DNA of 64,000 nucleotides from Lentilactobacillus hilgardii DSM 20176 = ATCC 8290. Its GTDB lineage: Bacteria > Bacillota > Bacilli > Lactobacillales > Lactobacillaceae. A model generated the notes under the pieces. It was not told the DNA's origin. It saw nothing but the letters and a program-made list of their open reading frames with translations, and made no database searches. Of this stretch, positions 1 to 64,000 are shown one piece after another. Numbering within the stretch: position 1 is the first letter of the stretch; each line of letters starts with the position of its first letter. The position numbers were made by a program, and so were the translations under genes. Location of the stretch: assembly GCF_000159315.1 (NCBI RefSeq), contig NZ_GG669994.1:360681-424680 (forward strand). Direction: 5' to 3'.

Positions 1-105
1 GGAGCTATTCTTAGGCAAACCAGTCTGTAGGTTGTCAATTAGAGAATGATAAAAAGCTGAAACTAAACTTAACGATTTTAAAAGATATTGAGAGGAAGAC
101 GATTT
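1..105. other. window edge upstream of argJ, no gene recognised
   Basis: The stretch before argJ holds no convincing coding region. Reading frames across the left edge end at stops near 30 and 49, and the few residues they give could not be matched to argC or any other gene. No clear promoter or ArgR operator was found. A Shine-Dalgarno sequence (AGAGGAAG) at 91-98 belongs to argJ. Confidence 0.5.
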
Positions 106-1314
106 ATGCAAATAACGAGTGAAAGTTCCATTGAAGTAAGCACATTTGAGTGGCCGGCAGGATTTTATACAGATGCCGGTCACGCTGGTTTAAAAAAGGG
201 AGCGGATGATCTTGGCTGGCTTGTTTCCAAGGTGCCGGCAGACGCTGCAGGTGTTTATACCACCAATCAATTTCAAGCTGCGCCAACAGCTTTAACCAAG
301 CAAACCATTAACCTGGCCCATAAATTGCAGGCAATTGTGATGAATAGCGGTAATGCCAATTCCTGTACAGGCGTGCAGGGGACACATGATGCAGCGGCTA
401 TGCAAAAGGCTGCCGCCGATAAATTAAAAATTGATTCAAACTTGGTTGGGGTTGCTTCAACCGGAGTTATCGGGGAGCAATTACCACTTGATAAGATAAA
501 AAAAGGCATCGACGGTTTGGGCTTAACAAAATCCGATGATGTTACCAAAGCGGTTTTAACAACGGATACGCATGCAAAAACCATTACCGTCACCTGTCTA
601 ATTGATAACAAAAAGGTGACTTTAACCGGATTTTGCAAAGGCTCAGGTATGATTCATCCTAATATGGCCACCATGTTGGGATTTGTGACGACCGATGCGG
701 CAATTGAGGGAAATCAACTTCAGGGCCTATTAAGTGAAACCGTGAATCAGACATTTAATCAAATTACCGTTGATGGCGATACTTCTACAAATGATATGGT
801 TGTTGTGATGGCAAATGGGCAGGCCGGAAATGACTCATTGACACCGTCCCATGAAGATTATCCGACGTTTGTGAAAGCTTTTAAGCTGGTCTTGTCACAC
901 TTAGCCAAGGAGATTGCCGGGGATGGTGAAGGGGCTTCCAAATTGGTAGAAGTCAATGTAGCCGGCGCCTATAACGCACTTGAAGGTCAACAGGTAGCCA
1001 AGACCATTGTCGGATCCAATCTTGTTAAGGCAATGATCTTTGGAGGCGATGCAAATTGGGGCCGTGTGATGCAGGCGATCGGGCAGACAACGGCACACGT
1101 TGATCTGAATGGTGTGAGTGTCTCAATCAACGGCATTCAAATGGTTAAAAATAGTCTGGCAGCTGATTATAGTGAGAACGAGGTTGCCAAAACATTGACA
1201 GAAAAAATGGTTACGATTGATGTTGATTTGAATGCCGGTACTGATACCGGTACCGCTTGGGGATGCGATTTAACGTATAAATACGTTCAGATCAATGCCT
1301 CATACCGAAGCTAG
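106..1314 (+). CDS. argJ: glutamate N-acetyltransferase / amino-acid acetyltransferase (ArgJ)
   Basis: ArgJ moves the acetyl group from N-acetylornithine to glutamate, recycling acetate in arginine synthesis; bifunctional forms also acetylate glutamate from acetyl-CoA. The 402-residue length is typical. The self-cleavage site is visible as KGSGMIHPNMATML: the family cuts before the threonine (Thr189 here), giving alpha and beta chains. An in-frame TTG exists at 88, but AGAGGAAG at 91-98 is correctly spaced only for the ATG at 106. argB starts 13 nt after the stop, and its Shine-Dalgarno overlaps the argJ stop, so the genes are one operon. Whether this copy is mono- or bifunctional cannot be told from sequence. 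Confidence 0.95.
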   Translation: MQITSESSIEVSTFEWPAGFYTDAGHAGLKKGADDLGWLVSKVPADAAGVYTTNQFQAAPTALTKQTINLAHKLQAIVMNSGNANSCTGVQGTHDAAAMQKAAADKLKIDSNLVGVASTGVIGEQLPLDKIKKGIDGLGLTKSDDVTKAVLTTDTHAKTITVTCLIDNKKVTLTGFCKGSGMIHPNMATMLGFVTTDAAIEGNQLQGLLSETVNQTFNQITVDGDTSTNDMVVVMANGQAGNDSLTPSHEDYPTFVKAFKLVLSHLAKEIAGDGEGASKLVEVNVAGAYNALEGQQVAKTIVGSNLVKAMIFGGDANWGRVMQAIGQTTAHVDLNGVSVSINGIQMVKNSLAADYSENEVAKTLTEKMVTIDVDLNAGTDTGTAWGCDLTYKYVQINASYRS

Positions 1315-1326
1315 GGGGAATTGTAA

Positions 1327-2076
1327 ATGGGCCAAACAATTGTCATTAAAATCGGCGGACATGCTGCCGAAAACCTGTCTTCGGAATTCTTTAAACAGCT
1401 TCATCATTGGCACGATGAGGGAAAACAAATTTTGATTGTTCATGGCGGTGGGCCTCAAATTTCTTCTTGGAGCAAGAAGCTGGGATTAACGGTTAAAAAG
1501 ATCGACGGGATTCGGGTAACAGACCCGGATGTACTCAAGGTCACCCAGGCGGTTCTACTGGGACTGGTTCAACCAACGCTCTGTCAGAAGGTAACGGCAG
1601 CAGGGTTACCGGCACTGGGACTAAATGCCACCGGTCATCCGATCATCTTTGGAAACTATTTAAATCAGAAGTTGTTTGGTGAAGTCGGTCAGCTAACTGA
1701 TATCAATCAGGATTACATAGCTACGGCTTTAAAAGATCATATTGGGATCGCGGCACCGTTGGCAGTCGGCCAGGCAGGTCAGTTACTGAATGTCAATGGT
1801 GACGTGGCAGCTGCGGGAATTGCCAGAATGTTGGGTGCAGAAGCGTTTATTTTATTGACCGATGTTCCAGGAGTGATGGTTGAAAACCACGTTCTGTCAA
1901 GTTTGTCGAGACAAAAAGCAAATAAGATGTTTAAAAGTAAACTGATTACGGCCGGGATGCAACCAAAGATTCAGGCGGCTTTTGATGCATTGCAAAATGG
2001 TGTTAAAAAAGTGACGATCACAAATAAACTACAAAGCGCCGGCACAACCTTATTGAATAATCAATTAGTCGGTTAG
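1327..2076 (+). CDS. argB: acetylglutamate kinase
   Basis: ArgB phosphorylates N-acetylglutamate, the second step of the acetylated arginine route. The 249-residue protein has the amino-acid-kinase fold signatures: KIGGHAAENL near the N-terminus, the nucleotide-binding HGGGPQIS, and a C-terminal LTDVPGVM followed by TAGMQPKI. Acetylglutamate kinases that lack an N-terminal extension, as here, are usually not hexameric, so feedback inhibition by arginine may be weak; that is inference from family knowledge. It lies between argJ and argD with short gaps (12 and 20 nt), consistent with a shared transcript. Confidence 0.95.
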   Translation: MGQTIVIKIGGHAAENLSSEFFKQLHHWHDEGKQILIVHGGGPQISSWSKKLGLTVKKIDGIRVTDPDVLKVTQAVLLGLVQPTLCQKVTAAGLPALGLNATGHPIIFGNYLNQKLFGEVGQLTDINQDYIATALKDHIGIAAPLAVGQAGQLLNVNGDVAAAGIARMLGAEAFILLTDVPGVMVENHVLSSLSRQKANKMFKSKLITAGMQPKIQAAFDALQNGVKKVTITNKLQSAGTTLLNNQLVG

Positions 2077-2096
2077 GATTAGGAAGGAAGTTAATT

Positions 2097-3266
2097 ATGA
2101 AGCATATTTTTCCAACATATCAACAATTTCCAATGGAACTGGTTTCCGGTCACGACTGGCATTTGGTAGATAATGATGGCAAAGACTATTTGGATTTCAC
2201 CAGTGGTATCGGGGTTTGCAGCTTTGGTTACAGCAATGAATTGATTCAACAGAATGTTGTTGAGCAGCTTGGCAAGGTCTGGCATACATCAAATCTTTAT
2301 CCAAGCCAGCTGCAGGATGATGTAGCTGAAATGGTGACACCTGAAAGGATGCTGGCATTCTTCTGTAATTCGGGGACTGAAGCCAATGAAGCCGCTTTTA
2401 AGTTGGCTCGAAAGTATACGGGTAAGGCAAAGATTCTGGCATTTAAGAACGGCTTTCATGGCCGGACTTATGGATCAATGTCTTTGACTGGCAATCCGGA
2501 TATTCAAGCCGGTTTTGCACCCCTGGTTCCGGGAATTGATTTTGCTTCTTACAATGACTTTTCCTCGATTGATCAAATGACGTCGGACTATGCAGCAGTC
2601 ATTCTTGAAATTGTTCAAGGAGAAGGCGGTGTTGTGCCGGGAGATAGTCATTGGCTAAAAGCCGTCTCACAAAAATGTCATGAACTGGGTATCTTAATGA
2701 TTGTCGATGAAGTCCAAACGGGAATTGGCCGAACAGGTACGAAATTTGCCTATGAACAGTTTGACGTTGATCCGGATATCGTGACATGTGCCAAGGCGTT
2801 GGGAAATGGGCTGCCAATTGGTGCGATGCTCGGTAAAAAGAAACTGGCCAGTGCGTTTGCCCCCGGTTCACACGGGACAACCTTTGGTGGCAATAAAATC
2901 GCATTGTCTTCGGCAAAGGGTGTTCTGCAACAATTGACTCCAGACTTTTTAAAGATTGTTCAGGTGAAAAGTCAGGTTGTATTTGACGCATTGGAAAAAG
3001 CATTGAGGCCGCTATCGATTGTTAAAGATATTAGCGGTTTGGGATTAATGATCGGCATTCATTTAACCGGCAACGTTAAAGTAGGCGATGTCATTGCCGA
3101 TTTGCAACAACAGGGCATATTGACGCTATCAGCCGAACATAATACGTTACGATTATTGCCGCCACTGGTAATGAGTGAACATGATTTATTGGCAGGGGTT
3201 AATCTGATTCAAAATGAGTTGCAAAAGCAGGCTGTTTTAGAGAAATCGCCGATTGATCAGCTTTAA
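2097..3266 (+). CDS. argD: acetylornithine aminotransferase
   Basis: A PLP-dependent class III aminotransferase that converts N-acetylglutamate semialdehyde to N-acetylornithine. The 389-residue protein shows NSGTEANEAAFKLAR (phosphate-binding region), the cofactor-stacking GFHGRTYGS, IVDEVQTGIGRTG, and the Schiff-base lysine in TCAKALGNGLPIGA (Lys233). AGGAAGG precedes the ATG. It is last in the argJBD run and is closed by a strong terminator. ArgC (the reductase between ArgB and ArgD) is not in the window. Some family members also act on succinyl-diaminopimelate; the operon favours the arginine role. Confidence 0.93.
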   Translation: MKHIFPTYQQFPMELVSGHDWHLVDNDGKDYLDFTSGIGVCSFGYSNELIQQNVVEQLGKVWHTSNLYPSQLQDDVAEMVTPERMLAFFCNSGTEANEAAFKLARKYTGKAKILAFKNGFHGRTYGSMSLTGNPDIQAGFAPLVPGIDFASYNDFSSIDQMTSDYAAVILEIVQGEGGVVPGDSHWLKAVSQKCHELGILMIVDEVQTGIGRTGTKFAYEQFDVDPDIVTCAKALGNGLPIGAMLGKKKLASAFAPGSHGTTFGGNKIALSSAKGVLQQLTPDFLKIVQVKSQVVFDALEKALRPLSIVKDISGLGLMIGIHLTGNVKVGDVIADLQQQGILTLSAEHNTLRLLPPLVMSEHDLLAGVNLIQNELQKQAVLEKSPIDQL

Positions 3267-3276
3267 AAGGGCTATA

Positions 3277-3324
3277 AAAAAGAAGAAATTCACCATATTT
3301 TGAACTGGTGAATTTCTTCTTTTT
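3277..3324. terminator. bidirectional terminator between argD and the ybjQ-like gene
   Basis: A 19-bp stem (3277-3295 with 3306-3324) encloses a 10-nt loop. It is flanked by an A-run on the left and a T-run on the right, so it can stop transcription of both convergent genes. Confidence 0.93.
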
Positions 3325-3341
3325 GTTAGAGAAAATTTAAA

Positions 3342-3671
3342 TTAGTTTGTATACTTAACGGCTGTGCCATACGCAGCAACCGACTGCATATCGGCACCAA
3401 TCGACCCGGAGTCAAAACGCATCATCACCACGGCATCGGCACCCATTTTTTCTGCATTGGCCTGTAGGCGTTGAACAGAAACTTCCCTGGCTTCGTCAAG
3501 CATCTTCGTGTAGTCTTTAATTTCGCCACCAACGATGTTCTTTAAGCTGGCGCCGATATTTCTAACAACGTTTTTGGATTGAGTTGTTAAGCCGAAAACT
3601 TCTCCGATCACTTCATATTCCTTACCTGGAATATGTTCAGTCGTTGAAATAATAAATTTCTTGTCACTCAT
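3342..3671 (-). CDS. YbjQ / UPF0145 family protein
   Basis: A 109-residue cytoplasmic protein of the YbjQ (UPF0145) family, identifiable from the N-terminal [18 protein letters not shown], the central [29 protein letters not shown] and the C-terminal AYGTAV. These proteins form pentamers; the biochemical role is not established, although some databases call them heavy-metal-binding. The ATG at 3671 is preferred over an in-frame TTG at 3686 because GGGAG lies at a good distance before it. It converges with argD. A TATAAT box lies upstream (minus strand, about 3736-3741) without a clear -35. Confidence 0.85.
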
Positions 3672-3836
3672 AGGATCCACTCCCAACTACTTATTTGAGA
3701 CCTATACCCAAAATCAGCATTGCTGTCTCAATGGTTATTATACTAGTTTCGGCAAGAGGCTGGGGGATGATTGTCTGAGAAAATATGGTAATGGATAACG
3801 TTACGGCTTGGATAACGTCGCAGATTAAACCGCCTT

Positions 3837-5222
3837 TTAGTCCAACGGCGTACTTGATTTGAGTATCTCGGCCGGCCATAACATAAGTTGATAGCCATAT
3901 CCTTGTTGATCAAAGGTTAGACTTTCGCATTCACGTTTGGAAGTAAACGCGGTGTAATGGATATCATTGGCAGTAAAACTGCCGTCACGGACTGACTGGG
4001 TTGGAATGGACGTTAAAATATCATCTGTAACATAGTAAAGCCGGTCGTTTGCCGGATTATAGCTGACACCCTGGTTTGGGGATCCACCACGGTTCTTAAA
4101 GTAGGTTGGGGCAGCCTGGAACTGGACGTCGTGTTGGTCCAAACGACCATAGAAGAACATATACCCTAAACCATTTTTTCGACCCCAGTAGGCATTACCC
4201 TGTTTATCAAATGTCAGGGTGTGTAATTGTAAATTTCCGGAATCACCATGGTACATTTTAAAATTATACTGACGAAGTGGTTTTAAGGAGTCTGTTGTCA
4301 TTTCCAAAACGGTATTGTTTTGATCGCGTGTCTTTAAATCCGTGAGTGTATTATCTTCTACAATGTAAAGGTGTTTATTTTGTGGATTAAAAGAGAGCGT
4401 TTGACCGTGACCGATGTCGACTTGCGGACTTAATTGAGCTGCCTGGGCAACTGCCGCGTATTTAAACAGATCAGGATTCTGTTGCTTAATGCGCTTGATT
4501 TGTTTTTGATCCGTTTCAAGTTGGTTTTCCAATGCAGACAGTTTCTGTCGATTAGCCTTGGTAGCATCTTTTTTGCTTGTTGTTGACTGAAGGTTTTGGA
4601 CCTCGGATTTGACCTTTTTGAGGTCGACATTTGGTGCCTTTAACTGTTCATAAGCATCCTCATATTGTTGATTATGTTGAACGCCTTCGTCTGTGTAGGG
4701 GTTAAAGTAGTTAAAAGCATTCCAGACAATCATCGGATCGGAACCGGCACCTAATTTATTTAAATCTGCTAAATTATATTTAACAATGACGCCTAAATTT
4801 GTGTCACTTCCGTTTGATTCAATAAAATACATATTTCCAGAGTCGTCAAGGGTCACACTTTGAAAGTTACCATGCTGATAATTGGTGACATTGAAGCCAT
4901 CCGGCAGGTATAATTTGGTTTGTAAAGTGGTTTGTTGGGTGCTATCCGGCGTTGTCGAATAAGATTCAACAGTTCCCGGATCGTTTTCATCGATCGTTCT
5001 TTCAATATATTTTCGATCCATGTTTCCTTTGGGTGTCGTGTTGTCAATGACGTTAAGGTTCTTCTGGGTGTAATCTTTCAACACGTTACCGGCGTTAACC
5101 TGGGAAATATTGTTGGCAGGATCGGGCGCGTCGAGAACGTCTGCCGAGACAACTTGTGTTAGACAAAGCATACTAATAAAAGAAAATAAAAGCAGTGCGA
5201 CTGGCTTTAAACGAGTCTTCAT
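3837..5222 (-). CDS. secreted protein with propeller-like repeats and a coiled-coil insert
   Basis: The 461-residue product has a clear signal peptide (KTRLK, hydrophobic LLLFSFISMLCL, cleavage after VVSA, about residue 27) and no membrane anchor or LPXTG motif, so it should be released or wall-associated. Three segments of the type T-L/F-D-x-x-G-x-x-Y (SVTLDDSGNMYFIE, TLTFDKQGNAYWGR, SLTFDQQGYGYQLM) suggest beta-propeller blades. A charged helical stretch, about residues 190-250, looks like a coiled coil inserted between blades. The start is ATG 5222 after AAGGGA; an upstream in-frame TTG overlaps that site. It lies 36 nt behind the broken S-layer-type gene and probably shares its transcript. 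Function not recognised. Confidence 0.75.
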   Translation of the reverse strand: MKTRLKPVALLLFSFISMLCLTQVVSADVLDAPDPANNISQVNAGNVLKDYTQKNLNVIDNTTPKGNMDRKYIERTIDENDPGTVESYSTTPDSTQQTTLQTKLYLPDGFNVTNYQHGNFQSVTLDDSGNMYFIESNGSDTNLGVIVKYNLADLNKLGAGSDPMIVWNAFNYFNPYTDEGVQHNQQYEDAYEQLKAPNVDLKKVKSEVQNLQSTTSKKDATKANRQKLSALENQLETDQKQIKRIKQQNPDLFKYAAVAQAAQLSPQVDIGHGQTLSFNPQNKHLYIVEDNTLTDLKTRDQNNTVLEMTTDSLKPLRQYNFKMYHGDSGNLQLHTLTFDKQGNAYWGRKNGLGYMFFYGRLDQHDVQFQAAPTYFKNRGGSPNQGVSYNPANDRLYYVTDDILTSIPTQSVRDGSFTANDIHYTAFTSKRECESLTFDQQGYGYQLMLWPAEILKSSTPLD

Positions 5223-5258
5223 TTGATTTCGTCCCTTCAATAATTAATGAGTTGATGA

Positions 5259-6896
5259 CTAATTTGTCGTAGCTTGGGCATTATCGGCACTGACATTGAT
5301 ACTAACCGAGCTGCCGAATTTGGCTGCACCAATTGTGGCAAGATCGGCATCCGACAATTTATTATCAGTTAATGAATAACCGGTTCCATCCAAAGCCGTG
5401 ATTGCTTCGTTCGTAATCGCGGTATTGTCCTCGGATCTTAATGTCCAGTTATTACCGGATTGAACGCCCAAGTCGGATCCTTTAGGTGCCGGATCGTCTG
5501 CATCAGTGTTTGTGTAATCGATGGAAGTGACGATTTTTTTGGTTGAAGGATCGACAAAATTAATTCTGACAGCGTTATCCGAAATGTCTGTTGTCTTGGT
5601 CGTTGTCTTCAGGTACACTGAATTTCCGAATTGGGCGTTAGCCAGTTGTTCAAGCTGCGAGGACGATAAAGCATTTAATGAATAACCCGTAGATTTAAGT
5701 GCCGTCTTAATATCAGCCTGGATGGCGTTTTGATCATCACTTGAGAGTCCGGTGGTTCCATTATCGGTTGCTGCGAGTGATTGGCCGGCAGAAGCACCCG
5801 GTTTGGTATAATTAAAAGAACCAATGACGCCATCCGTTTGATTAATAATGTTGATTTGAACAGCATCATTCGGTATTGAATCCGCTTGTGCAGCTGTTAG
5901 TGATGTTTTGCCACCAACGGTTGCTTCGGCGAGATAACCAGTTTGGCTGGCCGAAAGCGTTTCTAATGAATAACCTGTTCCTTTCAGTGCATCTCTGATA
6001 TTGTCCTGGAGTTTCTGCTGATCCAAGGCCCCTAACAGCCAAACTTCGGTGCCGTCATCCGAATAAGAAAGACCGAGTGTTTTCCCGGATTGGGCGTTTG
6101 GCTTTTGATAATCGATATATTTTATCAGTTGTCCGCTGCTGTTAACCAAATCGATACGAACTGCAGTACCGGAAAGGGGATCCTCAGCTTGGGACAATCC
6201 TTTGTAAAGAATCCAGCCGTTAAGTTTAGCCGCTGTTTGGTCAACGCTTGTCACATGAACCCAAGTGTCTCCTTCTCGAGTCCTGGTGCCCATTTTATCA
6301 ATTTTAAACGCGGCATTTTTATAGGCAACGGCATCTCCAACTGTCCTGCCGGCCCCATAAACCGTGTTCATTGGTTCTGTATATGTAACACTTTTACCAT
6401 CGTTGTTCATTCCGGGTGCCGCAATGTTAAATGTGTACTTGGCTAAATTAGTTGGTAGCGGGATTTCCTTGAAAGCTGTGAATTTTTCCAAATCACCGGC
6501 AAATTTTCCGACGTGTTTGCCACCGTAAATCCAACCCCGATACTGTCCGTCAAAAGAAACAATTTTATAATAAACCTGACCATTTTTTGTGGTTGCCTGC
6601 CGGTAGGCAACAAAATTATCGGCCGATGAATCCGATTTTGCCAGTTCTTTGAGCGCAACCTTGCTGATAACCTCCTAGGCTCCCTTTTTGACGGATGGCT
6701 TTGTGTAGAGGGCAGTGGTTCCTGTGAATGTGACGTTACGGTTTTGTGCGTCTGTTGTTAACTTTTGATTGTTGGTAATTTGTTCAGGTACGTGAGCAGC
6801 ACTGGCTTGAGAAGCGATTAACAAAGTGCCGGTTGAAAATAGGCTAAAAGCTGCTAAGCCAAGCACAATCGGACTTTTCCACTTAAACTTATTCAA
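5259..6896 (-). pseudogene. S-layer-type secreted protein gene interrupted by an in-frame amber codon
   Basis: Read through one TAG, a single frame of 545 codons runs from TTG 6896 (GGAGG at 6905-6909) to the stop at 5259. It has a signal peptide (KWKSPIVLGLAAFSLF to ASQASA, about residue 33). Two wall-binding-like segments follow: ALYTKPSVKKGA, then VYYKIVSFDGQYRGWIYGGK, and TREGDTWVHVTS with GWILYKG. Three repeats of about 100 residues end the protein. The N-terminal pattern resembles brevis/buchneri-type S-layer proteins (recalled, not searched). TAG is codon 74 (6675-6677), directly after KKGA, and the frame is otherwise intact, so the native product would be a 73-residue stub. Recent nonsense mutation, a silent paralogue or a sequencing error are all possible. 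No in-frame restart codon lies close behind the stop. Confidence 0.85.
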
Positions 6897-7044
6897 AATA
6901 TAAACCTCCAAACGATTTCTATACATTAGTGAGTACGATATGATGATACCGTGAAATTGTAGTCGAAAATTGGAATTGACAGAACTTTTACCGGACGTAT
7001 ACGGAGATTTTACATTGTTTGAAAATAAGTAGTGAAAAAATAAA

Positions 7045-7068
7045 CCGCTTCTCATTTCTGAGAAGCGG
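7045..7068 (-). terminator. terminator-like hairpin in the leader of the S-layer-type gene
   Basis: CCGCTTCTC pairs with GAGAAGCGG (10 bp counting the inner A-T) around a 4-nt loop. On the minus strand it is followed by a U-rich run (TTTATTTTTT). It lies about 55-78 nt after the predicted start site and about 150 nt before the start codon, so it could end transcription early or act as a 5' stabilising hairpin. Confidence 0.6.
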
Positions 7069-7128
7069 CAAGTGCACTTGTGAGACGCCTAATGTGGTTT
7101 AGAAGATCGTCATCACTATGCAGTAAAT

Positions 7129-7157
7129 ATTATAACGTACATCGTCAGGTTTGACAA
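7129..7157 (-). promoter_or_regulatory. promoter of the S-layer-type gene
   Basis: On the minus strand TTGTCA (7152-7157) is separated by exactly 17 nt from a perfect TATAAT (7129-7134). This implies a 5' untranslated region of about 225 nt before TTG 6896. Long leaders are known for lactobacillus S-layer genes. Confidence 0.8.
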
Positions 7158-7163
7158 AGGCTT

Positions 7164-7215
7164 ATGTGAAAACGGATTAAACTTTCTTACTGAATAATGG
7201 GTAACGTTTTCACAT
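7164..7215. promoter_or_regulatory. 11-bp inverted repeat between divergent genes
   Basis: ATGTGAAAACG (7164-7174) and CGTTTTCACAT (7205-7215) are perfect inverted copies 30 nt apart. They lie just upstream of the minus-strand -35 and about 150 nt before the plus-strand acetyltransferase. The half-site contains TGAAAACG, similar to half of a CcpA cre box, but neither arm is a full cre. The bound regulator is unknown. Confidence 0.5.
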
Positions 7216-7363
7216 GAAAAAGTTAAGGTGATTATGATTGTTCAGCAATGCTTGATTAAGCTTCTTTTGTCGAGTTATGGTTGAATGAGAATGACCAGGC
7301 GTCTAATGATCAATTAGGAGGAACCGCTAACTAATATCAAAGCTGATTGGAGGGCTGTTAGAA

Positions 7364-7840
7364 ATGAAAGTGTATTTGGAAACCGTTAATTGTGATCGTC
7401 AAAATTACCTTAGTTTTTTGAAACTTGCGGATCCCGATGAAACAGTGGTTAAAAGCTATCTTGATTCGGGAGAATTGTTTAAAATTGTGGTGGGGGATAA
7501 AGTGGTTGGCGTTCTTCATTTAGTTGAGATTGATGATGAGACACTTGAAATCAAGAATATAGCGATTTTACCCGAATACCGAGGGCGGCATATTGGTTCA
7601 ACAGCACTTCAAAGCCTTATTGAACTTTGTCGAGGCAATCATTATAAGCGGATATATGTCGGAACAGCCAACTCCAGTATCGAAAACTTCAAATTTTATC
7701 AAAAAAATGGCTTCCGATTTGATCATATTGTACCCGATTTTTTCTTGAATTATGATCAATCGATTTATGAAAATGGCATTCAGGCACTGGATATGCTTTA
7801 TTTGGTGTATCGGTTTGATGATAAAAAGAAAGAGGATTAG
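7364..7840 (+). CDS. GNAT family N-acetyltransferase
   Basis: A 158-residue single-domain acetyltransferase of the GCN5 fold. The acetyl-CoA pyrophosphate-binding motif A is seen as IKNIAILPEYRGRHIGSTAL (R-G-x-x-I-G), followed by YVGTANSSIENFKFYQKNGF, a usual motif B. The substrate cannot be told. The ATG at 7364 has GGAGG about 10 nt upstream. The RluA-type gene begins 1 nt after the stop and has its Shine-Dalgarno inside this gene, so the two are coupled. Confidence 0.85.
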   Translation: MKVYLETVNCDRQNYLSFLKLADPDETVVKSYLDSGELFKIVVGDKVVGVLHLVEIDDETLEIKNIAILPEYRGRHIGSTALQSLIELCRGNHYKRIYVGTANSSIENFKFYQKNGFRFDHIVPDFFLNYDQSIYENGIQALDMLYLVYRFDDKKKED

Positions 7841-7841
7841 A

Positions 7842-8717
7842 TTGAAATTTACTTGGCAAAAACAATCAAATGAACCAAAGACGCTAAAAAAGTTTTTAAA
7901 TACTCACGGAATCAGTCATCGAATGTATAAGAATATCAAGACCAGTGGGCAAGTTTTGATAAACAGTCGATCAAGTGATAGTCAGACTAAACTTGCGGAT
8001 GGTGATCAAGTGACGGTTATTTTACCTGATGAAGCCGGTGACCCAAACGTTGCTGTTAGTGAACAACCAATCAAAGTGGTTTATGAAGATGATAACTGGC
8101 TGGTTGTCGATAAACCGGCAGGCTTAACGGTAGTACCGGGACCTGCTAATCGTGACGATACTTTGGTAAATCGGGTGAAAGGATATTTGGTGCGAGCCGG
8201 CGCAACAGACATGGTGCCACATATTATCACCAGATTGGACCGTTTTACCAGTGGCTTGGTCTTAATTGCAAAGCATCGGTTGGCAAATAGCCTGGCAAAC
8301 GAACTGTTGGCAGCCAAACAGCTCCATAAACGTTACTTAGCGGTTGTGAGTGGTGTTGGTTTGCCGGATCATGGTCGAATTCAAAAACCGATTGCAAAGG
8401 ATCCAAATGGGTATGGTCAGATCATTTCAGATGATGGCCGCTTTTCGGATACCGAATATTGGGTGAGGCAGCGCTTAAATGATGATATGCTGGTGGAGGT
8501 TGCCTTACACACGGGGCGTACCCATCAAATCAGAGTTCATTTTGCGTCTATAGGTCATCCGTTACTGGGCGATCAACTGTATCATGGCCCGATGAATATG
8601 GGAATTGATCGACAAGCACTTCACGCGGTGATGTTAGGTTTTAATGATCCGTTCTCTCAATCGGAGATTAAGCTTAAAAGCCCGTTACCAAAAGATATGA
8701 GCTCAATTTTAGATTAA
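7842..8717 (+). CDS. RluA-family RNA pseudouridine synthase
   Basis: Converts specific uridines in rRNA or tRNA to pseudouridine. The catalytic block is HIITRLDRFTSGLVLIAKH (aspartate in R-L-D), followed by KRYLAVV, the HTGRTHQIRVHFASIGHPLLGD block and a conserved C-terminus. The N-terminal segment (LKKFLNTHGISHRMYKNIKTSGQVLINS) is S4-like, as in RluD-type enzymes. The TTG at 7842 is chosen because AGAGGA precedes it, giving 291 residues; an ATG at 7818 in the same frame is an alternative that overlaps the acetyltransferase. Target uridines are not predictable from this. Confidence 0.88.
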   Translation: MKFTWQKQSNEPKTLKKFLNTHGISHRMYKNIKTSGQVLINSRSSDSQTKLADGDQVTVILPDEAGDPNVAVSEQPIKVVYEDDNWLVVDKPAGLTVVPGPANRDDTLVNRVKGYLVRAGATDMVPHIITRLDRFTSGLVLIAKHRLANSLANELLAAKQLHKRYLAVVSGVGLPDHGRIQKPIAKDPNGYGQIISDDGRFSDTEYWVRQRLNDDMLVEVALHTGRTHQIRVHFASIGHPLLGDQLYHGPMNMGIDRQALHAVMLGFNDPFSQSEIKLKSPLPKDMSSILD

Positions 8718-8818
8718 AATAATACTCATCTTGCTCACTGCGTAACGTTGTTAGAACAAGGCTTAAAATGATGCGCTGAATCGATAATGAGAATTTACTA
8801 AAATCGGAGGCATTCCGG

Positions 8819-8847
8819 TTGAAGTTTCCCCGGCTTCACGTTATGAT
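8819..8847 (+). promoter_or_regulatory. promoter of the 57-residue gene
   Basis: TTGAAG (8819-8824), 17 nt, TATGAT (8842-8847), about 30 nt before the start codon. It suggests that the small gene is transcribed separately from the pseudouridine synthase. Confidence 0.55.
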
Positions 8848-8877
8848 AGCGGTATCAAATTAAGGAGGAGACTAGAT

Positions 8878-9051
8878 ATGTCTACCGAAGAGACCGATTT
8901 GACGGTCAAAAAAATTATTGCAGAATTAGAAAACAACGTTTCCGTGCTTGCATGGTTAAAGGATAACAAGAACGACGAGGAAGCCCAGAAGCATATTAAG
9001 GCGATTAAAGACGCGTTATCCAAAGCGAAGACTGATTTAATTAAGGCATAA
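8878..9051 (+). CDS. small helical protein of unknown function (57 aa)
   Basis: An ATG frame of 57 residues with a strong GGAGGAG site (8864-8870) and its own promoter. The protein is highly charged and should be mostly helical: KKIIAELENNVSVLAWLK followed by AQKHIKAIKDALSKAKTDL, resembling a two-helix hairpin. There is no signal peptide or membrane segment. No family was recognised. The good Shine-Dalgarno, the charge pattern and the downstream terminator support a real gene. Confidence 0.65.
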   Translation: MSTEETDLTVKKIIAELENNVSVLAWLKDNKNDEEAQKHIKAIKDALSKAKTDLIKA

Positions 9052-9209
9052 TGTTGTGTTGTTAGCGAGTTTGACCGGAATAATGTCTGATATTTCTATG
9101 TTCTTGGGTTTATGATATTGTGATGATTGTTAAGGTTGGATAAGCAGTCTTAATATTGAGTTCTGTGTTTGGTTAGGCAGCTCCTTTTACGACTGGAAAT
9201 TAAATTAAG

Positions 9210-9247
9210 AACGTCTTACTGATATAATGTTGGTAAGGCGTTTTTTT
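9210..9247 (+). terminator. terminator
   Basis: AACGTCTTACT (9210-9220) pairs with GGTAAGGCGTT (9232-9242), 11 bp with two G-U pairs, followed by seven T. It ends the unit of the 57-residue gene. The loop contains TATAAT, which may be chance. Confidence 0.75.
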
Positions 9248-9293
9248 ATACTAAAAATTAGCGATTAACTTGTGAATCAAGGGGGATCTCCAC

Positions 9294-10076
9294 ATGGCAG
9301 AGGAACAAACGGCAATTTGTTTTATTGACCATCAAAAACATATGGTGATTGATGGACGGTATTTAAGGGATTTAGAACCGGCGACCCGGAATTTAATTAA
9401 AAGTGAGTACCCGTCCGCAAAGGTAACGGATTTTATTTGTGATCACGATTTATTGAAATATCAGTTGATGCGTGTTGACGGAATGGTTAAATCGGATGTG
9501 AAGCAAACTCGAAAAATCAATCGGCGACTCACTCGGGCGATGCAAAGTGATGATTATGAAATTGTTGATGTGAACGAGAATTTGGAGAGGACGCTAACAA
9601 TGGGCCAGCGTATTTCGGATGCTGTTGCCCGCTTTGGTGGTAGTTGGGGATTCATCGGTATTTTCACGTCTGTGTTAATTGCTTGGATGTTTGTCAATGG
9701 GGCCAGTCTATTCGGCATTCACTTTGATCCGTTTCCATTTATTCTGCTTAATTTGGGACTAAGCTGTATTGCGGCAATTCAGGCGCCTATCATTATGATG
9801 AGTCAAAATAGGGCTGCCGATCGTGACCGAATGAATTCCGAAAATGACTATCATGTTAACTTGAAGTCCGAACACGAATTGAGAATCTTACATGCAAAAT
9901 TAGATAACTTAACTCAAAATCAATTACCACACACACTTGAAATTCAAAAGTTGGAAATTGAAATTCTGGGACAAATTCGAAATGAATTAGATGAACTTCA
10001 TCGAGAAAAGGCCGGTCAATTTTCAAATGATCAACAAGATGGTGAAAAAGATGAGAAAGAGACGTCGGATCAATAA
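9294..10076 (+). CDS. DUF1003 family membrane protein
   Basis: A 260-residue protein with a soluble N-terminal half (about 1-110), two adjacent membrane helices (GFIGIFTSVLIAWMFVNG and FILLNLGLSCIAAIQAPIIM) and a charged helical C-terminal tail. The block around the helices, TMGQRISDAVARFGGSWGFIG and PFILLNLGLSCIAAIQAPIIMMSQNR, is the hallmark of DUF1003, found in many bacteria; its function is unknown and is sometimes linked to metal transport by neighbourhood. GGGGGA lies before the ATG. It is a single gene, preceded by a terminator. Confidence 0.85.
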   Translation: MAEEQTAICFIDHQKHMVIDGRYLRDLEPATRNLIKSEYPSAKVTDFICDHDLLKYQLMRVDGMVKSDVKQTRKINRRLTRAMQSDDYEIVDVNENLERTLTMGQRISDAVARFGGSWGFIGIFTSVLIAWMFVNGASLFGIHFDPFPFILLNLGLSCIAAIQAPIIMMSQNRAADRDRMNSENDYHVNLKSEHELRILHAKLDNLTQNQLPHTLEIQKLEIEILGQIRNELDELHREKAGQFSNDQQDGEKDEKETSDQ

Positions 10077-10138
10077 GACGAAGCCTTGATGAATCGGTTG
10101 GCTGGCCGTCATTAACCTGTTTGTTGGCTTTCTTCGTT

Positions 10139-10167
10139 TTGACAAAAATGGGAAAATTCTGTAAGAT
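10139..10167 (+). promoter_or_regulatory. promoter of the acetyltransferase gene at 10213
   Basis: Perfect TTGACA (10139-10144), 17 nt, TAAGAT (10162-10167), about 45 nt before the start codon. Confidence 0.65.
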
Positions 10168-10212
10168 ATAATGTAACAAAGTGAAAACACGATTATATCT
10201 AGGAGGATTTTT

Positions 10213-10803
10213 TTGATAACCGTAAGAGAAGCACAGCAGGATGATGCGGGCCAGATAGCGCCGCTAATTGATATTATTTTTGATGAAATGCAACTTGATG
10301 AATTAGAAGACGTTCCCGAACCTGGACTCGCCAAGGTCATCACCAGGGCTTATCAGACAAAGACTTATCTTTCTGACAAAGCATCCACAGTGGTGGCCGA
10401 GGCCGATGGCCAAGTTGTTGGGGTAGTGTTTGGTTACCCCAGCGAAAATGAGGACGATATCAACAAGGTGCTGATTAATTTATCAAAGCAAAGTGCCGAT
10501 TTTAAACAACCTTATATCCCTGATTCAGAAACGAACACCGATGAATGGTATTTGGATTCAATTGCAGTTAACCCAAATTATCAAGGTCACGGTATTGGAA
10601 GTAAGCTATTGGCTGCCGTTCCAAGAATGGCGTTAAATGATGGTAAATCAGTGGTAGGGTTGAACGTTGATTTAGAAAATCCCGATGCAGAAAAATTATA
10701 TGCACGCAAGGGATTCAAGACGGTGGGTTCGCAGATGATTGGTGACCATTTATATCATCATATGCAGAAACCGGCAAAGGATCCGAGCTTGTTATATGTT
10801 TAA
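10213..10803 (+). CDS. GNAT family N-acetyltransferase
   Basis: A 196-residue GCN5-type acetyltransferase with motif A in YLDSIAVNPNYQGHGIGSKLLAAVP (Q-x-x-G-I-G-type acetyl-CoA loop) and a motif-B-like NVDLENPDAEKLYARKGF. The start is TTG at 10213, seven nt after a perfect AGGAGG; there is no ATG in a sensible place. Its own promoter lies upstream and a strong terminator downstream, so it is monocistronic. The substrate is unknown. Confidence 0.85.
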   Translation: MITVREAQQDDAGQIAPLIDIIFDEMQLDELEDVPEPGLAKVITRAYQTKTYLSDKASTVVAEADGQVVGVVFGYPSENEDDINKVLINLSKQSADFKQPYIPDSETNTDEWYLDSIAVNPNYQGHGIGSKLLAAVPRMALNDGKSVVGLNVDLENPDAEKLYARKGFKTVGSQMIGDHLYHHMQKPAKDPSLLYV

Positions 10804-10824
10804 AAATTGAATGTAAGTTGTTCA

Positions 10825-10864
10825 AAGAAAACCACAGCTTGAAATTGCTGTGGTTTCTTTTTTT
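10825..10864 (+). terminator. terminator
   Basis: A 14-bp perfect stem (10825-10838 with 10847-10860) and a T-run of about eight behind the acetyltransferase gene. Confidence 0.93.
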
Positions 10865-10870
10865 ACTTTT

Positions 10871-10942
10871 TGTCATATATAATTGACACTTTTAGCAGAA
10901 TAGATTATATTGTCAATATAAAAAAGACATATATATATGACA
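10871..10942 (+). promoter_or_regulatory. promoter with three operator-like repeats ahead of the XRE regulator
   Basis: TTGACA (10883-10888), 17 nt, TATATT (10906-10911). Three copies of a TGTCA/TGACA-bounded motif surround it: TGTCATATATAATTGACA (10871-10888) over the -35, TGTCAATATAAAAAAGACA from 10911 over and after the -10, and GACATATATATATGACA (10926-10942). The layout suggests autorepression by the XRE protein encoded next. Confidence 0.65.
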
Positions 10943-10993
10943 CACTAGAATAATAATCATTAATGGTCATAAGCCAAAGTAAGGGGGGATGCT

Positions 10994-11197
10994 TTGAATC
11001 GAGTCAGGGAATATCGGAAGAAGCAGAAGTTATCCCAATTTAGTTTGGCAGAAAAAGTGGGTGTTGCGAGACAAACGATTAATTTGATTGAAAATGATAA
11101 ATACAATCCATCTTTGAATTTATGTATCAGTATCGCCAAAGTGTTGGGAACAGATTTAAATACATTGTTTTGGGAGGTTGAGGATAATGAAAGTTAA
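10994..11197 (+). CDS. XRE-family transcriptional regulator, HTH only
   Basis: A 67-residue Cro/C1-type helix-turn-helix protein: MNRVREYRKKQKLSQFSLAEKV, VARQTINLIENDKYNPSLNLC, IAKVLGTDLNTLF. It has no effector domain, like many short regulators paired with membrane proteins. The start is TTG 10994 after GGGGGG. Its 3' end overlaps the DUF3278 gene by 11 nt, so the two are translationally coupled. The repeated TGTCA motifs upstream are the likely binding sites (inference). Confidence 0.88.
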   Translation: MNRVREYRKKQKLSQFSLAEKVGVARQTINLIENDKYNPSLNLCISIAKVLGTDLNTLFWEVEDNES

Positions 11198-11720
11198 GGA
11201 AACATTTGGTACTAAAATATTGAAACATTTTTATGGCATTCCGGGTGTACTGGATGAACACGCTAGACAGGAGGTTAGCCAAATTGGGAGCAATGCTTAT
11301 TTAATGCTTGTCAGTTATCTTCTGATATCTACATTGATCATTTTGCTTATTTCAATCAGGCATCTTGAGAACGCTTTTTGGATTCTGGTGTTTTCAAATT
11401 TAATTGCCCCAATTTACGGCATAAATGGGTATGTGTTAGTTGCGACTAACAGATTACATCTTGCTGATAAAGAGGTCAGGGCACAGAATTATGCTGATGC
11501 TGTTAAGAAGAGTGTTAAGCGTGGGATAGGTATGGCAGTTTATTTTGGCATCACCATGTTTTTATTTACGTCAATCACCAACTGGTTTATTGATGGAACC
11601 CAGCCGATTCGAACGTTGACATCCATCCACGAAATCGTTAAATGGATATTAGCTGGTCTACTTTTTGGATTATTAATGTTCATCTATGATTTGTTCCGGA
11701 TTAAGAAATTTCGAGAGTAA
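11187..11720 (+). CDS. DUF3278-type membrane protein
   Basis: A 177-residue integral membrane protein with four hydrophobic spans (near LMLVSYLLISTLIILLI, FWILVFSNLIAPIYG, IGMAVYFGITMFLFTSI and KWILAGLLFGLLMFI). The soluble N-terminus, KETFGTKILKHFYGIPGVLDEHARQE, and the pairing with a tiny XRE regulator match DUF3278 proteins of lactobacilli and streptococci. The role is unknown. ATG 11187 lies inside the end of the XRE gene with GGGAGG upstream. A 55-residue membrane protein follows 12 nt after the stop. Confidence 0.78.
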   Translation: MKVKETFGTKILKHFYGIPGVLDEHARQEVSQIGSNAYLMLVSYLLISTLIILLISIRHLENAFWILVFSNLIAPIYGINGYVLVATNRLHLADKEVRAQNYADAVKKSVKRGIGMAVYFGITMFLFTSITNWFIDGTQPIRTLTSIHEIVKWILAGLLFGLLMFIYDLFRIKKFRE

Positions 11721-11732
11721 GAGGGGGATAAA

Positions 11733-11900
11733 ATGACTGCTTTATTAATGATAATTGGTATCCTGTTCTTCTGTCTTCTGGGATTTAATGATTATAGAAG
11801 AAGTCAGTTGACCGGAAAAACAAGTTTCTTTTTAACGTTTGGAACTGTCATTTGGGTTGCAGGCAACATTATCAGTCAGTATTTTCACGGGATAAATTAA
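11733..11900 (+). CDS. small two-span membrane protein (55 aa)
   Basis: An ATG frame of 55 residues starting 12 nt after the DUF3278 gene, with GAGGGGG upstream. It has an N-terminal hydrophobic span (LLMIIGILFFCLLGF), a basic loop (DYRRSQLTGKTS) and a second span (FFLTFGTVIWVAGNII). Size, position and terminator make it the third gene of the XRE/DUF3278 module. Family not recognised; it could be a partner subunit of the DUF3278 protein. Confidence 0.7.
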   Translation: MTALLMIIGILFFCLLGFNDYRRSQLTGKTSFFLTFGTVIWVAGNIISQYFHGIN

Positions 11901-11920
11901 TTTTATTGAACTTTTCATTA

Positions 11921-11957
11921 AAGCCGAGCAGATAATCGATCTGTTTCGGCTTATTAT
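11921..11957 (+). terminator. terminator of the XRE/DUF3278 operon
   Basis: AAGCCGA...CAGAT pairs with ATCTG...TTCGGCTT with one small bulge, followed by a moderately T-rich run. It lies 20 nt behind the 55-residue gene. Confidence 0.65.
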
Positions 11958-12010
11958 TTCCCTCTTTTACATATGTAGACATTTCTATTTATTCCTAGTG
12001 GATTGCCACC

Positions 12011-12039
12011 TTGATTGTGTCCTGCTTCTGTTCTATACT
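12011..12039 (+). promoter_or_regulatory. promoter of the uvrA-like gene
   Basis: TTGATT (12011-12016), 17 nt, TATACT (12034-12039); the start codon is 35 nt after the -10. Confidence 0.65.
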
Positions 12040-12073
12040 TGATAAACTCATTTTTTTGAAAGGAAGTCCTGTC

Positions 12074-14350
12074 ATGTCTGAAAAAGAGTTATTCGCTAAT
12101 GGTGAAATTACGGTTCATGGTGCCCGCCAAAACAACCTTAAGGGAGTCGACATTCGAATTCCTAAAAAAAGGACGACCGTTTTTGTCGGTCTATCCGGAG
12201 CCGGAAAATCGTCATTGGTATTTGATACGATTGCCGCTCAGTCACGACGGGAATTAAATGAAACATTCCCGAGTTTTACGCAACAATATCTGCCTAAGTA
12301 TGGTCAGCCGGATGTTCAATCAATTGATCATTTACCCGTGGCAATTGTGATCGAGCAAAAAAAGATTGGGCAAAATGCCCGGTCAACGGTAGCAACCTAT
12401 ACCGGTATTTACTCATTACTGAGATTGCTGTTTTCAAGAATTGGTCAACCATTTATTGGCTATTCGGACACTTTTTCATTTAATATGCCTCAAGGGATGT
12501 GTCCAACCTGTCAGGGGCTTGGTTACGTTGATGATATTGATGAGTCGGCTCTGGTCGATAAAAACAAATCACTGAATGAAGGCGCAATTACCTTCGTCAG
12601 TTTCGGTGTTGATACTTGGCGCTGGCGCCGGTATGCGGATAGTGGCCTTTTTGATAACGATAAGCCTCTAAAAGATTACTCGACAAAAGAGTGGGAATTG
12701 CTCATGCACGCACCACAGCAACAATTACACGGAGCGCCGGCAGCGTGGCATAAAACAGCTTTATATGAAGGGATCGTGCCGAGGATTCGACGATCAATTT
12801 TACATAAGGCCGAAGCTAAGCATCATCGAATGGAAATTGCCAAGGTTGTTACGCACAAGGCATGTCCCGATTGTCACGGTACTCGGTTGAATGAGTTGGT
12901 CAGGTCCAATCACATTGATGGTCAAAATATTGCGGATGTTTGTGCTATGACCCTTTCGGAAGTTGTGACTTTTTTAGAAAACATCAAAGTGCCGTTGGCT
13001 GCTTCAATTATTCGTGAATTAACAACGATGCTGAATTCGTTGATTAATATCGGGCTGGGTTATCTGTCTTTAAATAGAGGAACCAACAGTTTATCTGGCG
13101 GAGAAGCACAGCGAATTAAAATTGCAAAATATTTAAACAGTTCACTTTCGGATCTGGTTTACATTCTGGATGAACCAAGTGTTGGGCTTCATCCCCACGA
13201 CATTCGGCTGGTAAAGCAGGCGCTGCGTCAATTGCAATCCCGGGGCAACACTATTTTAATTGTTGAACATAATCCATTGATGATGACGGATGCGGATTAT
13301 GCGGTTGAAATTGGTCCGGTGGCCGGTAACGGTGGTGGTCAGGTGACGTTTACCGGATCCTTTCAGAAGCTGCTTTCATCCGATACCTTGACGGGGCGTT
13401 ATCTTCGCCGACCATACCAGTTAAAAACACCACGAAAAGCATCTAGTGGATGGCTTAAACGGACGCACATTCGGACACATAATTTGAAAGACGTCTCCGT
13501 TAATATTCCGATGGGTGTTATGACTGTTTTGACCGGAGTTGCCGGATCCGGTAAAAGTTCGTTGGCTCAAGCGTTAATGGATGGGATTAAAACGCCTGTT
13601 ATCAATTTGAATCAACGTGCTGCCAGTGTTAATCTTCGCTCGACGCCGCTAACTTACTTGGGGATTTTTGATAAAATTCGGCAACGTTTTGCCAAAGCAA
13701 ACCATGTTTCAAGCAGCCTCTTTAGTTATAACGGGAAAGGTGCTTGTCCAACTTGCAAGGGGAAAGGCGTGACAATCACGAACATGGCGTTTATGGATCC
13801 CGTCGTTCAGGTGTGCGAAGCATGTCACGGTCGAAGATACAGTCCGGAAGCCTTATCCTACCAGTATCAGGGACACACAATTGCGGATGTCCTTGAAATG
13901 AGTGTAGATAAAGCTAGCCAAAATTTTGCTGATGACGAGGTCATCGGGCCGAGAATCCATGATCTGCAGCGGGTTGGTCTCGGATACCTTAAACTGAACC
14001 AATCATTAACGACGTTGTCTGGCGGTGAATTGCAGCGATTATCTTTGGCCACTCAATTAAATGGTCAAGGAAATATGATTTTCTTGGATGAGCCGACAGC
14101 TGGACTGCACATGCAGGATATCGATAAATTGTTAGGCCTATTCGATGAATTGATCGATCAAGGTAATACACTTATTTTGATTGAACATAATCTGACCGTT
14201 ATGACTCAGGCTGATTGGTTGGTAGACGTTGGTCCGGATGCAGGGAGTTTTGGTGGTCAAATTTTGTATGAGGGTGTTCCATCAGGTATTTTGAACGTCA
14301 CCAAATCCTATACAGCTGCATCTTTGGCGCGGGCATTGAAACCTCGTTAG
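12074..14350 (+). CDS. short UvrA-like ABC ATPase (UvrA2 class)
   Basis: A 758-residue tandem ABC ATPase of the UvrA family. The first half has Walker A GLSGAGKSS, zinc-type CPTCQGLGY and CPDCHGTRL, signature LSGGEAQRIK and Walker B VYILDEPSVGLHP. The second half has GVAGSGKSS, CPTCKGKG with CEACHGRRY, LSGGELQRLS and IFLDEPTAGLH. Canonical UvrA is about 940 residues. Here IEQKKIGQNARSTVATYT runs almost directly into the signature-domain zinc motif, so the UvrB-binding domain and first zinc finger are missing. Such proteins are probably not ordinary excision-repair subunits; relatives are linked to DNA-damage or drug tolerance. ATG 12074 follows GAAAGGAAG. It appears monocistronic. Confidence 0.88.
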   Translation: MSEKELFANGEITVHGARQNNLKGVDIRIPKKRTTVFVGLSGAGKSSLVFDTIAAQSRRELNETFPSFTQQYLPKYGQPDVQSIDHLPVAIVIEQKKIGQNARSTVATYTGIYSLLRLLFSRIGQPFIGYSDTFSFNMPQGMCPTCQGLGYVDDIDESALVDKNKSLNEGAITFVSFGVDTWRWRRYADSGLFDNDKPLKDYSTKEWELLMHAPQQQLHGAPAAWHKTALYEGIVPRIRRSILHKAEAKHHRMEIAKVVTHKACPDCHGTRLNELVRSNHIDGQNIADVCAMTLSEVVTFLENIKVPLAASIIRELTTMLNSLINIGLGYLSLNRGTNSLSGGEAQRIKIAKYLNSSLSDLVYILDEPSVGLHPHDIRLVKQALRQLQSRGNTILIVEHNPLMMTDADYAVEIGPVAGNGGGQVTFTGSFQKLLSSDTLTGRYLRRPYQLKTPRKASSGWLKRTHIRTHNLKDVSVNIPMGVMTVLTGVAGSGKSSLAQALMDGIKTPVINLNQRAASVNLRSTPLTYLGIFDKIRQRFAKANHVSSSLFSYNGKGACPTCKGKGVTITNMAFMDPVVQVCEACHGRRYSPEALSYQYQGHTIADVLEMSVDKASQNFADDEVIGPRIHDLQRVGLGYLKLNQSLTTLSGGELQRLSLATQLNGQGNMIFLDEPTAGLHMQDIDKLLGLFDELIDQGNTLILIEHNLTVMTQADWLVDVGPDAGSFGGQILYEGVPSGILNVTKSYTAASLARALKPR

Positions 14351-14411
14351 ATATTTCAACCGTGATTTACAATGATTATGAAAACAAATGAAAGAATCAC
14401 TCTTGATGTCA

Positions 14412-14439
14412 TTGCAAACAGAATTGAATTTGTTATAAT
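14412..14439 (+). promoter_or_regulatory. promoter of the 46-aa/132-aa unit
   Basis: TTGCAA (14412-14417), 16 nt, TATAAT (14434-14439), 30 nt before the small gene. Confidence 0.65.
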
Positions 14440-14469
14440 TGATTTTTAAATTGTATTTGGAGACTTTAA

Positions 14470-14610
14470 ATGATGAAGAAAAATACGGCGACGGCTATTA
14501 TGAGTGTGGTTGCAATTGCGGCGAATGCAACGATTGCAATTGTTACAGCATCCTTACTATCAACACCGAAAAATGATGATTCAAAGCATCGTCATCATAA
14601 GCATCATTAA
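14470..14610 (+). CDS. 46-residue single-span membrane peptide with a His-rich tail
   Basis: The ATG frame codes for a short basic start (MMKKNT), one hydrophobic span (ATAIMSVVAIAANATIAIVTASLL) and a hydrophilic tail ending KHRHHKHH. GGAG lies about 9 nt upstream and a good promoter 30 nt upstream. The tail could bind divalent metals or interact with acidic lipids; this is inference. The 132-residue gene starts 17 nt after the stop. Family not recognised. A second ATG immediately follows the first, so either may be used. Confidence 0.65.
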   Translation: MMKKNTATAIMSVVAIAANATIAIVTASLLSTPKNDDSKHRHHKHH

Positions 14611-14627
14611 GTAGAAAGAGGATTTAA

Positions 14628-15026
14628 ATGGAAGACAACATTAAATTAGGCAATCCGGTTTTTGACAACATGTTATTTGTACTCGATCGGCCGGTTACCG
14701 AGAAAAATCACAAGGATTATCGATTTGAAAATGAAGAACTACTTCAAATCAGTGAGGGCGTTTGGGCAATGCCGGCTTATATGAAGAAAGATGACGATTT
14801 TAGTTTGTTCTTTATCATTACCGAAATTGACAATGGGCAAACTGTACTTGCATTCTCAACCGGTGAAAAAAAGGGCAGTGATTTTTCTTTAAGCAATCCG
14901 ATTTTAACCGGTAAGGGATTAAATCTGTTAACAGCCCACGATAAGGACCGGGCAGCTTCGATTTTGCATTTTATTAATCAAATATCAAAAGCGGCCGAGG
15001 GCAATTGGCGAATGGTCGAAAACTAA
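14628..15026 (+). CDS. hypothetical cytoplasmic protein (132 aa)
   Basis: A soluble mixed alpha/beta protein of 132 residues starting at ATG 14628 with GAGGA upstream. Segments such as GNPVFDNMLFVLDRPVTEK, FSLFFIITEIDNGQTVLAFSTGEKK and LLTAHDKDRAASILHFINQ show no signal peptide or membrane helix. It follows the His-tailed membrane peptide and probably shares its promoter. No family was recognised. Confidence 0.65.
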   Translation: MEDNIKLGNPVFDNMLFVLDRPVTEKNHKDYRFENEELLQISEGVWAMPAYMKKDDDFSLFFIITEIDNGQTVLAFSTGEKKGSDFSLSNPILTGKGLNLLTAHDKDRAASILHFINQISKAAEGNWRMVEN

Positions 15027-15040
15027 TTAAGCGAAAACGA

Positions 15041-15068
15041 TTGCAATTATAAAAAAAGCTGTTAAACT
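15041..15068 (+). promoter_or_regulatory. promoter of the MerR-like gene
   Basis: TTGCAA (15041-15046), 16 nt, TAAACT (15063-15068), 34 nt before the start codon. Confidence 0.55.
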
Positions 15069-15101
15069 AATCTTAAATTTTGAACTTTTCGAGGTAAAAT
15101 T

Positions 15102-15323
15102 ATGGAACTTTCACTAGCAGAGTCAGCAAAGCAATTTAACGTGACACCGGAAGTGATCGCTGACTATATTACAGAAGGATTGGTCCCCAGCAAGACAAGT
15201 TTGGCTGATGGATCGGCTTTAAATGATCGTGATATGTATTGGGTTGATATGGTTCATTGTTTTATTCAAAATGGTTCTTCAATTCAGGAAGTTAAGAAAT
15301 TGATAGAACGTTGCGATATCTAG
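15102..15323 (+). CDS. MerR-like HTH mini-protein (73 aa)
   Basis: The 73-residue product looks like a bare MerR-type DNA-binding domain: the HTH half LAESAKQFNVTPEVIADYITEGLVPS, then the wing and second helical pair DRDMYWVDMVHCFIQNGSSIQEVKKLIE. The usual MerR dimerisation coiled coil and effector domain are absent, so it could be a dedicated small regulator or need a partner. The start is ATG 15102 after GAGG. It has its own promoter and a hairpin plus T-run behind it. Confidence 0.68.
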   Translation: MELSLAESAKQFNVTPEVIADYITEGLVPSKTSLADGSALNDRDMYWVDMVHCFIQNGSSIQEVKKLIERCDI

Positions 15324-15341
15324 ACAAAACAATTGTTTATT

Positions 15342-15389
15342 GGTAGAGACGATGATATTCTAGACTTAGAGAGGATCGTACCCTTTTTT
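15342..15389 (+). terminator. terminator candidate behind the MerR-like gene
   Basis: ACGAT (15349-15353) pairs with ATCGT (15375-15379), extended by GGT/ACC across a bulge. The large loop contains a small TCTA/TAGA hairpin, and six T follow at 15384-15389. Confidence 0.5.
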
Positions 15390-15439
15390 GTCGTTAATTA
15401 GATTCTCGTTTGTATTGATGTTAGATTACGCAGGTAAGA

Positions 15440-15602
15440 TGACAACAAAGAGTTCCATCGTGCGATTAAGCACTTTGAGTATCCAGTGATAAAATTGGAT
15501 CAGTCTTCGGGTATGGACGAAGTAAAATTTAGTTAAAACCAACAGGGATGTCGGTTCTCTCTGAAAGGCTGTTGTCAAGCAATGCTTGGTGATAGCTTTT
15601 TT
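15440..15602 (+). ncRNA. candidate structured leader or small RNA ahead of the CDF exporter
   Basis: About 160 nt with a run of hairpins and a strong terminator. The elements are CAAAG/CTTTG with GTGC/GCAC (15446-15477), ATCCA/TGGAT (15481-15500), CTTCG/CGAAG (15505-15522), AACC/GGTT with ACA/TGT inside (15537-15556), and a 13-bp terminator stem (15568-15580 with 15584-15596) plus six T. It lies 90 nt before a cation exporter gene, which would suit a metal-sensing riboswitch, but the conserved boxes of the Mn (yybP-ykoY) and NiCo classes were not found. One plus-strand frame here reads like protein for about 30 codons without a start, so a decayed gene is an alternative. Confidence 0.5.
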
Positions 15603-15692
15603 CTGTACACCTAACAATTATTTGCCCAAAGATGGAAATTTTGGCTCACAAATGCAATAATAATAGTACACATAGATTGGAGTGATTAACTA

Positions 15693-16604
15693 ATGGAAGG
15701 AAATGGTCATAATCACGACGTCTTGAGCGGTAGCCGCTTCTTTTTTGTTACTGTTTTAAATGTCCTAATTACAATTGCTGAATTTGTTGGTGGTGCGTTA
15801 TCCGGAAGCCTTTCGTTGATTTCTGACGCTTTTCACAATTTGGGGGATTCTTTTTCAATTGCATTTAGTTATGCAGCCCATCGAATTAGTAAAAAACGCC
15901 AAAATGAGCGAAACACCTTTGGCTATAAACGTACTGAAATCATTGCAGCATTTTTAAATTCGATTGCCTTATGCTTGATTTGCGTTTTTTTGGTGATTGA
16001 GGCGGTGAAGCGATTTTCACATCCTCAGTCAATTAACGGTAATTTAATGTTAATTGTTGCTATAATAGGGTTAATTGCCAATTTTGTTTCTGCTTTTTTG
16101 CTAAATGCCGGTGCAAAGCATAATTTGAATATGCGGGCTACGTATCTTCATATTTTAAGTGATGCTTTGTCTTCAGTTGCCATCATTATTGGTGGTGTCT
16201 TGATCGACATATTTGGCTGGGTCATGATTGACCCGATTGTGACAATATTGGTTGCGGTATATATCTTTTACGAGTCAATCCCGATTATCCGGCAGACGTG
16301 TCGAATTTTAATGCAGGGTGCCCCGGATATTGATTATCAAGCAATCAAGAATGATTTGTTGAAGACTAATGGTGTTTTTGGCGTCCATCACGTCCACGCA
16401 TGGTCGATTGATGAGCATAATATTATTTTTTCGGCCCATGTTAACATGCATGATATGAAAATCAGTGAAGCACAACAGATTTATACTGAAATCGATGATC
16501 TGATGGAGAAAAAATATCATATGTGTCACGTGACGATCCAAGCTGAAACCACCCGTGGTGAAAATGAAGATATGATTTACGATCGAGGAAACGACATCCC
16601 GTAA
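15693..16604 (+). CDS. CDF-family cation efflux protein (CzcD/ZitB/MntE-like)
   Basis: A 303-residue proton-coupled divalent-cation exporter. Six membrane spans are followed by a cytoplasmic domain of about 90 residues. The metal site is given by HNLGD in the second span (SLISDAFHNLGDSFSIAFSYAAHRIS) and the LHILSDALSSVAII segment in the fifth. The cytoplasmic domain has VHHVHAWSIDEHNIIFSAHV. H-x-x-x-D in both spans favours zinc or a similar ion; the adjacent DtxR/MntR-type regulator allows manganese. ATG 15693 follows TTGGAG. The metalloregulator begins 43 nt downstream. Confidence 0.92.
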   Translation: MEGNGHNHDVLSGSRFFFVTVLNVLITIAEFVGGALSGSLSLISDAFHNLGDSFSIAFSYAAHRISKKRQNERNTFGYKRTEIIAAFLNSIALCLICVFLVIEAVKRFSHPQSINGNLMLIVAIIGLIANFVSAFLLNAGAKHNLNMRATYLHILSDALSSVAIIIGGVLIDIFGWVMIDPIVTILVAVYIFYESIPIIRQTCRILMQGAPDIDYQAIKNDLLKTNGVFGVHHVHAWSIDEHNIIFSAHVNMHDMKISEAQQIYTEIDDLMEKKYHMCHVTIQAETTRGENEDMIYDRGNDIP

Positions 16605-16647
16605 TTCTGTCATCTAAAGAATAGAATATATAGGAGATTTTGATTTA

Positions 16648-17295
16648 ATGACACCGATGAAAGAAGACTATTTAAAAATTATTTTTGAACTTGGTGGTGC
16701 AAACAAACTTGTCAGCAACAAGCAAATTGCGATCAGTTTGGATATTGCGGCAGGCTCGGTTACGGAAATGGTCAACAAAATGGTCGACGAAAAGTTGGTC
16801 ACCCATAAGCCATATTCCGGGGTTCAGTTAACCAAGACGGGTACGCGCTATGCTGAAGAGTTGGTTCGAAAGCACCGAATTTGGGAGATCTTTTTAATTA
16901 ATGTGTTGCATTTTGACCTTCCCGATGTGCATCGTGAGGCTGAACAACTGGAACATGTTACCAGCGATAAAATGATTGATCATTTGGATGACTTTTTGGG
17001 ACATCCAAAGAGATGTCCTCACGGCGGTATTATTCCCGATAAAGATGGTCATTATGAGAAGGATCATGATAAACTGCTAATGGATGCCAAAGATGGTGAA
17101 GAAGTGGTTGTCAATCGTTTTATTGATAATCACGATTTGCTGACGTTACTGGGAGATATTAAATTGGATCTTGGCGATCGTTTAAAAATTATTTCGCACG
17201 ACCCGTTTGAGGGATCCGTTGTTGCACAAAATTTGACGGATAAGAAACAATTGACAATTGGGTACAAGACGGCGCATTACGTATTTGTGAAATGA
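16648..17295 (+). CDS. DtxR/MntR-family metal-dependent regulator
   Basis: A 215-residue iron- or manganese-dependent repressor like streptococcal ScaR/SloR. The N-terminal winged HTH is MTPMKEDYLKIIFELG to IAAGSVTEMVNKMVDEKLV. The metal-binding dimerisation domain is VRKHRIWEIFLINVLHF, DVHREAEQLEHVTSD and HPKRCPHGG, and a C-terminal SH3-like FeoA-type domain ends the protein. Metal ligands (Asp7, His and Glu of the HREAEQLEH segment, His of HPKRCPH) are present in the usual places. With manganese bound, such proteins repress Mn uptake genes and sometimes activate exporters, which fits its position behind the CDF gene. Confidence 0.92.
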   Translation: MTPMKEDYLKIIFELGGANKLVSNKQIAISLDIAAGSVTEMVNKMVDEKLVTHKPYSGVQLTKTGTRYAEELVRKHRIWEIFLINVLHFDLPDVHREAEQLEHVTSDKMIDHLDDFLGHPKRCPHGGIIPDKDGHYEKDHDKLLMDAKDGEEVVVNRFIDNHDLLTLLGDIKLDLGDRLKIISHDPFEGSVVAQNLTDKKQLTIGYKTAHYVFVK

Positions 17296-17408
17296 TGATG
17301 TGATTGGTTTATGCGTTTCTGACAGTTATGGCAGCGCACCTGATAAATCAAATTAGTGGCGTAAGATTGTCAGTTTTAAATCCGGTGATTTCTGGGGTGT
17401 GTAAGCTA

Positions 17409-18188
17409 ATGGACGAAGAACAACGTAAATATGAACAAAAAAGGCAACATGATCAGCTGGTATTGGATACTTGTATTCTTGCCGGAACCATTATGATTGA
17501 ATCCGGATCAGAAATGACCAGGGTGAATAATACGATTTTAAGAATTGCCCGAAATGCCGGTTTGGCAAAGGCTCGAGTGTATGTGACCGTCACAGGAATT
17601 ATTATGTCCGGTGGCGTATCAGACGTTGGTGCGCAGGTTGGCTCGATTGACAAGCGATCCTTTGATTTGGAAAAAGTTGCCAAGGTTAATGAATTGTCCC
17701 GGCTTTTTGAAGCCAAGCAAATTGATATTTCCGACTTTTACGATCAACTCATTCACATTGATGATGTGGTCGGGACTTTTCCCTTGTGGGTTCAGGAAAT
17801 CGGTGCCGGGATTGTCAGTGGTGCGTTAACCGTCGTTTTTCGAAATAATATTGCTGATTTCTGGATTACTTGTTTGGTCGGAATGGCCGGCTGGGCTGTT
17901 CTTTACTTTTTGAATATTTATGTTCAGATTCGGTTTTTAAGTGAGTTTTTGGCGGCTGCGGTTGTTGCAGCCTTGGCGATTATGTCTGTACAGCTCGGCT
18001 TTGGACATCAGGCGGATGATATTATCGTTGGTGCGATGATGCCCCTGGTACCGGGGATTCCACTGACTAATGCTGTGAGAGATGCTTTGTCCGGTAATCT
18101 GATTAGTGGTCCTGCCCGTGGCATTGAAGCATTGATCAGCGCCTGTGCTTTGGGCTTTGGCGTGGCGATTGCACTGCATTTTATGTGA
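17409..18188 (+). CDS. threonine/serine exporter ThrE, N-terminal-type subunit (YjjP-like)
   Basis: A 259-residue membrane protein of the ThrE superfamily, corresponding to the N-terminal half of fused actinobacterial ThrE. The family-specific cytoplasmic start is seen as AGTIMIESGSEMTRVNNTILRIARNAG, and five membrane spans fill the second half. ATG 17409 gives the usual length; the open frame extends upstream from 17304 without family similarity, and GGGGTG lies at a slightly long distance. The partner subunit starts 13 nt later. The substrate of lactobacillus homologues is unproven; small amino or organic acids are likely. Confidence 0.85.
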   Translation: MDEEQRKYEQKRQHDQLVLDTCILAGTIMIESGSEMTRVNNTILRIARNAGLAKARVYVTVTGIIMSGGVSDVGAQVGSIDKRSFDLEKVAKVNELSRLFEAKQIDISDFYDQLIHIDDVVGTFPLWVQEIGAGIVSGALTVVFRNNIADFWITCLVGMAGWAVLYFLNIYVQIRFLSEFLAAAVVAALAIMSVQLGFGHQADDIIVGAMMPLVPGIPLTNAVRDALSGNLISGPARGIEALISACALGFGVAIALHFM

Positions 18189-18201
18189 TGAGGTTGATGA
18201 A

Positions 18202-18684
18202 ATGAATCCAATTGAGTTTTTTATCATAAAATGTATTTGCGTTTACCTGTCAGGAATCGGTTTTGGTCTGATCGTGAATCTCCCACATAAAGCACTAAAT
18301 ATCGCAGGCTTCAATGCGCTGCTGGGCTGGTTGGTTTATTACGTGATCATCAATACATGGGGCGGCCTGGGATCGTCCAACTTTTTTGGCGGTCTCTGCA
18401 TCGGTGTGACATCGGTCATCATTGCCCGTTGGAAGAAAATGCCAAGTATTTTATTTGATGTTCCCGGATTGGTACCATTAGTACCCGGCGGTCAGGCTTA
18501 TAATACAATTAAAAGTTTTGCAATGGGGAATTATCAAGCGGCGTTCAGCTATCTATCAGAAGTGATTTGGATTGCTGGGTCAATTGCGCTTGGATTTATT
18601 GTTGCGGAGCTGGTTAACAAGATCAGGATAAAAGTTGAACGTGATTTAAAGAAGTTGAAACGGTCACGAAAATCAAAAATTTAA
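18202..18684 (+). CDS. threonine/serine exporter ThrE, C-terminal-type subunit (YjjB-like, DUF3815)
   Basis: A 160-residue membrane protein with four or five spans, matching the C-terminal half of ThrE. The marker segment is PSILFDVPGLVPLVPGGQAYNTIKSFAMGNY, a conserved P-G-x-x-P-L-V-P-G. The start is ATG 18202 after GAGG; the frame is open back to 18145 inside the previous gene but that part is not family-like. Together with the preceding gene it would form a two-component exporter. A strong terminator follows. Confidence 0.85.
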   Translation: MNPIEFFIIKCICVYLSGIGFGLIVNLPHKALNIAGFNALLGWLVYYVIINTWGGLGSSNFFGGLCIGVTSVIIARWKKMPSILFDVPGLVPLVPGGQAYNTIKSFAMGNYQAAFSYLSEVIWIAGSIALGFIVAELVNKIRIKVERDLKKLKRSRKSKI

Positions 18685-18690
18685 TTAAAG

Positions 18691-18730
18691 CGAGGTTGAG
18701 ACAAGCGAAACTTGTCCAACCTCGTTTTTT
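18691..18730 (+). terminator. terminator of the thrE-like pair
   Basis: CGAGGTTG...ACAAG (18691-18705) pairs with CTTGT..CAACCTCG (18711-18724) and six T follow. Confidence 0.93.
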
Positions 18731-18800
18731 GTTAATTGACGAAAATGACGATAAACGGTATGGGAAAATTTCTATTAGTCGCTTTTTTTAAACTGGCTGA

Positions 18801-18858
18801 TTGACAAAGCAGTTCATATCAATTACTATATTTATGAAATCATATTATATGACATATA
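18801..18858 (+). promoter_or_regulatory. promoter and palindromic operator of the padR operon
   Basis: TTGACA (18801-18806), 17 nt, TACTAT (18824-18829). Twenty nt before the start codon is a perfect palindrome around one central base, TATATG-A-CATATA (18846-18858). PadR repressors usually bind inverted ATGT/ACAT-type sites over their own promoters, so autorepression is likely. Confidence 0.6.
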
Positions 18859-18877
18859 GTATTGTGGAGGTGACGAT

Positions 18878-19198
18878 ATGGCAATCCAATTAAGTTCGGA
18901 ACTTTTAGATGGATGTGTGCTTGGACTGTTGATGCATGATGATTACTATGGTTATGCCTTAACACAGAAAGTTCAAGAGTCAGTTTCCGTTTCAGAATCA
19001 ACGATGTATCCGGTTCTTCGAAGATTAAAAAAGAACCAACTGTTGACTACTTATGATGAACCCTACCAGGGACGTAATCGGCGTTATTACCAAATTACTG
19101 CGGAAGGTAAACGACAATTTAGTGTGATCCAGTCTGAATGGCGGGACTTTAAAATCGGGATTGATAAAATGTTAGGAGATGAAGCGGGTCATGAATGA
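18878..19198 (+). CDS. PadR-family transcriptional regulator
   Basis: A 106-residue regulator of the short PadR subfamily. The winged HTH is LLDGCVLGLLMHDDYYGYALTQKVQE, SVSESTMYPVLRRLKKNQLL and GRNRRYYQITAEGKRQF, ending in one C-terminal dimerisation helix. It should repress its own operon, which includes the membrane proteins behind it. ATG 18878 follows GGAGG. It overlaps the DUF1700 gene by 8 nt. PadR/DUF1700/DUF4097 operons in Firmicutes are typically linked to envelope stress. Confidence 0.92.
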   Translation: MAIQLSSELLDGCVLGLLMHDDYYGYALTQKVQESVSVSESTMYPVLRRLKKNQLLTTYDEPYQGRNRRYYQITAEGKRQFSVIQSEWRDFKIGIDKMLGDEAGHE

Positions 19199-19823
19199 TT
19201 ATATTGAAGAACTAAAAGCAATGCTAACGCAGCTGGGAGCTCAAGAACAAAGCGATGTGTTGGATTTCTATACAGAGTACTTACAAGATGGCCAGTTTGT
19301 TACATATACTGACTGTGTCAGAGAACTAGGCACTCCACGGCAGTTGGCACGTAAGGTATTGGCGGATTATTCCATTAAAAATTTGAATACAGCTTCTCAA
19401 TCAGGAAGTCGTGCTAATAAACCCAAAGATGATGTTAAAACAATTTGGCTGATTGTGCTGGCAGTTTTGTCGACACCGATTACCATCCCGCTAGCGTTTG
19501 GGGCGGTTGGTTTATTTATTGCCGCAATTGCGGTTGCCGTTGGTATATTAGCGGCTATCTTCGGTGTTGGCTTTGGCGTTATTTTTGGCGGCCTGGTTTC
19601 TCTGGTAACCGGATTAGGTGTTGTCAGTAACAACTTTTGGGTTGGTATTTTCTACCTTGGCGTTGGATTAATTGCTGCAGGCGCGATTATTATGCTGATA
19701 CCGGCTTTTCGAGGGCTGGTAGACGGTGTTATTCATGGCATCACGGTCTTCTCGAAGTGGATGTATAGCAAGATTGTCAAGAAAAATCGAGCAGAAAAAC
19801 ACGGAAGGGGACAACAAAAATGA
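19191..19823 (+). CDS. DUF1700 (HAAS domain) membrane protein
   Basis: A 210-residue protein whose cytoplasmic N-terminus (about 1-65, MNDYIEELKAMLTQLGAQEQ, DVLDFYTEYLQD, CVRELGTPRQLARKVLADY) is the HAAS/DUF1700 domain common in PadR-linked operons. Four or five glycine-rich hydrophobic spans follow (FGAVGLFIAAIAVAVGILAA, FGVIFGGLVSLVTGLGVV, GLIAAGAIIMLIPAF). It overlaps padR by 8 nt and the next gene by 4 nt, so translation is coupled across all three genes. Molecular function unproven; possibly it recruits or senses with the DUF4097 partner. Confidence 0.85.
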   Translation: MNDYIEELKAMLTQLGAQEQSDVLDFYTEYLQDGQFVTYTDCVRELGTPRQLARKVLADYSIKNLNTASQSGSRANKPKDDVKTIWLIVLAVLSTPITIPLAFGAVGLFIAAIAVAVGILAAIFGVGFGVIFGGLVSLVTGLGVVSNNFWVGIFYLGVGLIAAGAIIMLIPAFRGLVDGVIHGITVFSKWMYSKIVKKNRAEKHGRGQQK

Positions 19824-20761
19824 AAAAACCGGTCATTATTGGGTTGGTTACGATGATTGTTGGATTGATTCTCGCCGTGGTTGCTTTGGGCCACTCAGGC
19901 CTTCAAACGGTATATTGGGACAGCGGTTTTAAAGTTGAGAGTCAAAGAAACAACTCGAAGACTTATCAAAAGACCTTTGGCGCTAATGTTAAACAAATTG
20001 AATTTACAGCTGATAATGCCATTGAAATCAGAAGTGGTGATGTTTCCAAAACGCAAGTGTCGTATACAACTGGAACGAAGGTTCAAAAAAATGGCGATAT
20101 TTTAACGGTTGATTCGCCTAACCGGCATCATATTTGGCGAGTTGGGTTTAATATTGATTCCGAAGATGATGATCAGGGGCGTACAATAATTACACTTCCG
20201 CGAAAAGTAAAACTAACACGTATTAGTGGTCGAAATAATGATGAGCTTTTCGTAAGGGATTTATCACTTAAAGATTTTCAATTGTCAGGGCAGGCCGATC
20301 TTGACATGCAGGATGTCAAAATTGCGTCAGACTTGAACTTGAAAGGATCAGGTGGTGATTCAACGCTTACCAGAGTAAGTGCACCGTCTGTCTCTCAGGA
20401 CACATTGGGCGGTGATGTCGATTATCAGAACTGTCGCTTTGTTGACAACCACAGCTATCTATCCTCAGCCGGTGGCGATATTTCGATTTCAAATAATCAG
20501 TTCAAGGACGTTTCTATAAATGTTCAGGGCGGTGATTTTTCATTCAGAAATAATCGAATTTTGAAGCGGTTATCTGCAAAGTCGGCGGGTGGTGATATAG
20601 ACGGTCAGGTTCTTAACCGGCAACAATCGCGAGTCGCTGTGAGTGCTGAAGGCGGAGACGTTGAATTGTTTGGTCAATCCAATCATTCGTGGAATATGGA
20701 TAAGAAGAAAGCTGTTTCATATCATCTGTCTTCCGAAGGTGGGGACGTTACGATTGAATAA
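19820..20761 (+). CDS. DUF4097 beta-solenoid protein with one N-terminal anchor
   Basis: A 313-residue protein with an N-terminal hydrophobic anchor (IIGLVTMIVGLILAVVAL) and a large beta-rich domain of the DUF4097 / LiaG-like type. Its second half contains seven Gly-Gly-Asp turns spaced mostly 19-21 residues (GGDSTL, GGDVDY, GGDISI, GGDFSF, GGDIDG, GGDVEL, GGDVTI), consistent with rungs of a solenoid. It is probably displayed outside the membrane, though some relatives are inside. It overlaps the DUF1700 gene by ATGA and is closed by a terminator. Confidence 0.85.
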   Translation: MKKPVIIGLVTMIVGLILAVVALGHSGLQTVYWDSGFKVESQRNNSKTYQKTFGANVKQIEFTADNAIEIRSGDVSKTQVSYTTGTKVQKNGDILTVDSPNRHHIWRVGFNIDSEDDDQGRTIITLPRKVKLTRISGRNNDELFVRDLSLKDFQLSGQADLDMQDVKIASDLNLKGSGGDSTLTRVSAPSVSQDTLGGDVDYQNCRFVDNHSYLSSAGGDISISNNQFKDVSINVQGGDFSFRNNRILKRLSAKSAGGDIDGQVLNRQQSRVAVSAEGGDVELFGQSNHSWNMDKKKAVSYHLSSEGGDVTIE

Positions 20762-20765
20762 AGAG

Positions 20766-20820
20766 TAGACTGATTACTTTCTTGTATCGTTTATTAAAGA
20801 AACTGATCAGTCTATTTTTT
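20766..20820 (+). terminator. terminator of the padR operon
   Basis: TAGACTGAT (20766-20774) pairs with ATCAGTCTA (20806-20814), extended by an inner TTTCTT/AAGAAA helix, with six T at 20815-20820. Confidence 0.88.
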
Positions 20821-20933
20821 GATTATTTTATCAGACTTTAAGAGATTGGAAAATTTAATTTGAATAAAAAAACGCGTTAATGAATGTGATATACTCAAAA
20901 CTGAGATTTATTTCGTAGAGAGGATTGTTGAAG

Positions 20934-21623
20934 ATGTTTGGGAACGAAGGTTACATGATGATCGATAGGGATGTGAACCGGGCTTTTAAGCTGCTGGTTA
21001 GTATCATTATTACCCTGTTATTATCAATTTCGGTGGCATTTAATTTCGACTATTTGCAATTTTTGGATTCAATTTTTACTACTGCAATCCAAGGAAAAGC
21101 GCCAAGTGAGCTTTTAGAGAAAATATATTTGCTGATATCGTTTTTGGCAAGTCCAAAGATGGATATATTGTGGGTGTTTGTCATCGCTTTTTTCTTGTGG
21201 GGATTTAAATACAAAATCCCAGCGTTATGGGCAATCTTTACGCTTGGCGGTGGGGATATCATTGGTTTTGTGGTGAAGCACCTTGTTAAGCGCCATCGGC
21301 CGCCGCTTCATCTTGGCGTAGACAATGGGTACAGTTATCCCAGCGGCCATGTACTTGGCTTTTTCCTGATTATGGCTGTTTTGTGGATTTCTGTGATCCC
21401 GTTGATTAAGTATGCATCGATACGTTGCATTTTACGAATTCTGATGTGTATTGTACTTATTCTAGTGATGTTTTCCAGGGTTTATCTGAATGCGCATTAT
21501 CCCACGGATACACTGGGAGCCGCGTTAGTTGCGTATAGCTGGTTGTTAATTTCAGAAATGTTTTATGTTAAATTTGCCCCACAGGTTGCCCGATTCCGCT
21601 TTGTCGTGAATACAAAGGTTTAA
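20934..21623 (+). CDS. PAP2-family membrane phosphatase
   Basis: A 229-residue membrane protein with five or six spans and the three PAP2 catalytic motifs: KHLVKRHRP, YPSGH and SRVYLNAHYPTD. It probably removes phosphate from a lipid such as undecaprenyl pyrophosphate or phosphatidic acid on the outer face. ATG 20934 has AGAGGA upstream; TTGs at 20925 and 20928 are too close to it. A stand-alone gene between the padR operon and an acetyltransferase. Confidence 0.9.
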   Translation: MFGNEGYMMIDRDVNRAFKLLVSIIITLLLSISVAFNFDYLQFLDSIFTTAIQGKAPSELLEKIYLLISFLASPKMDILWVFVIAFFLWGFKYKIPALWAIFTLGGGDIIGFVVKHLVKRHRPPLHLGVDNGYSYPSGHVLGFFLIMAVLWISVIPLIKYASIRCILRILMCIVLILVMFSRVYLNAHYPTDTLGAALVAYSWLLISEMFYVKFAPQVARFRFVVNTKV

Positions 21624-21700
21624 GTTGATTCTATGTGATTTGTTTTTCATTAGGGCCGTTGCTGATACTTAACGGAGAACAGTTTTGAGAGGTTTTAAAA

Positions 21701-22204
21701 TTGACGATTTATACACAGCGGCTGGTTATTCGGCATCTTGGCCTGGATGATTATCCCCAATATGCTGATTTAACGTCCCAGCCGGAAGTTGAAAGCGGTG
21801 CGGGCTTTAACTTGATCAATAACCCCCAGATGATTCAAAGTGCCTTAAAGCGGCAGCTGCGAGCACCTGGATCGTACGGCATTTTTAAGGGATCTCAATT
21901 AATTGGCGCAATTTTATTATTTAAACGAATCGGGAAAGGCGGCCGTCCGGATGATCATCATTTGGAAATGAGTTATTTCCTGACGCCGACCTGTTGGGGA
22001 CAGGGTTATATGAGCGAAGCAATTGCCGGCCTCATAGCTAATCTTCGGGGACACCCTTTGATTAAGTCGATTGTTGCCGAGGTATTTGTTGATAACAAGC
22101 GCTCAATGGCCCTTTTAAAGCGTCTAAAGTTCGCATTTGTAACGGAGATACGTGATCCGATTGTTGGCCGTCAAAAGGTGATTTATGAGTTGAAGCTGAC
22201 ATGA
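21701..22204 (+). CDS. GNAT acetyltransferase, RimJ/RimL type
   Basis: A 167-residue acetyltransferase of the protein- or ribosome-modifying RimJ/L branch: N-terminal IYTQRLVIRHLGLDDYPQYADL, acetyl-CoA loop LEMSYFLTPTCWGQGYMSEAIAGLI (W-G-Q-G-Y) and VFVDNKRSMALLKRLKF. The start is TTG 21701 with GAGG upstream; no better ATG exists. The substrate cannot be assigned. Confidence 0.85.
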   Translation: MTIYTQRLVIRHLGLDDYPQYADLTSQPEVESGAGFNLINNPQMIQSALKRQLRAPGSYGIFKGSQLIGAILLFKRIGKGGRPDDHHLEMSYFLTPTCWGQGYMSEAIAGLIANLRGHPLIKSIVAEVFVDNKRSMALLKRLKFAFVTEIRDPIVGRQKVIYELKLT

Positions 22205-22218
22205 TAAAACCACGTTTG

Positions 22219-22247
22219 TTGTCATATGTCATGAATTGAGTTACAAT
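22219..22247 (+). promoter_or_regulatory. promoter of the lysine-riboswitch/lysP transcript
   Basis: TTGTCA (22219-22224), 17 nt, TACAAT (22242-22247), about 40 nt upstream of the aptamer. Confidence 0.75.
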
Positions 22248-22287
22248 TCTTAGTGTTAAAAAGTAAATAATCAGACAAATCAATGTA

Positions 22288-22464
22288 TTCGAGTAGAGGC
22301 GCATTCATTAAGAGTATATTTCAGGAACTTGAAAAGAAGTTGGGACTGAAGTAAAAAGGGATGAGTGCCGAAATGGACAGTTACTTTTCTGACTGTCTGT
22401 TGGGACTTAATTTAACAAATTAAGGACTGTCGTGGTTTGACCGCCACGGGGAGCTATCAAGATG
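22288..22464 (+). ncRNA. lysine riboswitch (L box)
   Basis: The conserved L-box blocks appear in order: TAGAGGCGCATTCATTAAGA then GTAT (22294-22316), GATGAGTGCCGAA, a CAGTTA...TGACTG arm, CTGTTGGGACTT, GGACTGTC and GGGGAGCTATC (about 22448-22459). The aptamer precedes an intrinsic terminator and a lysine-permease-type gene, so bound lysine should favour termination and switch off uptake. Confidence 0.9.
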
Positions 22465-22480
22465 TTGAAAAACACTTACC

Positions 22481-22516
22481 GTCTCTTTCAATATATTTTT
22501 GAAAGGGACTTTTTTT
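22481..22516 (+). terminator. regulated terminator of the lysine riboswitch
   Basis: GTCTCTTTCA (22481-22490) pairs with TGAAAGGGAC (22500-22509), followed by seven T. It lies 45 nt before the permease start and is the expression platform of the riboswitch. Confidence 0.88.
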
Positions 22517-22560
22517 GTAGTCTGATTCGGATCAAAAATTTAGAGATGAGGTTTTAGATA

Positions 22561-24042
22561 ATGGATGAAAATGGAAACGACGGCAATGGCCAGGTTAAAA
22601 GGGGCCTTAAGGCGCGTCATGTGTCAATGATTGCCCTTGGTGGCTGTATTGGTACCGGATTATTTGTTGCCAGTGGGTCTGCCATTTCTCAAGCGGGTCC
22701 TTTGGGGGCGTTAACAGCGTACTTCTTTATGGGGATGATGGTTTATTTCTTAATGACCAGCTTAGGTGAAATGGCAACCAACATGCCGATTTCCGGATCG
22801 TTTGCTGCCTATTCAGCTAAGTATGTAGATCCTGCTTTGGGGTTTGCGATGGGGTGGAATTATTGGTTTAACTGGGCGATTACCGTTGCCGTTGATATCA
22901 GCACGGCTGCACTGGTAATGGCATTTTGGCTTCCTAATATTCCTCAATGGATTTGGAGTGCAATTGCGTTAGTCATTATTTTATCGATTAATGCAATGTC
23001 GGTTAGGGCGTTTGGCGAAACGGAATTTTGGATGTCCCTGATTAAAGTTGTGACCATCATTATTTTCTTGGGTGTTGGTTGTTTAACAATTTTTGGCATT
23101 ATGGGTGGCCATTTTATTGGGTTAAGAAATTTTTCTATCAAACAAGCTCCCTTTGTTGGTGGGTTTCCTGCTATTTTGAGTGTCTTTGTTGTCGCTGGAT
23201 TTTCATTTCAAGGAACGGAGCTGGTTGGTATTACAGCCGGTGAATCTCAAGATCCGCAACACAGTGTCCCAAAGGCGATTAATGAAGTCTTTTGGCGAAT
23301 TATTTTATTCTATATATTGACTATTTTCGTGATTGCGGCAATTATTCCGTATACGAGTCACTCACTGTTGGGATCCAGTACGACAGATATCGCCATTAGT
23401 CCGTTTACGTTAGTCTTTCAACGAGCCGGTTTAGCCGCGGCAGCCAGTATTATGAATGCTGTTATTTTAACCTCGGTTATTTCTTCAGCCAATTCGGGAA
23501 TGTATGCATCAACACGAATGTTGTACTCCCTTTCAAATAGTGGCTATGCGCCTAAGCGATTTGGTAAGACTGCTGCAAACGGCATCCCTTACTATGCTTT
23601 GATCGCAACAACGGTTGTATCGCTTCTGACATTTATTTCAAGTATTGCCGGACCGAAGATTTACATGTGGCTGGTAGCCGCGTCCGGATTGACCGGATTT
23701 ATTGCCTGGTTTGGAATCGCTATTTCGCATTATCGATTTAGAAGGGCTTTTGTTAAGCAGGGGCACGATTTGAAGGAATTGAAGTACCATGCCAAATTGT
23801 TCCCGTTCGGCCCAATTCTTTGTTTGATTTTATGTATTTTGGTTATAGTGGGACAAAATCCAAGTGCGTTTATGCATTTTGATTGGACACAAATTTTAGT
23901 GACGTATATTAGTGTGCCACTGGTACTGGTTTTATATTTTGGCTATAAGCTGAAAAAGCATACGAAAATCATCCCACTTGAAAAGGTTGATATTTCCCCA
24001 TCTCACGAAGAGGAAGATCTTTCAAAACTAAATGATAATTAA
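22561..24042 (+). CDS. lysP: lysine-specific permease (APC family)
   Basis: A 493-residue amino-acid/polyamine/organocation transporter with about 12 spans. The APC signature is RGLKARHVSMIALGGCIGTGLFV, with GPLGALTAYFFMG, GWNYWFNWAITV and FSFQGTELVGITAGE following. The last block and the lysine riboswitch upstream support lysine as the substrate. Hydrophilic tails occur at both ends. GAGATGAGG lies before ATG 22561. Monocistronic, with a strong terminator. Confidence 0.9.
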   Translation: MDENGNDGNGQVKRGLKARHVSMIALGGCIGTGLFVASGSAISQAGPLGALTAYFFMGMMVYFLMTSLGEMATNMPISGSFAAYSAKYVDPALGFAMGWNYWFNWAITVAVDISTAALVMAFWLPNIPQWIWSAIALVIILSINAMSVRAFGETEFWMSLIKVVTIIIFLGVGCLTIFGIMGGHFIGLRNFSIKQAPFVGGFPAILSVFVVAGFSFQGTELVGITAGESQDPQHSVPKAINEVFWRIILFYILTIFVIAAIIPYTSHSLLGSSTTDIAISPFTLVFQRAGLAAAASIMNAVILTSVISSANSGMYASTRMLYSLSNSGYAPKRFGKTAANGIPYYALIATTVVSLLTFISSIAGPKIYMWLVAASGLTGFIAWFGIAISHYRFRRAFVKQGHDLKELKYHAKLFPFGPILCLILCILVIVGQNPSAFMHFDWTQILVTYISVPLVLVLYFGYKLKKHTKIIPLEKVDISPSHEEEDLSKLNDN

Positions 24043-24052
24043 TCTCATTTTC

Positions 24053-24095
24053 AATAATTGGACTATCCCATATTGGGGTAGTCCAATTATTTTTA
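24053..24095 (+). terminator. terminator of lysP
   Basis: AATAATTGGACTA with TCCC (24053-24069) pairs with GGGG-TAGTCCAATTATT (24075-24091), one wobble, followed by a T-rich tail. Confidence 0.92.
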
Positions 24096-24125
24096 TTGTA
24101 CAGAACAATTGCGGTAGAGTATAAT
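24096..24125 (+). promoter_or_regulatory. promoter of lacD
   Basis: TTGTAC (24096-24101), 18 nt, TATAAT (24120-24125), 50 nt before the start codon. Confidence 0.6.
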
Positions 24126-24175
24126 AACTAAATAGAATTTAACAATTGGTATATTAAAAATATGAGGTGATATTT

Positions 24176-25222
24176 ATGGCAAAAAAGCTCCTTTCAAAGG
24201 GCAAATATCAAAGAATGTTGAAATTAACTAATGATGAAGGGAAAATTGATGCATTGGCGTTAGATCAACGTGGATCGTTAGTCAAAATGATGAAAACAGC
24301 TTCGGAAAAATACGGAAAGCTTTTCAGTATGAAGATGGTTTATGATTTTAAAAAAGTCGTTTCCCGCATTTTAAGTCCGTTGAGTTCTGCCGTTTTACTG
24401 GATGAGCAAATGGGCTTCAAGGGTATTGAAGCGAAAGATCCAGACACTGGCTTGATTATGTCTTATGAAAAGACCGGCTATGATGCCAACGAGCCCGGCC
24501 GACTACCAAGCTTGATTCCTGATCAATCGGCCCAGATTATGGTTTCCAAAGGTGCGGACGCGTTAAAAGTATTACTTTATTTTAATCCGGATGATCCTGA
24601 TGAAATTAACGACCAAAAGAAAGCCTTCGCAGAACGGTATGGTACTGAAGGACTGGCTGCCGAAACGCCGACATTTTTTGAGATTGTGACTTATGATGAT
24701 CGATACGATAGTAAATCATTGGAATTTGCCAAAGAAAAGCCGGATTTTGTTCTTCGGGCTATGAAAGAATTTACCCAGGATAAATATCATATCGATGTTT
24801 TAAAAATGGAAGTACCATTCAACCCAACGTACATCGAGGGTTGGGATGCGAGTGCCGGTAAGTCGGCTTATACTGAGGATCAAGCAAAGGGATACCTCAA
24901 ACAATTAAGTGATGAAGCAACCCGACCGTTTATTTTCCTGAGTGCCGGTGTTCCAACAGATATCTTCCAGCGTGAACTTAGACTTGCAGGGAGTGCAAGT
25001 GCCCAATTTAATGGTGTATTGAGTGGGCGCGCAACTTGGATTGAGGGCGTCGATCTGTTTGTCCGCGATGGAGAAGATGGTTTGGTTGAGTGGCTGAAAC
25101 GTAAAGGAACTCGGAATGTTACCGATCTAACCAAGATTCTTTCGGAAAATGCAACGCCATGGTTTGAAGCATATGGCGGTAAAGATAACATTCAGGTAAT
25201 TGATATTTCTGATTTAAAATAA
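24176..25222 (+). CDS. lacD: tagatose 1,6-diphosphate aldolase (LacD family)
   Basis: A class I (Schiff-base) aldolase of 348 residues that splits tagatose 1,6-bisphosphate into DHAP and glyceraldehyde 3-phosphate. Family marks are DALALDQRGSL, LLDEQMGF, DALKVLLYFNPDD, the lysine-bearing DVLKMEVPFNP and FLSAGVP. The start is ATG 24176 after GAGGTG, not the upstream ATT-type frame opening at 24167. No lacA/B/C or PTS genes are nearby, so it may serve general hexose-bisphosphate cleavage; such isolated copies can also accept other D-hexose bisphosphates. Confidence 0.88.
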   Translation: MAKKLLSKGKYQRMLKLTNDEGKIDALALDQRGSLVKMMKTASEKYGKLFSMKMVYDFKKVVSRILSPLSSAVLLDEQMGFKGIEAKDPDTGLIMSYEKTGYDANEPGRLPSLIPDQSAQIMVSKGADALKVLLYFNPDDPDEINDQKKAFAERYGTEGLAAETPTFFEIVTYDDRYDSKSLEFAKEKPDFVLRAMKEFTQDKYHIDVLKMEVPFNPTYIEGWDASAGKSAYTEDQAKGYLKQLSDEATRPFIFLSAGVPTDIFQRELRLAGSASAQFNGVLSGRATWIEGVDLFVRDGEDGLVEWLKRKGTRNVTDLTKILSENATPWFEAYGGKDNIQVIDISDLK

Positions 25223-25235
25223 TCGGTACTAGATG

Positions 25236-25264
25236 TTGCACCCACTATTCAGAACTAGTACAAT
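25236..25264 (+). promoter_or_regulatory. promoter of the deoxynucleoside kinase gene
   Basis: TTGCAC (25236-25241), 17 nt, TACAAT (25259-25264). TACTAG at 25227-25232 and CTAGTA at 25255-25260 form an inverted repeat across it. Confidence 0.65.
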
Positions 25265-25303
25265 ATATTGTGCTGCTATAAAAATGAATAAGGGGATTTA
25301 AAC

Positions 25304-25942
25304 ATGCTTGTTTTAGCTGGAACGATCGGTGCTGGGAAAACGTCACTGACTCATATGCTGTCAAAACATCTCGGAACGCCGGCCTATTATGAATCAGTTG
25401 ATCATAATCAGATTTTGCCGCTTTTTTATAAAGACCCGAAAAAATATGCGTTCCTATTGCAAATTGATTTTTTGAATCGCCGAATGGCCGATATCAAAAA
25501 GGCGTGGAAAAATGAAGAAAGCGTTTTGGACCGCTCTATTTTTGAAGATTCATTGCTATTTCATTTAAATGCTGATCTTGGTCGGGCAACTGAAACAGAA
25601 GTTAATATTTACGATTCTTTGCTGCAAAATATGATGCAGGAGTTGCCACATACTTCCCATAGTAAGAATCCCGATCTGCTGATTCACATCAACATATCGT
25701 TTGAGACGATGTTGGCGCGTATTAAGAAACGTGGTCGACCGTTTGAACAAATTGATAACGATCCTAGTTTATATCAGTATTACAAGGATCTTAATCAACG
25801 CTATCAGCAATGGTATGAAAATTATGACAAATCAGCTAAAATTCAAATTAATGGTGATCGATTTGACTTTGTTGAAAAGGACACTGATAGACATGCTGTC
25901 TTTGATTTGATCGATCAGAAAATAAACCAATTAGCAATTTGA
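25304..25942 (+). CDS. deoxynucleoside kinase (deoxyadenosine/deoxyguanosine kinase family)
   Basis: A 212-residue P-loop kinase of the dNK family that salvages purine or pyrimidine deoxynucleosides. Motifs are GTIGAGKTS (P-loop), YESVDHNQILPLFY, the catalytic SVLDRSIFEDSLLF, and the arginine-rich lid RIKKRGRPFEQ. Lactobacilli often carry a dAK/dGK pair or a single enzyme; only one gene is present here, so the base preference is open. ATG 25304 follows AAGGGG. It has its own promoter. Confidence 0.87.
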   Translation: MLVLAGTIGAGKTSLTHMLSKHLGTPAYYESVDHNQILPLFYKDPKKYAFLLQIDFLNRRMADIKKAWKNEESVLDRSIFEDSLLFHLNADLGRATETEVNIYDSLLQNMMQELPHTSHSKNPDLLIHINISFETMLARIKKRGRPFEQIDNDPSLYQYYKDLNQRYQQWYENYDKSAKIQINGDRFDFVEKDTDRHAVFDLIDQKINQLAI

Positions 25943-25946
25943 CTGC

Positions 25947-25975
25947 TTGTGATTTGGAAAAAAATTCGTTATAAT
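25947..25975 (+). promoter_or_regulatory. promoter of the T-box/serS transcript
   Basis: TTGTGA (25947-25952), 17 nt, TATAAT (25970-25975). Confidence 0.75.
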
Positions 25976-26007
25976 CGAGACAGATTAAAACGTTTTGTGC
26001 CTATTAA

Positions 26008-26193
26008 GTAGATTACAGAGAGACAATGGTTGGTGTGAATTGTTATCGAATATTCCAGCACAAGTTAATGGGCGGGTAATGCCGCACGGTTGTATGCCGT
26101 TACCATACTTTGAGAGCTTGACAAAAATGTCGAGAACTTGGGTGGTACCGCGAAAAGAATCCTTCGTCCCAGTGACGAAGGATTCTTTTTTTT
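26008..26193 (+). ncRNA. T-box leader of serS
   Basis: Stem I begins with CAGAGAGACAATGGTTGGTG (AGAGA and GNUG-type elements). The invariant T-box TGGGTGGTACCGCG is at 26139-26152. The terminator GAATCCTTCGTC/GACGAAGGATTC with eight T ends at 26193. A UCC followed by A at 26054-26056 is the probable serine specifier (tentative). Uncharged tRNA-Ser should stabilise the antiterminator and switch serS on. Confidence 0.92.
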
Positions 26194-26278
26194 GTCGGCA
26201 TTGAAACTAATTGTGTTGGCTGTTGATTTCAAAACAACTTGATGATACTGAAAACCTATGAGGAGGAACAATTTACCT

Positions 26279-27562
26279 ATGCTTGATATTAAAAAGATTC
26301 GAAAAGATCCCGATTACACTAAGGAAAAACTTGCAACCAGAGGAATCAAGGCTGAAACAATTGATGAACTACTGGGATTTGACGCCAAAAGACGTGATTT
26401 GATTGTAAAATCCGAATCATTGAAAGCGACTCGAAATGATGTTTCAGATAAAATTTCTCAATTAAAACGAAACAAGGAAGATGCTTCTGAAGCCATTGCC
26501 GAAATGAAAAAAACTGGTCAAACAATTAAGGATTTGGATGAGCAGCTGCACCAAATTGAGATTGATGAAAATGATTTGGCAGCCCACTTACCTAATATTC
26601 CCGCGGATGATGTGCCTGTGTCCTTAACAGAAGATGGGTCAGTGGAATTACGAAGAGTTGGTGAGACGCCTTCCTTCGGATTTAAGCCAAAACATCATTG
26701 GGATATTGGAGAGAATTTGGGGATCTTAGATTTCGAGCGGGCAGCAAAAGTTTCCGGTAGTCGGTTTGTTTATTATATGGGTGATGGTGCATTGCTTGAG
26801 CGCGCCGTTTATAACTTTTATTTGGATCAAAATACCGAAGCCAGTTACCAAGAGGTGATTCCCCCGTATATGGTAAACGGTGCCTCGATGTATGGAACCG
26901 GACAATTTCCAAAGTTCCTGGAAAGTAAAGCCGGTTACGAAATCACCGGTACTGATCTGACGATGATTCCAACTGCTGAAGTACCGCTTGTTAACTATTA
27001 TAGAAATGAAATTATTCCTGAAGAAAAATTGCCGGTATCATTTACTGCCTTGTCACCAGCTTTTCGTTCAGAGGCCGGTAGCGCTGGTCGGGATACAAAA
27101 GGATTGATCCGATTACATCAATTTAATAAGGTTGAAATGGTGAAATTTACTAAACCGGAAGATTCTTGGGATGCGTTGGAGCAAATTACTCATCAGGCTG
27201 AAGATAATTTGAAGAAGCTTGGGCTTGCCTACCATGTCATCACATTGACAACCAGCGATATGAGCTTCACGGCGGCGATGACTCATGATTTAGAAGTCTG
27301 GTTCCCTGCTCAGGATAAGTATCGTGAGATTTCGAGTTGCTCTAATACAACCGATTTCCAGGCCCGCAGAGCTCATATTCAATATCGTGACGAAGATGGA
27401 AAGCTTCATTATGTTCATACGTTAAATGGTTCGGGATTGGCTGTTGGGCGGACCGTTGCAGCTATCTTGGAAAATTATCAAAATGAAGATGGATCAGTTA
27501 CGATTCCAGAAGTTTTGCGACCATACATGCATGGCAAAACTAAAATTGAAAAACAACGTTAA
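26279..27562 (+). CDS. serS: seryl-tRNA synthetase
   Basis: A 427-residue class II synthetase that charges tRNA-Ser. It has the N-terminal antiparallel coiled coil (about 30-100, [20 protein letters not shown]). Motif 2 is [19 protein letters not shown] with [15 protein letters not shown], and motif 3 is [21 protein letters not shown] 26279 begins the family-conserved [11 protein letters not shown]; the frame is open from 26258, but AGGAGG lies between the two possible starts. Expression is set by the T-box upstream. Confidence 0.95.
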
Positions 27563-27623
27563 AAAAATGCAAAAAAGTTAAAATTAAAAAAGATAGCTGA
27601 ATTTTTCTAACGTATATAATTAT

Positions 27624-27810
27624 GTAACCCAAATTAGGAACCGACTGGTTAATGACTTGGGCTACAAATTAATTGCTTCGAGATCCCCCTCTCACTGCAG
27701 TTAGTTTAATCGTTATCCCCCTAATTCTTGAAACACGAAAACGATTTAATCGGATTCGTCGGAGAGATAAGTTGAGATTGGAACTTTGACTTGTTCCAAT
27801 CTCTTTTTTT
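27624..27810 (+). ncRNA. candidate small RNA with two C-rich loops behind serS
   Basis: A compact region ends in a perfect terminator (27774-27810). Hairpin 1 is CCCAA...TTGGG (27628-27661) enclosing AACC/GGTT. Hairpin 2 is GAGA-TCCCCC-TCTC (27680-27693). Hairpin 3 is AATCGTT/AACGATT (27708-27746) with CCCCC at 27717-27721 in its loop. A TATAAT at 27615-27620 follows an A-rich stretch but has no good -35, so the RNA could also be cut from the serS 3' end. Unpaired C5 loops resemble those by which Gram-positive small RNAs bind Shine-Dalgarno sites. Confidence 0.5.
27774..27810 (+). terminator. terminator of the serS/candidate RNA unit
   Basis: GAGATTGGAAC (27774-27784) pairs perfectly with GTTCCAATCTC (27793-27803); seven T follow. 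Confidence 0.95.
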
Positions 27811-28061
27811 ATCCAAAGAAAAGACAGAAACGAGGACGTACTTTAAGCAATTTGGTAATCAGTACCTATATCTTTAAGCCTATGCGGTAAAAGGGATCTG
27901 GATTTGTTATCTTTGAAAAAATGCAGGATTCATAAAAAATTCAAGAAAATTAAAAAATGTTCTGGTAAAGACGGACAGAATACGCTATAATATCTCTTGT
28001 CGGAAATTCGTTAAACACTTTCGATACCGGCTCAGACAACTAACTAAATTAAAATTACTTC
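27811..28061. other. gap upstream of the tRNA cluster, no gene seen
   Basis: About 250 nt without a supported gene. It holds GTACT/AGTAC inverted copies near 27838-27874 and an isolated TATAAT at 27986-27991 with a poor -35 (TGGTAA), possibly a second, weaker tRNA promoter. There is no 5S or 23S rRNA sequence. Confidence 0.5.
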
Positions 28062-28091
28062 TTGACTTCGAGTTAGTAATAATGGTAAAAT
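28062..28091 (+). promoter_or_regulatory. promoter of the tRNA cluster
   Basis: TTGACT (28062-28067), 18 nt, TAAAAT (28086-28091), 60 nt before tRNA-Val. Confidence 0.7.
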
Positions 28092-28150
28092 TTAATAGTT
28101 GTTTTGATGTTGTAACTACCAACAACATATGGATTCATGAATGATTTCAT

Positions 28151-28223
28151 GGAGGATTAGCTCAGCTGGGAGAGCATCTGCCTTACAAGCAGGAGGTCAC
28201 AGGTTCGATCCCTGTATCCTCCA
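28151..28223 (+). tRNA. tRNA-Val (anticodon TAC)
   Basis: Seven-base acceptor GGAGGAT pairs with ATCCTCC, discriminator A. The anticodon loop CTTACAA lies in a TCTGC/GCAGG stem, with GGTTCGATCC as T arm. No CCA is encoded. Confidence 0.96.
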
Positions 28224-28225
28224 TT

Positions 28226-28298
28226 GAGCCGTTAGCTCAGTTGGTAGAGCATCTGACTTTTAATCAGAGGGTCGGCAGTTCGAGACTGCCACGGCTCA
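28226..28298 (+). tRNA. tRNA-Lys (anticodon TTT)
   Basis: Acceptor GAGCCGT pairs with ACGGCTC. The anticodon stem is TCTGA/TCAGA with loop CTTTTAA. Two nt separate it from tRNA-Val. CCA not encoded. Confidence 0.96.
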
Positions 28299-28316
28299 TT
28301 GCCAGTTTTTTACAAT

Positions 28317-28398
28317 GCGGGCGTGGCGGAACTGGCAGACGCGCTAGATTTAGGTTCTAGTGTCTTATGACGTGGGGGTTCGAATCCCTTCGCCCGCA
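28317..28398 (+). tRNA. tRNA-Leu (anticodon TAG)
   Basis: Acceptor GCGGGCG pairs with CGCCCGC. The anticodon stem is CTAGA/TCTAG with loop TTTAGGT, and a long variable arm (TGTCTTATGACG) marks it as class II. CCA not encoded. Confidence 0.96.
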
Positions 28399-28414
28399 TA
28401 GAACCATTATATAT

Positions 28415-28488
28415 GCCGACTTAGCTCAGTTGGTTAGAGCGCTTCACTAGTAATGAAGAGGTCGGGCGTTCGAATCGTCTAGTCGGCA
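28415..28488 (+). tRNA. tRNA-Thr (anticodon AGT)
   Basis: Acceptor GCCGACT pairs with AGTCGGC. The anticodon stem is CTTCA/TGAAG with loop CTAGTAA, placing A at position 34. In bacteria A34 is normally confined to tRNA-Arg, so this one probably needs A-to-inosine editing to read more than ACU, or it reads unmodified. CCA not encoded. Confidence 0.94.
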
Positions 28489-28492
28489 TTTT

Positions 28493-28564
28493 GCGGAAGT
28501 AGTTCAGTGGTAGAACATCACCTTGCCATGGTGGGGGTCGCGGGTTCGAATCCCGTCTTCCGCT
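28493..28564 (+). tRNA. tRNA-Gly (anticodon GCC)
   Basis: Acceptor GCGGAAG pairs with CTTCCGC, discriminator T. The anticodon loop is TTGCCAT in a TCACC/GGTGG stem, the T arm GGTTCGAATCC. CCA not encoded. Confidence 0.95.
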
Positions 28565-28621
28565 TCCTCGGTAGTCCTAATATCGGGAAGTATCGAGATA
28601 CTTAAACTTAATAGTTATTTT

Positions 28622-28695
28622 GCACCCATAGCGCAACTGGATAGAGTGTCTGACTACGAATCAGAAGGTTGTAGGTTCGACTCCTACTGGGTGCA
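28622..28695 (+). tRNA. tRNA-Arg (anticodon ACG)
   Basis: Acceptor GCACCCA pairs with TGGGTGC. The anticodon stem is TCTGA/TCAGA with loop CTACGAA. This is the usual bacterial A34 (inosine) tRNA. A 57-nt gap without a tRNA precedes it. Confidence 0.95.
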
Positions 28696-28730
28696 TTTTT
28701 TATTGCCATGAATTTAACAACTGGCAGTCT

Positions 28731-28804
28731 CGGGAAGTAGCTCAGCTTGGTAGAGCACCTGGTTTGGGACCAGGGGGTCGCAGGTTCGAATCCTGTCTTC
28801 CCGA
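28731..28804 (+). tRNA. tRNA-Pro (anticodon TGG)
   Basis: Acceptor CGGGAAG pairs with CTTCCCG. The anticodon stem is CCTGG/CCAGG with loop TTTGGGA. CCA not encoded. Confidence 0.95.
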
Positions 28805-28867
28805 TTTTTTGTCTCATAGCAGTTATATGTGATATATTGTTATTGTTAATTAAATATACTTGATTAT

Positions 28868-28941
28868 CGGGAAATAGCTCAGCTTGGTAGAGCACTACGT
28901 TCGGGACGTAGGGGTCGCAAGTTCAAATCTTGTTTTCCCGA
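28868..28941 (+). tRNA. tRNA-Pro (anticodon CGG)
   Basis: Acceptor CGGGAAA pairs with TTTCCCG. The anticodon stem is CTACG/CGTAG with loop TTCGGGA. The T arm GTTCAAATC is intact, so it looks functional. It is a diverged relative of the tRNA-Pro(TGG) just upstream, and its codon (CCG) is also readable by the TGG species. It is followed by a run of seven T without a separate hairpin. Confidence 0.93.
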
Positions 28942-29152
28942 TTTTTTTGTCTCTATTTTTTGATATTTTGCCGTTGAGGGCTTTATGATTGATTTTTCTT
29001 CTATGATATTATATAAATATGTTCCGAGTTTTGAAGCATGCCGGAAGACTTGGAATTGAGATTCTTGCTGTTGCAGGATACAAAAGATAACCGTTTTTTT
29101 CACAATGATTAAGGGTCAACAATATGAATTAAAGGGTGTTGAATCCTTTTCT

Positions 29153-29200
29153 TTGCATTTTCTCACTTTCTTCGTATAATTAAAGTCAATATTAGTCAAA
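29153..29200 (+). promoter_or_regulatory. ctsR-clpC promoter with a CtsR box
   Basis: TTGCAT (29153-29158), 16 nt, TATAAT (29175-29180). Directly after it is the 7-3-7 direct repeat AGTCAAT-ATT-AGTCAAA (29184-29200), the CtsR operator. Binding there would block the operon at normal temperature. Confidence 0.88.
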
Positions 29201-29215
29201 GAATTGGGTGAGAGC

Positions 29216-29683
29216 ATGGCCGACGAAAACATTTCTGATTTAATTGAACGTTACTTGAAGGAAATACTTGCCGACAACGAACAAGTGAAAATTCGCCGAT
29301 CGGAAATTGCTGGATTATTTGACGTTGTTCCGTCGCAAATTAATTATGTTATTAACACGCGTTTTACAATTCAAAATGGGTATATTGTTGAAAGTAAAAG
29401 GGGTGGTGGCGGCTACATTAGAATAGAGAAGGTTCATTTATTAGATGATATTGACGTGTTGAACTCTTTGATTGACGCAATTGGTAACAAATTGTCGAAA
29501 AGAGATAGTGAAACCATCGTCCAAACGTTATATAATAATGACTTAATTAGTCGTCGTGAAGTGAGCATTATTTTAGCGGCGATTGACAAAGATGCAATTG
29601 ACCTTAACAATAGTGATTTAACTGATATCATGAGAGCAAACATTATGGTATCAATATTGAATCGTTTGCGTTACGAACGATAG
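29216..29683 (+). CDS. ctsR: CtsR, class III stress-gene repressor
   Basis: A 155-residue dimeric winged-helix repressor of clp genes. The HTH begins NISDLIERYLKEIL and continues VKIRRSEIAGLFDVVPSQINYVI. The glycine-rich wing that senses heat is KRGGGGYIRI. A C-terminal dimer domain follows. ATG 29216 matches the family N-terminus; an in-frame TTG at 29204 is the alternative. clpC starts 15 nt downstream. The operator in its own promoter indicates autorepression. mcsA/mcsB are absent, as is usual in lactobacilli. Confidence 0.95.
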   Translation: MADENISDLIERYLKEILADNEQVKIRRSEIAGLFDVVPSQINYVINTRFTIQNGYIVESKRGGGGYIRIEKVHLLDDIDVLNSLIDAIGNKLSKRDSETIVQTLYNNDLISRREVSIILAAIDKDAIDLNNSDLTDIMRANIMVSILNRLRYER

Positions 29684-29698
29684 AAAGCGAGGGTATCT

Positions 29699-32194
29699 AT
29701 GAATAATTTATTCACTCCAAGCGCTAAGAACGTTTTAACCATTGCTCAGGAACAGGCAAAAAAATTTAAGCATCAAGCTATCGGTACTGAGCACCTGTTA
29801 CTAGGTCTATTGATTGAAACTAATGGGATCGCATATAAGGCTCTTCAACAGTTCTCAGTGACTGCGGAAGACATTACAGAAGAAGTAGAACGCTTTGCCG
29901 GGTATGGTAATCTGAAGGATCTTAGCCGTAACGATTATTTACCATACTCTCCTAAGGCTAAGGAAGTATTGGCACAAGCCGGAGAATTTGCGAAGAAAAA
30001 TGGCGTTCCCAAAGTTGGAACAGAGCACATTTTACTTTCATTATTAACAGATGAAACGATTCTTTCTTCAAGAATTTTGATTAACTTAGGCCTTGATTTA
30101 TCACAAATTCGTAAGGTAACTTTAAGAAAGATGGGGATTAGTGGCGGCTCAATGGCATCTAATATGTCATCAAAGCAACGGGGCGCCCGTCCATCCAAAC
30201 AAAAAGACAGTAAAACACCAACTATTGATTCACTAGCTCGTGATTTAACTGAAATGGCACGTGAGAATCGTTTGGACCCAACCATTGGCCGTGATTTGGA
30301 AGTTAAGCGGGTTGTTCAAATCCTTGCGCGACGAACTAAAAATAATCCGGTTCTAATTGGTGAGCCTGGGGTTGGTAAAACTGCAATTGCAGAAGGACTT
30401 GCAGAGCGAATTGTAAACGGTGATGTGCCGGGGGACATGGTTAATAAGCGTTTAATGATGCTTGACATGGGTTCACTGGTTGCCGGGACCAAATATCGTG
30501 GTGAGTTTGAAGATCGGCTTAAGAAAGTCATCGAGGAGATTTATCAAGACGGAAATATCATTCTGTTTATTGATGAATTGCATACGTTGATTGGTGCCGG
30601 TGGTGCAGAAGGCGCTATTGACGCTTCCAATATTTTGAAACCAGCGTTAGCACGTGGCGAGCTTCAATTAATCGGTGCCACTACTCTTGATGAATATCAA
30701 AAATATATTGAATCGGATGCAGCATTGGAACGTCGATTTGCCAAAGTTACGGTTGATGAACCAACGGCAGATGAGACCGTTCAGATTTTAAAGGGCCTGC
30801 GTCCTAAATACGAACAACATCATCATGTTGAAATTACTGACGATGCTATTGAAACAGCTGTTAATCTTTCCAATCGTTATATCAGTGATCGCTTCCTTCC
30901 AGACAAAGCCATTGATTTAATGGATGAAGCTGCTGCCAAGGTACGAATTGACCATCTGCAAAATTCAGATGTTGTCGACGATCATAAGAAACTTTCAGAT
31001 CTCCTTGCTCAACTGAATGAGTCACTTGTTGCCCAAGACTACGAGAAAGCTTCGAAGATTCGAAAACAGGCTAATAAATTACAAGATGAGCTAACTAAGC
31101 AAGATGAGGAGCCGGAAGAATCATCTGAGGCTCATTATCCGGTTAAAGAAACCAGTCAGGATGTGGCTCAAATTGTTGCCGAATGGACTGGCATTCCAGT
31201 TACTCGTTTGAGTAAAACCGAAGCAGATCGGTTAGTTAATTTGGAAGCTGTTCTTCATCAACGAGTTGTTGGCCAAGAAGAAGCTATTTCAGCCGTTTCA
31301 CGTTCGATTCGTCGAGCACGAAGCGGACTGAAAGATCCAAATCGCCCAATTGGTTCATTTATGTTCTTGGGGCCTACAGGTGTAGGTAAAACAGAGCTTG
31401 CAAAGGCGGTTGCTGAGGCGGTCTTCGGCTCTGAGGACGATATGATTCGGGTTGACATGAGTGAGTATATGGAAAAGTACTCAACCAGTCGTTTGATTGG
31501 ATCTGCACCGGGATACGTTGGCTACGATGAAGGCGGCCAATTAACTGAAAAAGTTCGACAAAAACCTTATTCGGTTGTTCTGTTTGATGAAGTTGAAAAG
31601 GCACATCCGGATGTTTTCAACTTGCTTTTGCAAGTGCTTGATGATGGCTATTTGACGGATTCCAAAGGTCGAAAGATTGATTTTAGAAATACGGTTATTA
31701 TCATGACTTCCAACTTGGGTGCTACGACACTTCGTGATAAGAAGACCGTTGGTTTTGGCCAAGAAGATACCAAGGAAGATTACAGTGCAATGAAGAACAC
31801 GATTAATGCTGCTCTTAAGCAACGATTCCGTCCAGAATTCTTGAACCGAATTGATGAAGTTGTTGTCTTCCACTCATTGACCAAGGCAGAACTTGACCAG
31901 ATCGTTAAGTTAATGACTAAACCGGTTATTAAACGAATCCATGATCAGGGAATTGATATTAAAGTTACCAAAACTGCGATTGGGATTATTTCAAAAGTTG
32001 GGTTTGATCCTCAATATGGTGCACGTCCAATTCGTCGAGCTATTCAAACTGAGCTTGAGGATAATTTAAGTGCAAAATTATTGTCGAAAGAAATTGTTCC
32101 AGGTGATTCGGTTACTGTTGGTGGTCGAAACAATCAGATTACAATTTCTGTGAAGAAGCCTGATCGACAGGCACTGGTTAATAATAAAAAATAG
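29699..32194 (+). CDS. clpC: ClpC, AAA+ unfoldase of the Clp protease
   Basis: An 831-residue HSP100 ATPase that unfolds substrates for ClpP. Domains are a Clp_N double repeat (about 1-145), AAA-1 with GEPGVGKTA and [14 protein letters not shown], a middle UVR-like coiled segment ([19 protein letters not shown]), AAA-2 with GPTGVGKTE and [10 protein letters not shown], and a D2-small C-terminal domain ([11 protein letters not shown]). It is the second gene of the CtsR-controlled operon. A strong promoter for the rpoB leader lies directly behind it. Confidence 0.95.
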
Positions 32195-32217
32195 AATATG
32201 ATTCTCGAGACTTTTAT

Positions 32218-32246
32218 TTGACAATTATCAATTTAGTTGGTATAGT
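32218..32246 (+). promoter_or_regulatory. rpoBC promoter
   Basis: TTGACA (32218-32223), 17 nt, TATAGT (32241-32246), close to consensus. It lies about 180 nt upstream of rpoB and upstream of a terminator-like hairpin. Confidence 0.82.
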
Positions 32247-32252
32247 CTTAAT

Positions 32253-32351
32253 TGTATTTGTTGTGAATCGAAATGGTCGATGCGATCTATTGTCCGGATT
32301 GGCCTGCATAAAAAACCAAAAGCAAGTCGAGCTTGTTTTTGGATTTTTTTT
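32253..32351 (+). ncRNA. rpoB leader ending in an intrinsic terminator
   Basis: The transcript from the promoter above meets a 100-nt leader ending in CCAAAAGCAAG (32316-32326) paired with CTTGTTTTTGG (32332-32342) and eight T, 80 nt before rpoB. A Lacto-rpoB RNA motif has been described upstream of rpoB in Lactobacillales; whether this matches it needs a covariance search. No good second promoter is seen between the terminator and rpoB, so regulated read-through is likely. Confidence 0.6.
32316..32351 (+). terminator. terminator or attenuator before rpoB
   Basis: An 11-bp stem with one G-U pair, 5-nt loop and eight T. It lies between the promoter and the coding region, not between clpC and the promoter. 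Confidence 0.8.
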
Positions 32352-32429
32352 GCCAAAAATCAGCTAAAAAGGGCAATTGTAATCAAAATGTAACATTTCG
32401 GTTCCGGAATTTTTGGAGAGGTGAAAAAC

Positions 32430-35400
32430 TTGGCAGGACACTTAGTTAAATATGGAAAACACCGTACCCGACGAAGTTACGCACGGATTAAAGAAGTGCT
32501 TGATCTCCCAAACCTTATTGAAATCCAGACTAATTCTTACAACTGGTTTTTAAAAGACGGCCTTCGTGAGACCTTCGACGGTATTATGCCAATCGATGAT
32601 TTTCAAGGAAAGCTTTCATTAGAGTTTGTGGATTATCAGCTATTAGAACCAAAGTACACTGTTGACGAAGCACGTGAACATGAAGCAAATTATTCAGCAC
32701 CACTTCATATCACATTGAAATTAACCAATCACGAGACTGATGAAATCAAGACACAAGATGTATTCTTTGGCGATTTCCCATTAATGACTGATCAAGGTAC
32801 TTTTATCATTAACGGCGCTGAACGAGTTATTGTTTCACAATTGGTTCGTTCACCCAGTGTTTATTATCATGAAGACACTGATAAAAATGGTCGTATTTCA
32901 TATGGAACCACGGTTATCCCTAATAGAGGTGCCTGGCTTGAATTTGAAACTGACTCAAAGAACATTTCATATGTTCGAATTGACCGAACTAGAAAGATTC
33001 CGCTTACTGAATTGATAAGAGCTTTCGGATTTGGTAGTGATGGTGAAATCACTGACATTTTGGGGGACAACGATAGTCTTGAATTAACGCTTGAAAAAGA
33101 TGTCCATAAGGATACTGACGATTCACGTGTTGAAGAGTCACTGAAAGATATTTACGAACGTTTGCGGCCAGGTGAGCCTAAAACTGCTGAATCATCAAGA
33201 AGTTTACTGACAGCACGCTTCTTTGATCCAAAGCGTTATGATATGGCGCCTGTTGGTCGTTATAAAACCAACAAGAAACTTAGTTTGAAGAATCGTCTTT
33301 TGGGATTGACATTGGCTGAAACACTTGCTGATCCGGAAACTGGTGAAGTTATTGTCCAAAAGGACACTGTTGTTACCAAAGACGTTATGAAAAAATTGTC
33401 ACCATATTTGGATCAAAAAGAATTTAAAGCCTATACCTTTAATCCTTCTGACGAAGCTGTTGTGACTGAACCAATGACGGTTCAAATCATTAAGGTGTAC
33501 TCAGCAAACGATCCTGAAAAGGTTGTGCCGTTAATTGGCAATGACAATATTCCACTGGCATTCAAGCACATTACACCAGCCGACATTATCGCTTCGATGA
33601 ACTACTTCTTTAATCTTCAAGAGGGCATTGGTTCAATTGATGATATTGATCACTTGGGTAATCGACGAATTCGTTCAGTTGGTGAGTTACTGCAAAACCA
33701 ATTCCGAATTGGCTTGTCACGAATGGAACGTGTTGTTCGTGAAAGAATGTCGATTCAGGATACGTCAACTGTGACACCACAACAATTGATTAATATTCGT
33801 CCAGTAGTTGCTTCAATCAAAGAATTCTTTGGATCATCACAATTGTCGCAATTCATGGACCAAACTAACCCGCTTGGTGAGTTAACCCATAAGCGTCGTT
33901 TATCTGCTCTTGGACCTGGTGGCTTGACTCGTGATCGTGCCGGGTATGAAGTTCGAGACGTCCACTATACCCATTACGGCCGTATGTGTCCGATTGAAAC
34001 TCCTGAAGGTCCTAACATTGGATTGATCAACAGCTTATCCAGTTATGCTCGGATTAATAAATATGGTTTTATTGAAACACCGTATCGGCGTGTGGATTGG
34101 ACAAGCCATAAAGTTACTGATCGAATTGATTATTTGACGGCTGACGAAGAAGATAATTTTGTTATTGCACAGGCCAACTCACCGTTGAATGACGACGGGT
34201 CCTTTGTTAATAATGTGGTTATGGCTCGCCATAAGTCAAATAATATCGAAATCAGCATCGACAAAGTTGACTACATGGACGTTTCACCTAAACAAGTTGT
34301 TGCCGTTGCAACGGCATGTATTCCCTTCTTGGAAAACGATGATTCTAATCGTGCATTGATGGGCGCAAACATGCAGCGTCAGGCTGTTCCATTAGTTGAT
34401 CCACACGCACCACTTGTTGGTACCGGTATCGAATATAAGGCTGCCCATGACTCTGGCGTTGCACTTATTTGCAAGTTTGCCGGAACAGTTGAGTATGTAG
34501 ATGCGCGTGAAGTTCGTATTCGTCGCGATGATGGCACGCTTGATAAGTATAAATTAATGAAATTTCGTCGTTCAAACGGTGGTAAAAATTACAACCAACG
34601 ACCAATTGTCAGAGTTGGCGACCATGTGGATCCTGATGAAGTACTAGCTGATGGACCATCAATGGAGGGCGGAGAATTAGCACTTGGTCAAAACCCAATC
34701 GTTGCCTTTATGACTTGGCAAGGTTATAACTTTGAAGATGCAATCGCAATTAGTGAACGTTTGGTTAAAGACGATGTCTATACGTCTATTCATATTGAAG
34801 AATATGAATCAGAAACCCGTGATACCAAATTAGGACCCGAGGAAATGACTCGCGAAATTCCTAATGTTGGTGAAGATGCTTTGAAGGACCTTGATGAAGG
34901 TGGCACAATTCGAATCGGTGCCGAAGTTCACGATGGCGATATCTTAGTTGGTAAAGTGACACCTAAGGGGGTTACTGAATTATCAGCCGAAGAACGTTTG
35001 CTTCATGCCATTTTCGGTGAAAAATCGCGTGAAGTTCGTGATACTTCATTGAGAGTACCTCATGGTGGCGGCGGTATTGTTCAAGATGTTAAGGTCTTTA
35101 CTCGTGAAAACGGGGATGAATTGTCACCAGGTGTCAATCGCATGGTTCGTGTCTATATCGCCCAGAAACGTAAAATTCAAGTGGGTGATAAGATGTCCGG
35201 CCGTCATGGTAACAAAGGTACCGTTTCTGTTGTTATCCCTGAAGAAGATATGCCATTCTTACCAGATGGAACCCCAGTTGATATTATGTTGAGTCCAATG
35301 GGTGTGCCATCACGTATGAACATTGGTCAAGTTTTGGAACTTCATTTGGGCATGGCAGCTCGAAAGCTTGGTATTCACGTTGCAACTCCTGTTTTTGATG

Positions 35401-36038
35401 GTGCTTCTGATAAAGATATCTGGAATGCTGTTAAAGAAGCCGGTATGCCTAAGGATGGAAAATACATTCTTTATGATGGTCGTACAGGTGAACCGTTTGA
35501 TAAGCCAATTGCAGTTGGTGTTATGCACTACCTGAAGCTTGCCCACATGGTTGATGATAAGATCCATGCACGTTCAATTGGACCTTACTCACTCGTAACG
35601 CAACAACCACTTGGTGGTAAAGCACAATTTGGTGGTCAGCGTTTTGGTGAAATGGAAGTTTGGGCACTTGAAGCCTATGGTGCCGCATATACCTTGCAAG
35701 AAATTTTGACTTACAAGTCTGATGATGTTGTTGGTCGTGTTAAAACTTATGAAGCAATTGTCAAAGGTGAACCAATTCCAAAGCCGGGTGTTCCTGAGTC
35801 ATTCCGAGTTCTTGTTAAGGAATTACAATCACTTGGCCTTGATATGAAGGTTCTTGACAGTAGCCATAAGGAAATTGAACTTCGAGATCTTGATGATGAC
35901 GATGATGTTGTCAATGTTGATGCTTTGAGCAAGATGTCCGATAAAAAAGATCAACAAAAAGCTGAATCCGCTTCTGAAAAAAGGGAAGTTACTGATCAGC
36001 CAACCAAACCAACCAATGTAAATAATAGTAATGACTAA
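32430..36038 (+). CDS. rpoB: RNA polymerase beta subunit
   Basis: The 1202-residue catalytic-core subunit. Typical blocks are seen: [37 protein letters not shown] (rifampicin pocket, wild type in appearance), [20 protein letters not shown] and MSGRHGNKG. The acidic C-terminus ([12 protein letters not shown]) and a Lys/Glu-rich tail are lineage-typical. The start is taken as TTG 32430 ([14 protein letters not shown]), seven nt after GGAGAGGTG; the GTG at 32421 lies inside that site. rpoC follows 18 nt later. Confidence 0.97.
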
Positions 36039-36056
36039 TCATGGGAGGTCAAACTA

Positions 36057-39000
36057 GTGGTCGATGTTAATAAATTCGAAAGTATGCAAATTGGGCTAGC
36101 CTCTCCCGATAAAATTCGTAGTTGGTCATATGGTGAAGTAAAAAAACCTGAAACCATCAACTACCGAACGTTGAAACCGGAAAAAGACGGTTTGTTCGAT
36201 GAACGAATTTTCGGTCCAACAAAAGACTGGGAATGTGCTTGCGGTAAGTACAAGCGAATTCGCTACAAGGGAATTGTTTGTGATCGATGTGGCGTTGAAG
36301 TTACTCGTTCCAAAGTTCGTCGTGAGCGAATGGGGCACATCGAACTGGCAGCTCCGGTTACCCATATTTGGTATTTTAAGGGAATCCCAAGTCGTATGGG
36401 CCTTGTTCTTGATATGAGTCCCCGCGCGTTGGAAGAAATTATTTACTTCGCTTCATACGTTGTTACCGATTCCGGCAACACACCGTTGGAGAAGAAACAA
36501 TTACTCTCAGAACGTGAGTACCGTGATAAGAAGACTGAATACGGTCCTCGGTTCGAGGCTCAAATTGGTGCCGAAGCAATTAAAACATTGTTAAATGATG
36601 TTGATGTTGCAAAGGAAGTTACAGAATTAAAAGATGAATTAAAGAATGCTACCGGTCAAAAGCGGACACGAGCCGTTCGCCGTTTGGATATTTTGGAAGC
36701 ATTTGTTCAATCCGGTAATAAGTTATCATGGATGGTACTTGATACTATTCCGGTCATTCCACCTGATTTACGACCGATGGTTCAACTTGAAGGTGGCCGT
36801 TTTGCAACTTCCGATTTGAATGATTTATATCGTCGTGTTATTAATCGTAACAATCGTTTAAAGAGATTGCTTGACTTGAATGCACCCGGCATTATTGTTC
36901 AAAATGAAAAACGGATGCTTCAAGAAGCTGTTGATGCGTTGATTGATAATGGTCGTCGCGGTCGTCCGGTTGCCGGTCCTGGTAACCGTCCACTTAAGTC
37001 ATTGTCACATATGCTTAAAGGTAAGCAAGGTCGTTTCCGTCAAAACTTACTTGGCAAACGTGTTGATTATTCTGGCCGTTCAGTTATTGATGTTGGTCCA
37101 AGTTTAAAAATGAACCAAATGGGTCTTCCAGTTCCAATGGCTATGGAATTATTCAAGCCATTTATCATGAAAGAATTGGTTGGTCGAAAGTTGGCGTCCA
37201 ACATTAAGAATGCCAAACGTAAAATCGAACGACAAGACGATGATGTTTTCAGTGTTCTTGAAGATGTTATTAAAGAGCATCCAGTTCTGTTGAACCGTGC
37301 TCCTACACTTCACCGTTTGGGAATTCAAGCTTTCGAGCCGGTTTTGGTTAGTGGTAAGTCAATGCGACTTCATCCACTGGTATGTGAAGCATATAACGCC
37401 GATTTTGACGGTGACCAAATGGCTATTCACGTTCCTTTATCAGACGAGGCTCAGGCTGAATCGCGTCTTTTAATGCTTGCTGCTGGTCATATTCTTGCAC
37501 CTAAGGATGGAAAACCAGTTGTAACGCCATCACAGGATATGGTTATTGGAAACTATTATTTGACGATGGAAGAGCAGGGTCGTGAAGGCGAAGGGATGAT
37601 TTTTAATTCACCTGATGAAGTCGGCTTGGCTTTCCGAAATGGGATTGTTCATTGGCATACACGAATTGGGATCAAGGCTTCTGCATATCCTGAAAAGTCA
37701 TTCACCAAAGAACAATTAGGCAAGATCCTTGTCACATCTGTTGGAAAAGTTATTTTTAATCGAATTTTACCAAAGGATTTCCCTTATATTAACGAACCTA
37801 CAGACACAAACATTAATGGATTTGTTGATGATAAGTACTTCCTTGAACCGGGTGAAGACATTCATGAACATCTTCAAAACGCAGAACTTGTTCCACCATT
37901 TAAAAAAGGCTTCTTGAGTGATATTATTGCCCAAGTCTATAAAATTTATAAGGTAACCGAGACATCTTTCTTCCTGGATCGGATGAAAGACCTTGGTTAT
38001 GATGAATCAACTAAATCAGGATTGACAGTTGGTATTTCTGATATTACCGAACTTCCTGATAAGCAAGAAATCATCGATGAAGCTCATAAAAAAGTGGAGA
38101 TGGTTACTAAGCAATTCCGTCGTGGTTTAATTACTGACCATGAGCGTTATGAACGAGTAATTGGCATTTGGAATGATGCTAAAGACGACATTCAAAAACG
38201 CTTGATGGAAGCTCAGGATCCTCAAAACCCTATTTATATGATGAGTGATTCCGGTGCTCGTGGTAACATTTCAAACTTTACCCAGCTTGCCGGAATGCGT
38301 GGCCTGATGGCCGCTCCTAACGGTGAAATCATGGAATTACCAATTACCTCAAACTTCCGTGAGGGACTTTCCGTTTTGGAAATGTTCATTTCTACCCATG
38401 GTGCTCGTAAAGGTATGACTGATACTGCTCTTAAGACTGCCAACTCAGGTTATTTAACCCGTCGACTTGTTGATGTTGCCCAAGATGTTATTGTTCGTGA
38501 AAAAGACTGTGGGACTGACCGCGGCCTAACTATCAGTGCAATTACCGAGGGTAACGAAATGATCGAACCACTTTATGATCGAATTGTTGGTCGTTATGCA
38601 TTAAAGACAGTTAAGAATCCTAAAACCGGTGACGTTATTGTTCCAGCTGAAACAATGATTACTGAAGATCAAGCTCAAAAGATTGATCAATTAGGAATCA
38701 AAGAAATTACGATCCGTTCCGCATTTACTTGTAATACCGTTCATGGTGTTTGTGAAAAGTGCTATGGTCGTAACATGGCCACTGGTGATGAAGTTGAAGT
38801 TGGTGAAGCTGTTGGTACTGTTGCCGCTCAATCAATTGGTGAACCAGGTACCCAGTTAACAATGCGGAACTTCCATACTGGTGGTGTTGCTGGTAACGCC
38901 GATATTACTCAAGGACTTCCCCGAGTTCAAGAAATTTTTGAAGCCCGGAATCCAAAAGGTAAAGCTGAGATCAGTGAAGTTACTGGTACGATTGAATCTA

Positions 39001-39728
39001 TTGAAGAAAATCCTGCTGAAAGAACTAAGGAAGTTACTGTTAAAGGTGAAGCCGATACCAGAACTTACACGGTTCCAATTACAGCTAGGATGAAAGTTGC
39101 TGAAGGTGACTTTATCCACCGTGGATCTGCATTGAACGAAGGCTCTGTTGATCCTAAGGAACTTTTAAAGGTTCGGGATGTTCTTTCAACAGAAAACTAC
39201 CTCTTGCATGAAGTACAAAAAGTTTACCGTATGCAGGGTGTGGAGGTTGCTGATAAGCACGTGGAGATTATGATTCGTCAAATGCTTCGTAAGGTTCGAA
39301 TCATGGATCCGGGTGATACAGACGTTCTTCCAGGTACTTTAATGGATATTAACGACTTTGGAAGTAGTAATGCGGGTACTGTTATTTCAGGCGGTATTCC
39401 AGCGACTGCTCGTCCTGTTCTCCTTGGAATTACTAAAGCTGCTCTTGAAACAAACAGTTTCTTGTCAGCTGCTTCATTCCAGGAAACAACTCGTGTTCTA
39501 ACGGATGCAGCTATTCGTGGTAAGAACGATCCATTAGTTGGTTTGAAAGAGAACGTTATTATTGGTAAGTTGATTCCGGCCGGTACTGGTATGCCAGACT
39601 ACCGTGGAATTAAGCCGGAAGAAATTGGCGGTTCTTCAACTGATGGAGTTTACTCAATCAGTGAGCTTGAAGAAAAAATGAAAGCTGAAGATACTAAGAA
39701 AAGTAATCCGACAAAAACATCTAAATAA
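36057..39728 (+). CDS. rpoC: RNA polymerase beta-prime subunit
   Basis: The 1223-residue catalytic subunit. The N-terminal zinc site is [13 protein letters not shown] with CDRCG. The Mg-binding loop is [13 protein letters not shown] (about residues 446-458), followed by the trigger-loop region. A second cysteine cluster reads [20 protein letters not shown] 36057 follows GGGAGG. It is co-transcribed with rpoB and closed by a terminator at 39743. Confidence 0.97.
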
Positions 39729-39742
39729 GTTTCGGTAAGTTA

Positions 39743-39778
39743 AAAGGGTATCATCCTATCATGGGGTGATACCTTTTT
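39743..39778 (+). terminator. terminator of rpoBC
   Basis: AAGGGTATCATCC pairs with GGGGTGATACCTT with one wobble, followed by a T-run, facing the convergent prepilin peptidase gene. Confidence 0.9.
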
Positions 39779-39815
39779 TATACATAGGTTTAATGGGCTT
39801 CACATTTGCTGATAT

Positions 39816-40514
39816 TTAGGGAGATGCAATTAAAGATAGAAGGGCATTCGCGTAATGCAATGTAATGAAATAACCAAATGTGATAAAGGGAATAAATGGA
39901 ATCTTATTATCCTTTGGCCAAGGTGCAATAATTAAGTAAATTAAAGCTGTAATACAAGAAATGCACAAAATCCATAAAAGATGACCGATTGAAAGACATA
40001 ACCATAAACAGAATAAAATATCAATGTCACCATTGCCGATAAGTGTTTGATAGTAATTTAACCATAAGCATAGTCCGTATAATAAGGCTGCAATTACCAC
40101 TTGAAAAAAGGAATGTTGGCAATTTAATAAGCAGATGCCTGCTAAAATTAAAATTCCGGGAATTGGTATTTGCTTGCTTTTATAGTCAAAAAGGCTAAGA
40201 TAAATTAACATCAATAATAACAAAATGTAAGGAATAGTTGTGAACGTAACTGGCGTAACAGCTAAACAGGATCCTAATAACAATTCAAAAAGTACAGAGA
40301 AGAATGGAATTGACTTTTGACAATAACGACATTTTCCCATCAAGCAGATGTAACTAATGATTGGGATCAAATCATAAGGTGCAAGTACTTGATTACAGTT
40401 ATCACAGTGGGAACGGGGAAATGTAATTGATTCACATCGAAGTTGACGAGTAACAGCTAAATGAATAAACGATGCCAAACTTGTTCCTAAGAAAAATTGA
40501 AAAAATATTATCAT
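39816..40514 (-). CDS. comC: type IV prepilin peptidase (ComC/PilD family)
   Basis: A 232-residue aspartic peptidase of the inner membrane that cleaves and methylates prepilins; in lactobacilli it would process ComG pseudopilins for DNA uptake. Two C-x-x-C pairs occur in the N-terminal loop (HCDNCNQ and CRYCQKS). Catalytic aspartates lie in LFDYKSKQIP and GNGDIDIL. Eight or so spans are present. Start ATG 40514 with AGAGG. The gene opposes rpoC. comG genes are not in the window. Confidence 0.9.
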   Translation of the reverse strand: MIIFFQFFLGTSLASFIHLAVTRQLRCESITFPRSHCDNCNQVLAPYDLIPIISYICLMGKCRYCQKSIPFFSVLFELLLGSCLAVTPVTFTTIPYILLLLMLIYLSLFDYKSKQIPIPGILILAGICLLNCQHSFFQVVIAALLYGLCLWLNYYQTLIGNGDIDILFCLWLCLSIGHLLWILCISCITALIYLIIAPWPKDNKIPFIPFITFGYFITLHYANALLSLIASP

Positions 40515-40569
40515 AGTTTTTTACCTCTAAAGAATATATACGAAAAAATAATATTTTTATCTTGAATGA

Positions 40570-40598
40570 TTGACACAAATTGCAAGGCATGATAAATT
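40570..40598 (+). promoter_or_regulatory. promoter of the rpsL-rpsG-fusA operon
   Basis: Perfect TTGACA (40570-40575), 17 nt, TAAATT (40593-40598); the leader to rpsL is about 145 nt. Confidence 0.75.
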
Positions 40599-40605
40599 AG
40601 ACAAG

Positions 40606-40737
40606 GTGCTTTTTGTGACAGATTCCTGAAATCTCAGACATGCTGACTGTTTAAGACAAAAAGTGTTTGGCGGAACACATTTCTTTTTACATAAAAAAGA
40701 ACCGCCTGGATGTGTGGACTTAAAACAAATTATGAAA
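40606..40737 (+). ncRNA. structured leader of rpsL
   Basis: GGCGG (40669-40673) pairs with CCGCC (40702-40706). ACACAT (40675-40680), inside that helix, is complementary to ATGTGT (40710-40715) outside it, so the two helices form a pseudoknot or alternative folds. An inner CTTTTT/AAAAAG hairpin also exists. Str-operon leaders are often bound by S7 or another product; that is inference here. Confidence 0.5.
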
Positions 40738-40750
40738 GGAGACCTTTTAG

Positions 40751-41164
40751 ATGCCTACAATTAATCAATTGGTCCGTAAAGGACGTCATTCTAGAAGTTC
40801 AAAATCAAAGTCACCAGCTTTAAATTACGCGTACAATAGTTACAAGAAGAAGCAAGTTGTCGTACCTGCTCCTCAAAAGAGAGGTGTTGCAACCCGTGTT
40901 GGTACCATGACACCAAAGAAGCCTAATTCAGCTTTACGTAAATATGCCCGTGTTCGTTTATCAAACTTAATCGAAGTTACTGCATATATTCCTGGTATCG
41001 GTCACAACTTGCAAGAGCATAGTGTTGTTTTAATTCGTGGTGGTCGTGTTAAGGATTTGCCTGGTGTTCGTTATCACGTTATTCGTGGTGCTCTTGATAC
41101 AGCTGGTGTTACCGATCGTCGTCAAGGTCGCTCTAAATACGGTACCAAGAAACCTAAAGAATAA
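40751..41164 (+). CDS. rpsL: ribosomal protein S12
   Basis: A 137-residue decoding-centre protein of the 30S subunit. The conserved core [19 protein letters not shown] and the [18 protein letters not shown] loop are intact. The streptomycin-relevant lysine in PKKPNS is wild type. GAAAGGAGA precedes ATG 40751. First gene of the str operon, after a structured leader. Confidence 0.98.
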
Positions 41165-41218
41165 TTAAAACTATAAAATCTTAATTTTCGTTTTTAGAAA
41201 AATGAGGAGGATAACGAA

Positions 41219-41689
41219 ATGCCTAGAAAAGGAAATGTCCAAAAACGGGAAGTACTTCCTGATCCTATGTATAACTCAAAATTGGTAACTCGTTTAATTA
41301 ACCGCTTAATGTTAGACGGTAAGCGAGGGACTGCATCAGAAATCTTATATGGTGCATTTGATGTTATTAAAGAAGAGACTGGAAATGAACCAGTTGATGT
41401 GTTTGAAGAAGCAATGAAGAACGTTATGCCTGTTCTTGAAGTTAAGGCTCGCCGTGTTGGTGGCTCAAACTATCAAGTTCCAATCGAAGTTCGTCCTGAT
41501 CGTCGAACAACGTTGGGCTTGCGTTGGTTGGTTAATTACGCACGTTTGCGTGGTGAACACACAATGACTGAGCGTCTCGCACGTGAAATTATGGATGCTG
41601 CCAATAATACTGGTGCAGCCGTTAAAAAGCGTGAAGATACACACAGAATGGCCGAAGCCAACCGTGCTTTTGCACATTATCGTTGGTAA
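41219..41689 (+). CDS. rpsG: ribosomal protein S7
   Basis: A 156-residue 16S-rRNA-binding nucleator of the 30S head; S7 is also the usual autoregulator of this operon. It starts [16 protein letters not shown] and ends RAFAHYRW, full length. GAGGA lies before ATG 41219. A symmetrical hairpin separates it from fusA. Confidence 0.98.
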
Positions 41690-41715
41690 TATAACATTTG
41701 TTTTAAGCTTCAATT

Positions 41716-41740
41716 AAAAAGTGGCTTATGGCCACTTTTT
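41716..41740. terminator. symmetrical hairpin between rpsG and fusA
   Basis: AAAAAGTGGC (41716-41725) pairs with GCCACTTTTT (41731-41740) around a 5-nt loop, 10 bp. The T-run is part of the stem. It may reduce read-through into fusA or protect an mRNA end. Confidence 0.6.
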
Positions 41741-41764
41741 ATGCGAATTGGAAGGAGTAACACA

Positions 41765-43867
41765 ATGGCTAACAAACGAGAATTTCCGCTAGAAAAAACT
41801 CGTAATATCGGAATTATGGCCCATATCGATGCTGGTAAGACAACGACTACTGAACGTATCTTGTATTATACCGGTAAGATTCACAAGATTGGTGAAACCC
41901 ATGATGGTGCTTCACAAATGGACTGGATGCCACAAGAACAAGAACGTGGTATTACCATTACTTCTGCTGCAACTACTGCTCAGTGGAAAGATCACCGAAT
42001 CAACATTATTGATACCCCAGGACACGTTGACTTCACTGTTGAAGTTGAACGTTCCTTGCGTGTTCTTGATGGTGCAATCGCTGTTCTTGATGCTCAAGCT
42101 GGTGTTGAACCTCAAACTGAAACTGTTTGGCGTCAAGCATCCGATTACGATGTTCCACGGATTGTTTTTGTTAACAAGATGGATAAAATCGGTGCCAACT
42201 TTGACTTCTCAGTACAATCTATTGCTGATCGTTTGAATGCAAAACCACTCGCTATTCAAATGCCAATTGGTGCTGAAGATCAATTCGAAGGGGTTATTGA
42301 CCTTATCGAAATGAAAGCTGATCTTTACGATGAAGATAAGCTAGGTACTGAATGGGATACTGTTGATGTTCCGGATGAGTATAAAGAAGAAGCTAACAAA
42401 CGTCGAGAACAATTAGTTGAAACTGTAGCTGATGTTGATGACGATATTATGGATAAGTATCTCGAAGGCGAAGAGATTTCTATTCCTGAGCTTAAGGCTG
42501 CAATCCGTAAAGCAACATTGAATCTTGAACTCTTCCCTGTATTGGCAGGTTCAGCATTTAAGAATAAGGGTGTTCAAATGTTAATGGATGCAACCATTGA
42601 CTACTTGCCATCACCACTTGATGTTAAGCCATATAATGCAATCGATCCTGATACTGGTGATAAGGTTGAGTTAAAAGCAAATGATGATGCAAGTTTTGCT
42701 GCTTTAGCATTTAAGGTTGCTACCGATCCGTTTGTTGGTCGTTTAACTTATATTCGAGTATATTCAGGAACTCTAGAATCAGGTTCTTATATTTTAAATG
42801 CCACTAAGGACAAGCGTGAACGTGTTGGTCGTTTGCTTCAAATGCATTCAAATCACCGTCAGGAAATTCCAGAAGTGTTCTCAGGTGACATTGCTGCTGC
42901 TATTGGTTTAAAGAACACGACTACTGGTGATTCTCTAACTGATGTTGATCATCCACTTCATCTTGAATCTATGGAATTTCCTGATCCAGTTATTCAAGTT
43001 GCTGTTGAGCCTAAAACAAAGGCTGATCAAGATAAAATGAATATGGCTTTACAAAAGCTTTCAGAAGAAGATCCTACTTTTAAGGCTGAAACAAACCCTG
43101 AAACAGGTGAAACTTTGATTGCTGGTATGGGTGAGTTACATTTGGATATCATCATTGACCGTATGAGACGTGAATTTAACGTTGATGCAACCGTTGGTGC
43201 TCCACAAGTTTCTTACCGTGAAGCCTTTACTAAACAAACCTCTGCACAGGGTAAATTTATCCGTCAGTCTGGTGGTAAAGGACAATATGGTGATGTTTGG
43301 ATTGAATTCACACCAAATGAAGAAGGTAAGGGATTTGAATTTGAGGATGCCATTGTTGGTGGTGTTGTTCCTCGTGAATTCATTCCAGCCGTTGAACAAG
43401 GCTTGAAAGAATCATTAGCTAATGGTGTTCTTGCAGGATACCCATTAGTTGATTTGAAAGCTAAGCTATATGATGGTAGTTATCATGAAGTCGATTCTAG
43501 TGAAGCCGCATTTAAGGTTGCTGCATCGTTGGCATTGAGAAATGCTGCCAAGACTGCCGCTCCTGTCATTCTTGAACCAATCATGAAGGTTGATATCAAC
43601 GTTCCTGAAGAGTACATGGGTGACATTATGGGACAAGTTACAGCTCGTCGAGGACGTGTTGATGGCATGGAAAGCAGAAGTGGTGCTGAAGTTATTCATT
43701 CATTTGTACCATTAGCAGAAATGTTTGGTTACGCTACAACACTTCGTTCAGCTTCTCAAGGCCGTGGTACCTTTACAATGACATTCGATCATTATTCTGC
43801 TGTACCAAAGAGTATTCAAGAAGAGATTATCAAAAAGAACGGCGGCAATACTGCCGATAATAAATAA
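41765..43867 (+). CDS. fusA: elongation factor G
   Basis: The 700-residue translocation GTPase. GTP-binding motifs are [29 protein letters not shown] and VNKMDKIGA. Domain IV contains [14 protein letters not shown], and the C-terminal domains are complete. ATG 41765 follows GGAAGGAG; the frame opens earlier at 41741 without homology. It ends at a strong terminator. Confidence 0.98.
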
Positions 43868-43883
43868 TTAATTTATTTCTTAG

Positions 43884-43912
43884 GAGATTGGCATTTCGCC
43901 AATCTCTTTTTT
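43884..43912 (+). terminator. terminator of the str operon
   Basis: GAGATTGGC (43884-43892) pairs with GCCAATCTC (43898-43906); six T follow. Confidence 0.93.
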
Positions 43913-44080
43913 GTTCTATTTTACTGAATAAGACTCGATTACATTGGAGGTGAGAGGATGTTTAAGATTTAATAATTGATGACAATGCAAATGGTGTGTG
44001 TAAACTAAGCATTTAGCTTCAGTCACAATTAAGTTGTTCGTAACAAAAATATTACAAAATTAATTTCTTGTCCTTAGGGC

Positions 44081-44109
44081 TTGTTTTGAGACGCTTTTTT
44101 TAGTACACT
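44081..44109 (+). promoter_or_regulatory. promoter of the S10 operon
   Basis: TTGTTT (44081-44086), 17 nt, TACACT (44104-44109), about 160 nt upstream of rpsJ. Upstream of it, 43913-44080 is an AT-rich stretch without a supported gene. Confidence 0.6.
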
Positions 44110-44116
44110 AGTTGAG

Positions 44117-44260
44117 TACTGTTTTTAGGGATAAATGTGTCCAAAAAATCAGTATAGGTGAGCTTTGATGTGAAAGGTTGCGACACACCCGGATGCTTTG
44201 CCATGGGTTTGGCGGTAATTTTCACGGAGTTAGTCTTATTTTTAAAATAGACGAAGGAGG
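44117..44260 (+). ncRNA. structured leader of rpsJ (S10 operon)
   Basis: Two extended hairpins are visible. TACTG...CAGTA, around TTTTT/AAAAA and GGA/TCC, spans about 44117-44153. GTGAAA/TTTCAC (44170-44225) encloses GCGACACACCCGG, GCTTTGCCATGG and GTTTGGCGG. Such leaders of S10 operons are often autoregulatory targets. The open frame that starts at 44178 lies over this RNA and is not part of rpsJ. Confidence 0.55.
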
Positions 44261-44267
44261 GAATACA

Positions 44268-44576
44268 ATGGCAAAACAAAAAATTCGTATTCGTTTAAAG
44301 GCATACGAGCATCGTATCCTAGATCAATCTGCAGATAAGATTGTTGCAACGGCACAAAGAACTGGGGCTACTATTTCTGGCCCAATTCCATTGCCAACTG
44401 AACGCACAATTTATACTGTGCTTGCTTCACCGCATAAATTTAAAGATGCGCGTGAGCAATTTGAAATTTTGACTCATAAACGATTAATCGATATTTTAAA
44501 TCCAACCCCAAAGACAGTCGATTCATTAATGAAACTCGATTTGCCTAGTGGTGTTGACATTGAAATCAAACTTTAA
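44268..44576 (+). CDS. rpsJ: ribosomal protein S10
   Basis: 102 residues; a 30S head protein that also serves as NusE in antitermination. Begins [20 protein letters not shown], with [12 protein letters not shown] and [23 protein letters not shown] precedes ATG 44268; the longer open frame upstream has no S10 similarity. First gene of the S10-spc-alpha block. Confidence 0.98.
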
Positions 44577-44604
44577 TTAAATACAGAATATTGGAGGTGT
44601 ACTC

Positions 44605-45240
44605 ATGACCAGAAAAGGAATCTTAGGAAAAAAGGTTGGAATGACGCAAGTCTTCACTGAAAACGGCGAGTTGGTGCCTGTAACAGTCGTTGAGGTGACA
44701 CCTAATGTTATTATGCAAATCAAGACCGCTGAAAATGACGGTTACGACGCTGTTCAATTAGGCTATGCAGACAAGCGTGCTGTGCTTACAAACAAGCCAG
44801 AACAAGGTCATGCAAAAAAAGCAAATACTACTCCTAAGCGCTTCATTAAGGAAATCAAAGATGTTGAGCTGGGAGATTATAAGGTAGCTGAAGAAGTTAA
44901 AGCAGATATCTTTAAACCAGGAGACATCGTTGATGTTACTGGAACTACAAAGGGTCATGGATACCAAGGAAACATTCATAAAGATGGTCAATCACGCGGA
45001 CCAGAAACTCATGGTTCTCGCTATCACCGTCGTCCAGGTTCACTTGGTGTAATCATTAACCGTGTTGTTCCAGGTATGAAACTACCAGGGCGCATGGGTA
45101 ACAAAACTGTTACAATTCAGAACCTTGAAGTTGTAAGTACTGATAATGATAACAATGTTATCTTGATTAAAGGTAACGTTCCAGGTGCAAACAAATCATT
45201 TATTACGATTCGCACAGCTGTTCGCGGTGCAAACAAATAG
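44605..45240 (+). CDS. rplC: ribosomal protein L3
   Basis: 211 residues; binds 23S rRNA near the peptidyl-transferase centre with a long loop. Seen are [13 protein letters not shown] at the N-terminus and [17 protein letters not shown]. It is 28 nt after rpsJ with GGAGGT before ATG. Confidence 0.98.
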
Positions 45241-45257
45241 AAGGGAGGCAACTATAG

Positions 45258-45881
45258 ATGACTGACGTAGCATTATATAAACAAGATGGCAGCCAAAACG
45301 GCACTGTTTCATTAAATGATGACATTTTTGGTATTGAGCCTAATAATAATGTTGTTTTTGATGCAGTTGTTATGCAACGTGCTTCAAGACGACAAGGAAC
45401 TCATTCAGTTAAGAATCGTTCTGCAGTTCGCGGTGGCGGAAAGAAGCCATGGCGTCAAAAGGGTACTGGTAGAGCTCGTCAAGGCTCTATTCGTTCACCA
45501 CAATGGCGTGGCGGTGGAATTGTTTTTGGACCAACACCCCGTTCTTATGCTTATCATTTGCCAAAGAAAGTATCTCGCTTAGCTCTTAAGTCTGTTCTTT
45601 CTGAAAAAGTTGCAGATGAAAAATTAGTAGTTGTAGATTCATTAGTATTTGAAACACCAAAGACTAAAGAATTCGCAGCATTACTAGAAAAATTGAATGT
45701 TTCAACTAAAACTTTAATCGTTTTAGAAGATGGTAACGAGAAAGCATCACTTTCTGCACATAACCTTGAAAATGTGAAGGTTGTATCAGCTGATGGAATT
45801 AATACATTAGATGTAGCGGATCATGATAAAGTTGTCATTACAAAGGCTGCTCTTTCTCAAGTAGAGGAGGTGCTCGCATAA
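45258..45881 (+). CDS. rplD: ribosomal protein L4
   Basis: 207 residues; a 23S-binding exit-tunnel protein. The tunnel loop [20 protein letters not shown] and [15 protein letters not shown] are intact, so no macrolide-type alteration is evident. L4 is an autoregulator of S10 operons in some bacteria. Its TAA overlaps the rplW ATG by one base. Confidence 0.98.
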
Positions 45882-46168
45882 TGGAATCACGTGATGTCAT
45901 TTTACGTCCAGTAATTACTGAAGAGTCAACAAGTAAGATGGATAATAAAACATACACTTTCGATGTTGATTTACGAGCTACTAAAACACAAGTTAAAAAG
46001 GCTGTCGAAGATATCTTCGATGTTAAGGTTGTGCGTGTTAACATCATGAACGTACGTGGAAAATTAAAGCGTCAAGGACGTTATGCCGGATACACAAAGA
46101 AGCGTCGCAAGGCAATCGTTACCTTAACGCAGGATTCAAAGGAAATTCAGTTATTTAGCGAAGAATAA
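45881..46168 (+). CDS. rplW: ribosomal protein L23
   Basis: 95 residues; exit-site protein and docking point for trigger factor and SRP. Begins [16 protein letters not shown] and contains [25 protein letters not shown] inside the end of rplD serves as Shine-Dalgarno, so the two are translationally coupled. Confidence 0.98.
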
Positions 46169-46192
46169 CCTTAATAATAGGAGGTAAACGTT

Positions 46193-47032
46193 GTGGCTAT
46201 AAAAACATATAAGCCAACCAGCAATGGTCGACGTAATATGACTAGCTTAGACTACAGTGCAATTACCAAGAGTAAGCCTGAAAAGTCATTGCTTGAGTCA
46301 AAGAGCAAAACGGCCGGTCGTAATAATTACGGTCATATGACTGTTCGTCACCGTGGTGGTGGTAACAAGAACCAATACCGTGTTATTGATTTTAAACGTA
46401 ATAAAGATAATGTTCCAGCAATTGTTAAAGCAATCGAATATGATCCAAACCGAACTGCTAATATCGCTTTATTAGTTTATGTAGATGGTATCAAATCATA
46501 CATTATTGCTCCAAAGGGATTAAAAGTTGGGGACAAGGTTGAATCAGGTACTGAAGCTGATATTAAAGTTGGTAACGCATTACCACTTGCGAATATTCCG
46601 GTTGGTTCAATCATCCATAATATCGAATTAAAACCTGGTAAGGGTGGTCAGTTGGCAAGATCTGCCGGCGCTTCTGCACAGTTATTAGGACGTGATGGTA
46701 AATATGCATTAGTTCGTCTGTCATCAGGTGAAGTTCGAATGATTTTGGCAACAAACCGTGCCACAATCGGTGCTGTTGGAAACGAAGAGCACGAATTGGT
46801 TAACGTTGGTAAAGCTGGTCGTACTCGATACAAGGGACAACGTCCACACGTTCGTGGATCTGTAATGAACCCTAACGATCACCCTCATGGTGGTGGTGAA
46901 GGTAAAGCACCAGTTGGTCTCCCATCACCATTATCACCATGGGGTAAGAAGACAGTTGGTAAGAAGACTCGTTCTAAGAAAGCACGTTCAAATAAATTTA
47001 TTGTTCGTCGTCGTAAAGGATCGAAGATGTAA
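46193..47032 (+). CDS. rplB: ribosomal protein L2
   Basis: 279 residues; needed for subunit joining and peptidyl transfer. The N-terminus [33 protein letters not shown], and the conserved loop [14 protein letters not shown] with its histidine are present. Start GTG 46193 after TAGGAGG. Confidence 0.98.
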
Positions 47033-47036
47033 AAAA

Positions 47037-47060
47037 CATATGCAATTATTTTTGCATATG
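47037..47060. repeat. hairpin between rplB and rpsS
   Basis: CATATGCAA (47037-47045) and TTGCATATG (47052-47060), a 9-bp perfect stem with a 6-nt T-rich loop. No T-run follows, so it is more likely an mRNA stability or translation element than a terminator. Confidence 0.6.
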
Positions 47061-47076
47061 AAGAGGAGGTTTCAAA

Positions 47077-47352
47077 ATGAGTCGTAGTTTGAAAAAGGGA
47101 CCATTTGCCGATGAATATTTACTTAAAAAGGTTGATGCCCAAAAAGACCAAGAAAAAAAGTCTGTAATTAAGACATGGTCACGACGATCAACTATTTTCC
47201 CAAGTTTTATTGGATATACTTTTGCTGTTTATGATGGACGTAAACACGTACCAGTCTTTATTCAAGAAGATATGGTAGGCCACAAGCTCGGGGAATTTGT
47301 TCCAACTCGTACTTTCCATGGTCATGGTACTGACGATAAGAAGACTGTTTAA
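47077..47352 (+). CDS. rpsS: ribosomal protein S19
   Basis: 91 residues; 30S head protein contacting S13. [35 protein letters not shown] and [16 protein letters not shown] are typical. GAGGAGG before ATG 47077. The gap to rplB (44 nt) contains a hairpin. Confidence 0.98.
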
Positions 47353-47368
47353 ACAAGGAGGATAACAA

Positions 47369-47725
47369 ATGGCTGAACAAGTTACATCAGCAAAAGCAAC
47401 TGCCAAAACTGTTCGTATTGCCGCTCGTAAGGTCCGTCTTGTAATCGATCTTATCAGAGGTAAGAGTGTTGCCGAAGCTGCCGCCATCCTGGATTTCACA
47501 CCCCGCGGTGCTTCTCCGGTAGTTTCTAAGGTGCTTAAATCTGCTGTTGCAAATGCAGAAAATAATTTTGACTTAGATTCAGAGAATTTAGTTGTTAGCG
47601 AAGCTTATGTTAACGAAGGCGCAACTTTAAAACGTTTTCGTCCAAGAGCTAAGGGCTCAGCTTCACCAATTAACAAACGAACTAGTCACATCACAATTGT
47701 TGTGTCGGAAAAAGAGGAGGGATAA
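47369..47725 (+). CDS. rplV: ribosomal protein L22
   Basis: 118 residues; lines the exit tunnel. Contains [19 protein letters not shown] and the beta-hairpin [20 protein letters not shown]. The hairpin has no insertion or deletion that would suggest macrolide resistance. 16 nt after rpsS. Confidence 0.98.
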
Positions 47726-47728
47726 CGC

Positions 47729-48394
47729 GTGGGTAATAAAATAAATCCTAACGGTTTACGAGTTGGAATCATTCGCGACTGGGAAGCTAAATGGTATGCT
47801 GGCAAAGATTACGCTGCATATTTACGTGAAGATTTACAAATTCGTAAGTACATTGAAAAGCGTCTTGCTAATGCATCCGTTTCAACTGTAGAAATTGAAC
47901 GTGCCGCAAACCGCGTTAATATTTCGATTCATACTGCCAAGCCTGGTATGGTTATTGGTAAAGGTGGATCTGAAGTTGAAAGCCTTCGTAAGGAATTAAA
48001 TAATCTTACAGGCAAACGGGTTCATATTAACATTATTGAAATTAAGAAGCCTGATCTTGATGCAAAACTTGTTGGCGAAAACATTGCTCGTCAACTAGAA
48101 GGCCGTGTGGCTTTCCGTCGTGCAATGCGTCAAGCTATGCAACGTACAATGCGTGCTGGTGCAAAGGGTATTAAAACTCAAGTTGCTGGTCGGTTGAACG
48201 GTGCTGATATGGCTCGAGTTGAATCATATTCAGACGGAACTGTTCCTTTGCATACTTTGAGAGCTGATATTGACTACTCATGGGTTGAAGCCTTTACCAC
48301 TTATGGTTCAATTGGTGTAAAGACTTGGATCTACCGTGGTGAAATTCTTCCTGAAAAGCCAAAGAACAGTGAAGCTGACAAAGGAGGCAAATAA
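47729..48394 (+). CDS. rpsC: ribosomal protein S3
   Basis: 221 residues; mRNA-entry protein with a KH domain. [20 protein letters not shown], and [15 protein letters not shown] (KH G-x-x-G loop), are intact. Start GTG 47729 after GAGGAGG, three nt from rplV. Confidence 0.98.
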
Positions 48395-48396
48395 GC

Positions 48397-48831
48397 ATGT
48401 TAGTACCTAAGCGTGTAAAGCACCGTCGTGAGCATCGTGGCAAACTTCGTGGGAGTGCCAAGGGTGGTACAACTGTAACCTTCGGTGATTACGGTTTGCA
48501 ATCACTCGATTCACATTGGATCACAAACCGTCAAATCGAAGCATGTCGTGTAGCGATGACTCGTTATATGAAGCGTGGCGGAAGAGTTTGGATTAAAATC
48601 TTCCCACACAAATCATATACTGAAAAAGGTGTCGGAGTTCGAATGGGTAATGGTAAAGGTACACCAGCTGGCTGGGTATCACCAGTTAAACGTGGCAAGA
48701 TTTTATTTGAAATTGGTGGCGTTTCTGAAGAAGTAGCTACTGAAGCATTGCGTCTTGCCTCTAATAAACTTCCCGTTCGTACAAAGATCGTAAAACGTGA
48801 GGAAGTAGGTGGCGAATCAAATGAAGGCTAA
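48397..48831 (+). CDS. rplP: ribosomal protein L16
   Basis: 144 residues; positions the A-site tRNA on the 50[40 protein letters not shown] and PVRTKIV are typical. Two nt after rpsC with GGAGG; the end overlaps rpmC by 11 nt. Confidence 0.98.
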
Positions 48832-49015
48832 AGAAATTAATGAATTAACCACTGCTCAAATGATTGATAAAGAAAAAGATTATAAAGATGAATTGTTCAA
48901 TCTTCGTTTCCAACTAGCCACTGGCCAATTGGAAAACACCGCGCGATTAAAGCAAGTTCGTAAAAATATTGCACGGATTAAGACTGCTCTTCGTCAACAA
49001 GAGTTAAACAAGTAA
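48821..49015 (+). CDS. rpmC: ribosomal protein L29
   Basis: 64 residues, two-helix protein at the tunnel exit. [30 protein letters not shown] and [12 protein letters not shown] match the family. ATG 48821 is chosen over an in-frame start at 48809 from family length; its Shine-Dalgarno lies in rplP. Confidence 0.97.
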
Positions 49016-49039
49016 AACACGATAAGGGAGGTATAATTA

Positions 49040-49306
49040 ATGGCTGAAGAACGTAACCAGCGTAAGGTTTATCAGGGACGTGTTGTTTCTGACAAGAATA
49101 ACAAAACAATTACTGTTTTAGTTTCAACTCACAAGAAACATGCAACATACGGTAAGCGTGTTCGTTATTCAAAGAAATTCACTACTCAGGATGAAAACAA
49201 CGAAGCAAAAGTTGGCGATATCGTACGGATTATGGAAACACGTCCACTATCAAAGACAAAACGTTTCCGTCTGATTGATATTGTTGAAAAAGCGGTTATT
49301 ATTTAA
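49040..49306 (+). CDS. rpsQ: ribosomal protein S17
   Basis: 88 residues; early-binding OB-fold protein of the 30[21 protein letters not shown] and the C-terminal [17 protein letters not shown] are conserved. GGGAGG before ATG 49040. Confidence 0.98.
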
Positions 49307-49363
49307 CTTACTTAATTATCATAATTATCGTATTTTATTTGACGATGAAGGGAGGATATACCT

Positions 49364-49732
49364 GTGATTCAACAAGAAAGTCGATTAAAAGTTGCCGACA
49401 ACTCAGGTGCACGGGAATTGTTAACTATTAAGGTTTTGGGTGGCTCAACTAGAAGATATGCTGGAATTGGTGACACTATTGTTGCTACGGTCAAACAAGC
49501 AACACCAGGTGGCGTTGTCAAAAAAGGTGATGTCGTTAAGGCTGTTATCGTGCGTACCAAATCTGTTACTCGTCGTACAGACGGTTCTTATATTCGTTTT
49601 GACGAGAATGCAGCAGTTTTAGTTCGTGATGATAAGAGTCCTCAAGGCACTCGTATCTTTGGTCCGGTTGCTCGAGAATTACGTGATAACAACTTCATGA
49701 AGATTGTTTCATTAGCCCCAGAAGTACTTTAA
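49364..49732 (+). CDS. rplN: ribosomal protein L14
   Basis: 122 residues; intersubunit bridge protein. [19 protein letters not shown], the [17 protein letters not shown] block and [13 protein letters not shown] are present. GTG 49364 follows GGGAGG. The 57-nt gap before it has no visible promoter. Confidence 0.98.
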
Positions 49733-49760
49733 AACAACCAGGATATAAGGAGGTGCCAAC

Positions 49761-50069
49761 ATGTTCATTAAAACTGGTGACAAAGTTCGTGTTATTAGTG
49801 GTAAGGACAAGGGAAAAGAAGGGACAGTTACTAAGACTATCGCTTCTAAAGATCGTGTGATTGTTGAAGGTGTGAACAAAGTAAAGAAACATACCAAGGC
49901 TTCATCAACAAATCCAAATGGTGGAATTATTGATGCTGAAGCACCAATCCACGTTTCAAATGTCATGCTTATTGATCCATCTACCAACGAGCCAACTCGT
50001 GTTGGAATTAAGGTTCAAGATGGCAAGAAAATTCGTTACTCAAAGAAATCGCAAAAAGCGATTGATTAA
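49761..50069 (+). CDS. rplX: ribosomal protein L24
   Basis: 102 residues; 50S assembly initiator with an N-terminal KOW motif, [20 protein letters not shown], then [12 protein letters not shown] and [24 protein letters not shown] before ATG. Confidence 0.98.
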
Positions 50070-50100
50070 TTCAAATATAGGAAGGGAGGATAACTTTTAA

Positions 50101-50643
50101 ATGACAAGTCGTTTACATGAACAATTTGACAGCGAAATTGTGCCACACATGGTGGAAAAATTCAGTTATAAGTCAGTTATGCAAGCTCCAAAAATCGATA
50201 AAATTGTTTTAAACATGGGTGTTGGTGATGCAGTTACTAACGCTAAAAACCTTGATGAAGCAGTTTCAGAATTAGCCTTGATTTCTGGTCAAAAACCTTT
50301 AGTAACTAAAGCTAAGAAATCAATTGCCGGTTTTAGACTACGTGAAGGTATGTCAATTGGTGCCAAGGTAACTCTTCGTGGCGATAGAATGTATGATTTT
50401 TTGGATAAGTTAATTAATGTTTCATTACCACGTGTTCGTGATTTCCATGGTGTTAGTTCTAGAGCTTTTGATGGCCGAGGCAACTACACTTTAGGTGTCC
50501 GCGAACAATTGATTTTCCCTGAAATTGATTATGATAATGTCAACCGTGTTAGAGGTCTTGATATTGTAATCGTAACTACTGCTAATACCGATGAAGAATC
50601 ACATGAATTGTTGGCTCAATTCGGTATGCCATTTGCTAAATAA
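50101..50643 (+). CDS. rplE: ribosomal protein L5
   Basis: 180 residues; binds 5S rRNA and the P-site t[43 protein letters not shown] and [19 protein letters not shown] are typical. GGGAGG before ATG 50101. Confidence 0.98.
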
Positions 50644-50659
50644 TTGAGGAGGTTTCACA

Positions 50660-50845
50660 TTGGCTAAAAAATCATTGATCGTAAAAAGTGAACGCCCTGC
50701 AAAGTTCTCAACACAAAACTATACACGTTGTGAGCGTTGTGGGCGACCTCGTTCAGTTTACAAGAAATTCCACTTGTGCCGTCTTTGCATCCGTGAACTT
50801 GCCCACAAGGGTCAAATTCCTGGTATGAAGAAAGCTAGTTGGTAA
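50660..50845 (+). CDS. rpsN: ribosomal protein S14, zinc-binding type
   Basis: 61 residues with two C-x-x-C pairs (CERCGR and CRLCIR), the zinc (type Z) form. Some Firmicutes carry a second, zinc-free S14 used under zinc limitation; none is in the window. Start TTG 50660 after GAGGAGG; the family begins [10 protein letters not shown]. Confidence 0.97.
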
Positions 50846-50873
50846 AAATTATTAAGAAGGAGGTTGTTCGCTG

Positions 50874-51272
50874 ATGTCTATGACTGATCCCATTGCAGAC
50901 TTTTTAACTCGCATTCGCAATGCTAACATGGTTTACCATGAAACAGTTGAAGTTCCTGCATCAAAAATCAAACGTGACATTGCTGAGATTCTTAAGCGTG
51001 AAGGCTTTGTCCGTGATGTTGAATACATCGAAGATGACAAACAAGGCGTTATCCGTGTATTCCTGAAGTATGGCAAGGATAAGCAACGTGTCATTACTGG
51101 TTTGAAACGAATTTCAAAACCAGGCTTGCGTTCTTACGTTAAAGCCGATGCCGTTCCAAAGGTTCTTAATGGACTTGGAATTGCTATTATTTCTACATCA
51201 AACGGTGTAATTACTGACAAACAAGCTCGCGCCCAAAAAATTGGCGGCGAAGTATTAGCTTACGTTTGGTAA
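50874..51272 (+). CDS. rpsH: ribosomal protein S8
   Basis: 132 residues; binds the central domain of 16S rRNA and regulates spc operons in enterobacteria. [16 protein letters not shown] and the C-terminal [20 protein letters not shown] are typical. ATG 50874 follows GGAGG; an ATG two codons later is also possible. Confidence 0.98.
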
Positions 51273-51299
51273 TATTTCAAAAAATTGGAGGTGTGATCC

Positions 51300-51839
51300 G
51301 TGAGTCGAATTGGTTATAAAACGGTTGTTTTGCCTAAGGGCGTTGAAGTATCAACTGATGGTAATAAAGTAACTGTTAAAGGTTCAAAGGGTTCATTAAC
51401 CCGCGAATTTGTATCCGAAATTAAAATGAACGTTAAAGATAACGAAGTGAACTTTGAACCAGTTGTTGATTATAACAACAAAGTTCGTGCTTTGCATGGT
51501 ACTATGCGAGCAAACTTTAACAACATGGTTGAGGGTGTCACTGATGGTTTCAAGAAAACCTTGAAACTTGTTGGTGTTGGATATCGTGCTGCACTCAAAG
51601 GGAAAACTTTGACACTTAGTGTTGGTTATTCTAACCCTGTTGACATGACAGTTCCTGAAGATCTAACTGTTGAAGTACCTGACAATACGACTATTCATAT
51701 TAGTGGTATCAGCAAACAACATGTTGGTGACTTTGCTGCATCTGTTCGTGCCGTTCGTTCACCTGAACCATATAAAGGTAAAGGTATTCGTTACGAAAAT
51801 GAACATATTATCCGTAAGGAAGGTAAGACTGGTAAGTAA
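51300..51839 (+). CDS. rplF: ribosomal protein L6
   Basis: 179 residues; duplicated-fold protein near the factor-binding site. [37 protein letters not shown] and the C-terminal [15 protein letters not shown] are intact. Start GTG 51300 after GGAGG. Confidence 0.98.
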
Positions 51840-51873
51840 AATACCAGCTTAAAAAATTATTGAGGTGACTATT

Positions 51874-52230
51874 GTGATTTCTAAACCAGATAAAAATAAG
51901 AGTCGGAAACGTCGTCATAACCGTGTCCGTAATAAAATTTCTGGTACTGCCGAGTGCCCACGCTTGAACGTTTTTCGTTCTAACAAAAACATCTATGCTC
52001 AAGTTATTGATGACGTAGAGGGTGTAACGCTTGTTAGTGCCTCAACACTTGATTCTGCAATCAGTGATGGTAACAAAACTGAAAAAGCAGCTGGTGTTGG
52101 CAAATTAGTAGCTGAACGTGCAAGCAAAAAGAACATCAAAAAAGTTGTTTTTGATCGTGGTGGATATTTATACCACGGTCGTGTTCAAGCTCTTGCTGAT
52201 GCTGCTCGCGAAAACGGATTAGAATTTTAA
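51874..52230 (+). CDS. rplR: ribosomal protein L18
   Basis: 118 residues; 5S rRNA-binding. [38 protein letters not shown] and [20 protein letters not shown] are typical. GTG 51874 is chosen because GAGGTG is its Shine-Dalgarno; the GTG at 51865 lies inside that site. Confidence 0.97.
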
Positions 52231-52251
52231 TAAAAGGAGGAATAACCGCAC

Positions 52252-52755
52252 ATGAAGAAGTTTATTGATCCTGATAAATTAGAGCTTGAAGACAATGTCG
52301 TTTCTATCAACCGGATCACTAAAGTTGTTAAAGGTGGACGTCGTCTTCGTTTTGCTGCTTTAGTCGTTGTTGGAGACAAACACGGCCATGTTGGCTTTGG
52401 AACTGGTAAAGCACAAGAAGTTCCTGAAGCAATTCGTAAGGCTGTTGAAGCAGCTCGTAAGAATTTGATTGAGGTTCCGATTGTTGGTACAACAATTCCT
52501 CATGAAGTTGTTGGAACTTATGGTGGTGGGCGTATCATGTTAAAGCCTGCTGAAGAAGGTTCTGGAGTAGCAGCTGGTGGTGCCGTTCGTTCCGTGATGG
52601 AACTTGCCGGTATCGACGATGTTACAAGTAAGCGATTGGGTTCAAATACTCCTGTCAACGTTATCCGAGCAACATTTGAAGGCTTGGTCGCATTGAAGAG
52701 TGCTGAAGAAATTTCAGCTTTACGTGGTGTATCAACCCAACATTTAGCTGAATAA
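52252..52755 (+). CDS. rpsE: ribosomal protein S5
   Basis: 167 residues; accuracy and mRNA-entry protein. [39 protein letters not shown] and [17 protein letters not shown] are typical. The spectinomycin loop (VVKGGRRL) looks wild type. AAGGAGG before ATG 52252. Confidence 0.98.
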
Positions 52756-52769
52756 GGAGGGTGTTTTAA

Positions 52770-52955
52770 TTGGCTCAATTAAAAATTACTTTAAAACGTA
52801 GCGTAGCTCATCGCCTCCCAAATCAACGAAAAATTGTGAAGGCACTCGGCTTGGGTCGGATTAATAGTACGGTTGTTAAACCGGACAACGAATCAATTCG
52901 CGGAGCTCTGTTCAAAATCGCTCATTTAATTGAAGTTGAACAAGTTAAAGACTAA
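52770..52955 (+). CDS. rpmD: ribosomal protein L30
   Basis: 61 residues; small 50S protein. [38 protein letters not shown] and HLIEVEQV are typical. Start TTG 52770 after AAGGAGG. Confidence 0.97.
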
Positions 52956-52980
52956 TAATTCGTAAGGAGGTGCCAATTTC

Positions 52981-53415
52981 ATGAAATTGAATGAATTGAA
53001 AGCTGCAGAAGGTTCTCGTTCATTACGTACACGTAAAGGTCGTGGTCGTTCTGCTGGAAAAGGAAAGACTGCCGGCCGTGGTCAAAAGGGTCAAAAGGCT
53101 CGTGGTAAGACACGCGTAGGTTTTGAAGGTGGCCAAATGCCATTGTATCGTCGTACTCCAAAACGTGGATTTAACAATATTAACCGTAAAGAATATGCGG
53201 TTGTTAACGTTGCTAAACTTGATGTTTTCGACGAAGGCACTGAAGTAACTCCGGAGTTACTTCAGGATCGCGGAATTGTTAAAAACGCTAAATCTGGTAT
53301 TAAGGTTCTTGGAGACGGTGGACTTACTAAGAAATTAACCGTAAAGGCTAATAAGTTTTCAAAAACTGCACAATCTGTAATTGAAAATGCTGGCGGTAAA
53401 ATCGAGGTGGTTTAA
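52981..53415 (+). CDS. rplO: ribosomal protein L15
   Basis: 144 residues; late-assembly 50S protein. The glycine/arginine-rich N-terminus [38 protein letters not shown] and the C-terminal [13 protein letters not shown] are typical. AAGGAGG before ATG. The stop overlaps the secY start by one base. Confidence 0.98.
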
Positions 53416-54734
53416 TGCTCTCGACTCTAACTGGTGCATTTAAGGTTAAGGAAATTCGAAACAAGATTTTATTTACATTATTTGTTTTGATTATCTTCCG
53501 GTTGGGATCATTCATAACCGTTCCTGGTGTAAATGCAAAGGCGTTAACGTCCGTTGCATCATCAGGATTGGTCAGCATCCTGAATACCTTTAGTGGTGGT
53601 GGTCTGACTAACTATTCGATTTTTGCTATGGGAGTATCTCCATACATCACTGCTCAAATTATTATCCAATTGCTTCAGATGGATATTGTTCCTAAATATG
53701 TTGAGTGGGGAAAACAAGGGGAAGTTGGCCGGCGGAAGTTGAATCAACATACTCGTTATTTAACAGTTGTTCTTGCCTTCTTCCAGTCAGTTGGAATTAC
53801 AGCCGGATTCAACCAATTAAGTAGTCTGAATTTGGTTACCAACCCAAGTGTTAAAACCTTTATTGTCATTGGTATTATCCTGACTGGTGGTACGATGTTA
53901 ACAACTTGGATGGGTGACATGATCACTGAAAGAGGAATTGGTAATGGAATTTCAATGATTATCTTTGCGGGTATCATTGCTCGAATCCCTACTGGATTAC
54001 AATCACTATGGCAACAATACTTTGTTGGCGTAACTGGTTCTGATCTATGGCAACCAATTCTCTTCTCGATTGCACTTGTGATTATCGTTCTTGCCATTAT
54101 TACGTTCGTTACTTGGGTGCAACAAGCTGAACGTCGGATTCCAATTCAATACACGCGAAGAGTTGCTGGTTCACCGGACAGTAGTTATTTGCCTTTAAAG
54201 GTTAATGTTGCTGGTGTTATCCCAGTTATCTTTGCGAGTTCATTTATTGCGACTCCTCAAACAATTTTAATGGCTTTTACGAATAATTATTCCACAACAA
54301 CGTGGTATCAAGTGTTAAACAACGTGTTTAACATGCAGACAACCACTGGAGCTGCTTTTTACACAATTTTGATTGTCATGTTTACTTTCTTTTATGCATT
54401 TGTTCAAGTTAACCCTGAAAAGTTATCAGAGAACTTGCAAAAGCAAGGGAGTTATATTCCTGGCGTTTGGCCGGGGCATGAAACGCAAAGCTACGTTTCA
54501 AACTTACTAATGAGATTAAGTACTGTGGGTGCCATTTTCTTAGGTGTCGTTGCTTTAATCCCACTGGTTGCTCAAAATATTTGGAACTTAGATGAATCCA
54601 TTGGATTAGGTGGTACAAGTCTTCTAATCGTTGTTGGTGTTGCAATCGAAACTATTCGCCAGATTCGGGGATTAATGATGAAACGTGAGTATGTCGGTTT
54701 CATTAAGGGTTCTCGTCCAACTAATGGTGAATAA
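53415..54734 (+). CDS. secY: preprotein translocase subunit SecY
   Basis: A 439-residue channel subunit with ten spans. The plug and pore region ITVPGVNAKAL, GGGLTNYSIFAMGVSPYITA and WMGDMITERGIGNGISMIIF are conserved, as is the QAERRIPIQY cytosolic loop. Its start overlaps the rplO stop (TAATG) with GAGGTGG upstream, so it is coupled to L15. Confidence 0.97.
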   Translation: MLSTLTGAFKVKEIRNKILFTLFVLIIFRLGSFITVPGVNAKALTSVASSGLVSILNTFSGGGLTNYSIFAMGVSPYITAQIIIQLLQMDIVPKYVEWGKQGEVGRRKLNQHTRYLTVVLAFFQSVGITAGFNQLSSLNLVTNPSVKTFIVIGIILTGGTMLTTWMGDMITERGIGNGISMIIFAGIIARIPTGLQSLWQQYFVGVTGSDLWQPILFSIALVIIVLAIITFVTWVQQAERRIPIQYTRRVAGSPDSSYLPLKVNVAGVIPVIFASSFIATPQTILMAFTNNYSTTTWYQVLNNVFNMQTTTGAAFYTILIVMFTFFYAFVQVNPEKLSENLQKQGSYIPGVWPGHETQSYVSNLLMRLSTVGAIFLGVVALIPLVAQNIWNLDESIGLGGTSLLIVVGVAIETIRQIRGLMMKREYVGFIKGSRPTNGE

Positions 54735-54767
54735 GACGATTAAACATCGAACAAGGAGGGAAAATTG

Positions 54768-55424
54768 ATGGCATTAAATTTAATTTTAATGGGATTGCCT
54801 GGTGCTGGTAAGGGCACTCAGGCTCAATTTATTGTTGACAAGTACCAGATCCCACATATTTCAACTGGGGATATGTTTCGCGAAGCAATTTCAAATGGAA
54901 CGCCACTGGGCTTAAAGGCTAAGTCGTTTACTGACAAAGGTAATTTAGTTCCTGATGAAGTTACTAATGGGATTGTTAAAGAACGACTTTCTCATAATGA
55001 TACTCAGCCGGGCTTTTTACTAGATGGATATCCTCGAACTCTAGAACAGGCGGATGCATTGGCAGATATGGCAGACGAGTTGGGGAAACCTTTGTCTGCT
55101 GTTATCAACATCGATGTTGACCCAGAAATTTTAACTAATCGACTAACTGCACGTTTTATTTGTAAGAACTGTGGTGCGACTTATAATAAGTTGTACCATA
55201 TGCCTAAAGTTAATGGAACTTGTGATATTTGCGGTCACCACGAATTCTATCAACGGGATGATGATAAGCCCGAGGCTGTTAAGAATCGCTTGAAAGTTAA
55301 TGTTAAAATGAATACGCCACTGATTTCTTATTACAAAGATCGGGACTTGCTATTTAATGTTAATGGTGATCAAGATATTGATAAAGTTTGGCAGGATGTT
55401 GATAAAATCTTGAGCACACTGTAA
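54768..55424 (+). CDS. adk: adenylate kinase
   Basis: 218 residues; balances AMP, ADP and ATP. P-loop [13 protein letters not shown] site [19 protein letters not shown], and a four-cysteine zinc lid (CKNCG ... CDICG) typical of Gram-positives. ATG 54768 follows AAGGAGGG; the TTG one codon earlier is too close. Usual secY-adk-infA order. Confidence 0.97.
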
Positions 55425-55443
55425 ACTCTCCATAGATTAAGTG

Positions 55444-55472
55444 TTGAGTCTATTGGATTGATGAAATATAAT
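55444..55472 (+). promoter_or_regulatory. internal promoter ahead of infA
   Basis: TTGAGT (55444-55449), 17 nt, TATAAT (55467-55472), in the only long gap (128 nt) of the spc-alpha region. It should boost infA-rpmJ-rpsM-rpsK-rpoA-rplQ. Confidence 0.7.
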
Positions 55473-55552
55473 GGATGTGTTAAACTATCAAAGGTTTGTC
55501 AAGCTCGTTTATATTTTAATTCAATCTAATTTAATTTTGGAGGTGTTAATTA

Positions 55553-55771
55553 GTGGCTAAGGATAATGTTATTGAAGTAGAAGGAAAAGTTGTCGAAACT
55601 TTGCCAAATGCAATGTTTCGAGTTGAACTTGAAAATGGACATGAGATTTTAGCTCATGTTTCCGGTAAAATCCGAATGCATTATATTCGGATTCTTCCTG
55701 GAGATAAGGTTACTGTTGAAATGTCGCCCTATGACTTAACAAAGGGAAGAATTACTTATCGATTTAAGTAG
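55553..55771 (+). CDS. infA: translation initiation factor IF-1
   Basis: A 72-residue OB-fold factor that covers the A site during initiation. [39 protein letters not shown] and [13 protein letters not shown] are typical. Start GTG 55553 after GGAGG. Confidence 0.97.
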
Positions 55772-55806
55772 TTATTGTCTTCATCATTTTTTGAGGAGGT
55801 TTAAAA

Positions 55807-55926
55807 ATGAAAGTAAGACCATCAGTAAAACCAATGTGTGAACATTGTAAAGTAATCAAAAGAAAAGGCCGTGTGATGGTGATTTGCTCAGCAAACCCTA
55901 AGCACAAACAACGCCAAGGAAAGTAG
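55807..55926 (+). CDS. rpmJ: ribosomal protein L36
   Basis: A 39-residue protein: [20 protein letters not shown], then [19 protein letters not shown]. The zinc ligands (C-x-x-C, Cys and His) are present, so this is the zinc form, one residue longer than the common 38. GAGGAGG precedes ATG. Sits between infA and rpsM as in most bacteria. Confidence 0.97.
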
Positions 55927-55952
55927 AACTTAAAACAGGAGGTGTGTACTAA

Positions 55953-56318
55953 ATGGCTCGTATTGCCGGAATCGATTTACCCCGTGACAAGCGAATTGTT
56001 ATCGGATTAACTTATATTTTTGGTATTGGTACAAGCACTTCAGAAAAGATTCTTGCACAAGCAGGTGTTTCTGAAGATGTTCGTGTCCGCGATTTAACTC
56101 CCGATCAAGAGGATAAAATTCGTGCGATTGTTAGTGACCTTAAGATTGAAGGTGACTTACGACGTGAAGTTAGCATGAATATTAAGCGACTCCAAGAAAT
56201 TGGCTCATATCGTGGTATGCGTCATCGCCGTGGTTTGCCTGTTCGTGGTCAAAACACAAAGAATAATGCCCGTACTCGTAAGGGAAAGGCAACTGCTGGA
56301 GTAGGCAGAAGAAAATAA
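55953..56318 (+). CDS. rpsM: ribosomal protein S13
   Basis: 121 residues; 30S head, contacts S19 and 50[52 protein letters not shown] are typical. GGAGG before ATG. Confidence 0.98.
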
Positions 56319-56342
56319 AGATAAAGGAGGTCATCTGTTTTT

Positions 56343-56732
56343 ATGGTAAACAAGAAGTCAAGTCGTAAACGTCGGACTAAAAAGAATATTGCTTCAGGTG
56401 TTGCACATATTCATTCGACATTTAACAATACCTTAGTTATGATTACCGATACTCAAGGTAATGCAATTGCCTGGTCATCAGCAGGTGCTTTAGGTTTTCG
56501 TGGAAGTCGTAAATCAACACCATTTGCCGCTCAAATGGCTGCTGAAGCTGCTGCAAAATCGTCAATGGAACATGGTATGAAATCTGTAGAAGTTGCGGTT
56601 AAGGGTCCAGGTTCTGGCCGTGAAGCTGCAATTCGTGCACTTCAAGCTACAGGTTTGGAAGTTACAGCTATTCGTGATGTTACACCTGTACCTCACAATG
56701 GCTCTCGTCCTCCAAAGCGTCGTCGAGTTTAG
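56343..56732 (+). CDS. rpsK: ribosomal protein S11
   Basis: 129 residues; platform protein at the mRNA exit. [37 protein letters not shown] and [18 protein letters not shown] are typical. AAGGAGG before ATG 56343. Confidence 0.98.
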
Positions 56733-56827
56733 TTTTTATTGATTCAATATAGTGATGTTTAGTTTGCCTATACGTATTGATATATTGCACATGGACTCAC
56801 ACGTTTTGAAAGGGGTTAATGATAAGA

Positions 56828-57778
56828 ATGATTGAATTTGAAAAGCCTAACATTCATAAAATTGAAGAAACAAAGAACTTTGGTGAGGTTGTTGTGGAAC
56901 CACTCGAAAGAGGTTACGGTACTACTCTCGGGAATTCACTTCGCCGCACATTGTTGTCGTCACTGCCGGGTGCTGCTGTAACCAGTATCCAAATTGATGA
57001 TGTTCTTCATGAATTCTCAACAATTAAAGGCGTTGTTGAAGATGTTACCCAGATCATCCTGAATGTTAAGAAAATTTCGTTGAAATTGGATGGACCAGAA
57101 GACGAAGATGAAAACTTGGAAATTGATGTAATTGGCCCTGCTGATGTTACTGCCGGTGACATTCAAGGCGACAGTGATGTGACAGTTCTCAACCCTGATC
57201 TGCATATTGCTACCGTTGCTGAAGGTGCTACTTTCCATATGCGGTTAACAGCCAACAGAGGTCGAGGCTACGTTTCTGCTGTTGAAAATAAGAAACGTGC
57301 TACTGAGATGCCAATTGGCGTTCTTCCTGTCGACTCCATCTATACCCCAATCGAACGTGTCAACTATCAGGTTGAAAGTACGCGGGTTGGTCAACGCGAT
57401 GATTTTGATAAATTAACTTTGGATATTTGGACTAACGGTTCTATCACACCTAGTGAAGCGGTTAGTTTGGCAGCTAAGATCTTAACTGAACATTTAGAAA
57501 TGTTTGTAGACCTAACTGATGAAGCTAAGAATACCGAAATCATGGTTGAGAAAGAAGAAACCCATAAAGAAAAAATGCTGGAAATGACAATTGAAGAACT
57601 TGATTTATCTGTTCGTTCTTACAATTGTTTGAAACGTGCTGGCATTAATACTGTTCAAGAACTTACTGAAAAGACAGAAGCTGATATGATGAAAGTTCGG
57701 AATCTTGGACGCAAGTCACTTGAAGAAGTAAAAGAAAAGCTTGCTGCTTTGGGCCTTTCACTTCGTAAAGAAGATTAA
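56828..57778 (+). CDS. rpoA: RNA polymerase alpha subunit
   Basis: 316 residues; N-terminal dimerisation/assembly domain ([36 protein letters not shown]) and C-terminal DNA- and regulator-binding domain ([20 protein letters not shown]). ATG 56828 (MIEFEKPN) matches the family; an in-frame ATG at 56819 is closer to AAAGGGG and would add three residues. Confidence 0.97.
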
Positions 57779-57806
57779 TTAATTTTATAAAGGAGGACAA
57801 CCGGAA

Positions 57807-58190
57807 ATGAGTTATCGGAAATTACAACGTTCCAGTGAACATCGACGCTCATTGCTTCGTAATTTAACCACTGAGTTGATTATTCATGGTCAAATTATCA
57901 CTACCGAAGCTAGAGCCAAAGAAGTACGTTCTACTGCCGACAAGATGATTTCACTTGGTAAGCGCGGTGATTTACACGCTCGTCGTCAAGCTGCTTCATT
58001 TGTTCGTAATGTGGTTGCTGATGTTAAGGAAGATGGCGATGACATTACTGTCACTACTGCATTGCAAAAGGTATTTGGAGAATTAGCTACTAAGTATTCT
58101 GATCGTAATGGTGGGTATACACGGATTCTTAAGACTATGCCACGTCGTGGAGACGGTGCACCTATGGTCGTATTAGAATTAGTAGACTAA
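57807..58190 (+). CDS. rplQ: ribosomal protein L17
   Basis: 127 residues; tunnel-exit protein. [37 protein letters not shown] and [19 protein letters not shown] are typical. AGGAGG before ATG. Last gene of the ribosomal block; two hairpins follow. Confidence 0.98.
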
Positions 58191-58300
58191 ATTTTCATTT
58201 ATTTTTCTAAGCATAATTGTCACATTTTCACGAGAATCACTCAGGTTTTTGGTATAGAACGTCATGATGGTGGGATTGATAAATCCCTAGTCTAGTTTGA

Positions 58301-58347
58301 ATGTGGAATAAATTCCACGCACTAATCACTTGTTAGTGATTTTTTTG
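58301..58347 (+). terminator. terminator region behind rplQ
   Basis: GTGGAAT/ATTCCAC (58301-58318) is followed by AATCACT/AGTGATT (58324-58341) and a run of T to 58347. The second hairpin is the likely terminator. The rest of the 194-nt gap to ecfA1 has no other clear element. Confidence 0.7.
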
Positions 58348-58384
58348 TACATAAAATGATGTCAGAAAATATGAGGTCAATTTG

Positions 58385-59218
58385 ATGAAAGATATAGTTC
58401 AAGTAGACAAAATTTCTTATAATTATCCGGACCAACCGTTACTGTTTGATCAATTATCCTTAGATGTTCATGAGGGTGAGTGGTTGGCTATCATTGGTCA
58501 AAACGGAAGTGGGAAAAGTACACTTGCCAGATTAATTGATGGGCTAATTGTTTTAAATGAGGGACACATCACTGTTGATGGATTACAAGTAAACGATCAA
58601 AATATCTATAACGTTCGAAGCAAAATAGGAATTGTTTTTCAAAATCCGGAAGATCAATTTGTTGGCGCAACAGTAGAGGATGATGTTGCCTTTGGCTTGG
58701 AGAATCAGTTGTTTGACCGTAGTAAAATGCATGACATTGTTGAAGAAAGTTTAAAGAGTGTGGGAATGTGGGATTTTCGTGAACGAATCCCTGCCAATTT
58801 ATCTGGTGGGCAAAAGCAGAGAGTTGCAATCGCTGGGATTATAGCCCTTAGTCCTAAAATTATCATTTTAGATGAAGCTACCAGTATGTTAGACCCTCGT
58901 GGAAGAAAAGAAATTTTGGAATTGGTTCAACGACTTAAGAATGAAAACCATTTAACCGTCATTTCAATTACTCATGACATCGATGAAGCTGCAGGCGCAG
59001 ATAGAGTGGTTATTTTAAATCATGGGGAAATTATTGATGAGAATACACCGCGGGGAATTTTTTCCCATCCGGACAAGCTAAGACAAATTGGACTTGATGC
59101 GCCCTATACATCTAAATTGCTTGCAGCTTTGAGCAAGCGTGGCGTTAGTGATGAAAAGTCATATATGAATGATGAGGAGTTAATCGCATGGATACAGCAA
59201 TTAGTCTCAACAAAGTAA
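58385..59218 (+). CDS. ecfA1: ECF transporter ATPase EcfA1
   Basis: 277 residues; one of two ATPases of the group II ECF vitamin uptake module. Walker A GQNGSGKST, Q-loop FQNPEDQFVGATVEDDVAFG, signature LSGGQKQRVA, Walker B IIILDEATSMLDPRGR. ATG 58385 has GAGG upstream; a TTG one codon earlier is the alternative. It overlaps ecfA2 by 31 nt. Confidence 0.96.
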   Translation: MKDIVQVDKISYNYPDQPLLFDQLSLDVHEGEWLAIIGQNGSGKSTLARLIDGLIVLNEGHITVDGLQVNDQNIYNVRSKIGIVFQNPEDQFVGATVEDDVAFGLENQLFDRSKMHDIVEESLKSVGMWDFRERIPANLSGGQKQRVAIAGIIALSPKIIILDEATSMLDPRGRKEILELVQRLKNENHLTVISITHDIDEAAGADRVVILNHGEIIDENTPRGIFSHPDKLRQIGLDAPYTSKLLAALSKRGVSDEKSYMNDEELIAWIQQLVSTK

Positions 59219-60060
59219 CTCATACTTATCAGGCGAACACGCCCTTTGCTCAAAATGCAATAGATAATGTTACACTTCAAATTTCAAAGGGCTCTTTTAC
59301 GACGATAATCGGTCATACAGGGAGTGGAAAGTCAACCTTGGTTCAACACATCAATGCTCTTTTAAAGCCAACGGAAGGGCATCTAGAGGTCTTAGGAAGA
59401 GTTATAGATCCCAATACAACAAACAAGAACCTCAAGGCGTTTAGAAAACACGTCGGAATGGTTTTTCAATTTCCGGAAAAACAGTTATTTGAAGAAACAG
59501 TTTTAAAAGATATCATGTTTGGCCCTAAGAACTATGGTGTAAATGATGGCGAAGCAAAAAAATCTGCCTTTAATGCGATGGAGTTAGTGGGCTTGGATAA
59601 GGCATTGGCGGATAAATCACCGTTTGATTTGTCGGGTGGACAAATGAGACGGGTTGCAATTGCCGGGGTGTTGGCAATGAATCCTGAAATTCTTATACTG
59701 GACGAGCCTACTGCGGGATTAGATCCGCGAGGACATCAAGAAATCATGGATCTTGCTCGGTATCTCAATAAAAATAAGCAAATGACAATTGTCCTCATTA
59801 CTCACCAGATGGACGATGTTATTGATTATGCGACAAATGTTATCGTGATGGATAAGGGAAAAGTTGTTAAGGTTGGGTCACCTGCACAAGTCTTTAGTGA
59901 TCCAAAGTGGGTTTACGGTATGCAACTAGATTTACCAAGCAGTGCGGAATTTGCACAACAGCTAAAAAAAGCAGGGGTTAATATTGGTCAGTTGCCGTTA
60001 ACAATAGATGCTCTTGCAGACAGAATTGTGAGACTTGTCGGGAAAGGAGATACCAAATGA
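59188..60060 (+). CDS. ecfA2: ECF transporter ATPase EcfA2
   Basis: 290 residues; the second ECF ATPase. Walker A GHTGSGKST, Q-loop FQFPEKQLFEETVLKDIMFG, signature LSGGQMRRVA, Walker B ILILDEPTAGLDPRGH. GGAG inside ecfA1 precedes ATG 59188; the 31-nt overlap suggests coupled, equal synthesis of the ATPase pair. It overlaps ecfT by 4 nt. Confidence 0.96.
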   Translation: MDTAISLNKVTHTYQANTPFAQNAIDNVTLQISKGSFTTIIGHTGSGKSTLVQHINALLKPTEGHLEVLGRVIDPNTTNKNLKAFRKHVGMVFQFPEKQLFEETVLKDIMFGPKNYGVNDGEAKKSAFNAMELVGLDKALADKSPFDLSGGQMRRVAIAGVLAMNPEILILDEPTAGLDPRGHQEIMDLARYLNKNKQMTIVLITHQMDDVIDYATNVIVMDKGKVVKVGSPAQVFSDPKWVYGMQLDLPSSAEFAQQLKKAGVNIGQLPLTIDALADRIVRLVGKGDTK

Positions 60061-60851
60061 GTAATTTCATTTTTGGACGATATCTTCCCGGTCATTCGTG
60101 GATTCATCAGATGAGCCCCCAATCGAAACTATTATTAAGCTTTTATTTTGTTATTATTATTTTTTTTGCAAACAATCTTATTTCTTATGGAATCCTATCT
60201 ATTCTTATTCTTATTGTCATTTTACTTTCAGGTATTTCAATTATGTATTTTCTAAAGGGAATTCGGCCATTAATATGGTTAATTATTTTTACCGTCTTAC
60301 TTCAAATTTTATTTAGTAGTGGTGGACGAGTCCTTTGGCATTTTGGCCCATTCTCTGTAACTAATGAAAGTTTGATAAACGGTGGCTTCATTTTTATGAG
60401 GTTTTTACTGATTATTATGATATCGACTGTTTTAACATTAACGACCACTCCTCTAGCTATTGCTGATGGTGTTCAGACGATACTTAAGCCATTGAAAAAA
60501 GTGAAATTTCCTGTTGATACATTAGCATTGATGCTATCCATTGCACTTCGATTTGTTCCTACACTAATGGACGAAATGGAAACTATTATGAATGCTCAAC
60601 GTGCGCGGGGAGTTGATTTTGGGTCAGGGAGTCTAAAACATAGGGTTAAGGCTGCTGTTCCATTGCTGGTGCCGCTATTTACAGGTGCTATTAACCATGC
60701 TGAGAATCTTTCAACAGCAATGGAAGCTCGCGGATTTTCAGACAGCGAGCATCGGACTAAATATCGGCAGTATCGTTGGCAAGTAAAAGATACGATCAGC
60801 TGGCTCTTTTTTTTAGCTATTGGGGCAGTTGTTATATTTATTAGAAAGTAG
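60057..60851 (+). CDS. ecfT: ECF transporter transmembrane subunit EcfT
   Basis: 264 residues; the shared scaffold that links the ATPases to exchangeable S components. About six to eight hydrophobic segments and the two Ala-Arg-Gly coupling motifs (NAQRARGVDFG and TAMEARGFSDS) are visible. It starts within ecfA2 (ATGA) and abuts truA. Confidence 0.96.
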   Translation: MSNFIFGRYLPGHSWIHQMSPQSKLLLSFYFVIIIFFANNLISYGILSILILIVILLSGISIMYFLKGIRPLIWLIIFTVLLQILFSSGGRVLWHFGPFSVTNESLINGGFIFMRFLLIIMISTVLTLTTTPLAIADGVQTILKPLKKVKFPVDTLALMLSIALRFVPTLMDEMETIMNAQRARGVDFGSGSLKHRVKAAVPLLVPLFTGAINHAENLSTAMEARGFSDSEHRTKYRQYRWQVKDTISWLFFLAIGAVVIFIRK

Positions 60852-61655
60852 TTGGTCATAATTACGAGTCGTTACAAAATAACTTTTATGTATGATGGTA
60901 CAAATTTTAGTGGGTTCGAAAGACAGCCTAACAGAAGAACAATTGAAGGCGTCTTAACTCAAAAAGTCAATGTGATGGCAAAATTGCCTGAGCCACCGAT
61001 TATTATATATGGTTCGGGGAGAACCGATGCAGGCGTTCACGCAGTCGCACAAGTTGCTCACTTTGATTTTCCGTTTGATTTATCGGCTGAAGCTATTTAT
61101 CGCGGGTTGAATAGCATGCTGCCATTAGACATGGAAATTACGAAAGTTGAAAAAGTCAGTAATGACTTTCATGCACGCTATGATGTTTCTGGGAAAAAAT
61201 ATTTTTATAGAATGTATCTTGGAGAATTTCAAAACCCGTTTAAGAGAAACTATACAGGACATTGGAAATTTCCAATTGACATGGAGAAAGTTAATCATGC
61301 ATTAGCAGATTTAGTGGGAGAACATGACTTTTCAAGCTTTGTTGCTTCTGGATCGACGGCCCGTTCTAATATTAGAACGATTTATTCTGCATCTGCCAAA
61401 TTAGACCAGGCGGAAAATGAAGTGCATTTAGAGTTTTATGGAAATGGATTTTTGTACAATATGGTTCGAATTATGGTAGGAGTTGTAGCTGAAATCGGTT
61501 CAGGAATGCGTCCAGAAAGTGATGTTCTAAGATTATTTGAAGTAAAGGATCGTGATCAGGCTCGAAGAACGATGCCTGCATCCGGTCTTTACTTGAAACG
61601 TGTCTTCTATGAGGGCGACGATCCTGAGCACCCAACAAAATTGCCTAAACGTTAA
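60852..61655 (+). CDS. truA: tRNA pseudouridine synthase A
   Basis: 267 residues; forms pseudouridine 38-40 in the tRNA anticodon arm. YKITFMYDGTNFSGFERQ, catalytic aspartate in GSGRTDAGVHAVAQVAHFD, FHARYDVSGKKYFYR and GNGFLYNMVRIMVG are conserved. The start is taken as TTG 60852, immediately after the ecfT stop; the Shine-Dalgarno is poor, so the exact start is uncertain and coupling to ecfT is likely. Confidence 0.93.
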   Translation: MVIITSRYKITFMYDGTNFSGFERQPNRRTIEGVLTQKVNVMAKLPEPPIIIYGSGRTDAGVHAVAQVAHFDFPFDLSAEAIYRGLNSMLPLDMEITKVEKVSNDFHARYDVSGKKYFYRMYLGEFQNPFKRNYTGHWKFPIDMEKVNHALADLVGEHDFSSFVASGSTARSNIRTIYSASAKLDQAENEVHLEFYGNGFLYNMVRIMVGVVAEIGSGMRPESDVLRLFEVKDRDQARRTMPASGLYLKRVFYEGDDPEHPTKLPKR

Positions 61656-61674
61656 CGATTTTACTGAAAAATAA

Positions 61675-61703
61675 TTGACTTTCCGCAGAATTATTTGTAT
61701 TAT
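61675..61703 (+). promoter_or_regulatory. promoter of rplM-rpsI
   Basis: TTGACT (61675-61680), 17 nt, TATTAT (61698-61703). The open frame that covers it is not part of rplM. Confidence 0.8.
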
Positions 61704-61709
61704 GTTAGT

Positions 61710-61775
61710 TGGTATTGTTTGCCCCACGATGAGCCCCGGAAACTTATTTGGTGTCGAACAAACACAGAACTTGGA
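61710..61775 (+). ncRNA. L13 leader candidate
   Basis: About 65 nt between the promoter and the Shine-Dalgarno of rplM, with TTGTTTG (about 61717-61723) and CGAACAAAC (61756 onward) as outer helix and GCCCCACGATGAGCCCCGG, TTTGGTGTCG inside. L13 leaders of this size are known in Firmicutes; the match here is by layout, not by search. Confidence 0.5.
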
Positions 61776-61785
61776 GGAATATAAA

Positions 61786-62229
61786 GTGCGTACAACATAT
61801 ATGGCAAAACCTGGTGAAGTAGAACGTAAATGGTACGTTGTTGACGCAACAGACGTATCGTTAGGACGTCTCTCATCAGTAGTCGCTTCAATTTTAAAAG
61901 GTAAAAATAAACCTACTTACACTCCAAACGTTGATACTGGTGATAATGTCATTGTTATCAATGCCGGTAAGGTAGGATTAACAGGTCGTAAGGACAAAAA
62001 CAAGATTTATTATCACCATACTCGTTTCATTGGTGGTTTAAAGCAAAAGACAGCTGGTGAGTTCCGTGAAAAGAACCCAGAAAAGCTTATTGAAACTTCA
62101 GTTAAAGGAATGCTTCCTCATGGAACATTAGGTCATAAGATCGGTTTGAAGTTACATGTCTATGCAGGTCCTGAACATGATCATCAAGCACAGAAACCAG
62201 AAGCATTAGACATTAAGAACCTAATTTAA
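61786..62229 (+). CDS. rplM: ribosomal protein L13
   Basis: 147 residues; early-assembly 50S protein. [39 protein letters not shown] and [10 protein letters not shown] are typical. GTG 61786 follows TTGGAGGAA; the frame is open back to 61675 but that part is promoter and leader. Probably autoregulated through its leader. Confidence 0.97.
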
Positions 62230-62242
62230 GGAGGAACTCACT

Positions 62243-62635
62243 TTGGCTCAAGTACAATATCGCGGCACTGGCCGTCGTAAAGATTCAGTTGCGCGTGTAC
62301 GTTTAGTACCCGGAACTGGTAAAATTATTATGAATGATAAAGCAATTGAAGATTACATTCCATTTGCTAATTTACGTGAGGTTGTTGTACAACCGTTTAA
62401 CGTTACTGAAACACTTGGTAACTACGATACATTAGTTAATGTTAATGGTGGTGGCTTTTCAGGACAAGCAGGTGCAACTCGTCATGGTATTGCACGTGCA
62501 TTGCTGTCAGTTGACCCAGACTTCCGTGGACCATTAAAGCGTGCGGGTTTGTTAACTCGTGACGCTCGAATGAAAGAACGTAAGAAGCCAGGTCTTAAAA
62601 AGGCACGTAAAGCTTCACAATTTTCAAAGCGTTAA
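62243..62635 (+). CDS. rpsI: ribosomal protein S9
   Basis: 130 residues; its C-terminal tail touches the P-site t[42 protein letters not shown] and the tail [12 protein letters not shown] are conserved. Start TTG 62243 after AAGGAGG, 13 nt from rplM. Confidence 0.98.
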
Positions 62636-62655
62636 TATTTACTTTATTTATTATG

Positions 62656-62686
62656 AAAAACACCTTCAAAGAGAAGGTGTTTTTTA
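62656..62686 (+). terminator. terminator of rplM-rpsI
   Basis: AAAAACACCTTC pairs with GAAGGTGTTTTT around a short loop, followed by more T. Confidence 0.93.
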
Positions 62687-62957
62687 TTTAGCTGTAATTT
62701 ATTAGTGTTTATGAGTTAACCTGTTAAAGTAAACTAAGTAGCAAACCAATGCTTCAATAATTTAATCCACTATATGTTAGTATTAATTTTGAAGATTTAA
62801 GACAGGAACAAAGGTATCAGATGAGTATATTTTGGTCATCATTTCGAGGCTTGAGAAACGATATTTCAAAAATTCATTTAACTGGTCTTGGAAATGTTTA
62901 GGGATATTCTAAAAAAAATATAAGCTCATTTTTAATACCAAGAAACGGTGTTATTGT
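62687..62957. other. gap upstream of the ECF S component gene
   Basis: About 270 nt with no firm gene. An ATG frame at 62821-62901 would give a 26-residue peptide (MSIFWSSFRGLRNDISKIHL onward) behind a weak AAAGG; there is no supporting evidence. No known riboswitch boxes were seen. The only promoter recognised is the extended -10 immediately downstream. Confidence 0.5.
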
Positions 62958-62967
62958 CTGGTATAAT
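62958..62967 (+). promoter_or_regulatory. extended -10 promoter of the S component gene
   Basis: TGGTATAAT (TATAAT at 62962-62967 preceded by TG) with no good -35; the start codon is 27 nt further on. Confidence 0.6.
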
Positions 62968-62993
62968 ATACCCATCTAAACAGGAGATAGAAA

Positions 62994-63590
62994 ATGGCAG
63001 AGAAGAAAAAAACGTTAAGATTTAATTTGTTGGCAATGTTCATAGCTATTATTATTCTGCAAACCTCGATTCCTTTGATTGGTTATATCCCAATTGGTCC
63101 ATTGAGCATTACAATTATTTCTGCGACTGTCACAATTGCTACAATTTTGATGGGAACGAGAGATGGCGCTATTATTGGAGGCGTCTGGGGGTTGATTACA
63201 TTTATTCGAGCGTATATTTGGCCAACAAGTCCCTTAGCGACCATTGTGTTTGTCAATCCAGTTGTTTCAGTGTTACCGCGAGTCCTGATTGGAGTAGTCG
63301 CAGGTGTCACATATCACGCACTAAGAAAATGGATCAAAAGACAAGCAGTCAGCGTTTCAATAGCCGCTATACTCGGATCCCTGACAAATACAATTTTTGT
63401 ATTAGGATTAATTTATCTTTTTTATAAAGCAAAGGCACCACAACTATATCAAATAAATATCAGAGAATTAATGCCTTATTTACTTGGTGTTGTTGGAACA
63501 AATGGTATTCCCGAAGCTATTTTTAGTGGCATTGTGACACCCTTAATCGCTTTGCCGCTTCAGAAAGTTCTAAAGGGACGTTTGGACTAG
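62994..63590 (+). CDS. ECF transporter S component
   Basis: A 198-residue membrane protein with about six spans and the look of an ECF substrate-binding subunit: FNLLAMFIAIIILQTSIPLIG, PLSITIISATVTIATILMG, GAIIGGVWGLITFIRAY, NPVVSVLPRVLIGVVAGVTY and LGVVGTNGIPEAIFSGIV. The Asn-Pro plus Pro-Arg block resembles pantothenate-type (PanT-like) S components, but the substrate is not secure. It would use the EcfA1A2T core encoded 2 kb upstream. GGAGA before ATG 62994. Confidence 0.85.
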   Translation: MAEKKKTLRFNLLAMFIAIIILQTSIPLIGYIPIGPLSITIISATVTIATILMGTRDGAIIGGVWGLITFIRAYIWPTSPLATIVFVNPVVSVLPRVLIGVVAGVTYHALRKWIKRQAVSVSIAAILGSLTNTIFVLGLIYLFYKAKAPQLYQINIRELMPYLLGVVGTNGIPEAIFSGIVTPLIALPLQKVLKGRLD

Positions 63591-63604
63591 TTGATAATGG
63601 TATG

Positions 63605-63651
63605 AAAAAAGGCCAACAACGAAGAAATACATTGTGTGACCTTTTAAAAGA
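63605..63651. terminator. weak bidirectional terminator candidate
   Basis: AAAAGG and CCTTTT with inner ACAA/TTGT form an imperfect hairpin between the convergent S component and DUF2187 genes. Confidence 0.4.
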
Positions 63652-63652
63652 A

Positions 63653-63934
63653 TTATTTCTTAGCGGGTTTGTCATCTTTATCTTCTTTATCGCTGTCAGG
63701 CTCTTTAATCTTAGGTGCAGCTTTAATTAACTTCAAATGACGGTTGTTAATGACAACTTTCTTGTGATACTTGTCAATGATTTCAGGGTCATCAGATTCA
63801 AATGTGATTAAAAATGAGTTCGTATAGCTTTTATCAATAAAGCCCTTGAACGTTTGTTTTTCAATCTTAAACGAAACCTCATCACCAACATTGAATTTTG
63901 ATTGCGCTTCTGATACTTCGGTGTTTTTAGCCAT
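63653..63934 (-). CDS. DUF2187-like small protein
   Basis: A 93-residue cytoplasmic protein. The core KFNVGDEVSFKIEKQTFKGF, SFLITFESDDPE and KKVVINNRHLKLI matches the short SH3-like DUF2187 (YkvS-type) fold. The tail is highly charged (KEPDSDKEDKDDKPAKK). Function unknown. Start ATG 63934 with GGAG upstream. Its promoter lies at the window edge. Confidence 0.75.
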   Translation of the reverse strand: MAKNTEVSEAQSKFNVGDEVSFKIEKQTFKGFIDKSYTNSFLITFESDDPEIIDKYHKKVVINNRHLKLIKAAPKIKEPDSDKEDKDDKPAKK

Positions 63935-63969
63935 TGGTTTCCATCTCCAGATTTTAAGTGTCAGATGAT

Positions 63970-63998
63970 AACATAACCGATATTGTCGAATTTGTCAA
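63970..63998 (-). promoter_or_regulatory. promoter of the DUF2187-like gene
   Basis: On the minus strand TTGACA (63993-63998), 17 nt, TATGTT (63970-63975), 35 nt before the start codon. Confidence 0.7.
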
Positions 63999-64000
63999 TA

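Follow-up and report, generated by a model that had tools for sequence, protein, structure and literature searches.

In the present study we have followed up an interrupted surface protein gene of Lentilactobacillus hilgardii DSM 20176 = ATCC 8290, a lactic acid bacterium of the food type, and our results indicate that this slp-like gene is probably a recently inactivated nonsense allele, that is, a pseudogene, in a redundant Slp-type family, and that the protein has most likely simply been lost. The gene lies in a stretch of 64,000 nucleotides, here called the window, on one contig (NZ_GG669994.1, our C111) of a draft assembly that comprises 2.72 Mb in 113 contigs. Its frame runs on the minus strand from a TTG start codon at 6896-6894 down to 5259 and holds a single in-frame TAG at 6677-6675, which is codon 74; behind it 471 codons remain open (6674-5259) up to the natural TAG at 5261-5259. 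An earlier note on this DNA had described one gene split by a single amber codon with an intact 3' part and a Shine-Dalgarno sequence ahead, and all of this is borne out. The Shine-Dalgarno GGAGG lies at 6909-6905 on the minus strand, kept as TTTGGAGGT 5' of the orthologues in the window and in three other species, and L. farraginis has the same TTG-AAT start behind the same Shine-Dalgarno. By inspection, the first 73 codons (6896-6678) encode a signal-peptide-like start, typical to the eye, and the beginning of a basic N-terminal domain, while the codons behind the stop encode the remainder of that domain and three repeats of about 90 residues. At the local base composition, 471 codons would stay open by chance with a probability of about 1.6e-12, and the post-stop frame is 76% identical to an intact orthologue; we are thus dealing with one gene and not with a chance frame. 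As a control, we took the non-overlapping ORFs of the window that reach 120 aa, 58 in all, and looked for a long open extension behind the stop, which five of them have. The four besides the slp-like gene were rejected as split genes, each being a pair of distinct adjacent genes that share a frame (from their translations we take them to be rpoB/rpoC, ctsR/clpC, rpsG/fusA and ecfT/truA), and the slp-like gene is the sole single split gene in this set.

Its domains mark the encoded product as a surface protein of the Slp type known from L. brevis, here in a Lentilactobacillus form. Identity to SlpB of L. brevis ATCC 14869 is 40% over 310 residues (E 2e-66) for the intact orthologue of L. farraginis; SlpB is taken here as the ORF L053:5767-7239, identified by its KAYRGW motif, which PMC2571106 reports for that protein. 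The two proteins are alike in their signal-peptide-like start and basic N-terminal half (pI 9.47 in the L. farraginis orthologue, residues 35-240, against 9.87 in SlpB), whereas their C-terminal halves have only weak local similarity and the slp-like protein carries three repeats. The remainder of the L. farraginis orthologue has a pI of 4.68, a layout of basic N-terminal half and acidic rest that resembles L. brevis SlpA, and in the window the protein part from the stop up to residue 240 is likewise basic (pI 9.12). For SlpA, PMC2571106 states that the N-terminal 145 residues are enough to bind the wall and that the C-terminal part self-assembles, so a similar attachment of the slp-like protein to the wall may be supposed. 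The three C-terminal repeats of the L. farraginis orthologue share 32/82, 30/93 and 39/83 aligned residues in pairwise comparisons. A structure model of this orthologue, built from a 10-row alignment (mean pLDDT 66.6), reaches a pLDDT of 71-93 in the repeat blocks except at their end and falls below 50 for residues 1-94 and 160-190, and therefore says little on the N-terminal fold. Its repeat 341-429 was superposed on the C1 domain of L. brevis SlpM (PDB 9m6y) with Z 9.4 and an rmsd of 2.2 over 84/92 residues, the next row having Z 6.3, and Foldseek gave the SlpM C1 chain a probability of 1.00, though only at rank 8 by E-value (5.6e-3); of the further rows in these two comparisons no use was made. 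The likeness thus concerns the fold of one repeat; the identity is 19-23%, the slp-like protein has three tandem copies, and the profile match to SlpM C1 is weak (E 0.1, behind four unrelated chains). Pfam and NCBIfam gave no match above the cut-off for the slp-like protein. The description of the gene as S-layer type therefore holds for the domains, with an SlpB-kind N-terminal half and an SlpM-C1-kind repeat; formation of a lattice would be a further, hypothetical property.

How widespread is the gene, and what stands at codon 74 elsewhere? Among 60 related genomes, the protein part behind the stop has matches in 24, its own included, which are all 24 of Lentilactobacillus and none of the 36 outside the genus. 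A profile of ten orthologues found matches in 34 of 201 family genomes and in 9 of 40 genera; those outside Lentilactobacillus, among the matches listed, concern mostly the N-terminal part, and the named relatives include Levilactobacillus and Secundilactobacillus. These relatives were retrieved by an alignment query, a single-protein query of the genome contigs having given no match. The nearest named relatives of the gene are those of L. farraginis and L. raoultii, and PMC8038741 places the 16S of L. hilgardii close to that of L. farraginis. In 13 of the 24 Lentilactobacillus genomes, the window included, the slp-like gene adjoins the same downstream neighbour (5222-3837 on the minus strand in the window), whose 461-aa product is secreted-type by eye; relatives of this 461-residue protein are also found elsewhere in many of the 24 genomes. 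The alignment of the translated frame that the earlier note had proposed could be made with the 12 other syntenic orthologues, and their codon-74 column, in which the calls for the more distant members depend on the alignment, holds Gln in four, Arg in three, His in two, Lys in two and Ile in one, and a stop in none. Such varied sense codons indicate that the column is free to vary and that the TAG is private to the window genome among those examined. The two nearest relatives have glutamine codons here and not AAG, which the note had given as an example; a lysine codon stands in the third nearest. In eleven of the 12 orthologues the frame is open and begins with ATG or TTG ahead of the signal-peptide-like part. 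The remaining one, in L. parafarraginis, has an in-frame TGA of its own at codon 5, between the Shine-Dalgarno and the signal peptide, and is one codon shorter near this TGA in the alignment. The gene thus presents a disrupting stop together with intact orthologues at the same locus, as defines a nonsense pseudogene, and an old pseudogene, in which relatives would share the TAG and carry many further stops, is not what the relatives display.

The long frame without visible decay behind the stop could also be read as the mark of programmed amber read-through, which would yield a small amount of full-length surface protein. We consider this extremely unlikely, since the TAG is not conserved in any of the 12 other orthologues and the means of reading it were not found. 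None of the 54 tRNA genes has a CUA anticodon (ARAGORN at 55 Rfam places, with 150 of 215 first-look candidates scored, a search that could miss an odd tRNA), and a suppressor tRNA was rejected on this ground. TAG is an ordinary stop in the window, where it ends 11 of the 58 ORFs with short extensions behind it except in two gene pairs and the slp-like gene, and a genome-wide amber reassignment was rejected as well. The stop codon is, moreover, overlapped by a Shine-Dalgarno-like sequence, TAGGAGG at 6677-6671, from whose AGGAGG a second protein could be started on the rest of the gene after termination. This re-initiation was also rejected, and we give it hardly any credence, because no in-frame ATG, GTG or TTG lies at a workable distance: the nearest TTG start listed, at 6658, is out of frame and opens 71 codons, and in the right frame the list has its first start at 6491. 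Any such product would be without a signal peptide.

The loss appears to be recent. The 544 remaining codons could be turned into stops by 213 one-step changes, and no further stop is present. In sequence free of constraint, stops would build up at 55-71 per neutral substitution per site, which sets a 95% limit on the unconstrained time of 0.042-0.054 substitutions per site, with a median of about 0.01. The synonymous distances between the window gene and its nearest relatives are saturated, beyond the correction limit, so that dN/dS is not computable for pairs with the window gene; set against them, a loss younger than 0.042-0.054 is recent relative to the divergence of the species, within the assumptions of the two estimates. 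Unique amino-acid changes were also counted. With L. parafarraginis as outgroup, 52 fall to the window gene and 41 to L. farraginis, and in the comparison with L. raoultii 48 fall to the window gene and 52 to L. raoultii; the window gene has 53 against 40 in L. farraginis with L. raoultii as outgroup, and 53 against 65 in L. raoultii with L. farraginis as outgroup. In the same four comparisons the downstream neighbour has 16 against 22, 10 against 12, 23 against 28, and 23 against 14. Amino-acid change therefore does not seem clearly faster in the window slp gene, although 52 against 41 and 53 against 40 would leave room for a slight relaxation. The earlier proposal of a recent loss of a surface protein is upheld, which the open frames of 11 of the 12 other orthologues, the lack of further decay and the repeats kept upstream of the gene all support.

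These upstream repeats differ from the promoter that the note had assigned to the gene. Its "good promoter", TTGTCA-17-TATAAT at 7157-7129 on the minus strand, is followed by a terminator-like hairpin at 7069-7044 before the slp gene begins, and probably belongs to another, small-RNA-like unit rather than to the slp gene. The conserved region directly ahead of the gene consists instead of four hexamers in an 11-bp register (TGTAAA, CGTATA, GGTAAA and TGTCAA) at 7014-6976, a putative response-regulator site, and of TATCAT at 6948-6943, whose position is conserved in the alignment and which is a candidate for the -10 element of the gene's own promoter. All 13 orthologous upstream regions have such an array, the best one per region scoring 17-22 of 24, even if single hexamers are poor in some species. 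This score was reached in none of 500 single-base shuffles in 12 regions, and in one of 500 in the thirteenth. The repeats resemble WalR-type sites and may be a candidate site for this regulator, but PhoP and further members of the OmpR family have sites of much the same appearance.

The stretch from 7157 to 7044 itself has the appearance of a gene for a small RNA: it has a promoter match and a terminator to itself, and a predicted transcript at 7122-7044 on the minus strand. Since promoter and terminator matches, taken as classes, show no enrichment over shuffled sequence in this region (promoters 12 vs 8.5 +/- 3.3; terminators 5 vs 4.0 +/- 2.5), the case for the small RNA rests on conservation. 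Between promoter and terminator, hardly any difference separates the window from L. farraginis and L. raoultii, the terminator sequence varies between species, and the candidate of about 80 bases matches 15 of 24 Lentilactobacillus genomes by BLAST. A covariance model run on 201 family genomes found it in six, all among the nine congeners drawn, under strict filters and with 22 candidates scored per listed genome. The base pairs of its hairpin, which hardly varies, gave no covariation, and an Rfam scan of 3000-9500 returned nothing relevant, its two hits being weak miRNA matches at 3277-3324.

Could the stop be a wrong base in the assembly, and the gene be intact? The window comes from a draft, and everything around the codon is in order, as such an error would leave it. 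Single isolated stops are found in other family members in other genomes as well, several of them also drafts, and we think an error unlikely. A search with the N-terminal domain gave 253 matches in 24 congeners, and at least nine among those listed, the window's own included, have a stop inside the domain. In five, the frame is open but for a single stop (the window, G012, G011:C208, G015:C1 and G013:C70, of which G013:C70 is cut 5' by its contig). Two copies have frame changes next to the start (G001:321152 and G006:1865060) and another two carry more than one break (G001:322517 and G007:397277); one further copy, G006:1852713, has a late TAG, and a fragment in the window's own genome has a TAA. 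Broken members are thus not rare in the slp family among the matches listed, several of the genomes concerned being drafts. The loci L182, L174, L175, L177 and L178 are such family members of other Lentilactobacillus genomes, with one stop in a frame that is open elsewhere. The number of family matches per genome across the genus ranges from 2 to 23, and the window's own genome has 9 or 10, several of them with long open frames. On another contig of this genome a cluster of surface protein genes contains runs of N, and its gene content is uncertain.

Another explanation is that the stop is a strain-level polymorphism kept in the population, in which point mutations and their reversion make on and off alleles alternate, for instance because phages or the host select on the surface coat. 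The recent origin of the stop, the repeats kept upstream and the several single-stop open copies in the genus would fit this, as would the independent codon-5 stop of the L. parafarraginis orthologue. A recent random loss explains the same facts. No homopolymer of six or more bases occurs at the stop, the A6 and A7 runs in the gene both being far from it, and the longest exact word that the gene shares with any of nine family loci of its own genome has 17 bases. A recombinational silent cassette was rejected for this divergence of the paralogues, and the phase-like variant suggested earlier finds no support, there being no repeat tract at the stop and no close donor among the paralogue regions of the own genome that were compared. 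We therefore hold a polymorphism of this kind to be very unlikely. Similarly, it seems quite improbable that Lentilactobacillus keeps a pool of surface-layer genes switched by single nonsense mutations near the 5' end and by their reversion, as a slow change of the coat at the population level; if this were true, the window allele and the early stop in L. parafarraginis would be two off states of one gene. Together, the lack of a tract, the sharing of no more than 17 bases, the lack of a CUA tRNA and the lack of a usable start make slippage, gene conversion, read-through and re-initiation unlikely, and ordinary gene decay, not a hidden switch, is most likely the event that we see.

We propose the following picture. 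Where the gene is intact, in the relatives, its product, with about 540 residues and in several species about 700, would be exported by its signal peptide and held on the wall by the basic SlpB-kind domain, with the SlpM-C1-kind repeats exposed, as work on L. brevis suggests for binding and exposure. Translation in the window strain would end inside the basic wall-binding domain, and no more than a short exported peptide is expected. As no in-frame start followed by a signal peptide occurs after the TAG, a surface protein would not be regained by re-initiation. The loss is presumably tolerated because the genome has further members of the family whose frames are open.

Events of this kind are already known, surface protein pseudogenes with stops or frameshifts having been described in L. 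helveticus, where they affect surface proteins with S-layer domains (PMC5797582). As in the window, surface protein genes are inactivated there in some strains; unlike in the window, they belong to other protein families (prtH3 and peptidoglycan hydrolases). For L. hilgardii FLUB, PMC8038741 counts 93 pseudogenes. The earlier note had also mentioned silent lactobacillus S-layer genes. One of these is slpB of L. acidophilus NCFM, given in PMC6015585 as a silent or conditionally expressed S-layer gene; another, slpC of L. brevis ATCC 14869, was considered silent until PMC9504196 reported the SlpC protein after all. The slp-like gene resembles them in being an unmade member of a multi-gene surface-layer set, but they are silent at the level of expression, whereas here the reading frame itself is broken. 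In the literature that we searched on silent, broken or other S-layer genes of these bacteria, no listed title or opening of an abstract names the slp-like gene. The main value of the window gene is as a clear case of a surface-coat gene lost recently, within a genus whose genomes have 2 to 23 family matches, and it warns that the coat of a strain cannot be read from gene counts alone. The better leads may be the regulatory repeat array kept 5' of the slp gene in 13 genomes and the conserved small-RNA candidate adjacent to it.

Copies of the family outside the chromosomal contigs were also looked for. A pattern scan of viral contigs gave no further copy of the stop-bearing gene. Plasmids hold distant slp relatives only, none covering 80% of the query; one of them, on the L. 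hilgardii plasmid NZ_CP047124.1 (25685-26593), is 30.5% identical across 56% of the query, which shows that a plasmid can carry a member of the family.
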